IMG/VR virus record: IMGVR_UViG_3300037961_002018
Coordinates: 1-29,254 of that record
DNA: 29,254 nucleotides
From: a virus
Strand: one strand, 5' to 3'
The notes below the pieces were generated by a model. The model worked only from the letters and a program-made list of their open reading frames with translations, was not told the origin of the DNA and ran no database searches. This document shows positions 1 to 29,254 of this stretch, piece after piece. Each line of letters starts with the position of its first letter. Position 1 is the stretch's first letter. Made by a program: the position numbers and the translations under genes.

Positions 1-1
1 T

Positions 2-337
2 CAATTTGTTGGTGGCACAACGCTTACACCGGGCTTCTTTATACTGGGGCCAACTCCAGATCAGGCGTATAATGTACAGATAAATTACTATTATGACCCA
101 CCATCTATTGTAACCGCAGGTACAACATGGTTGGGTGACAATGCCGAAACAGCTTTGCTGTATGGTGCATTACTAGAGGCGTACTCTTACATGAAGGGCG
201 ATACAGATCTTATGAATGAGTATAGAAAACAACATCAACTAGCTATGCAAGCATTTACCAAGGTGGGTGGTCTGCTTCAACAGGATGGCTATAGAAATGG
301 GGAGGAGGGCTATAGCCCTGACGAAGCTAATGTTTAA
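2..337 (+). CDS. Head-tail adaptor protein, gp6/SU10-adaptor-like (5' partial)
   Basis: The frame is open from the first codon in the window, so the gene starts upstream; 111 codons are visible. The fragment runs from a beta-rich part (GGTTLTPGFF, NVQINYYYDPP) into a helical C-terminus (AETALLYGALLEAYSYMKGD, then MNEYRKQHQLAMQAF). This layout is typical of phage gp6-like/SU10-type adaptors, which form a ring under the portal and join head to tail. A TTG at 131 is internal because the conserved fold extends upstream of it. The stop overlaps the next gene's ATG by 8 nt, which suggests translational coupling. The family call is from remembered patterns, not a search. Confidence 0.6.
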   Translation, partial: QFVGGTTLTPGFFILGPTPDQAYNVQINYYYDPPSIVTAGTTWLGDNAETALLYGALLEAYSYMKGDTDLMNEYRKQHQLAMQAFTKVGGLLQQDGYRNGEEGYSPDEANV

Positions 338-623
338 GTTTAACGTAGATATACCAAAAGATCCTATAGTTAACATACAGACTACAGAGAATAGAGGGTT
401 TACACCTGACGAAGTGGCAGAGAGATGTGTAGAGAAACTGATAAGTGTTTCTGATACTACACACCCCGCTATTCGAGATCAGGCACAAGCCTTCAAAAAG
501 CACATGGAAAAAGTGGTTGCATTTTATATGCGAGAGGCTATTCGCAGTGACCGCACAACCGTGTATAATGCCTTGAAAGACGCGGGGCATCCTAAACTTG
601 CCGAACTAATAAGGAGATTATGA
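330..623 (+). CDS. Conserved small phage protein (97 aa), function unknown
   Basis: I place the start at ATG 330 (MFKFNVDIPKD), overlapping the adaptor stop. An upstream in-frame extension to 267 would only re-read adaptor sequence. The protein has a short N-terminal strand region, then a helical body (PDEVAERCVEKL, KKHMEKVVAFYMREAI) and the C-terminus GHPKLAELIRRL. It resembles a small conserved protein found beside adaptor genes in marine podovirus-like phages, but I know no function for it. Its place between the adaptor and the first tail gene suggests a connector or assembly role. The AAGGAG before the next gene lies inside its last codons. Confidence 0.7.
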   Translation: MFKFNVDIPKDPIVNIQTTENRGFTPDEVAERCVEKLISVSDTTHPAIRDQAQAFKKHMEKVVAFYMREAIRSDRTTVYNALKDAGHPKLAELIRRL

Positions 624-624
624 T

Positions 625-1071
625 ATGGCATTTTCTGGTAACTACATGTGTACGTCCTTCAAGCAAGAACTTCTTGAGGGAGCGCACAACTTCAAAAACT
701 CAGGAGGCGATGTATTCAAGTTAGCAATGTATACAAATAGTGCTTCTTTTAACGCAGCTACAACTGCTTACACAACTTCTAACGAAGTAAGTGGATCTGG
801 TTATACTGCAGGTGGTGGGACTCTAGTAAGAGTAGATCCAACAACATCAGGCACAACAGCTTTGACAGACTTTGCTGATCTGACTTTCTCTAATGCTACT
901 GTGACTGCTCGCGGTGCTTTGATTTACAATACTACAACAGGTAGTGGATCAAGCACAACAGATACAGTCGTTGTATTGGACTTTGGTTCTGACAAAACTT
1001 CTACAGCAGGTGATTTTACTATTCAGTTCCCTGCAGCAGATGCTTCTAACGCTATTATTCGTATAGCATAG
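625..1071 (+). CDS. Conserved virion-type protein with fibre-like C-terminus (148 aa)
   Basis: It begins MAFSGNYMCTSFKQELLEG after AAGGAG at 611-616. A short helical N-terminus is followed by Ser/Thr/Gly/Ala-rich beta sequence and the ending DASNAIIRIA. That ending resembles the R-I-A/S endings of the three small fibre proteins at 3957-5355. Proteins of this form are common in marine phage tail regions and are usually called structural; I know no precise function. It ends in TAG, and the next gene is in the same reading frame 15 nt later. The coding assignment is firm; the role is inferred from position. Confidence 0.7.
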   Translation: MAFSGNYMCTSFKQELLEGAHNFKNSGGDVFKLAMYTNSASFNAATTAYTTSNEVSGSGYTAGGGTLVRVDPTTSGTTALTDFADLTFSNATVTARGALIYNTTTGSGSSTTDTVVVLDFGSDKTSTAGDFTIQFPAADASNAIIRIA

Positions 1072-1086
1072 TCTGAAGGTGATGTT

Positions 1087-1887
1087 GTGGTCAAATTCGC
1101 AGATAGAGTTAGGGTAGGTACAAGTACAACTGGTACTGGAACTATAACATTAGGGTCAGCGGAAACAGGCTACCAAACTTTTGCCTCTGGTGGTGTTAGT
1201 AACGGAGATACTGTTAGGTATGTAATAGAAGATGGAGTTAGTGCTTGGGAGATTGGGACAGGTGTTTACACTCACTCAGGCACTACTCTAACCAGAGTTT
1301 TAACTTCTAGTTCTACGGGATCTCTACTAAATCTTAGTGGTAATGCAAAGGTTTTTATAAGTCCTTCTGCTGCAGATTTAGTTTTAGCTCCTAATGCTTT
1401 TAATGTTAACGAGTTTACAGCTACAGCAAACCAAACGACATTTTCGGTAAACTACACAGTAGGCACTATTGATGTCTTTTTAAACGGCGTTAAGCTACTA
1501 CAGGGAGATTATACAGCAACAAATGGTACAAGTGTTGTCTTGGATCATGGCGCTGCTGTAAATGACAAAGTAGAAGTTGTGGAATATGGACTTGGCGATA
1601 GCAATCTTTCCACATTCTCAAACACTTTTACATTGCCCGGATCTGATGGGTCAAATGGGCAAGCGTTAGTTACAAATGGTAGTGGGACACTTAGTTTTTC
1701 TACTATCTCTGGTGGGGGTGGAGCTACTGGTGGTGGTAGTGACGAAGTTTTTCACGAAAACTCTACCACAGTTACAACAAGTTATACTTTAACTACAAAT
1801 AAAAATGCCATGTCGGTAGGCCCGATTACGATAAATAGTGGGGCGACTGTTACAGTCCCTTCAGGAGCTAGGTGGGTGTTGCTATAA
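1087..1887 (+). CDS. Modular tail fibre protein (266 aa)
   Basis: The start is GTG at 1087, preceded by a GAAGGTG-like ribosome site; no in-frame ATG lies nearby. Three modules can be seen. The N-terminal ~95 residues ([19 protein letters not shown] to FISPSAADL) match a fibre module common in phages. Residues ~105-165 carry the [14 protein letters not shown] / [14 protein letters not shown] unit found in many marine and cyanophage fibres. The C-terminus ([21 protein letters not shown]) is a short beta-helical cap seen on other marine fibres. A Gly-rich hinge precedes the cap. The gene ends in TAATG shared with the next start. It most likely contributes to a trimeric fibre or its tip. Confidence 0.75.
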
Positions 1888-3044
1888 TGACTGAAATAAA
1901 AGTTGATAACGTACAGAATGCAGCAGGTTCAGGAAAACCAAACTTTCCTGTGTCTCCTACACACTCTGCAGGTTCAGCCCTTTCTACGCTAAACACATAC
2001 TCGTATACATCTTCTGGTTCAGAGCCAAGCAGTCCTAAAAATGGAGCTTTGTGGTGGGACAGCGGCAACGATAAAGTTATGGTTTATATAGCAGGTGAGT
2101 TTAAGGAGATTGAGTTAAACGCTTCTTCTGGTGCTACTTTTACTTGGGGCGGTGATAGAGGTGTTTTTGCTTCTGGTTATGCAAGCGGAACTTATCAAAA
2201 TACAATAGATTATATTAATTTAACCTCTGCAGGTAATGCTACCGATTTTGGTGATACAACAGAAACAAGAAACGGAGCTAGGGCAACTGGAAGCTCAACT
2301 CGATTTGTTACTGGTACAGGTTATACTGGAAGTGGCTATAGTCAAAATTTGGATTATATAACCACTGCAACCACAGGAAATGCCTCTGATTTTGGTGATC
2401 ATACACATACTGGAATTAGTGGATTGAATCATGGTATTGTATCAAGCGGCACAAGAGGATTATTTGCAGGTGGATATTCTTCTAGTCTTTCTGCCAGAGT
2501 CAATGAAATCACTTATATAACTATAGCTAATACTGGAAACACGACAGATTTCGGAGACCTTACTGTATCACTAAATAATGCTGCAGGTGCAGGTGATGGG
2601 TCTAGAGGTTTATTTGGAGGCGGTCAGAACGCAAGCTTTGGGTATGAAAATACAATAGCGTATGTAACTATTGATACTACAGGAAATGCCACAGATTTCG
2701 GAGACCTTACTTTAGGAAGAAAAGAAGGCTCTGGAGCTGCAGATACTACTAGGTCTCTTTTTCTTGGTGGCGCTCCTTCGACAACAACACAAGGGACTGT
2801 AATCGATTATGTTACAACTCAAACTGCAGGGAATGCTACCGATTTTGGAGATCTTCTTAGTTACAGGTTTGATGGCGCTGCAAGCAGTAATGGAACAAAG
2901 GCAGTAATGACGGGTTATTACGCAGGTGCTACATCAAATGTAATTGAGCAAGTTACTATACAAACCCCCGGAAATGCAACAGACTTCGGTGATCTTACTT
3001 TAGGAAGAACTGGACATGCTGGAGGATCAGGAACAGCATCATGA
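1887..3044 (+). CDS. Kelch-repeat tail fibre, predicted six-bladed propeller, copy A (385 aa)
   Basis: The start is ATG 1887, overlapping the upstream TAA as TAATG; a GTG 15 nt earlier is less likely. Residues 1-45 form a short fibre anchor ([20 protein letters not shown]). Residues ~46-75 carry the module EPSSPKNGALWWDSGND, shared by three later paralogues. The rest is six repeats of about 48 residues, each ending in a motif like TGNATDFGDLT and starting with a GLFxGG-like strand. Six such units fit a closed six-bladed propeller. I infer a receptor-binding or displayed tip protein. The gene overlaps the next one by ATGA. The structure is predicted, not shown. Confidence 0.75.
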   Translation: MTEIKVDNVQNAAGSGKPNFPVSPTHSAGSALSTLNTYSYTSSGSEPSSPKNGALWWDSGNDKVMVYIAGEFKEIELNASSGATFTWGGDRGVFASGYASGTYQNTIDYINLTSAGNATDFGDTTETRNGARATGSSTRFVTGTGYTGSGYSQNLDYITTATTGNASDFGDHTHTGISGLNHGIVSSGTRGLFAGGYSSSLSARVNEITYITIANTGNTTDFGDLTVSLNNAAGAGDGSRGLFGGGQNASFGYENTIAYVTIDTTGNATDFGDLTLGRKEGSGAADTTRSLFLGGAPSTTTQGTVIDYVTTQTAGNATDFGDLLSYRFDGAASSNGTKAVMTGYYAGATSNVIEQVTIQTPGNATDFGDLTLGRTGHAGGSGTAS

Positions 3045-3973
3045 CAAAATCAAGAAACAGACAATTCGCAGATTTAGCTGATTCAGCTAGTATAATAGAT
3101 GGGTCAACAGCTTCTTATACAACGGCAGAAGAAACTAAACTATCAGGTATAGCCGCAAGTGCTAACAACTATGTTCACCCTAACCATAGTGGCGAGGTTA
3201 CAAGCTCTGCTGATGGTGCAACAGCTATTGCAAGTAACGTAGTTGACGAAGATAATTTAAAAGTAAGTAACTCACCTACAAATGGATACTTCCTTTCAGC
3301 ACAGTCAGGAAATACAGGTGGATTAACTTGGGCAGCTCCTCCTGCAGGTTATTCAGATAGTGACGTTGACGCACACTTAGCAACAGCAACTGTTAACCTC
3401 GATGCTTCAAATGACCGATTAGGTATAGGGACTAGCTCCCCTCAGAATAAGCTTGACATTGAACATACAACTAATGGGTTTCTCACACTCAGAAGATCAT
3501 CTCCTAGCAGTGGTACTGGTGAGTTCGCAATCAATGTAGAAAGCACCAGTCAGCCAACATTTGCTTTTGATAGCACAACAAACCTTGTATTCGGCACATC
3601 GACTGATCCAAGCGCTCAAAGTGGATTCACAGAAAGAGCAAGAATTACTAACGCAGGAGTTGTTCAAGCTGCTACATTTAACGCCACTTCAGACGCAACT
3701 TTAAAAACAAACATCGTACCAATACAAAACCCATTAGATATATTAGAAAAAATAACAGGCGTTTCTTTTGATTGGAGAGACAATGAAGGAAGCGCAGAGG
3801 GTGTATTAGCCCAAGATGTAGAGCAAGTTCTGCCCAACGCAGTTTCAACAGATGAAAAAGGTAAGAAGTCAGTAAGCTACAACAACCTAGTCGGTGTGCT
3901 TATTGAGGCAGTTAAAGGTCAACAAGAACAGATTAACAAGCTGAAGGATAAATTAAATGGGCTTTCAGGTTAA
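3041..3973 (+). CDS. Tail fibre with C-terminal peptidase S74 intramolecular chaperone (310 aa)
   Basis: The N-terminal ~100 residues are a common fibre shaft (YVHPNHSGEVTSS, LKVSNSPTNGYFLSAQS). A region near residue 128 reads LGIGTSSPQNKLDI, typical of S74 fibres. The C-terminal ~95 residues are an S74 (endosialidase-type) chaperone: S217-D218-ATL-K222, then GVSFDWRD, EGVLAQDVEQVLP, YNNLVGVLIEAVK and a terminal coiled coil. In this family the chaperone trimerises the fibre and cuts itself off just before the Ser of the SDxxxK motif, so about 216 residues should remain on the mature fibre. It starts by ATGA overlap with the upstream gene, and its last 17 nt overlap the next gene. Confidence 0.88.
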   Translation: MTKSRNRQFADLADSASIIDGSTASYTTAEETKLSGIAASANNYVHPNHSGEVTSSADGATAIASNVVDEDNLKVSNSPTNGYFLSAQSGNTGGLTWAAPPAGYSDSDVDAHLATATVNLDASNDRLGIGTSSPQNKLDIEHTTNGFLTLRRSSPSSGTGEFAINVESTSQPTFAFDSTTNLVFGTSTDPSAQSGFTERARITNAGVVQAATFNATSDATLKTNIVPIQNPLDILEKITGVSFDWRDNEGSAEGVLAQDVEQVLPNAVSTDEKGKKSVSYNNLVGVLIEAVKGQQEQINKLKDKLNGLSG

Positions 3974-4484
3974 CGGTGTTGAGTGGATTAATAGCAGTGG
4001 GCATTTTACCCAAGGTTTAAAAACTGCACAAAACACTGCTATGACTGGTACAGGCTCGATGACCACTAATACGGCGGCTGTTGGAACCTTTGGTACTAGT
4101 CGTAACACCGTAGGTAGTGTTACGCTTGGTGTTGCTTATGATGGTTCGCCTACTTATAGTGCAACCGCTTTAAACACTTTTCAGTTTGCCGCTGGTGTCC
4201 CCGGTGGTTGGACTATTGCAGGGATAGAACCCTATGGTTCAGGTAGCCCGGGTTCTACTATAAGGGATATGGTCGATATGAATTTCAGTTATGGCGCTTA
4301 TCCATTTTACGATAGTAATTGGCGGTTAGCTCAGGGTTGGTGGGGTGGCAGCTCACATTTATCAGGGCAAACCCAAAACTCAGATTATGTTAGAAATTTT
4401 TCTGGAACTTGGAGTGTTTATTCCCCCGGATCGGAACGAGGTTCTAGCTATTGGCCTAGCAATATATACATGAGGATTGCGTAA
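3957..4484 (+). CDS. Small fibre-tip protein, family member 1 of 3 (175 aa)
   Basis: It starts MGFQVNGVEWINSSGHF, inside the last 17 nt of the S74 fibre gene. The N-terminal ~35 residues (FQVNG, then a short loop and GTGSM) are shared with the next two genes, and all three end in the pattern aromatic/Leu-x-R-I-(A/S), here IYMRIA. The middle is Gly/Ser/Trp-rich and differs from its neighbours. I do not recognise a catalytic site. Shared ends with a variable middle suggest alternative receptor-binding tips or fibre subunits on one attachment point. The TAATG overlap with the following gene suggests coupled translation. Confidence 0.65.
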   Translation: MGFQVNGVEWINSSGHFTQGLKTAQNTAMTGTGSMTTNTAAVGTFGTSRNTVGSVTLGVAYDGSPTYSATALNTFQFAAGVPGGWTIAGIEPYGSGSPGSTIRDMVDMNFSYGAYPFYDSNWRLAQGWWGGSSHLSGQTQNSDYVRNFSGTWSVYSPGSERGSSYWPSNIYMRIA

Positions 4485-4882
4485 TGGCTTTTCAAGTAAA
4501 TGGAACAGCAGTTATAGATGGCTCAAGAAACTTTCAATCTAGTGCTTTTCCTAAAACAGTAAATGGTTTTAGCATAGTGGGTTCTGGTGATATGAAATAC
4601 GTCAGACCTACAACTTATGGTGCTGTCGGAACTTTTACTATTCAGTGTTGTTCTACTTCAACAGGTAGTAATAATTTTAATTCAGGAACAACTGTGGCAG
4701 GGTCAACTTTAATGGTTTTGGTAATAAGTGGAAGGTATTATTCTTTTGACACAACAAGAGGTCATAATACTTCTGATTTACAATCTTATGCCCAATCTGG
4801 AACATGGCGTTCTCTTAGTCACCAAGCATTTGATACAAGTGCAGGTAAGCATATGAATATACTTTGGGCTAGGATTTCATAA
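4484..4882 (+). CDS. Small fibre-tip protein, family member 2 of 3 (132 aa)
   Basis: It starts MAFQVNGTAVIDGSRNF, with the FQVNG head of the family, followed by VNGFSIVGSGDMK, which matches NSILGSGNI in member 3. It ends NILWARIS. The middle ~80 residues contain two adjacent cysteines (TIQCCSTS) and have no clear similarity to members 1 or 3. TAATG overlaps sit at both ends of the gene. The NG-x-S-I-x-GSG segment resembles the short shaft unit of many phage fibres. I infer a small variable adhesin subunit; the function is not shown. Confidence 0.65.
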   Translation: MAFQVNGTAVIDGSRNFQSSAFPKTVNGFSIVGSGDMKYVRPTTYGAVGTFTIQCCSTSTGSNNFNSGTTVAGSTLMVLVISGRYYSFDTTRGHNTSDLQSYAQSGTWRSLSHQAFDTSAGKHMNILWARIS

Positions 4883-5355
4883 TGGGGTTTCAGATAAACG
4901 GCACAACAGTTTTAGATTCTAGTGGCATACAAAACAATGCAAATAGTTTTAGAACATTGGACGGAAACAGCATCTTAGGATCTGGTAATATCACTGACAG
5001 TGGCCCGGCTGATGCTTTATACTATGGTAAAGTTGGTGTTTATACTTGGTCAAATTATATACCACCTGTTACATCAGGACAGGCAGTATCAAATGTTGAT
5101 ACCACTGCTACAGTGGCAGCAGGTGGAACTGTTCCAGCAAGTCATCTTGGCAAGGGTGACCAACATTTGACATTTGAGTATTTTGTGGGAGTTATGGAAC
5201 CTTCTCAAACAACTGGTTGGTATAATACATCATCAATAACAGGTAGGCCAAATGCTCATGCTAGCCCACTTTACACAGGATATTCGGGAACATATCGAAA
5301 TATGCTCGCACCAAAAAAAGGACGATATGCAAGTCTATGGATAAGGATTTCATAA
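4882..5355 (+). CDS. Small fibre-tip protein, family member 3 of 3 (157 aa)
   Basis: It starts MGFQINGTTVLDSSG and carries the shaft-like segment RTLDGNSILGSGNI; it ends ASLWIRIS. Like the other two members it combines conserved ends with a private middle (VGVYTWSNYIPP, FEYFVGVMEP). It overlaps the preceding gene by TAATG and is followed two bases later by the tail assembly chaperone gene. Three tandem paralogues of this size right after an S74 fibre look like a local duplication followed by divergence of the tips. No enzymatic motif is visible. Confidence 0.65.
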   Translation: MGFQINGTTVLDSSGIQNNANSFRTLDGNSILGSGNITDSGPADALYYGKVGVYTWSNYIPPVTSGQAVSNVDTTATVAAGGTVPASHLGKGDQHLTFEYFVGVMEPSQTTGWYNTSSITGRPNAHASPLYTGYSGTYRNMLAPKKGRYASLWIRIS

Positions 5356-5356
5356 A

Positions 5357-5800
5357 ATGACAACACCCAAAATCTGGCATATAGAAGAAGTTAGAAATGC
5401 AAAATCTTTAAACGAAGAAAATACTGATTTTGATTTAGAAATTAATCATCCAGAGTTTGGGTGGATACCTTACACCTTAACACCTGACGATCCTGATGGA
5501 AGCATTAGTAACTCTGAATTGTTATCTATGATGGGGTCAAGTTACGCACAATATGTTCCACCAACTTCTGAAGAAATAATCACACAGCAAGCGGCATCTG
5601 TAAGGTTTCAGAGGGACATGTTGTTGAAAACGCATGTTGACCCTATAGTTTCAAATAACTTGCGTTGGAATGATATGACTGATTCACAAAGAACGGAATG
5701 GACAGATTATCGCACAGCATTGCTCGATATAACTGATCAGTCAGGCTTTCCGCAAAATGTGACTTGGCCTACTGTCCCTGAAGGCTATGGATTTAGATAG
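5357..5800 (+). CDS. Phage tail assembly chaperone-like protein (147 aa)
   Basis: The C-terminal half matches the Phage_tail_APC (PF16778-type) pattern: VRFQRDMLLKTHVDPI, an SQRTEWTDYRTALLDIT segment and GFPQNVTWPTVPE at the end. The N-terminal half (KIWHIEEVRNAK to GWIPYTLTPDDPDG) is the variable portion usually found before this domain. Members are small non-virion or minor proteins encoded beside fibre genes and are thought to help fibres or tails assemble. Here it lies exactly between the three small fibre proteins and the last three kelch paralogues, which fits a helper for one or both groups. The family match is from memory. Confidence 0.75.
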   Translation: MTTPKIWHIEEVRNAKSLNEENTDFDLEINHPEFGWIPYTLTPDDPDGSISNSELLSMMGSSYAQYVPPTSEEIITQQAASVRFQRDMLLKTHVDPIVSNNLRWNDMTDSQRTEWTDYRTALLDITDQSGFPQNVTWPTVPEGYGFR

Positions 5801-5808
5801 GAAGTAAT

Positions 5809-7020
5809 ATGAGTACACTAAGAGTAAACACCATTACGAATAATGGAAGTGCCGTTGACCTACCTCAAAAATTTAAGATAGGCGGAAGCAACGTAGAGCA
5901 AGGATATACAGCTAGTGGAAGTGAACCTAGCAGTCCTGCAACAGGTGACTTTTGGTGGGATAGCAGTAACGAAAAACTGTACAGATATATCAGTGGTGAA
6001 TTTAAAGAGTTAAGTCTGGCTGGATCTTCTGCTCCTGTCTGGGGTGGTTTAAAAGGTTTTACCACAGGGGGCGGCGCTTACACTAATGCTGCAGGTTCTG
6101 GTAACCCACAGGGGCCAAGTAGTGGTTATCTGCAACAGATAGATAACTGGACTATAAATGATAGTACACAGGCTACTGATTTTGGTGATCTTAATATGAC
6201 TCAACCTAACTACACTTATGGAACGAGCAATAATACAAGAGGTGTAATTGCTTCTGGTTACCAAGGTAGCGGAACAGCCGCAAATCAACTAGACTACATA
6301 ACCTGTGCCACAGCAGGAAATGCTTCTGATTTTGGTGATCAGACTGTTGATAGAACAACTAGTATGGGATCTGTTGGTAATGGAACTCGTGGTATCTACG
6401 GTGGCGGATATAGTTTTGGTCAAAGCGGTTACATTAACACCATTGATTATGTAACTATCGCTAATACAGGTAATGCTGTAGACTTTGGGGATCTGTTAGG
6501 AGGGGAATCTGGTAATACAGGCGTATTGAAAAGTGGAGCCTCTTCTAATGACGAAACTACTGGGCTGTTCATGGGTGGGCATACACAAAGCCCGTATACT
6601 TATCAAAATAGAATACAAAAAATAACTATGGCGACAGCAGGAAATGCTACTGATCATGCAAATCTTACTGCAGCAAACGCATATTTTTTAAAGGGTGTAA
6701 TATCTGATAATACAACTGGAATAGTTGGAGGTGGTTATAACGGCTCTCAAGATGTTCAGTCTATAGATAGATTTACTATTGCCACTGGTGCAAATGCTAC
6801 TGATCATGGAGATCTACCTAATGGCGTTAATGATGGAGCCGCTGTTTCTAACGGTACTTACGGAGAGTTTGCAGGAAGTAATTTGGGAGCAGGAGTTGCC
6901 AGTGGCCCCAACCTTGATGGAAGAAGGTATGTAGTTACCATAGCAACCGCAGGTAATGCCTCCTTTATAGGAAATCTTGCTATTAGGTGGTATAGTACTT
7001 CGGGTTTTTCTGGGGCTTAG
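5809..7020 (+). CDS. Kelch-repeat tail fibre, predicted six-bladed propeller, copy B (403 aa)
   Basis: The anchor MSTLRVNTITNNGSAV is followed at residues ~39-70 by the shared module EPSSPATGDFWWDSSNE. Six repeats follow. Their hallmark motifs are more degraded than in the other copies: TQATDFGDL, AGNASDFGDQ, TGNAVDFGDL, AGNATDHANL, GANATDHGDL and AGNASFIGNL. It has extra insertions and ends STSGFSGA, close to the SGAAS endings of copies C and D. The start follows a GGAAG ribosome site. It is the most divergent of the four paralogues, which suggests an older or separately acquired tip. The receptor-binding role is inferred. Confidence 0.73.
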   Translation: MSTLRVNTITNNGSAVDLPQKFKIGGSNVEQGYTASGSEPSSPATGDFWWDSSNEKLYRYISGEFKELSLAGSSAPVWGGLKGFTTGGGAYTNAAGSGNPQGPSSGYLQQIDNWTINDSTQATDFGDLNMTQPNYTYGTSNNTRGVIASGYQGSGTAANQLDYITCATAGNASDFGDQTVDRTTSMGSVGNGTRGIYGGGYSFGQSGYINTIDYVTIANTGNAVDFGDLLGGESGNTGVLKSGASSNDETTGLFMGGHTQSPYTYQNRIQKITMATAGNATDHANLTAANAYFLKGVISDNTTGIVGGGYNGSQDVQSIDRFTIATGANATDHGDLPNGVNDGAAVSNGTYGEFAGSNLGAGVASGPNLDGRRYVVTIATAGNASFIGNLAIRWYSTSGFSGA

Positions 7021-7023
7021 AAT

Positions 7024-8151
7024 ATGAGTACTGCCGAAGAAGTTACAAAAATTAGTGACAGGGCAGGAACAGGTGCGGTCAACTTTTCTAATGGTTTCAA
7101 TGTAAACGGTTCTGACAGTGGCATCTCAAGCTTCACGCACACAGAGGGAGCAAATGAACCAAGTAGTCCTAGCAATGGGGACACATGGTGGGATAGCGAT
7201 AATGATATATACAAAGTATATATGAATAACGAATGGAAAGACTGGTTAGGAACCTCCACTCCTGCATTTGGTTGGGGCGGTGATAGAGGGATTACCGCAG
7301 CGGGAGATGGCGCAAGCACTTATAATACTATCGACTATTTTGATATAACTTCAGCAGGTAATGCGACTGATTTTGGTGACACATCGAGCGGCGCTAATAA
7401 AGTAGCAGCTATAAGCAATGCTTCAAGAATAGTTATTGGTAGTTTGCCGCCAAGTAACACACAGACTTTAGAATATATTACATCTTCTACAACAGGAAAC
7501 ACTACAGACTTTGGTGATCTAGTACAAGGGATGAGTTATTGCGGTGCGGTTAGCAATGGAACTAGAGGAGTTTGGGGCAGCAAATCGAACAGTGGAGCTA
7601 TGGAATACATTACTATAGCCAACACAGGTAATGCTACATCTTTTGGGTCTTTAGATTCTTCGAATTATTTTGCTAATAATGGCCCCGCTTGCGGTAGTGA
7701 TGGAAGTAGAGGACTATTTGCAGGTAACGGTAATGGGTCTAGTATCACAAACGAGATTCAATACATAACAATAGATACAACAGGAAACGCTACTAATTTT
7801 GGTACTCTAACTACTACATGGAGAGATTTTTATGGGTTTCAAAAAGTCTCCGATGCCACAAGAACAGTTTTTGGTGGAGGTTTGTCTACAGGAGGTAGCA
7901 ATAATACTATAGACTATGTTACAACTGGAACTACAGGAAACGCTACAGATTTTGGAGACATGACTACTGGAGTAAGAGGTTGCACAGGTACATCTAACGG
8001 CACTGTTGGTGTTTGGATGGGAGGATATACTTCTACTACTGTAAACACTATTCAGTCTGTAACTATACAAACACCCGCAAATGCTGCGGATTTTGGCGAC
8101 TTAACTGTTGCAAGGTATGAAAACGCAGGATCATCAGGAGCCGCATCATGA
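7024..8151 (+). CDS. Kelch-repeat tail fibre, predicted six-bladed propeller, copy C (375 aa)
   Basis: The N-terminal ~76 residues (SDRAGTGAVNFSNGF, GSDSGISSFTHTEGA, EPSSPSNGDTWWDSDND) are almost identical in protein to copy D. Six repeats follow with motifs such as SAGNATDFGDT, TTGNTTDFGDL, NTGNATSFGSL and TPANAADFGDL. The protein ends NAGSSGAAS. It starts three bases after the stop of copy B and overlaps copy D by ATGA. The conserved anchor and variable blades fit a set of receptor-binding tips sharing one docking site; this is inference. Confidence 0.75.
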   Translation: MSTAEEVTKISDRAGTGAVNFSNGFNVNGSDSGISSFTHTEGANEPSSPSNGDTWWDSDNDIYKVYMNNEWKDWLGTSTPAFGWGGDRGITAAGDGASTYNTIDYFDITSAGNATDFGDTSSGANKVAAISNASRIVIGSLPPSNTQTLEYITSSTTGNTTDFGDLVQGMSYCGAVSNGTRGVWGSKSNSGAMEYITIANTGNATSFGSLDSSNYFANNGPACGSDGSRGLFAGNGNGSSITNEIQYITIDTTGNATNFGTLTTTWRDFYGFQKVSDATRTVFGGGLSTGGSNNTIDYVTTGTTGNATDFGDMTTGVRGCTGTSNGTVGVWMGGYTSTTVNTIQSVTIQTPANAADFGDLTVARYENAGSSGAAS

Positions 8152-9269
8152 GTGAATTCCTAAAAGTTACAAAACTTAGCGATAGAGCAGGTACTGGCGC
8201 TGTTAATTTTTCTAACGGTTTTAACATAAACGGTTCTGATAGCGGTATTTCAAGCTTTACACATACAGAAGGAGCTACCGAGCCTAGCAGCCCATCCAAC
8301 GGAGATACTTGGTGGGATAGTGATAATGACATCTATAAAGTCTACATGAATAATGAGTGGAAAGACTGGCTTGGAGCTACTGCTCCCACTAGTAATGCTT
8401 GGAGTGGTGATAGGGGTGTTATCACTGGTGAAAGTTTTACAAACTACGAAATTCAATATTTTAACATAGCTTCAACAAGCAACGCAGCAGATTTTGGTAA
8501 TCTTAGTGTAACTAGGGGTTTTAAGCTAGGTTCTTGCGGTTCTAGTACTAGAGGTACTTTTGCGGGAGGTTACGCTAGTAGTGCAAGAAGAGATGAAATA
8601 GATTATATTACACATTCCACAACAGGTAACGCCACGGACTTTGGAAATCTTGCTACAGCAAGGTCTTATGGGGGTGGTTGTGCTAACGGAACAATAGGGC
8701 TTTATGCGGGCGGGATAAATGCTTCATCAAGCTATGTAAACACAGTAGAGTCTTTCACGATAGCCAACACAGGAAACGCTGCGGATTTCGGAGACCTGTC
8801 AAGCGCTAATTATGGTAGATTAGGGTCTGGCAATGATGCGACTAGAGCTGTGTTTGGAGGGGGGAGAAGTGGGGGAACCTCAAATACAATAGATTATTTT
8901 ACCTTTGCTTCAGCAGGAAACGCTACAGATTTTGGAGACTTCTTATCAACTCAGCAGGATCTGCAAGGCTGTTCGGATGCAACCAGAATAGTTTTTGGTG
9001 GTAACGCAGGAGGATCAAATGTGCTTCAATATCTTACAACGCAAAGCGCAGGAAATGCTACAGATTTTGGTGATCTTACAGTAAATTTAGATGGAGCCGC
9101 AGGTGTGGCAAACTTAACAAAAGGAGTTTTTGCAGGGGGTATTACGCCTAGCAACCCTGCTAATAACTTAGAAATCATAACGATCCAGACCACAGGAAAC
9201 GCTACTGATCATGGAGACCTTGCAGAAGCACAGTCTTATCCTGTAGCTTGTTCAGGAGCGGCATCTTAA
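8148..9269 (+). CDS. Kelch-repeat tail fibre, predicted six-bladed propeller, copy D (373 aa)
   Basis: The N-terminal anchor (KLSDRAGTGAVNFSNGF to MNNEWKDWLG) matches copy C almost residue for residue, but the DNA differs at most synonymous sites. Six repeats follow (STSNAADFGNL, TTGNATDFGNL, NTGNAADFGDL, SAGNATDFGDF, SAGNATDFGDL, TTGNATDHGDL) and the protein ends VACSGAAS. The blade loops differ from those of copy C. The gene overlaps copy C by ATGA and is followed by an AGGAG for the next gene. The last repeat has DHGDL in place of DFGDL, as also seen in copy B. Confidence 0.75.
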   Translation: MSEFLKVTKLSDRAGTGAVNFSNGFNINGSDSGISSFTHTEGATEPSSPSNGDTWWDSDNDIYKVYMNNEWKDWLGATAPTSNAWSGDRGVITGESFTNYEIQYFNIASTSNAADFGNLSVTRGFKLGSCGSSTRGTFAGGYASSARRDEIDYITHSTTGNATDFGNLATARSYGGGCANGTIGLYAGGINASSSYVNTVESFTIANTGNAADFGDLSSANYGRLGSGNDATRAVFGGGRSGGTSNTIDYFTFASAGNATDFGDFLSTQQDLQGCSDATRIVFGGNAGGSNVLQYLTTQSAGNATDFGDLTVNLDGAAGVANLTKGVFAGGITPSNPANNLEIITIQTTGNATDHGDLAEAQSYPVACSGAAS

Positions 9270-9280
9270 AGGAGAAAAAA

Positions 9281-10120
9281 ATGGGAAAAACTAAAAAGAA
9301 AACTAACGTAGTAACGAAGCCAATCACGTTTTCGTTGCCTATAGAGGCGTCTGAGAATATCAATCAGGTAGCTGCTGCGCGGGTGGCAGAGAAGTTACCA
9401 GAGATAGATCAGGCAACTAGAGCGTTTGATCGTAATAACTCAGCGACAACTCTGTCTATGATGACGCTCACTATGCTTAACGGTCACTCACCTCACCGTA
9501 TGCTTCGTCAGATTACAGCAGAGGTAGAAAAGCGTAAGATGGCACTTGCAGACGCGCAGGTCTCACATGCTGAGAAACGTGTAGAAATACTAGACCTCGA
9601 AGAAGAGGATGATGTTGTATCTGAGGCAAAGCTCAAAGCAGCCCGTCATGGCCTGACAATGATGGAGCATAAGATAAACGGCTCTATCAAAGACATTGCG
9701 GTTCTTATCGATAGCTATGAAAACATAAAAGAGAAGTGGGACATAGACGAGTGGGACGAAGAGTCTTTCGAAAGAGAAGAGAAGCGTCACCATGTGCGCC
9801 GTGGCTTCGAGCTTATGTATCGAAACTTGATGGACGGGGGCAGAGTATCAACTTCGACAATAGAATACATGCAGCAATATGGCGTTCATCCACAGGTGGC
9901 TATGACTGAGGTCTCTGGGTATATACAGCATACCGCACAACGTATTAAGAACCATGAGCTACCTCACTCTAACGATCTAGAAGAGTTCATGGATTTAATG
10001 GCTGATAAGTATTATAAGAATGCAGATAAAACTGCTGAAAGAATATTCGGTAAATCAGATTTTCTGAATCCTGAATATATGTTAAGGTTAGAAAAATCGG
10101 AGAAAAAAGATGATACTTGA
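9281..10120 (+). CDS. Charged helical phage protein of unknown function (279 aa)
   Basis: The start is ATG 9281 (MGKTKKKTNVV), 7 nt after AGGAG; a longer reading from 9248 would overlap the previous gene and is unlikely. After a basic N-terminus the protein is mostly helical and charged. Helices with coiled-coil character span about residues 80-150 (ITAEVEKRKMALADAQ, KLKAARHGLTMMEHKI). A highly acidic patch (DIDEWDEESFEREEKR) follows, then a C-terminal helix region. There is no signal peptide or membrane segment. I do not recognise the family. Its position inside the tail genes suggests a virion component or assembly factor. Its codon use favours ribosomal-style G/C endings more than the fibre genes do. 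Confidence 0.6.
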   Translation: MGKTKKKTNVVTKPITFSLPIEASENINQVAAARVAEKLPEIDQATRAFDRNNSATTLSMMTLTMLNGHSPHRMLRQITAEVEKRKMALADAQVSHAEKRVEILDLEEEDDVVSEAKLKAARHGLTMMEHKINGSIKDIAVLIDSYENIKEKWDIDEWDEESFEREEKRHHVRRGFELMYRNLMDGGRVSTSTIEYMQQYGVHPQVAMTEVSGYIQHTAQRIKNHELPHSNDLEEFMDLMADKYYKNADKTAERIFGKSDFLNPEYMLRLEKSEKKDDT

Positions 10121-10430
10121 ATATAAAATGCATATGACTGCAGAGGGCATGAAAACTCCTGAGTGGATAGAAGATGGTGGGTACTGGGGTAAATCAGACC
10201 ATACTTACGTTGGCTGGTCACCAGATGAGTCTGATAGAGAATATTATATTCCAGATACAGTAACCACTCTTACAGCAACAGAGCTAAACACTAGAGTACT
10301 GGCGCTTCACAGTGCTAACGCTTTCCAAAAAGATGACCCCGACAGCGATGATCCTAGTGCTACAGTAGACATGACTAACGATGAAGTGTCGGCGATGGTT
10401 ACTGCTTGGGTAAACGCTAGAGAGTCATAG
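10110..10430 (+). CDS. Conserved small marine-phage protein (106 aa), function unknown
   Basis: It overlaps the previous gene by 11 nt and has a GGAG 9 nt before ATG 10110. Visible features are PEWIEDGGYWGKSDHTYVGW, SDREYYIPDTVTTLT, a helix (LNTRVLALHSAN) and an acidic Asp-rich loop before a C-terminal helix (EVSAMVTAWVNARES). I recall similar small proteins beside fibre genes in uncultured marine phages, but no function. It has no cysteine cluster and no membrane segment. It could be a chaperone or minor structural protein; that is a guess from context only. Confidence 0.6.
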   Translation: MILEYKMHMTAEGMKTPEWIEDGGYWGKSDHTYVGWSPDESDREYYIPDTVTTLTATELNTRVLALHSANAFQKDDPDSDDPSATVDMTNDEVSAMVTAWVNARES

Positions 10431-10441
10431 GAGAGCCTTAG

Positions 10442-11932
10442 ATGTTTGGCTTTCAACCCCTCGCAAAAGTTCCAATAGCTGATGATGTTATTGATTCAGT
10501 ACCAGTATCTCTTACTGCTACTGGAGTATCTGGAACTGGGCAGGTTGGAAGTGTAGTAATATCAGGTGCTAATGACACACCTGCGGTAGGACTTGAGGCT
10601 AGTGTTGGCCCTCATGCTACAGTTACCTTTACTGTTACAGTAGCTAATAGTGGGTCTGGAAATAAGTTCTACATAGATGGTGCAGAAGCACCAACGCTTA
10701 ATCTTGTAAGAAATACAACATACGTCTTTGACGTATCAGATAATTCAGTTTCAGGCCATCCACTTGCTTTTAAAGATGGGAGTGGAAATAGCTATACTAC
10801 AGGAGTAACCACTACAGGGACTGCAGGAAATTCTGGAGCTAAAGTTACTTTCGTTGTCCCAAGTAATGCCCCTGATTCTCTTAGGTATTATTGTACTGTT
10901 CACGGTAATGGTATGGGTAATACCATTGCGGTATCAACTCTAGACTTCTCTGTATCAGGCGATGCAAACGTAGGCGTTACAGGTATTGCAGCTACTGGCG
11001 GTTCTTCAGGAGTTGTAGCTGAGACAGGTATAGGCGTTTCTGTAACAGGTGTGGAGGGAGGAACTCCGAACCCCTTTACTTCTGTTGGCTTTACAGACGT
11101 AACTATAATAGCAATAAGCAATATTACAGTTGCGGTTAGTGGTGTTGCTGCTTCTGGTAATGTTGGTTCTACAGGAGCCGCTATACCAAAATCTGTTGAT
11201 GTTGGAGGCTCTCAAGCAACAGTTAGCACAAATGGAGTGACTGTAGGCGGTGCAGCAGACGTAGCTGAGACAGGTTTTCAAGCATCTTCTGCAGTTGGTA
11301 GCCCGACCATAGTCGGTACGGCAAATGTAGCGGTAAGCGGTTTGTCAGGCACAGGTGCTGTTGGCTCTGCAAGTACTGCCATACCTATAACAGTCTCCGT
11401 AACAGGTGTGACTTCTAGCACTGCAGTGCGTGGTGTTGAGATCGTTATCCCAGTAAATGTATCGGTTACAGGGCCATCATCTACTGGTACTGCAGGTTCT
11501 GCAACCACAATAGGAACGGCAGACATACCATCAACAGGCCTTGCAGCTTCTACATTTGTTGGTTCTGTTACAAGTACCGCTACAGCGAACATATCGGTAA
11601 CTGGTATATCCGCAACCATAGCTACAAGTTCAGTTACTCCGTACATATCGTTCCCAACAACAGCCGATGGGTCTACTGGTCTTGTTGGAAGCGTGACAAT
11701 AACAGGTAGGAGTGGGGTTGCAGTAACGGGGGTATCTACAGGCACTCCACTTGTTGGTCAGGTAAGGATGTATAATTCGGTAGATCCTTTACAGGAAACT
11801 TTGGCAGATCCGTATTCACCCTTAGTTATAGACGTTCCAACACAAGATGTGTATACTGACATAAATTTAACTGTTGATGAATCTGCTCCCCCTGTATGGT
11901 CAGATTTAAACATAGAAGATGAAGCAGCGTAG
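10442..11932 (+). CDS. Repeat-rich fibre/adhesin with cupredoxin-like domain (496 aa)
   Basis: Residues ~60-165 look like a cupredoxin (plastocyanin-like) domain: NLVRNTTYVFDVSDNS, then G-H106-PLAF, then C151-TV-H154-GNG-M158. That set (His, Cys, His, Met) matches type-1 copper ligands, though H-x3-M is one residue shorter than plastocyanin's H-x4-M. On both sides are degenerate beta repeats of about 30 residues of the form (V)S(V)TGVSxTGxVGSV. At least six can be recognised between residue ~165 and ~450, which suggests a beta-solenoid or stacked shaft. The C-terminus is acidic (VWSDLNIEDEAA). It starts after GGAG and ends just before a palindromic leader. It is probably a displayed virion protein; copper binding is untested. 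Confidence 0.65.
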   Translation: MFGFQPLAKVPIADDVIDSVPVSLTATGVSGTGQVGSVVISGANDTPAVGLEASVGPHATVTFTVTVANSGSGNKFYIDGAEAPTLNLVRNTTYVFDVSDNSVSGHPLAFKDGSGNSYTTGVTTTGTAGNSGAKVTFVVPSNAPDSLRYYCTVHGNGMGNTIAVSTLDFSVSGDANVGVTGIAATGGSSGVVAETGIGVSVTGVEGGTPNPFTSVGFTDVTIIAISNITVAVSGVAASGNVGSTGAAIPKSVDVGGSQATVSTNGVTVGGAADVAETGFQASSAVGSPTIVGTANVAVSGLSGTGAVGSASTAIPITVSVTGVTSSTAVRGVEIVIPVNVSVTGPSSTGTAGSATTIGTADIPSTGLAASTFVGSVTSTATANISVTGISATIATSSVTPYISFPTTADGSTGLVGSVTITGRSGVAVTGVSTGTPLVGQVRMYNSVDPLQETLADPYSPLVIDVPTQDVYTDINLTVDESAPPVWSDLNIEDEAA

Positions 11933-11938
11933 AGAAAT

Positions 11939-11954
11939 AAGTTCAATTGAACTT
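11939..11954. repeat. Palindromic dyad in leader of the 11971 gene (copy 1 of 4)
   Basis: This is a 16-bp perfect palindrome, AAGTTCAATTGAACTT, followed at once by a T run and TATAGGAG, the ribosome site of the gene at 11971. As RNA it can form a 6-bp stem with an AAUU loop before a U tract, so it could be a weak intrinsic terminator. As DNA it could be an operator. The same core is in the leader at 19725 and inside genes at 22384 and 27315. Confidence 0.6.
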
Positions 11955-11970
11955 TTTATAGGAGCATAAA

Positions 11971-12708
11971 ATGCCTAGTACATTTACAACAAACACGGGG
12001 ATAGAGAAGCCCGCTTCTGGTGAGCAATCTGGTTCTTGGGGCATAACCGTAAATACAAATAGTGATATTATAGACCGTGCGATCAACGGTGTTGTTAGTT
12101 TATCTCTGGTAGGCACTTCTAGTAACCTTACCACGAATAACGGAAGCACATCGGATGGTCAGTATAAAGTTTTAATTTGTACAGGTACTCTAGCTGCAGC
12201 TCATACTATCACCATACTGCCCTCAGACGCACAAAAAGTTTACTATGTAAAGAACGATACAAACCAAACAGTTACCCTATCTCAGGGTTCTGGGGCAACT
12301 ACAGCAAATGTAACTACTGGGTCTTTTGCAATCATATATGCTGATGGTAACAACAATGTTGTAAACCTATCCTCTAACACGCAGCTAGGACAACTAAAAC
12401 AAAATGGAGTTGCCATAACATCAACCGCTGCAGAACTTAATGTGCTTGATGGTATAAGCGTTAGCTTAGAAGCCGCTGATCTAGATCTTTTAGACGGAGC
12501 GGTAAAAAATACTGTGGTTAATCAAAAAGCCGTTATCTACGGAGATAGTGGTGAGGTTCAAGCAGGATTGGTAGATTTTGGGGCGTGGACTATAGATGAG
12601 GCAGGTGGTAAATTAGTTTTTTACTATAATGGATCTGCTAAGTTTAGCATAAACTCTTCTGGCGCAGTAGTCGCTGCAAATGATGTGACAGCATATGGAT
12701 CACCGTAA
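11971..12708 (+). CDS. Modular tail fibre protein (245 aa)
   Basis: The N-terminal module MPSTFTTNTGIEKPASGEQS, then WGITVNTNSDIIDRAINGV, is a widespread marine-phage fibre module. It is followed by a beta region (SDGQYKVLICTG, DAQKVYYVKND, TVTLSQGSGA) and the short TSTAAELNVLDG shaft repeat, here nearly duplicated as LEAADLDLLDGA. The C-terminal ~50 residues (GAWTIDEAGGKLVFYYNGS) resemble end caps of other fibres. The start follows ATAGGAG and the palindromic leader, so it may begin a transcription subunit. It ends in TAATG shared with the next gene. A structural role in a fibre is likely. Confidence 0.78.
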   Translation: MPSTFTTNTGIEKPASGEQSGSWGITVNTNSDIIDRAINGVVSLSLVGTSSNLTTNNGSTSDGQYKVLICTGTLAAAHTITILPSDAQKVYYVKNDTNQTVTLSQGSGATTANVTTGSFAIIYADGNNNVVNLSSNTQLGQLKQNGVAITSTAAELNVLDGISVSLEAADLDLLDGAVKNTVVNQKAVIYGDSGEVQAGLVDFGAWTIDEAGGKLVFYYNGSAKFSINSSGAVVAANDVTAYGSP

Positions 12709-13424
12709 TGGGCTTACCAAACGCAGGAGTTCCGTTAAGTTTAGATGATATCCAAGATGAGTTTGGTGGGTCTAACCCAATAGGTTTGTCTGAATACTTT
12801 TCTGCTGCTTCTGGTGTACCTGCTGATGGTAATCCTATTTCTATAAGTGATTTTTACGGCACAGCAAATACTGTTACTTTTAGCTACGAAATTATAGGTG
12901 GTGGCGGAGGTGGTGGCTATGGCCTAGAAGATGGTTACGGCTCTACTGCTAGAGCGGGGAGTGGAGGAACTTCTTCGATTACAGGGTCTGGTATGACCAC
13001 AGTAACTGCATCTGGAGGACAAGGCGGAAGACACGCTGTTATTTCTTGGAGTACAGGCGTAGGTAGTGAGGGTGGAGATTCTTATTATGGCGTAGGGCCG
13101 GGGCAAACTGCTAACGGCGTTGCAGGGGCATCAGCGGTATCAACTCATTATGGCGCAGGTGGTTCAGGTGGTGGTGGAGATTCTCCTAACAAATTCGATA
13201 GCTCAGGAGGTAAAGGAGAAGGTGGAGCTGCTGCGACTAGGTATACAGGAACACGAGAAGTTGTAAGCGGAACTACTATTACGATAACTATTGGAGCTGC
13301 AGGTGCAGGAGGCACTGGGGGCAACCACGCAGGTGGTAACGGAGCGGCAGGTTATGCAAGAATTACAGTTGGTGGCAACGTGTATCCTTTTACATCCAGT
13401 GGAACTTTGACATTAAGTAGTTAG
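12708..13424 (+). CDS. Glycine-rich tail adhesin (238 aa)
   Basis: The N-terminal ~50 residues (GVPLSLDDIQDEFGGSN, ISISDFYGT) are a plug-like module also found in weaker form in the gene at 16698. From about residue 64 the protein is a polyglycine-rich domain (GGGGGGGYG, GAGGSGGGGDS, GAAGAGGTGGNHAGGNGAAG) ending in YARITVGG and a terminal beta strand. Glycine-rich receptor-binding domains of this kind, with loops set in polyglycine helices, are known from phage adhesins. The gene overlaps its upstream neighbour by TAATG. It is a likely receptor-contact protein; the receptor is unknown. Confidence 0.72.
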   Translation: MGLPNAGVPLSLDDIQDEFGGSNPIGLSEYFSAASGVPADGNPISISDFYGTANTVTFSYEIIGGGGGGGYGLEDGYGSTARAGSGGTSSITGSGMTTVTASGGQGGRHAVISWSTGVGSEGGDSYYGVGPGQTANGVAGASAVSTHYGAGGSGGGGDSPNKFDSSGGKGEGGAAATRYTGTREVVSGTTITITIGAAGAGGTGGNHAGGNGAAGYARITVGGNVYPFTSSGTLTLSS

Positions 13425-13431
13425 GATAAAA

Positions 13432-13980
13432 ATGTCTTATATAGGAAAATTATTTGCTCATCTTCATCCGTCCACAAACGAGTTAGATTCAGCAATTCTA
13501 AATAAAACAACAGAACTCATTTATTGTTATAGAGACGGTGTCGAAAGCGTAACTTTAGTGGTTGATAATAGGCAGACCCTTAGAGATTTAGTCGGTGACT
13601 TGCCTCCAGAAATATACAATACAACTAGGTATGGAGTAGATCTAAGTAGTATTGGAACTGATAAAGTTAGAATATATCTCAATTCTCATTCCAGTGAAGA
13701 GCATATAATAGGTTATTACTTTTCTAGCGATAACAAAGTAGTCCAAAAGAAAAACTACAAAAAAACTGATACTACCGATGCATTGATCGATAGGTATGAA
13801 TCTGATGGCACTGAAATATCTATAGATGAAGTTGAAGTTGTTGCATCCAGAGCCGACTGGGGCGGAAGTAGTTCATTAGCCGATAGTTTAGAAAAGATTG
13901 CTTCAGATAATAATTTTATACTAGTATATTCTAAGAGAGAAGGTAAGGATCAAAGCTATATAAAAGTAGCCGCTTATTGA
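13432..13980 (+). CDS. Unrecognised phage protein (182 aa)
   Basis: The coding frame is clear, with start MSYIGKLFAHLHPSTNELD shortly after the previous stop. The protein is mixed alpha/beta with strands ELIYCYRDGVESVTLVVDN and KVRIYLNSHSSEEHIIGYYF. It has a basic stretch (KVVQKKNYKKTD) and an acidic helix-strand segment (EISIDEVEVVAS). It ends in a helix plus strand (LADSLEKIASDNNFILVYSK). It has no membrane segment and no motif I can name. It lies between an adhesin and the nozzle-like gene, so a minor tail role is possible. The following gene has a GAGG ribosome site. Confidence 0.55.
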   Translation: MSYIGKLFAHLHPSTNELDSAILNKTTELIYCYRDGVESVTLVVDNRQTLRDLVGDLPPEIYNTTRYGVDLSSIGTDKVRIYLNSHSSEEHIIGYYFSSDNKVVQKKNYKKTDTTDALIDRYESDGTEISIDEVEVVASRADWGGSSSLADSLEKIASDNNFILVYSKREGKDQSYIKVAAY

Positions 13981-13990
13981 GGGTTTTTAA

Positions 13991-15910
13991 ATGGTATTAC
14001 AAAAAATGGAATTTAGGCCCGGAATAAACTCGGAGCTTCCTGATTACGCCAATGAAAACGGTTGGAGTGATGGGGATAAGATACGGTTCAGAGAAGGTTA
14101 CCCAGAAAAAATAGGTGGTTGGGCTGCTAAAGGTGAAAATCAGTTTATAGGTTCTTGCCGTGCATTAAAGCCTTGGTTGACGTTAGAATCAGATAGATTG
14201 GTAGGGGTGGGTACGCACCTTAAATACTACATAGAAGACGGTGGGGTCTTTTATGACATTACACCAATAAGAAACACAACCGCAGCGGGAGATGTAACTT
14301 TTTCTGCCACAACTGGTAGTCATGTTATAACTGTGACAGATACAAACCATGAAGCTAAACTAGGTGATTTTGTTACGTTTAGTGGGGCTGTTGGCCTTGG
14401 AGGAGCAATAACAGCAGATGTTTTAAATCAAGAATATCAAATACAAACAGCTACAAACAGCACTTATACGATAAATGCTAGGACAGCAAATACAGACGTA
14501 AACCAATATTATGATGGTGGGGTTATAAATGATGCTGCAGCATATGTATCAGCGACATCAGGAGATACAAACACTGGCGGCTCAAATACAGTAGGCGCTT
14601 ATCAAGTGCAGTCTGGTGTGGATACATCTACATTTGGCAATGGTTGGGGTGCAGGTACATGGTCTAGAGGCGCTTGGAACTCAAGAGCTTCAGTCAATGT
14701 TTTGGCAGAGACATTAAGATTATGGCAACATGATACTTTTGGTGAAGACCTTATTTTTTGTGTACGAGATGGGCCAATATTCTACTGGGACACATCTGGC
14801 AGTGTTTCTCAGAGAGGTGTATACTTATCAGCCCTTACAAGTGCGAGCAACACACCTTTAGTAGCAAAACAGGTTATGGTGTCAGATATTGATAGGCACG
14901 TTATAGCTTTTGGCTGCAACCCGCTTGGATCTAACGTACAAGACCCTCTTCTTATTAGATTTTCAGATCAAGAAAATCCTGCGAATTGGACACCTTTAAC
15001 TACTAATACAGCAGGGGATCTCCGTATAGGTTCTGGTACAGCCATAGTGCAAGCGGTTGAGACAAGACAAGAGATACTAATTTTTACAGACCAAGGTCTA
15101 CACTCTATGCAGTTTATAGGCCCACCTTTTACTTTTGGTATAAACAGGGTTTCAGAGAATTTAAGTATTAGAAGCCCTAACTCTGCTGTTGCTATAGGTG
15201 ATAATGTATATTGGATGGGTGTTGATCAATTTTATGTGTACTCAGGTAATGTCGCTCAACTTAATTGCACAGTAAAAGAGAAGGTACTTACAGATATTAA
15301 TAATGAGCAGTCAGAAAAAATATTTGTTGGTGTAAACTCTGGCTACGGTGAAATATGGTGGTTCTATCCATCGTTAGAAAGTGATAACATTGATAAGTAC
15401 GTTGTCTATAATTACAACCAAGACATTTGGTATTATGGTACTTTAGACAGAACCGCATGGATAGATATGGGTGTAGACGATTACCCAATAGCAGCGGGGA
15501 CAGATGGTAAACTTTATTTCCACGAGTTTGGGCATGATGACCAAAGCACTCCAACGCCAACTGCAATCAATGCTTTTGTGCAATCTGCTCCCATAGATTT
15601 AGGAGATGGTGAGGTCTTTAGCTATGTTCGAAAGCTAATACCTGATGTAACTTTTAGAAACAGCACTAATGCTGCACCGACAGTAGATTATACCATAGAC
15701 GCTTTTAACTATAATGGCGGTCTGCAGGTTAGCTCTGACACAGCAAATATTGTTAAATCTTCCTCTGTTCCTATAGAGCAGTATACAGAGAAAGTAGATC
15801 TTAGAGTTAGAGGCAGAGCCATTGCTTTAAAAGTGCAATCTTCTCAAACAGGCACAACATGGAGATTAGGTCTAAATAGACTTGATATTAGACCTGACGG
15901 GAAAAGATAA
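13991..15910 (+). CDS. Tail nozzle/stabilisation-like structural protein (639 aa)
   Basis: The N-terminus (EFRPGINSELPDYANENGW, DKIRFREGYPEKIGGW) is characteristic of a large tail protein widespread in marine podovirus-like phages, often called tail tubular protein B-like or stabilisation protein-like. T7 gp12 and P22 gp10 are the functional analogues. The body is beta-rich with propeller-like segments (LKPWLTLESDRLVGVGTH, EDLIFCVRDGPIFYWDTS, RQEILIFTDQGLHSMQFIG, IWWFYPSLESDNIDKYVVYN). The C-terminus (YTEKVDLRVRGRAIALKVQS, then WRLGLNRLDIRPDGKR) is conserved in this family. The role would be the distal tail tube to which fibres attach. The exact family name is uncertain. Confidence 0.68.
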   Translation: MVLQKMEFRPGINSELPDYANENGWSDGDKIRFREGYPEKIGGWAAKGENQFIGSCRALKPWLTLESDRLVGVGTHLKYYIEDGGVFYDITPIRNTTAAGDVTFSATTGSHVITVTDTNHEAKLGDFVTFSGAVGLGGAITADVLNQEYQIQTATNSTYTINARTANTDVNQYYDGGVINDAAAYVSATSGDTNTGGSNTVGAYQVQSGVDTSTFGNGWGAGTWSRGAWNSRASVNVLAETLRLWQHDTFGEDLIFCVRDGPIFYWDTSGSVSQRGVYLSALTSASNTPLVAKQVMVSDIDRHVIAFGCNPLGSNVQDPLLIRFSDQENPANWTPLTTNTAGDLRIGSGTAIVQAVETRQEILIFTDQGLHSMQFIGPPFTFGINRVSENLSIRSPNSAVAIGDNVYWMGVDQFYVYSGNVAQLNCTVKEKVLTDINNEQSEKIFVGVNSGYGEIWWFYPSLESDNIDKYVVYNYNQDIWYYGTLDRTAWIDMGVDDYPIAAGTDGKLYFHEFGHDDQSTPTPTAINAFVQSAPIDLGDGEVFSYVRKLIPDVTFRNSTNAAPTVDYTIDAFNYNGGLQVSSDTANIVKSSSVPIEQYTEKVDLRVRGRAIALKVQSSQTGTTWRLGLNRLDIRPDGKR

Positions 15911-16461
15911 TGGCAGATAACCCGCTCCCACGGTATTTCTTTGCCGTACCACCAAAAGAATACGACCAAAACTACATGCGTGAAGTGGTTAGAGCTTTTT
16001 CCCTTTTCCAAGAGCAGTTAACAAACCCCGGAAAGGTAACAGCTAACGAGTTAAATTTAAAACCTGAAGGTGGGGGCATAAAGCAGTTTGCTAATAACGT
16101 AGAAGCTTATAATGCAGGTCTTCAGCCCGGCGATATGTGGATGCTTTCCACAGGTGAAGTAAGGATTGTTATTGACCCTAATATAGATGTGCCAGTGAGT
16201 ATTGAGTACTTTAGATCAGGTACGGGACAGGTGGGTCAGGTTATAACCTTTGATGCTTCTGCAGAGATAGATGATGTTATCCATTTTATGGCAGATGGTC
16301 AGGTTGGAGGCGCTAATGCTGTTGCTGTTTATAGTATTACAGGTACAGCCGCCGCCGCTACTTCTGGCGTTGGGGCAGTAACTACTGCATTTGCGTACTC
16401 TTTTACTGGAACCGCTGCATCTGCTACTTCTGGTGTGGGTACAGTAACTATTGTAATATAA
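15910..16461 (+). CDS. Structural protein with tandem C-terminal repeat (183 aa)
   Basis: It overlaps the nozzle-like gene as TAATG. The N-terminal region (LPRYFFAVPPKEYDQNYM, REVVRAFSLFQEQLTNPG) is a short helical module, followed by a beta part (QPGDMWMLSTGEVRIVID). The C-terminal ~45 residues hold two near-identical copies of about 20 residues (YSITGTAAAATSGVGAV and YSFTGTAASATSGVGTV). These recall the TG-x-S-x-TG-x-VG repeats of the 496-residue fibre at 10442. The shared repeat style suggests the two proteins contact each other or a common fibre. A neck or fibre-linker role is likely but unproven. Confidence 0.6.
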   Translation: MADNPLPRYFFAVPPKEYDQNYMREVVRAFSLFQEQLTNPGKVTANELNLKPEGGGIKQFANNVEAYNAGLQPGDMWMLSTGEVRIVIDPNIDVPVSIEYFRSGTGQVGQVITFDASAEIDDVIHFMADGQVGGANAVAVYSITGTAAAATSGVGAVTTAFAYSFTGTAASATSGVGTVTIVI

Positions 16462-16470
16462 GGAATTGTT

Positions 16471-16698
16471 ATGTCTGATACAGTAATAAATATGCCTGAT
16501 GGCTCGAAATGGTCACCTTCTTCGTCTACGGATGTAGTGAAGTGTGCAAATTGTGAAAACGAGGTAGATACACCTGCAGAGATTGCATCATACCCTGATG
16601 GAGATTGCCCAGATTGTGGAGAGCCTTGGACAGGAAGTGAAGTAAGAAAAACTACAATATCAGTTACAGCACCTGCTAAGATTAGTGGCGCTACCTAA
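16471..16698 (+). CDS. Small zinc-ribbon protein (75 aa)
   Basis: Two CxxC pairs are visible: C25-A-N-C28 and C46-P-D-C49, spaced like a zinc ribbon. The N-terminus is MSDTVINMPDGSKWSP and the C-terminus a beta/basic tail (SEVRKTTISVTAPAKI). It is too small for a catalytic domain, and zinc binding would stabilise the fold. It lies between two tail genes with a TAATG junction to the next start, so it is co-translated with structural genes. It could be a tail knob, an adaptor, or a host-protein binder; nothing here decides which. Confidence 0.65.
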   Translation: MSDTVINMPDGSKWSPSSSTDVVKCANCENEVDTPAEIASYPDGDCPDCGEPWTGSEVRKTTISVTAPAKISGAT

Positions 16699-17216
16699 TG
16701 ACACTACCTTCCTTTGGTGTTCCGTTAAGCTTAAACCAAATTCACATTGAAGTTGGTGGTACAAGCGGAACTACGGTTTCTCTAAATGAGACCGATGTCA
16801 GAGGTTTAATAAGCAAGGGTCTAAACGCTTCAAATTCTATATCAGATTATTATGGAGCAAGCGCAGCACCTTCTAGTCCAATTATAGCGGGTGATGGGTA
16901 CTTTTTATTAATGCAGTATGCTCCCCCTTTCACTATGGGGTTGCCAATGGCTATATGGTTTGGACATGCTGTTTTAAAGCTAGGCGGTAATGTAGTAAAA
17001 GGAAATTTTGGTAGTTCTTCTTCTTGGAACTCTGGTCAACAAACAAGCCCCGGCACTGTTGCTACCTTCTTTTCTAATCTTACTTATACACACACGGATG
17101 GTAACGCTTATGTTCCAGTTACACCCGTAAACCCTAGTAATAGTGCAACTTGGCCTCCAAATGTTCAAAACCCCACTTTTGCACAAAATACTTATGATAA
17201 CAGAGGTGTACAGTAA
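16698..17216 (+). CDS. Short fibre/adhesin-like protein (172 aa)
   Basis: The N-terminal ~55 residues (LPSFGVPLSLNQIHIEVGG, then SNSISDYYGAS) share the plug pattern of the glycine-rich adhesin at 12708 (GVPLSLDDIQDEFGG, ISISDFYGT), with an insertion. The remaining ~115 residues are a private region rich in Pro, Asn and aromatic residues (LLMQYAPPFTMGLPMAIWFG) and end NPTFAQNTYDNRGVQ. I infer a second tip protein using the same docking module. It is the last structural gene before the 59-nt gap that opens the lysis cassette. Confidence 0.6.
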   Translation: MTLPSFGVPLSLNQIHIEVGGTSGTTVSLNETDVRGLISKGLNASNSISDYYGASAAPSSPIIAGDGYFLLMQYAPPFTMGLPMAIWFGHAVLKLGGNVVKGNFGSSSSWNSGQQTSPGTVATFFSNLTYTHTDGNAYVPVTPVNPSNSATWPPNVQNPTFAQNTYDNRGVQ

Positions 17217-17218
17217 TA

Positions 17219-17246
17219 TAGACTTTTTAAGGCATAGTAGTATAAT
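17219..17246 (+). promoter_or_regulatory. Candidate sigma70-like promoter before the lysis cassette
   Basis: A perfect TATAAT lies at 17241-17246, 16 nt downstream of TAGACT (17219-17224), a 4-of-6 match to the -35 consensus. It sits in a 59-nt non-coding gap, one of the two longest in the window, 30 nt before the first lysis-cassette start. The -10 context AGTATAATGTG resembles AGTATAAAATG in the leader at 19702-19712. AT-rich phage DNA produces chance matches, so this is only a candidate. Confidence 0.35.
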
Positions 17247-17275
17247 GTGTAAGAAGTTTTTGAGAGTATATTGTT

Positions 17276-17671
17276 ATGAGTGATAAACTACCAAAAGTAA
17301 GTATTGCTGTAGTCGGGGTTGTAATTGCCCAGATCGGTGGTTTTATATGGTGGACTGCACAGCAAGCTAGTACAATACAAAACCTTGAAGAGACGGTAAA
17401 TGTTCTAACAGTAGAGAATAACGCTACAGACAGGACAAACCTGATTAGAGATGTTGAGAAAAACTCTGAGGATCTTCAAGAAATAATTGATATATTATCT
17501 GAGGTTTATGAAGATTTGGAAGATGGCGATAACGAGCTTTGGGAAGAAATAGATCAAATTCACGAGGATGTCGGTGGGATGGCAGCTCATATGATGGCTA
17601 TTGTAAAGTTACAGTCTAGGGTGGCAATTTTGGAAAAGACCGTTGAGTTTACACGACAAGATGGAATGTAA
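17276..17671 (+). CDS. Membrane-anchored coiled-coil protein, spanin-like topology (131 aa)
   Basis: After MSDKLPKVS comes one hydrophobic segment at residues ~8-27 (IAVVGVVIAQIGGFIWW), then a long acidic helical region with heptad character (TIQNLEETVNVLTVEN, EDLQEIIDILSEVYEDLEDG, LQSRVAILEKTVEF). An N-terminal membrane anchor with a coiled coil behind it is the layout of an inner-membrane spanin (Rz-like). That fits its place at the head of a lysis cassette. No lipoprotein partner was found nearby, so it could equally be a tail or membrane-associated protein. Its stop TAA sits 2 nt before the ATC proposed as the next start. Confidence 0.6.
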   Translation: MSDKLPKVSIAVVGVVIAQIGGFIWWTAQQASTIQNLEETVNVLTVENNATDRTNLIRDVEKNSEDLQEIIDILSEVYEDLEDGDNELWEEIDQIHEDVGGMAAHMMAIVKLQSRVAILEKTVEFTRQDGM

Positions 17672-17673
17672 AA

Positions 17674-18129
17674 ATCGATCCTTTAACAATTTTAGCAGGA
17701 CTGAAAACTGGACTCGCGGCCGGCCGGACAATCAGTTCTTTAAGTAAAGACATAGGTAAATTTTTTGATGCAACTGATGCAGCTAAAAAAACGCTGCAGC
17801 AAAAGGGTGTGTCTGCTAAAAGCACAAATGCTACGGCATTGGATAGATGGGCTAAGTTACGTCAGGCTGCTGAGGCCGAAGAGGAACTGAAGGAATGGAT
17901 CACACAGACGTATGGCAGGAGCAAATACTTGGAATTACTCAAAATAAGACGAGAGGTACTTGCAGAGAAACGTGAGGCTGAAGCCCAAGCTAGAAGAGAC
18001 GCTATACAACGACAAGAGATGATGATTACTATAGTTGGTATCGTTGTATTACTAATATTCTCTGCTGTAGGTGCAGCAGCTTACCTTCATTATATGGGGT
18101 GGATTGATGTTAGGAGTTACTTTAGATGA
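17674..18129 (+). CDS. TM protein apparently starting at ATC (151 aa)
   Basis: The frame is open from 17647 with no ATG, GTG or TTG until GTG 17809. The sequence before that GTG reads as a good protein start, xDPLTILAGLKTGLAAGRT, then LSKDIGKFFDATDAAKKTL. This resembles the N-terminus (MDPLTxxxGVK...) of a family I recall from marine phages. The Met position is occupied by ATC at 17674, with GGA 8 nt upstream. The middle is a charged helix (AEAEEELKEWITQTYG, REVLAEKREAEAQARRD). One membrane segment lies at residues ~116-141 (MMITIVGIVVLLIFSAVG). The function is unknown. If ATC is not used, the gene would be truncated to 106 residues from GTG 17809. Confidence 0.6.
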   Translation: MDPLTILAGLKTGLAAGRTISSLSKDIGKFFDATDAAKKTLQQKGVSAKSTNATALDRWAKLRQAAEAEEELKEWITQTYGRSKYLELLKIRREVLAEKREAEAQARRDAIQRQEMMITIVGIVVLLIFSAVGAAAYLHYMGWIDVRSYFR

Positions 18130-18302
18130 TTTATGTACTGGTCTTTATTCAGTTTCTAAATACAGACAATCTAAGGTTCTACCAAATAGCAACCTTTCCT
18201 GAAATGAGCCAATGCCAAGAAGAAAAAAAGAAAGCGAGCGTAATGAAAAATCACACAAGCCAAGAGCTTTTGTGTTTGGAGATAGTGACCCAGTTGCAGT
18301 AG
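18126..18302 (+). CDS. Small ORF with hydrophobic N-terminus and two cysteines (58 aa)
   Basis: It begins by ATGA overlap with the upstream TM gene and reads MIYVLVFIQFLNTDNLRFYQ at the start. C30 and C50 sit in SQCQEEKKKASVM and ELLCLEIV. I recall small marine-phage proteins with this shape: a short hydrophobic start, a YQ-strand and two spaced cysteines that could form a disulphide. The last 91 nt overlap the next gene out of frame. The ATGA junction and family-like pattern favour a real gene; the overlap is the main reason for doubt. Confidence 0.55.
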   Translation: MIYVLVFIQFLNTDNLRFYQIATFPEMSQCQEEKKKASVMKNHTSQELLCLEIVTQLQ

Positions 18303-18421
18303 AACATGGTAAAAAATGGGGCGTATACGATAAAAATGGACGATTAATTATTTTAGGGTATAATAGAAGAATATGTCAGGAGTACGCAAATGCCCAAGCA
18401 AAAATACGATCTAAACGATAA
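18212..18421 (+). CDS. Small basic protein (69 aa), function unknown
   Basis: The N-terminus is strongly basic (MPRRKKESERNEKSHKPRA). It is followed by GDSDPVAVEHGKKWGVYDKN, then RLIILGYNRRICQEYANAQ, which looks like a compact alpha/beta unit. No clear ribosome site precedes ATG 18212, and its first 91 nt overlap the 58-residue ORF, so its translation may depend on coupling. It overlaps the next gene by 32 nt. I do not know the family. It could bind nucleic acid by charge, but that is only a guess. Confidence 0.55.
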   Translation: MPRRKKESERNEKSHKPRAFVFGDSDPVAVEHGKKWGVYDKNGRLIILGYNRRICQEYANAQAKIRSKR

Positions 18422-18698
18422 CGGAAAAATTGATCCAGATGAGCGTGATATTATGCTTGAGGATCGCCGCCGTATGATGGAGGACGCAGACGCAAAAAGA
18501 GACGCACAGCTTCGCATGACATGGTTTGCATTAAGCGGCATGTTGGCGTATCCGCTTCTTATAGTTTTGGCGTCTTGGTTAGGGCTAGAACAGGCATCTA
18601 ATCTTCTAGCAGATATAGCTGCAGTATATGTGGTTGCTGTGTCAGGTGTAACAGCGGCATACTTTGGTTTCACAAACATGGGTGGTAAAGGACAATGA
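18390..18698 (+). CDS. EF-hand, two-TM membrane protein in the lysis cassette (102 aa)
   Basis: Residues 7-18 (DLNDNGKIDPDE) match every position of a canonical EF-hand calcium loop: D1, N3, N5, G6, I8, E12. A charged helix follows (ERDIMLEDRRRMMEDADAKR), then two membrane segments at ~45-66 (WFALSGMLAYPLLIVLAS) and ~72-94 (LLADIAAVYVVAVSGVTA). It starts after AGGAG and overlaps the 3TM holin by ATGA. I recall related two-TM proteins beside holins in marine phages. The context suggests a holin partner or antiholin; calcium control is a hypothesis. Confidence 0.7.
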   Translation: MPKQKYDLNDNGKIDPDERDIMLEDRRRMMEDADAKRDAQLRMTWFALSGMLAYPLLIVLASWLGLEQASNLLADIAAVYVVAVSGVTAAYFGFTNMGGKGQ

Positions 18699-19078
18699 TA
18701 GGACAGTTACTAGGGCCAGTAGCAGGTCTAGCTAGTAGTTGGCTCGATGCAAAGACTACAAAGCAAGCTGCAGAGGCAAAGCTAAAACTTACTGAGGCAG
18801 AAGCAAAGGCCAAGATATTATTATCTGAAAAGACTAGCGTTGCTGACTGGGAACGTATTATGGCAGAAAACAGCGGTTCGAGCTGGAAAGACGAATTTTT
18901 CGTAATTGTGTTGTCAATCCCGTTAATTTTAGCCTTCGTGCCGGGTGCAGAAGGTATTGTAGATAGAGGCTTTGAGCAGCTTCATAAGGCACCGGACTGG
19001 TATTTTTACAGTTTAGGAATTGCAATAAGTGCCTCTTTCGGTGTGAAAGGGTACAAGCAGTTTGTAAGGAGAAAGTAA
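18695..19078 (+). CDS. Holin of the 3TM gene-transfer-agent type (127 aa)
   Basis: The protein fits the GTA_holin_3TM (PF11351-type) pattern. It has an N-terminal small-residue helix (LLGPVAGLASSWLD), an Ala/Lys/Glu-rich helix (AEAKLKLTEAEAKAKI) and the segment VADWERIMAENSGSSWKDEF. Two hydrophobic helices at ~67-84 (EFFVIVLSIPLILAF) and ~102-120 (WYFYSLGIAISASFGV) follow, then a basic tail (KQFVRRK). Holins of this kind open the inner membrane so that the lysin can reach peptidoglycan. It overlaps the EF-hand gene by ATGA and the lysin gene by TAATG, which ties the three together. The family is typical of alphaproteobacterial phages and gene transfer agents. Confidence 0.85.
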   Translation: MIGQLLGPVAGLASSWLDAKTTKQAAEAKLKLTEAEAKAKILLSEKTSVADWERIMAENSGSSWKDEFFVIVLSIPLILAFVPGAEGIVDRGFEQLHKAPDWYFYSLGIAISASFGVKGYKQFVRRK

Positions 19079-19695
19079 TGGCATTTGAAGCATTAAAAAT
19101 GTTGCAGGAAAAGTGCGGTGTAGAGCCAGATGGGGCGTTTGGCCCAAATACGGCAAAAGCTATTACAGCACACTTTGAGCTGTCTCCAGAGCGAGGCGCA
19201 CATTTACTAGGTCAAGTTGTGCATGAAAGCGGTACGTTTAGATATACTAGAGAGAACCTAAACTACTCTGTAGAGGCTATGATGAAGGTATGGCCTAATC
19301 GATTTCCTACAGAGGAAAGTGCAGAGCCATTTGCCAGAAACCCAAAAGCGTTAGCTGAGAACGTATATTTCGGCAGAATGGGGAATGATACCAAAGAAAA
19401 AGCTAGTGCCTACATAGGGCGCGGATTTTTACAATTGACCGGATATAACAACGTCCGATCTTTTGCTTCTGATATGCGTGTTCCAGAGGTTTTAGACAAT
19501 CCACAACTGTTAGAAGAAGATTACGCAATGGATACAGCTCTATGGTTCTTTAAGAAAAATAACCTATGGAAGATATGTGATGAGGGCGTCAACGATGATA
19601 CGATAAAATCCCTTACTAAGCGTATAAACGGCGGATATACTGGATTATCTCATCGTGAGAAAGAAACTAAAAAGATTTATGGTTGGTTAAAATAA
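19078..19695 (+). CDS. Endolysin, glycoside hydrolase family 19 (205 aa)
   Basis: This is a single-domain GH19 lysozyme/chitinase-like enzyme that would cut peptidoglycan glycan strands. Seen in order: a helix (EALKMLQEKCGV), GQVVHESGTFRYTRENLNYS with the likely catalytic acid E50 and base E59, then AENVYFGRMGND. Further on are the family signature GRGFLQLTGYNN, the segment AMDTALWFFKKN, and KRINGGYTGL near the end. The length of about 200 residues is normal. There is no signal peptide, consistent with release through the adjacent 3TM holin. It starts after AAGGAG with a TAATG overlap and is followed by a 60-nt non-coding leader. Confidence 0.92.
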   Translation: MAFEALKMLQEKCGVEPDGAFGPNTAKAITAHFELSPERGAHLLGQVVHESGTFRYTRENLNYSVEAMMKVWPNRFPTEESAEPFARNPKALAENVYFGRMGNDTKEKASAYIGRGFLQLTGYNNVRSFASDMRVPEVLDNPQLLEEDYAMDTALWFFKKNNLWKICDEGVNDDTIKSLTKRINGGYTGLSHREKETKKIYGWLK

Positions 19696-19742
19696 TACTA
19701 TAGTATAAAATGTAATAAAATGTTAAAGTTCAATTGAACTTT
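19695..19742. promoter_or_regulatory. Leader with two palindromes (includes GTTCAATTGAAC copy 2 of 4)
   Basis: Two palindromes lie between the lysin stop and the next gene. ATACTATAGTAT spans 19695-19706, overlapping a TATAAA at 19704-19709. An 18-bp perfect palindrome around GTTCAATTGAAC spans 19725-19742 and runs into a T tract and GGAG. The second closely matches the leader at 11939. As RNA it forms a 7-bp stem with an AAUU loop before U residues, compatible with a weak terminator after the lysin. The first could mark a promoter or operator for the ejection-protein genes. The -35 region is unconvincing. Confidence 0.45.
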
Positions 19743-19755
19743 TTTGGAGATTAAA

Positions 19756-20829
19756 ATGGTACTTCCCCTTTTAGGTAGCTTTTTAGGTTCAGCTTTACTG
19801 CCCGGAATGTTTACGTCTTTAAGTCCTTTAGCGGCAGGAGCTATCGGTTCTGGCTTGGGAAGCCTTCTCCAAGGGGATGATTTAGATGAAGCTATAGGTA
19901 CAGGTCTAACAAGCTTCATGGGTGGTAAGCTTTTAGGTGGTCTTGGTAAAGAGTTTGCAAAAGGCGATGGCGGTATAACAGATTTAATTAATCCTAAAAT
20001 GGCAAAAGGTGTGCCAGACGCTATATCATCAACAAATATTTCAGATGCTATTAAGGGAGGGGGCTTAAAAGGCGGTCAAACTGCTTTATCAGGTGCATTA
20101 AAGGGTGGCCTAGAGCTTGCTAAACAAAACCCATTTACAACCACAGGTCTAGTAGGCGGTACAATGTTAGCTAATGCTGCCAATCAGCAGCCAGATATGG
20201 AAGGCAAAAAAGACACTTTTAGGCCAAGAGAAACTGTACCAATACAGCAGAATATAAAACAACCACCGCCCTCATATAGGCCCGGAATAGACCCAGAATT
20301 TAACTACGGCTTTAGAAATCCTACAGCAGCAGAGCTAGAAACTAGATTTATACAAGAGGGCGGTATAGCGAGTTTAGCTCCGACAATGGCTCAACCAAAC
20401 GAAAAAGACCTTATTGTTAACGCTGTTAACGCTGTAAAAGGTAATATGGATGAGCAATCAGCTTCTATAGCCTTGGCACAATTTGTACAAAAGTACGGAG
20501 AAGAGGCATTACAAGAGCTAGTACAGGACGTACAAGAGGGCGAATACGATGATGTTGGCGGTAAAGCTGAGGGTATGATCGATGGCGGTGGTGATGGAAT
20601 GAGTGATTCAGTTCCTGCCACTATCGATGGACAACAAGATCTTTTGATAAGTAAAGATGAGTATGTAGTTGATGCTCCAACAGTTGCTATGATTGGCAAC
20701 GGATCTAGTGATGCAGGTGCAGAAAAGCTAGATAAAATGAGAGAAGAAGTTAGAAAAGCTGCGACTGGTTCTTCCATGCAGCCTAAAGAAATAGATGCTA
20801 TGGGGATAATGGGTAAGGCATTGTCATGA
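19756..20829 (+). CDS. Internal virion-type protein (357 aa)
   Basis: I place the start at ATG 19756 (MVLPLLGSFLGSALL), 6 nt after GGAG; an ATG at 19744 lies before that site. The first ~60 residues are Gly/Ala/Leu-rich and weakly hydrophobic (SPLAAGAIGSGLGSLLQGDD), as in many ejected proteins. The C-terminal ~90 residues carry a signature I recall from marine phage virion proteins: GGGDGMSDSVPATIDGQ, LISKDEYVVDAPTVAMIGNG, SSDAGAEKLDKMREEVRK. Families with this tail are encoded upstream of gp14/gp16-like ejection proteins. It overlaps the next gene by ATGA. The role as an ejection protein is inferred. Confidence 0.65.
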   Translation: MVLPLLGSFLGSALLPGMFTSLSPLAAGAIGSGLGSLLQGDDLDEAIGTGLTSFMGGKLLGGLGKEFAKGDGGITDLINPKMAKGVPDAISSTNISDAIKGGGLKGGQTALSGALKGGLELAKQNPFTTTGLVGGTMLANAANQQPDMEGKKDTFRPRETVPIQQNIKQPPPSYRPGIDPEFNYGFRNPTAAELETRFIQEGGIASLAPTMAQPNEKDLIVNAVNAVKGNMDEQSASIALAQFVQKYGEEALQELVQDVQEGEYDDVGGKAEGMIDGGGDGMSDSVPATIDGQQDLLISKDEYVVDAPTVAMIGNGSSDAGAEKLDKMREEVRKAATGSSMQPKEIDAMGIMGKALS

Positions 20830-21275
20830 AAGATGTAAGAACAGGATTAATGTTTTCTCCAGTTCCTACTGAATTTGTTGATGTTGTTTGGCCTAAAGTG
20901 TCTGAGATAATGGAGCGGTCAGTAAAGACTGCAGAAGGAAAGTACAAAGTAGAAGATCTTTATCCTGAAATTATGGATAATCAGATTGTCTTATGGATTG
21001 TTGCTGATCACGATAGGGATGACGAGATTATAGCTGCAATTACCACCAGATTAATAGAATATCCGCAAGGAAACTCTATGGCTATGGATTGGATTGGTGG
21101 TAAAAGAATGAAAGACTGGTTGCCTATGGCGCAAGAATCTATTTCTCGCTATGCTAGAGACCATAAATGTAAGTATTTAGAAGGCTATGGAAGAAAAGGT
21201 TGGGATCGTTGGCTTAGAAAGTACGGGTGGAAGCCAGACTATATCGCCTATAAAATGGAGTTAAACTATGGGTAA
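20826..21275 (+). CDS. GNAT-fold-like phage protein, gp13-like (149 aa)
   Basis: The layout is that of a small GNAT-type (acetyltransferase fold) protein common in podovirus-like phages: WPKVSEIMERSVKTAEGK, then strands (QIVLWIVADHDRDDEIIAAI, TTRLIEYPQGNSMAMDWIGG), a helix (ESISRYARDHKCKYLEGYGR) and the ending GWDRWLRKYGWKPDYIAYKM. T7 gp13-like proteins occupy this place in other phages. I see no clear acetyl-CoA pyrophosphate loop (R/QxxGxG/A), so catalysis is doubtful and a structural or assembly role is more likely. It overlaps the previous gene by ATGA and the next by 8 nt. Confidence 0.65.
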   Translation: MKDVRTGLMFSPVPTEFVDVVWPKVSEIMERSVKTAEGKYKVEDLYPEIMDNQIVLWIVADHDRDDEIIAAITTRLIEYPQGNSMAMDWIGGKRMKDWLPMAQESISRYARDHKCKYLEGYGRKGWDRWLRKYGWKPDYIAYKMELNYG

Positions 21276-22131
21276 GGGTAATAAGCAGGTAAAAGCGGGA
21301 GAACAGACGGTAATTAATTCATTACCTGATTACGCTCGTCCATACTTTGAGAACCTTATGGAACGTGCTGAGGCAGAATCTTTACAAGGATATCAGCCTT
21401 ATCAGGGTCAAAGAATAGCTGAATCTGGCAGCATAGCTGACATAGCTAACTCAAGAAATATGGTCAGGGGGATAGCAAATCAGGGTATGCCTGAGACAGA
21501 AGAGGCCATAGGAGGTATTAGAGACCTAGCCCAACGCGGTCAGTTTACTGGTCAAACTGCTCAAGACTACATGAACCCTTACATGGAGCAGGTTGTAGAC
21601 AGGCAGAAACAATCTGCAATACAAGATTTTAATCGTATGGGCGCAGCTAGAAATGCTCAAGCTGTAAACGCAGGTGCATTTGGCGGGTCTAGAGCAGCAG
21701 TTGCTGATTATCTTGCTCAAGAAGGGCTACAAGATCAATTAGCTGATATTGACGCTACAGGCAGGGAAGCTGCTTTTAGGGATGCTAGAGCAGGTTTTGA
21801 TGCTGATAGGCAGATGGGAATGCAGGGTCTTGGTCAGTTGGCACAGCTTGGAAGTGCTAGAAGAGCAGGTGACATACAAGGCGCACAATTGCTAGAGGGC
21901 ATAGGAAAAACACAGCTTGGAGAGCAACAAGCAGGTTTAGACATAGGCTATCAGGACTTTTTAGGTCAGCAAAACTTCAACAAAGACCAGTTGGGTTTCT
22001 TTTCTAACATGCTTCAAGGTGTTCCTGTTAGGCCGAATACACAACAGGCAACTTTTCAGCCTTACAATCCTCTGCAACAAGCTCTTGGCGCAGGGATAAC
22101 GGGTCTAAGTCTATATCGTGGGTTAACATAA
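21268..22131 (+). CDS. Internal virion/ejection protein (287 aa)
   Basis: Mostly helical and Gln/Ala/Gly-rich. Recognisable segments are PDYARPYFENLMERAEAES, DYMNPYMEQVVDRQKQSA, the conserved QAVNAGAFGGSRAAVADYL and repeated helical units with AGxQGAQLLEGIGKTQLGEQ. The C-terminus is FQPYNPLQQALGAGITG. The pattern is common to internal virion proteins of marine and T7-like phages (gp14-like position), which leave the capsid and help form a channel across the host envelope. It starts within the last 8 nt of the previous gene and ends in TAATG with the next. Confidence 0.7.
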   Translation: MGKGNKQVKAGEQTVINSLPDYARPYFENLMERAEAESLQGYQPYQGQRIAESGSIADIANSRNMVRGIANQGMPETEEAIGGIRDLAQRGQFTGQTAQDYMNPYMEQVVDRQKQSAIQDFNRMGAARNAQAVNAGAFGGSRAAVADYLAQEGLQDQLADIDATGREAAFRDARAGFDADRQMGMQGLGQLAQLGSARRAGDIQGAQLLEGIGKTQLGEQQAGLDIGYQDFLGQQNFNKDQLGFFSNMLQGVPVRPNTQQATFQPYNPLQQALGAGITGLSLYRGLT

Positions 22132-24044
22132 TGAATATTGTAGAAGTACAGGACAATCTCAAAAACTTTTCTCAAGATCAATTAATTAACGAAATAAATC
22201 AGCCTTCTGGCATGGTTCCTCAGTTCCTAGTTCTAACAGAGCTAGGAAGGCGCAATAGAATAAAGCAGGACATGGAAGGCAGACAGGCTCAAAATCAACC
22301 TACAGTTGCTCAAGAAGTTGTCTCAGCAGCAGGTGTACCGCAAGGCGGCATAATGGATATGGCTAGGTCTATGGCTCCAAAAAGTTCAATTGAACAAAAT
22401 GATGCTGTCAACATGATGAAAGAGGGTGGAAAGCCTAGGAATAGAATGGATATGCTATTGGCATATCTAAGAAGTCTAGGTGCTGATGAAGAAGAAGAAG
22501 TCAAAGAGGCCACTGGTGGTAAATCTATAGCAGAGATAATTAACTTTGGTGGTGACTTTAGGCCTGTCAAAAAGAAGGCCGATGGTGGCGTTGTTAAGAT
22601 GTTTACTGGTGGTATTGGTGGGTTATCTACAAATGCAAACGATTTTGGTGGATTGACAGTTCCTTTATTAGAGGGCGCTTTAAGCCAGTCTGACTTGGAG
22701 AAACAACGCCTTGCGGAAGAGGAAGCTAAAAGAAAGAAAGAATTAGAGAGATTTTTAGAAAAACAAAAACCAAAATATAAAGGAGGAGCTTTGCCGGGTG
22801 GCTCTCAGACAGATACGTTTGGTCTGTTGGGGGCAGAGAAAAAAGTTGTGAATGGTGAAGAGTTTTATGTTTTTCCTACAGGCAAGGTTTATGACAAAAA
22901 TGGCAGGTCTGTACAGGGCGGCATGGCTATGGAGGTTATAAAGAGGGCGCAGTTAGATGGGTCTGATTTTCAATACTCTCCTACAGGAACTTTTGGTTTT
23001 TATGGAGAAAATCCTGATGGCAGCACAAATCCTGAAGATTTCACACCCTTCGGAGGTCTTGATATAGGTGATCTCACAACTCCCGATCCTCTTGTAAATT
23101 TAGGACAAGGTACAAAGAATTTAATCAATACTGTAACAGATACAGTTGCTCCATCTATTCCAGATATAGTTGATGGAACTGCAGATATAACTAATGTCGA
23201 TAATACACTTACATCTTTCAATCCACCTAGGCCATCTACTGATGCTGTAAATTTAATGAAAATAAATCAACCAGAAGTTCCTGATGAGCTTATGATTGGA
23301 GCGTTTGGAGATATAGTTCGACCTGATGAGCTTCAGATGCCTGAGTTTAACAACACTCCAAGACCACCATTTTTACCTTCAGGAAGTGGAGATATGCCTG
23401 ATGAGTTAATGGTTCCGTTTGACAACACACCTACTAAGGGCAAAGGTGGCGATGATGGGGGTGATGGAGCAGGAGGTGGCGGTGACGCAGGAACTGGCGG
23501 CACTAAAGGCGGATCTGCTCTTGGCGCTCTTGAGTCAGAAATAGCTGATATGTTGAAACAAAATGAAGAGGATAGAGATAAAGATAAGTATTTAGCTTTA
23601 GCAAAGATGGGGCTTGCACTTATGTCATCATCTCAACCTACACTTGGTGGTGCTTTAGGAGAGGCAGGTATAGCAGGTTTAGATGACTTACAAGCATCTA
23701 GAAAATCATACAGAGATGACAAATTAGCATTGCTTGATACTCGAAGAAAGTTAGAACAGGCTAGAGCCACTGCTGCAGCCAAAGACAAAAGCGGCCTTAC
23801 AGGAACAAATGTAGTTTCATCTCTAAATAATATTAGAAATCAAAAAGCTAAAGCAATGTCAGATCTTGCTGCAATAGCTCCTCAATTTGAAGGCGGTACA
23901 CTTACAAAAGAACAAGAAGCTGCTGCAGAAATGTTTAGAAGACAAATAGCTAATCTAAGTGTGATGGAAAGCACATATGAAGCCATGCTTGGAGGTATAG
24001 GTTCTTTAGGTTCTACTGGTACTTTTAACGCAACCGCAAATTAA
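22131..24044 (+). CDS. Large internal virion-type protein (637 aa)
   Basis: The N-terminal ~70 residues (DQLINEINQPSGMVPQFLVL, TELGRRNRIKQDMEGRQAQ, VPQGGIMDMARSM) match a conserved start I recall in marine phage internal virion proteins. A charged helical stretch follows at ~185-215 (LEKQRLAEEEAKRKKELER). A flexible middle has three short repeats (VPDELM, RPDELQ, MPDELM, residues ~383-430) and a Gly/Asp-rich linker. The last ~180 residues are helical (KYLALAKMGLALMSSSQPTL, ALLDTRRKLEQARATAAAKD). It begins by TAATG overlap. It is probably ejected with its neighbours; the palindrome at 22384 lies within it. Confidence 0.68.
   Translation: MNIVEVQDNLKNFSQDQLINEINQPSGMVPQFLVLTELGRRNRIKQDMEGRQAQNQPTVAQEVVSAAGVPQGGIMDMARSMAPKSSIEQNDAVNMMKEGGKPRNRMDMLLAYLRSLGADEEEEVKEATGGKSIAEIINFGGDFRPVKKKADGGVVKMFTGGIGGLSTNANDFGGLTVPLLEGALSQSDLEKQRLAEEEAKRKKELERFLEKQKPKYKGGALPGGSQTDTFGLLGAEKKVVNGEEFYVFPTGKVYDKNGRSVQGGMAMEVIKRAQLDGSDFQYSPTGTFGFYGENPDGSTNPEDFTPFGGLDIGDLTTPDPLVNLGQGTKNLINTVTDTVAPSIPDIVDGTADITNVDNTLTSFNPPRPSTDAVNLMKINQPEVPDELMIGAFGDIVRPDELQMPEFNNTPRPPFLPSGSGDMPDELMVPFDNTPTKGKGGDDGGDGAGGGGDAGTGGTKGGSALGALESEIADMLKQNEEDRDKDKYLALAKMGLALMSSSQPTLGGALGEAGIAGLDDLQASRKSYRDDKLALLDTRRKLEQARATAAAKDKSGLTGTNVVSSLNNIRNQKAKAMSDLAAIAPQFEGGTLTKEQEAAAEMFRRQIANLSVMESTYEAMLGGIGSLGSTGTFNATAN
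22384..22395. repeat. Palindrome GTTCAATTGAAC inside a CDS (copy 3 of 4)
   Basis: A perfect 12-bp palindrome, about 250 nt into the 637-residue gene, read there as K-S-S-I-E-Q-N. With flanks it is AGTTCAATTGAACAAA, the same 16-mer as copy 4. No T tract follows, so it is unlikely to terminate transcription. Confidence 0.7.
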
Positions 24045-24058
24045 ATGAGGATTGGATT

Positions 24059-27000
24059 ATGGGCGTTATCCAACAAAAAGGTCAATTCTCAGGTAAATCA
24101 TACTCAATTCAAATAGCAGGTGATACGCCAACTCCTGTAGAACAACAAAAGATAGACAGCTATCTTACACAACAAGAACAGCCTTACAAACAATCTTACG
24201 AATACTATTTTGGTCAAAGGACTAATGAGGACGTTCCTCAAGAAGTGCCTATTCAAGAAGAGGGTGGTTTTAGAAGGGCTGTAGGCGCAGGTGTTGATCA
24301 GCTTCAAATAGCATATGGCTCAAGTTTAGAAGGCTTGGGTAAAGTTACTGGTCTAGAAGGCTTAGAAAATTATGGCTCTGATGTTGTTGAAAAGAACGAA
24401 CAAGAGTTTCAAGAAAAAGCTGCAGGTTTTACGAGATTAGATGATGCCGATAGTTTCGGTGATTATATTAAATTTTACACGGAAACTCTCGGTCAGCAAC
24501 TTCCAAACCTTGGTTCTACATTAGCGGGTTCTGGCGCAGGTGCATTGGCAGGTTCTGCTTTTGGCCCTGTAGGAACTTTTGTTGGCGGTATAGCAGGTGG
24601 TATGGCTGCTAATATTCCTTATTTTTATGGAGATAATAGGGAAGCTCAAAAGGAAGCAATGGAGAGAGGTCTTCGAACAGAAATGAACGAAGGCGCAGCT
24701 TTCCTTTATTCTATTCCTCAAGCATCTTTGGATTTAATTGTAGATAGATTGCTCGTTGGCGGCATTCTTCCAAAATCATTTGGCACTTCTGGTGCAATAT
24801 TTACCCGTGGAGTTAAAGGCGTAGCTATTGGTAATGTCGTAGAGATTCCTACAGAGATTGGTCAAGAGGTCTTAAATAGATACCAAGCAGGTCTTTCTAT
24901 TGCTGATGAGGAAGCTTTAAGAGTTTATAGAGATGTAGCTATAGCTGCAGGTCTTGTTGGTGGTACTGTTCGCGGTGGTACTAATATAATTGCAGGTGAC
25001 CAAAGGGTCAGGGATAAAAATAAAGAAGAACAGGAAAAAATTCGACAGCTTCAAGAAGATCAAGAAGAAGCAAGACAAAGAGCATTACTAAAGAAACAAG
25101 AAATAAACAAATCAAAAGCAATGATCGATGAAGATCTTGTAGAAGATGTTGAAGAAAAGCAGAGAAAATTAGAAGAAAAACAAGCGGAAGTAAGAAGATT
25201 AGCAGGGGTTGAAGAACAACCTCTGCAGCTTGGAGTAATGGCTCCACCACCTGATAACAATAGGCTCTCTCCTGAAGAAGAGAAGATGGCTCTTTTACAG
25301 GCAGCTAGAGAGACAACACTGCCACTTATACCAGTAGAGCTGTCAACTTTGCCTTTAGATGAACAGGTAAGAATTAGAAGCTCTCGCAGAGCGCAAGGCG
25401 TAGATACCACAACACCTGCTTCGATAGATGAAATAAGAAGAGTTTTAGGTGAAGACGTAGCTGATAGAGAAGTTAGGAAACAAAAACCTCTAGGGGGCGG
25501 TGCAGCACACTTTGGCCCGATTAGCGGTAAAAGCTTTACACAATCACAATATGACCGTGCCGTACAGGAGATTAAGGCTCAGAAGAAATACACTTTCAAT
25601 GCTGTGCAGAAAGCTTTGAAGGCTACAGGCCTTAACAGAGTACCAAGGCAAATGGTTCTCGATGTCAGAGATGAGATGGTAAACCGTGGGATACTTCGTA
25701 AGTCTGATAGAGTTAGAACTGGTTACGTTGTTGAGGCAGACATTGAATCATCTTTTGACGAGGCGGCATCATACAGAAAAACCGTCAATGATATCAGGAC
25801 GTTATTAGACGGAGAAAGAACTGCTAAGAAAAAAGCAGAGAATGAAACTGATGAAGAGTTTCAGTCTAGAAAACTAGGATTAAGATCTTACAGAAGAAAG
25901 CTTCTTGAGGATGCTCGAAGAGCGCAACAGGTAGAGGGCAATGTAAGAAAAGCTCGACAGTTAAATGCTAAGGCTGATGCTCTTGAGGGCGAGATAGCTA
26001 GAGCAGAAAAGACTGTTACAGACTTAGAAAAGAAGATTGAGACAAGCCCTCAAGGTCAGGCAATACCTGCCACAGAAAGACCAAAGGTACTATCATCTGA
26101 TGAGAAGCAAGCAATCGGAAGCCAAGAGACAACTCAAGGACAAAGAGAAGCCCTTCAAACTAGCGTTAATAACAGAAAAGCGGAGCTTGATGAAAAACGC
26201 AAAATGCTTCGTAGGTTAAAAGCTAGAAAAGCACCTAGACCTCAAGTTGATCAGGTTGCAATAAGAGAACTTGAGAATGACATAGAAAGATTAAAATACT
26301 TTATTAAGTCTGCTCAGTCTAAGATAGATGCTCCATCATCTCCAGTGCAGGTTGCTCCAGAGGCCAAGCAAGCCAAGACAGCTAGAACAGTCGCTGATCT
26401 GGCACTAAACAGAAGAAAGAGTGATGTCTTTACAGCTAAAGAGCAGCAGGTATTTAACGCTTTAAGAAAGCGTCTTACAAGGCTTGGTCTTAGAGATGTT
26501 AATCTGACTGTAGAAAAAACTCTTGCTAGAACTGTAAACATCAATGGTCAAAATGTTCATGTAGACCCAGAAGGTCAGTTTGATGCTAAGGATGGCAATA
26601 GAATTATATCTTTAGCAATGGAGGCTGTTGACCCTAACGCAACAGCGCAGGAGCAGTTCGATGCCCTAAAAGGTATAATGAACCATGAGGTTATACACGC
26701 TCTTAAAAATCTTGGCTTATTTACAAAACAGGAATACGCATCATTAGTAAAAGCTGCCAAAGCTAAAAAGTATGTTGCTATAAAAGATGGTGTGCCAACC
26801 GAAAGAAAGTATTCTTACTACGACAGAGCAAGATCTATGTATGAAGGCATAGGTGCATCTGAGGCAACCATAGAAGAAGAAGCAGTAGCAGAGCTATTTA
26901 GAGACTATGCAGATAATAAGATTAAACTATCTGGCAAGCCTCGAACACTCATGCAGCGCATCAAAGATTTCTTTGTTGGTATAGTTAAAGGCAACAATGA

Positions 27001-29254
27001 TGTAGGTATATCTAGTGTAGAAGACATATTCGATAACATAAGAAGTGGGAACATAGGGGCTAGAGGCATCATCTCATCTGAGAAGCGGCCTTTCCAAATG
27101 ATTTTAAATAGAGACTTTGGAGACCCAGAAGGTGACGTTGAATCTCAGTCGTTAGCCTTCTCACTTAAGAACTTCACTCCTAAGCTTCCGTTTGCTCCAG
27201 ATGGCGCAAGAGCGCACAAGCTCCCACATCAATTATTGATAGAGGGATCAGGCAGACCAGAAACCATACAGGTTACTCAAAAGTATACCAGAGGTAATGC
27301 CGAAAGAAATAATAGTTCAATTGAACAAATTTTAGAGCAGCATCCAAACGCTACAGATTCTGTGCAAAATTGGATGGACGCAATGCAAGATGCTTTTGGT
27401 GGTGAATACATTCCTGCTCCACCGTTGGTTGCTATACAGTATAGCTCTTCTCCTGAAGCTATGGCTGAGAAGCTTAAAGATTTAACACCAGAGCTGAGAA
27501 AAGGTGTAGATGAAGGCTTTAAGCATGTAAAAGATCTTCAGAACATATATAGCAGTGGTAATGCCACACCTCGAATGACCCTAGATTTATTTATATGGGG
27601 AATACTTTCAAGAGGTGCGGGGCCAGTTCAGCAAGAGTCAGCATATATAGATATAATTGATCAAGCCCACCCATTATTAGAAAAAGCTGCTCGTGAACCA
27701 TTGACAGAAGACGACCTTGATCGATGGATGCTTGAAGTTTCTACATCAATTCCTGAAGGGTCACCCGGTAAACAAGTTACTATGAACGTAAATGCAGCAG
27801 CAAAACTAGTTTCTGCAATGTCACAAATGGTTCCTAATACAAACAGAACAACTCTTGATTTAGTTCACGAACAAATGATAGACGCAAATGTTTCAGCATC
27901 TGATATAAGAGAAACATTTCTTGCAAATACAGAGGGCGCAGGAATAGATAACAAAGTGTTATCTTTTATCCTTCTTGTTGCAGGTAAAGATGATGTTCTC
28001 GTTATGGATAGAATACAAGGCAGACATCTGTGGGATGATGGCAGATATGGTGGTTCTAATATTTATGATGGTATAGGGCCAAATAATGAAGGTCTTAACG
28101 GAATATTTAGAGGCCCAAGGGGTATTCTTGTCACTCGTATGCTTGAGAATGGTATGCGTAAAAATATTGATAAAGCTTACGAACTTGTCGGCAGACCACA
28201 AGACGCTTCTCTTGGCAGATTTCATTGGGAGACTTGGGTTATCGAGGGAGAGCAAGTTGTTAACCACGGCTCTCTAAAAGCGATCATAGACAGAACCACT
28301 GTTGGAACTAGGGTGACGGAAGGTAAAACAGATACATTTTCTTCAAACATGACTTACATGAGAGGACTGAATGCTACTGTTGTAGAGTATCCTTTGTCAG
28401 ATGGTGATGTGGTTTATATGACGCCTCAGACATTTAAAGATTTTACTAATGAAATGTCTAATGATGCCAAAAAGAAAAACTCTAAAACAGGTATATTTAA
28501 ACAAGGTAATTTTAAAGTAAGTTCAAGAGCCGACATCCCTTGGTTTGAAAGGGTGGATGAAATAGACAGAGGCTCTATAGATAAATTAGCAAGGGAGTAT
28601 GAAGATGCAAAACCCAATGGCTCAGTTCTTAGAAGCGATGAGAGGACTGGAAAAAACAAGGACGCCTCTAGAAGAGGGAACTCAGACCTCGACAGAAGAT
28701 ACAGCCTCGGCTTCCTCACAACAACAGACACAGAAAGACTCCTCAAAGAAAAGCAATTAAAGGTTCGAAGGGACGAAAAGATTGGAGGCTTAAAAGGGTT
28801 TATACAAAATAATCCTGATGGCTTTACAATAAGCCCAGAAACAATGGAGCCAGTGTCTGGTGGCTTTGTTGTTGCCCCATTAAAAGAAGCAGAGATTATA
28901 GTTGGTCAAGAATTACCTGAGCAGGTTTTGATTGATTATATTGAGGATAACAAGGCGATAGCAGAGGCCACTGGGAGAGATGTTTATCTTGGTGGTTGGT
29001 TCGATACTGAATCAAACCAATATTTCTTAGACAATACCCTTATAGTAGACAGTAAGGAAGAAGCATTGTATATTGCTGAAGCGTCAGAGCAGTTAGCAAT
29101 ATTTGATTTAAATACATTCGAAGAGGTCAGAACAAATGACGGAATCTCAGAACTCAAACAAAGTGGTGCTTACAAAAGTGACACCGCAATCGGATACAAA
29201 AGAAACGCTGAAGAAATTGGTAGACGCTTTGCAGAAGCAAGGGATCAACGTAAT
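24059..29254 (+). CDS. Giant polyvalent-type virion protein with HExxH motif (3' partial, 1732 codons seen)
   Basis: One frame runs without a stop from ATG 24059 (AGG 8 nt upstream) to the window end. N-terminal region: GFRRAVGAGVDQLQIAYGSS and a glycine-zipper hydrophobic stretch near residues 158-185 (GSGAGALAGSAFGPVGTFVG). Coiled coils lie near 320-385 and 600-760. A zinc-metallopeptidase motif H876-E-V-I-H880 is followed ~60 residues later by an EEEAVAEL helix that could give the third ligand (E940/E941). A domain near 1300 reads ILLVAGKDDVLVMDRIQGRH. At ~1588-1700 is a unit typical of phage large polyvalent proteins (FVVAPLKEAE, DVYLGGWFD, EQLAIFDLNTF). It is probably ejected with the DNA to modify the host; the domain names are from memory. 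Confidence 0.8.
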   Translation, partial: MGVIQQKGQFSGKSYSIQIAGDTPTPVEQQKIDSYLTQQEQPYKQSYEYYFGQRTNEDVPQEVPIQEEGGFRRAVGAGVDQLQIAYGSSLEGLGKVTGLEGLENYGSDVVEKNEQEFQEKAAGFTRLDDADSFGDYIKFYTETLGQQLPNLGSTLAGSGAGALAGSAFGPVGTFVGGIAGGMAANIPYFYGDNREAQKEAMERGLRTEMNEGAAFLYSIPQASLDLIVDRLLVGGILPKSFGTSGAIFTRGVKGVAIGNVVEIPTEIGQEVLNRYQAGLSIADEEALRVYRDVAIAAGLVGGTVRGGTNIIAGDQRVRDKNKEEQEKIRQLQEDQEEARQRALLKKQEINKSKAMIDEDLVEDVEEKQRKLEEKQAEVRRLAGVEEQPLQLGVMAPPPDNNRLSPEEEKMALLQAARETTLPLIPVELSTLPLDEQVRIRSSRRAQGVDTTTPASIDEIRRVLGEDVADREVRKQKPLGGGAAHFGPISGKSFTQSQYDRAVQEIKAQKKYTFNAVQKALKATGLNRVPRQMVLDVRDEMVNRGILRKSDRVRTGYVVEADIESSFDEAASYRKTVNDIRTLLDGERTAKKKAENETDEEFQSRKLGLRSYRRKLLEDARRAQQVEGNVRKARQLNAKADALEGEIARAEKTVTDLEKKIETSPQGQAIPATERPKVLSSDEKQAIGSQETTQGQREALQTSVNNRKAELDEKRKMLRRLKARKAPRPQVDQVAIRELENDIERLKYFIKSAQSKIDAPSSPVQVAPEAKQAKTARTVADLALNRRKSDVFTAKEQQVFNALRKRLTRLGLRDVNLTVEKTLARTVNINGQNVHVDPEGQFDAKDGNRIISLAMEAVDPNATAQEQFDALKGIMNHEVIHALKNLGLFTKQEYASLVKAAKAKKYVAIKDGVPTERKYSYYDRARSMYEGIGASEATIEEEAVAELFRDYADNKIKLSGKPRTLMQRIKDFFVGIVKGNNDVGISSVEDIFDNIRSGNIGARGIISSEKRPFQMILNRDFGDPEGDVESQSLAFSLKNFTPKLPFAPDGARAHKLPHQLLIEGSGRPETIQVTQKYTRGNAERNNSSIEQILEQHPNATDSVQNWMDAMQDAFGGEYIPAPPLVAIQYSSSPEAMAEKLKDLTPELRKGVDEGFKHVKDLQNIYSSGNATPRMTLDLFIWGILSRGAGPVQQESAYIDIIDQAHPLLEKAAREPLTEDDLDRWMLEVSTSIPEGSPGKQVTMNVNAAAKLVSAMSQMVPNTNRTTLDLVHEQMIDANVSASDIRETFLANTEGAGIDNKVLSFILLVAGKDDVLVMDRIQGRHLWDDGRYGGSNIYDGIGPNNEGLNGIFRGPRGILVTRMLENGMRKNIDKAYELVGRPQDASLGRFHWETWVIEGEQVVNHGSLKAIIDRTTVGTRVTEGKTDTFSSNMTYMRGLNATVVEYPLSDGDVVYMTPQTFKDFTNEMSNDAKKKNSKTGIFKQGNFKVSSRADIPWFERVDEIDRGSIDKLAREYEDAKPNGSVLRSDERTGKNKDASRRGNSDLDRRYSLGFLTTTDTERLLKEKQLKVRRDEKIGGLKGFIQNNPDGFTISPETMEPVSGGFVVAPLKEAEIIVGQELPEQVLIDYIEDNKAIAEATGRDVYLGGWFDTESNQYFLDNTLIVDSKEEALYIAEASEQLAIFDLNTFEEVRTNDGISELKQSGAYKSDTAIGYKRNAEEIGRRFAEARDQRN
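27315..27326. repeat. Palindrome GTTCAATTGAAC inside a CDS (copy 4 of 4)
   Basis: A perfect 12-bp palindrome in the giant gene, read as N-S-S-I-E-Q-I. It shares the 16-mer AGTTCAATTGAACAAA with copy 3 although the surrounding proteins are unrelated. Confidence 0.7.
28605..28760 (+). CDS. Out-of-frame ORF nested in the giant gene (51 aa)
   Basis: An ATG at 28605 with AAGGGAG 7 nt upstream opens a 51-residue frame, MQNPMAQFLEAMRGLEKTRT onward, with a Ser/Thr/Gln-rich tail ending KKSN. It is a helical start with a hydrophilic tail. In the same stretch the giant gene's own codons become unusual: I count five CTC leucine codons in about 52 codons against roughly seven in the ~1,500 codons before, and many C-ending codons. 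That is what constraint from a second frame would look like. The main frame there is a charged, low-complexity linker, which would tolerate overprinting. No known family. Confidence 0.4.
   Translation: MQNPMAQFLEAMRGLEKTRTPLEEGTQTSTEDTASASSQQQTQKDSSKKSN
29136..29254 (+). CDS. Second out-of-frame ORF at the window end (3' partial)
   Basis: An ATG at 29136, with AAGAGG 9 nt upstream, opens a frame that runs off the window: MTESQNSNKVVLTKVTPQSD, then KETLKKLVDALQKQGINV. It looks like an ordinary protein N-terminus with an amphipathic helix. The giant gene stays open in its own frame over the same bases (DGISELKQSGAY, AEEIGRRFAEAR). Either the giant gene ends soon after the window and this is the next gene with a long overlap, or it is a nested gene. 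Both this ORF and the one at 28605 lie in the same frame relative to the giant gene. Confidence 0.45.
   Translation, partial: MTESQNSNKVVLTKVTPQSDTKETLKKLVDALQKQGINV

Follow-up and report, generated by a model that had tools for sequence, protein, structure and literature searches.

A giant polyvalent-type protein of an uncultured phage with a predicted OGG2-like glycosylase fold and an exchange slot

The polyvalent proteins described by Iyer et al. in 2017 (PMC5512222) share several properties with the giant protein analysed here: giant size, a gene position in a late or virion cluster, a zincin-like MPTase domain, a C-terminal LPD38 domain (here in relatives), a PBECR-like region and a mixture of linked domains. 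Only the present protein has a conserved domain of OGG2 fold and a defined cassette slot, and its MPTase clade, unlike theirs, matched no Pfam model. The main text of that paper contains no mention of a DNA glycosylase. The virion RNA polymerase of phage N4 (gp50, 3,500 aa; PMC12633501), the closest case that has been studied, is also a giant ejected protein, and its HExxH domain precedes a large helical region at the C-terminus; its RNA polymerase domain was not found in the present protein, which has a glycosylase-fold domain instead. The N4 protein is described in PMC5512222 as packaged uncleaved. The published model of the recombinant N4 protein (3,500 residues) covers residue 1007 up to the C-terminal end and includes the HExxH domain, and no cleavage by this domain was reported (PMC12633501). 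Since the N4 protein is packaged whole and was modelled through its HExxH domain, self-cleavage of the present protein cannot be assumed. DdrB of phage P1 is likewise a large head protein with an MPTase and was reported as processed in work cited in PMC5512222, but its domain set is different.

Two further systems resemble parts of the protein. The particle internal protein of Bruynoghevirus (phage U47 gp49) has its N-terminal ~230 residues and its gene position in common with it, but is 1,055 aa long compared with about 2,900 aa here, and the shared part is only 27% identical. The OGG2 glycosylases (SsOgg, 3fhg; MjOgg, 3knt; Tm1821, 3n0u; PF22175) resemble an internal domain, here named D2, in the predicted fold over the whole chain and in a Lys and an Asp about 18 residues apart after a hairpin. 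Unlike these enzymes, D2 had no detectable sequence match, contains phage-specific extensions and is located in a giant virion-type protein. Giant proteins with MPTase and LPD38 have been described before; what sets this one apart is the OGG2-like domain together with the slot.

The giant gene and its late-gene neighbourhood

The window, i.e. the whole stretch of DNA analysed, was the entire IMG/VR contig IMGVR_UViG_3300037961_002018 (29,254 bases). The giant gene, its N-terminal regions and its upstream neighbours were located as follows.

21268..22131, + strand: DNA ejection protein (phrog_4287, E 3.2e-15)
22131..24044, + strand: 637-aa ORF upstream of the giant gene (adjacency conserved in relatives)
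24059..29254, + strand: giant ORF, 1,732 codons, truncated at its 3' side by the end of the contig
24059..25078, + strand: N-terminal virion/ejection-type region, aa 1-340 (phrog_6958, Bruynoghevirus likeness)
24506-24628, + strand: Gly-rich GxxxG stretch, aa ~150-190 (motif count)
25001..26368, + strand: linker with charged, proline-poor stretches at aa ~315-385 and ~609-770 (crude composition test)

The giant gene formed one frame of 1,732 codons from the ATG at 24059 to the last base of the contig, without a stop codon. Since the frame was open at the contig end and relatives reached ~2,900 aa, the gene is truncated. By comparison with these sequences a full-length protein of ~2,900 aa is expected, of which 1,732 codons represent about 60%. 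The frame of more than 1,700 codons in the first-pass annotation is therefore real but, being open at its 3' end, not whole. Full-length relatives included L002 (2,915 aa) and L105, which supplied the remaining C-terminal part. The order of MPTase, D2, cassette slot, PBECR-like region and helical core with LPD38 was conserved among relatives. In tblastn searches of 50,697 phage genomes, the protein encoded in the window had no full-length match, and aa 751-1732 gave weak matches in the cassette region only, at E values up to 10.

The giant gene followed a tightly packed cluster, in which the phrog_4287 "DNA ejection protein" lay two genes before it. Genes for tail fibre, baseplate, endolysin and spanin-like proteins were found upstream on the contig, which placed the giant gene in a late/virion neighbourhood. 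The 637-aa ORF, judged by its position, probably encodes an internal virion protein. Residues 55-306 of the giant protein matched the virion structural proteins of phrog_6958 (E 2.9e-17), and residues 53-288 weakly matched the Bruynoghevirus particle internal protein U47_49 (E 1e-3). These sequence matches support an internal virion protein, which may be injected. Among the internal (ejection) proteins of the phage, which is uncultured and probably short-tailed, the product of this gene is probably the largest. The glycine zipper and coiled coils of the first-pass annotation corresponded to the Gly-rich GxxxG region at aa ~150-190 and to the long charged, proline-poor stretches of the linker, which probably form coiled coil as judged by a crude composition test.

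Elsewhere on the contig, three tail-region ORFs (1872-3044, 7024-8151 and 8148-9269) each weakly matched the small PHROG phrog_26444, which suggests a shared short module. A 639-aa virion structural protein (13991-15910; phrog_3287, E 6e-74) had a sub-threshold match to E1_FCCH.

The C-terminal part was read from the relatives. Downstream of the slot these had a conserved PBECR-like region and then a helical core with LPD38 (E 7e-39 in the C-terminal part of full-length relatives); the window ends before this domain. The core of L105, which shares the window's cassette, was 91% identical to that of L002. No polyvalent-associated Pfam domain was found in the part of the giant protein encoded in the window, and the residues previously taken for polyvalent-type C-terminal units were instead D2 (aa ~1049-1530) and the variable cassette (aa ~1557 on). 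The assignment to polyvalent-type virion or ejection proteins was nevertheless supported by the phrog "DNA ejection protein" upstream, the phrog_6958- and Bruynoghevirus-like N-terminus and LPD38 in relatives.

Predicted metallopeptidase and OGG2-like domains

Two unrelated, putatively enzymatic domains, a predicted MPTase fold and an OGG2-like fold, were modelled within the one frame.

26396..27058, + strand: zincin-like MPTase domain, aa ~780-1000 (alignments, AF2 model, VIA matches)
26684-26698, + strand: HEVIH, aa 876-880 (single HExxH in the frame)
26876-26881, + strand: invariant Glu pair, aa 940-941 (alignments)
27203..28648, + strand: D2, OGG2-type HhH DNA-glycosylase fold with phage-specific extensions, aa ~1049-1530 (AF2, VIA)
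27458-28267, + strand: D2 core, aa 1134-1403
27953-27955, + strand: K1299 of D2
28007-28009, + strand: D1317 of D2

The frame contained one HExxH only, a motif present in 0.7% of 2,000 composition shuffles. HEVIH was conserved in relatives together with its surroundings. A scan of viral contigs at the DNA level for the pattern HE-x-[IV]-HAL-xx-LG-x-F returned 101 viral stretches, nearly all within very large ORFs. The columns within this pattern are conserved by selection of the sequences; E940 and E941, about 64 residues downstream, lie outside it and were both invariant in 65 diverse non-redundant relatives. As the strands of the MPTase were poorly defined in the joint MPTase/D2 model, the MPTase was folded alone. 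The resulting AlphaFold2 model (pLDDT 79.6, pTM 0.76) was zincin-like in layout, with a helix, a sheet, a HExxH helix and a Glu helix. HEVIH (model residues 105-109) was located on helix 92-113, and the Glu pair 940-941, a candidate third zinc ligand, on model helix 164-180.

The top VIA-align 2 match of this model was the catalytic domain of a lethal-factor-type zincin peptidase (Z 6.9, rmsd 5.4, 161 residues), followed by MATCAP, one alphaKG-HExxH oxygenase (Z 4.6), SPRTN and BlaR1. With a Z of only 6.9 the match to a peptidase fold is modest. Foldseek alone gave no significant match of the model to the PDB, the sequence profile retrieved nothing relevant from the PDB, and the clade matched no Pfam model and nothing useful among PHROGs or NCBIfam. 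Iyer et al. relate the MPTase of polyvalent proteins to the fold of the zincin peptidases matched here (PMC5512222), and the HEVIH domain appears to be the MPTase hub domain of these proteins, a known kind. The oxygenase match leads to a reading of the HExxH domain as structural or as a HExxH-type alpha-ketoglutarate/metal-dependent oxygenase, and the authors of the N4 polymerase study met the same ambiguity for their own HExxH domain, without a report of proteolysis (PMC12633501). We regard this reading as unlikely, since zincin peptidases ranked higher than the oxygenase, the peptidases SPRTN and BlaR1 were among the lower matches, and both HExxH and the later Glu pair were invariant. The metallopeptidase motif of the first-pass annotation was thus placed in a predicted fold of peptidase type, with conserved acidic residues as candidates for the third ligand; the structure prediction did not show HEVIH in a non-peptidase fold lacking such a ligand. 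A D2-containing protein of 1,302 aa (L119) had another HExxH-type motif, SHEAQH (aa ~600), upstream of D2.

D2 was modelled with a pLDDT mostly of 80-98 in the joint AF2 model. With VIA, the model aligned to SsOgg (3fhg) over 206/207 residues (Z 14.9, rmsd 3.6), and to MjOgg (3knt) and Tm1821 (3n0u) with Z 14.8 and 14.6, respectively. Through rank 49 all matches were HhH-type DNA glycosylases or the queuine-salvage DUF2419 (Z 9.3); the first match outside these families was an unrelated enzyme at Z 4.3. High Z scores of helical models may arise by chance, but the D2 model matched one family far above the rest. Foldseek alone gave no significant match to the PDB and paired D2 with two proteins from uncultured phages, both of them uncharacterised (E 4e-28 and 2e-26). 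At the sequence level, D2 matched nothing in Pfam (even at E 10), PHROG or NCBIfam, its profile retrieved nothing relevant from the PDB, and hhalign pairings with two cellular Ogg proteins or with a DUF7178-like domain were not significant. Since D2 had no sequence match to PF22175 or PF00730 (PF22175 was absent from the contig), it is called OGG2-like rather than a member of OGG2. The Synechococcus phage S-CBP42 protein G8EYE9 (198 aa, uncharacterised) resembled part of the joint model (TM-score by target 0.59).

The D2 motif GxGIDNK-VxSFxLLxAGxxDVxVMD has a hairpin, a Lys and an Asp in the order found in OGG enzymes, whose catalytic Lys/Asp pair is K249/D268 in human OGG1. In the model the hairpin leads into a helix that opens with K1299, and D1317 lies just ahead of the next helix; both residues were in register with two cellular Ogg proteins in a weak, non-significant hhalign pairing. 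D2 is therefore predicted to keep the OGG-type pair as K1299/D1317, in a register derived from motif, secondary structure and this weak profile pairing rather than from superposition. The spacing NK-x17-D was present in 103/103 D2 sequences; the Asp lay in one of the scan patterns and the Lys in none.

At least 103 viral stretches encoded D2, and among 84,980 species genomes it was found on one contig, which also bore a portal gene. It also occurred in proteins of 860-1,700 aa of other phage types. On two T7-like contigs (L114, L145) the D2 protein was encoded two ORFs past a T7-type tail protein, in the internal-core position, and in L183 D2 lay between terminase and portal. The D2 of L114 had no match in 50,697 phage genomes. 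Some related giant proteins (L084, aa ~1215-1550; L244; L230) lacked D2 and carried a different domain with the motif GPKVNSFxxNL...TNDTWM, reminiscent of HhH glycosylases; in L244 it matched Pfam DUF7178 (E 2.2e-6).

D2 could also be a DNA-binding module of HhH-GPD fold or a base-modifying transferase. The phage glycinyltransferase PUGT (PDB 8z2n), which decorates phage DNA, was among the weak Foldseek matches; D2 has long conserved phage-specific extensions (GRFHWETWVI, YPLSDG); and DUF2419, whose related fold serves a different substrate, was also matched. OGG2 enzymes, however, matched far better and over the whole length, and both residues of the OGG pair were kept. Base modification would, moreover, presumably be needed during replication and not in an injected protein. 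A function other than that of a glycosylase hence appears improbable. A structural or tape-measure-like virion protein with decayed, enzyme-like passenger domains would accord with the large helical core and with a weak tape-measure profile match on the Gly-rich stretch. Relatives that had diverged widely all kept the predicted catalytic residues of both domains; this points to ongoing selection and makes such decay very unlikely.

The exchange slot and the probable role of the protein

The part of the frame after D2 varied between close relatives.

28728..29254, + strand: variable cassette of "YLDxS" type, aa ~1557 onward (DNA homology break)

The window was 86% identical to L002 at the DNA level up to base 28727 and then lacked any identity, whereas L105 continued with the window's cassette. 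Between L105 and L002 the flanks were 85% (before the slot) and 90% (after the slot) identical, the last 60 bases ahead of the left edge were the same, and the cassettes measured 558 and 588 bases, respectively. As the L105 cassette has 558 bases, that of the window is short by about 30 bases. A second pair, L120 and L109, had other cassettes between flanks of 92% and 91% identity (protein level), and L127 had no cassette at this position. The stretch after D2 is an exchange slot: proteins that are otherwise nearly identical have cassettes here that are unrelated to each other. The YLDxS family comprised 57 loci and was also found at other positions. The other cassette types were ParB-like, GNAT-like and "HDGH"; these names, as well as PBECR-like, denote motif resemblance only and had no Pfam support. 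An internal virion protein of Synechococcus phage S-CBP42 weakly matched the window's cassette.

Because every sequence was a metagenome contig, the difference between cassettes might be an assembly artefact. This is extremely unlikely: between those flanks YLDxS occurred in both the window and L105, the ParB-like cassette in L002 and in L003 from another metagenome, and the separate near-identical pair L120/L109 had a different swap at the same place.

We consider it fairly likely that the giant protein is an injected polyvalent protein combining a peptidase, a domain acting on DNA bases and an exchangeable effector; its packaging, injection, activities and targets we infer. The N-terminal Gly-rich region would serve packaging and passage through the envelope, and the protein would enter the cell alongside the first DNA. 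There the zincin-like domain might act as a peptidase that either cuts a protein of the host or releases the effector domains linked to it. The OGG2-fold domain would flip a base out of DNA and excise it via K1299/D1317, either in incoming phage DNA (repair) or in DNA of the host or a competitor (attack), and the slot would deliver the exchangeable effector. Against this reading stand the D2 between terminase and portal in another phage type, the lack of a sequence profile tying D2 to known glycosylases, the non-significant Foldseek result against the PDB, the modest match to a peptidase fold and the lack of reported cleavage by the HExxH domain of the N4 polymerase. A broader proposal, which we advance tentatively, is that uncultured phages of a widespread family carry a DNA glycosylase within their injected proteins, with base excision on incoming or host DNA from the moment of entry and an adjoining slot in which effectors are swapped as in polymorphic toxins.

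The open-access literature searched yielded no precedent for a DNA glycosylase domain in phage ejection, virion or polyvalent proteins. If active, D2 would excise bases as part of an injected protein, which that literature describes for no phage ejection protein, and the question would be whether it repairs the phage genome at entry or attacks modified DNA of the host or of competitor phages. The MPTase domain lies outside all Pfam models although it is common, with 101 viral stretches located by a single motif. The slot shows a mode of evolution in which different domains replace one another at a single position between predicted catalytic units that remain near-unchanged, and it is a place to seek new phage effectors.

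Follow-up and report, generated by a model that had tools for sequence, protein, structure and literature searches.

Among described systems, the Rz/Rz1 spanins offer the closest parallel to the gene arrangement reported here: a small gene in the +1 frame lies in the gene of its larger partner, overlapped by it or embedded in it, separated genes being the third architecture of the system, and the two partners form a complex (PMC6139136). According to a proposal in section 11 of the same paper, a neighbouring pair could become an embedded one when the upstream stop is lost; the paper reports not having found overlapped and embedded members together in any spanin family. PMC2268670 counts the loss of a stop codon that separates contiguous genes among the origins of overlaps. 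The locus described here resembles Rz/Rz1 in that a small +1-frame phage gene lies over a larger gene, in overlapped and in embedded arrangements, and differs in that a single family holds members of both kinds. No sequence relation to the spanins is claimed, the partnership is in our case one that we infer, and no lipoprotein, lipobox or transmembrane signals were seen by eye in the small peptides.

Two further likenesses concern the larger gene. It resembles the phage polyvalent proteins described by Iyer et al. 2017 (PMC5512222), in being a many-domain giant protein encoded beside virion and ejection genes, with domain exchange at the junctions. The words glycosylase and overlap are absent from the main text of that paper, and a search lying mostly outside the subscription literature turned up nothing published on genes nested in polyvalent proteins; the nested genes and the glycosylase domain appear to be additions to what is known of these proteins. 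One of the domains resembles the OGG2 8-oxoguanine DNA glycosylase/lyases (T. maritima Tm1821 and MjOgg) in its fold and in a putative catalytic Lys/Asp pair. Unlike them, it carries extra N- and C-terminal parts, it is only 14-18% identical to four OGG2 chains, and its activity is putative.

The giant gene and its glycosylase-fold domain

The stretch analysed (hereafter the window) is a virus record of 29,254 bases, and the features of its giant gene and surroundings are as follows.

21268..22131, + strand: gene matching a PHROG DNA ejection protein (phrog_4287, E 3.2e-15)
24059..29254, + strand: giant ORF of the multidomain, polyvalent type, still open where the window ends; 1732 aa of it lie in the window
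27182..28648, + strand: domain 1, OGG2-type HhH-GPD DNA glycosylase fold (AF2 model, PDB 3n0u)
27953..28009, + strand: putative catalytic Lys (27953-27955) and Asp (28007-28009), by alignment to MjOgg

In its N-terminal part the giant protein gave a match to a PHROG family of virion structural proteins, and the gene similar to DNA ejection proteins stands two places upstream. Given these two matches, packaging of the giant protein in the virion and its ejection from there are plausible.

Domain 1 gave no match in Pfam or PHROGs, and its hits in the viral library were two uncharacterised proteins of uncultured Caudovirales (E about 1e-30). Its nature emerges from the predicted structure. AF2, run on 50 sequences, models 27182-28672 at a pLDDT of 93.7, with order ending at about 28648, and the model aligns with PDB 3n0u over 205 residues (Z 15.8, rmsd 3.0). 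In a helical domain such as this one Z values below about 13 mean little; the OGG2 structures score 14.8-15.8 and the next rows 10.7, so the model has the fold of an HhH-GPD glycosylase of the OGG2 type. The K258 and D276 columns are invariant across the 50 rows, and these residues align with the GIGYK..DDVAIID stretch of MjOgg, whose Lys and Asp we take to be its catalytic residues. Since the sequence match to MjOgg is weak (E 0.9), the case for a glycosylase rests on fold and motif together. Domain 1 is thus modelled as an OGG2-type DNA glycosylase with putative catalytic Lys and Asp, which adds a fold to a host domain that the initial annotation had left unnamed. Elsewhere in the giant protein, a [FY]SL motif recurs near the borders of domains (at 27158 and 28700 in the window, and at residues 1033, 1547, 1785 and 1952 in the relative L003), where it is possibly a linker or a processing site.

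The small gene at the end of domain 1

Over the extreme end of the domain 1 fold and the disordered, low-confidence tail that follows it lies a second reading frame.

28592..28597, + strand: Shine-Dalgarno-like AGGGAG, 7 nt before ATG 28605, within giant-frame Arg-Glu codons
28605..28760 (stop included), + strand: nested small gene 1, 51 aa, starting MQNPMAQFLEAMRGLEKTRTPLEEG, in the +1 frame relative to the giant ORF
28632..28673, + strand: conserved small-gene motif, EAMRGLEKTRTPLE in the window, family pattern ALxGLxxVxTPL

The initial annotation, made from the window sequence, had proposed here an overprinted gene of 51 residues with a good ribosome site, a plausible helical product, and a burst of CTC and other C-ending codons in the main frame. 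The ORF is present on the + strand in the +1 frame, as proposed, and the codon burst turns out to be the strongest anomaly of the giant gene: 19/51 giant-frame codons end in C over 28605-28760, compared with 213/1680 in the rest of the gene (Fisher p 1.2e-5), CTC accounts for 5/51 against 8/1680 elsewhere, and the nested stretch is the top window of the whole giant gene for C at third positions. When the giant frame is synonymously recoded, the 51-codon +1 stretch stays free of stops in just 204 of 5000 recodings. The prediction of a helical protein holds for about the first 20 residues, judged by eye from their helix-forming composition, and fails for the remainder, which is rich in S, T, Q and K and looks disordered. 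Neither Pfam nor PHROGs gave a match to the window peptide; the small proteins of three relatives have none in PHROGs and a single weak Pfam match under its cut-off. The small gene is previously unannotated.

Short as it is, and placed where the giant protein has a low-confidence tail, the ORF might be open by chance alone, in a linker rich in C; the relatives argue against this almost conclusively. A scan that took the final portion of the giant protein as its query retrieved 13 loci, and one with the domain alignment 72 viral loci and one genome locus. Their +1 frame at the domain end has a common layout, a variable and often K/S/T/Q-rich start followed by ALxGLxxVxTPL and then by a variable tail, and it is conserved even in relatives without the giant frame there. 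Some of the tails carry a further motif, the last residues of which are EEMGF or REMGY; longer small genes (L047, L055, L056, L058, L066, L069-L072 and L164-L167) show it as a C-terminal LTxEExxxxMxxxGF/Y before the stop. A profile trained only on 16 sequences, in each of which the upstream frame ended before TPL, recovered 34/39 held-out small ORFs at E <= 2e-4 and the window peptide at E 4.4e-9. Run over all loci, it gave one match per locus in 62/73 (the 16 training sequences included), at the 3' end of the upstream domain. These counts contain many near-copies, as 52 anchored rows reduce to 43 distinct ones. The chance ORF was rejected on these held-out matches and on the recoding controls described below.

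The 11 loci missed by the profile (L077-L087) are all at most 37% identical to the query. Two of them, L080 and L085, end before the nested region, and the nine that reach it lie beyond the detection of the profile. Four of the latter (L078, L081, L083 and L084) have a nested peptide conserved among themselves: at about 30-33% identity to the window, L078 and L081 match one another better than 3000/3000 recodings, and their peptides do not resemble that of the core family above recoded controls. The L087 peptide resembles a core member better than 3000/3000 recodings, L077 has a similar ORF, judged by eye, and no convincing nested ORF was seen in the region in L079, L082 and L086. Homologues in annotated phages were found neither by blastn nor by tblastn with domain 1 and two remote relatives as queries, and a longer query gave three weak matches, to the C-terminal region. 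Free-standing copies of the small gene were absent from two scans of viral_contigs, whose sensitivity is limited, as 16/22 and 120/145 of their pattern matches were unconfirmed as relatives.

In the homologues, then, the second frame is open and conserved, and stops, which the initial annotation had named as grounds for giving the gene up, do not interrupt it in any close homologue. What does come and go is the upstream frame. On a quick tree of 44 domain sequences, 41 of them scored for this character, 19/41 have an upstream frame that continues across the small gene and 22/41 one that stops near or within it, and well-supported branches force at least three changes of state, although the counts carry no information on the direction of change. 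In 13/41 representatives the upstream frame stops before TPL, three of them (L043, L049 and L073) having the stop before the whole motif, and the small peptide persists there. Because the peptide is kept in both states, it is not explicable as a by-product of the giant frame, and the sequences of the relatives indicate that the giant frame, not the small gene, is the variable part at this site. The term overprinted thus survives in one sense only: the gene seems real, under selection and equipped with initiation signals, but it is not a young overprint. Origin de novo inside the giant frame was rejected, the nested frame being found throughout the family core and the host frame being missing over TPL in those 13/41. 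The remote L078, L081, L083 and L084 also have the nested frame, in forms of their own. From these comparisons the small gene is very probably an old companion of the glycosylase domain, fully embedded where the upstream frame runs on.

Selection on both frames and initiation of translation

If both frames are translated, the giant frame should show reduced synonymous variation over the nested stretch, as the initial annotation expected, and it does. Between the window and L003, 0/35 usable overlap codons carry a synonymous change, compared with 28% overall, and the overlap sits in the longest run without change (53 usable codons; the next has 22). In a set of nine divergent run-through sequences, synonymous change falls from 0.53 in the domain to 0.23 in the overlap and is down to 0.05 over 28640-28669, in the conserved motif; four disjoint pairs repeat the fall, from 0.47 to 0.17. 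The comparison of the window with L002 was set aside as evidence of selection, as its low synonymous change extends from 28489 to the window end. Divergence between these two drops abruptly at about 28489, and the stretch may reflect a recent exchange.

Long stretches without synonymous change are also seen between L002 and L003 where no long alternative frame is apparent (L003:7179-7356, 4302-4443 and 8121-8238). Such runs alone are therefore little proof, and more weight is put on the shift between codon positions. In the 36 pairs from the nine sequences, which are not independent, giant-frame substitutions at positions 1, 2 and 3 number 3244/1767/8183 in the domain and 266/110/248 in the overlap, so that the share of the third position goes from 62% to 40%. 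The recoding controls agree. The similarity of the window peptide to the profile was unmatched by 20,000/20,000 synonymous recodings of the giant frame, in pairwise scoring the peptide beats 5000/5000, and of 13 other run-through core loci 12 were equalled by 0/2000 recodings and L045 by 1/2000. Shift and controls together indicate that the nested frame is under selection of its own, over and above the selection on the giant frame.

Low synonymous change could also have a source at the domain junction other than a coded peptide, such as an RNA structure, a regulatory DNA element or a joint left by recombination. The runs without nested ORF in the L002-L003 pair would fit, and so would the position at a domain end, which is a junction joining differing downstream domains. 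Against such an element, the peptide persists where the upstream frame is gone, it beats synonymous recodings, and the substitutions that do occur fall on the wobble position of the peptide; we consider this explanation very improbable.

The signals for initiation are likewise present in the sequence. The ribosome site claimed for the gene, AGGGAG at its proper spacing upstream of ATG 28605, is kept in 8/9 run-through sequences compared (L029 has TGGAG instead), and the ATG itself in 9/9. The alternative ATG 28599 is not conserved, being ATC in L018 and TTG in L021. Across the family, a Shine-Dalgarno match of at least 4 nt accompanies the start in 45/54 representatives, against 252/1080 control windows, and in the remaining 9/54 the match is a weak one of 3 nt only. 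Several start positions recur across lineages, with the Shine-Dalgarno site mostly inside giant-frame codons: TAAGGAG or AAGGAG precedes GGTATG in L054-L060, AGGAG lies upstream of the ATG in L064 and L069-L073, and in L045 the site reads AAGGAGGT. In L164-L167 a short upstream start is closed by a stop and a new start follows downstream, the former looking like a fossil start.

These starts bear on another explanation, namely that ribosomes reach the +1 ORF by a programmed +1 frameshift, in which case it would encode a different C-terminus for the giant protein and no separate product. Every such ORF is in the +1 frame and sits at the domain end, a shift at or before an early upstream stop would append the conserved peptide to the glycosylase, and linkage to a single domain would be equally fitting. 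However, the start codons relocate between lineages together with properly spaced Shine-Dalgarno sites, and this, with the closed upstream start and downstream restart of L164-L167, favours independent initiation over frameshifting. The +1 frame of the window also has a stop four codons upstream of ATG 28599, and no shared slip site was noticed, albeit in the course of a non-systematic inspection. Frameshifting is thus improbable, if less so than an RNA or DNA element, and we regard it as highly probable that 28605-28760 is a real small gene with an initiation site of its own, lying in the +1 frame across the 3' end of the region that codes for the glycosylase domain.

A second nested gene and the possible role of the small proteins

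Further along the giant gene the arrangement is repeated.

28748..29251, + strand: domain 2 of the giant protein, a confident model (pLDDT 93.2)
29122..29126, + strand: AGAGG, Shine-Dalgarno-like, 9 nt before ATG 29136
29136..29254, + strand: nested small gene 2, running off the window, in the +1 frame, starting MTESQNSNKVVLTKVTPQSDTKETLKKLVDALQKQGINV

The fold of domain 2 found no clear match in the PDB by Foldseek. Small gene 2 overlies its last helices and what lies beyond them, and is complete in the relative L002 (L002:2782-2937), where it encodes 51 aa. Most of nine relatives have GAGGAG or a similar sequence upstream, and the peptide recurs in relatives down to about 38-41% main-frame identity. 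In the nine, giant-frame synonymous change is 0.48 before the small gene, 0.09 inside and 0.47 after it, a stronger depletion than over small gene 1. These sequence comparisons make it another conserved +1 gene, here over the end of domain 2. The two peptides are unlike, and since the HMMs of small gene 1 do not match small gene 2, the two are not detectably related. In L132-L135, the +1 frame at the end of distant relatives of domain 2 contains another peptide, GYWDLxEEERLAxAxxI..L, that looks conserved.

What the first small gene does can be approached through the company it keeps. Relatives have it either overlapping the tail of the glycosylase gene or placed after the stop of that gene; in the lineage of the window and in others the upstream frame continues through it into further domains and so embeds it fully. 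Ribosomes initiating on the giant mRNA at ATG 28605 would make a product of about 50 aa consisting of a short helix, the TPL motif and a polar tail. We infer, by analogy with the Rz/Rz1 spanin pair, that this small protein may work together with the glycosylase domain, its likeliest role being that of a binding partner or an inhibitor; as an inhibitor it would hold the enzyme in a harmless state up to the packaging and ejection of the giant protein. Such a partner role, perhaps that of an inhibitor, is the weakest step of the account, and we propose it tentatively.

A role as passenger has to be set beside it: the small gene could be real and have nothing to do with the glycosylase, its start falling near the domain end by coincidence and its product being, say, an independent virion or regulatory peptide. 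Small overlapping genes are frequent in phages, which pack their genes closely, and a second, unlike +1 gene lies over a domain of different fold. On the other hand, when the small gene by itself served as query, the glycosylase domain stood upstream in 25/25 of the loci retrieved, and the link holds across divergent phages while the downstream sequence changes. An unrelated passenger is a serious possibility, though we would not bet on it, and our guess is that it and the partner role are about equally likely.

Should the small protein be a partner of the glycosylase domain after all, a broader picture may be drawn, which we offer as speculation that is rather unlikely to hold in full: each module of a polyvalent protein would bring its own small +1 partner gene over its 3' end, and fusion of modules would embed these partners, which would still be translated. 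If so, the window would offer two instances, small gene 1 over the glycosylase domain and small gene 2 over domain 2, and one giant mRNA would encode an ejected multi-enzyme protein along with its small partners, be they inhibitors or packaging helpers.

In conclusion, two unannotated families of small proteins and a glycosylase-fold domain are added to the giant proteins of phages. With one family found in both the overlapped and the embedded state, the route between neighbouring and nested genes becomes readable from sequences, as gain or loss of the upstream stop accompanied by re-sited start codons. Other giant phage genes may conceal small genes at the ends of their domains in the same way, and, if the small proteins do regulate the ejected enzymes, they would illustrate the way in which a phage manages the weapons it carries.
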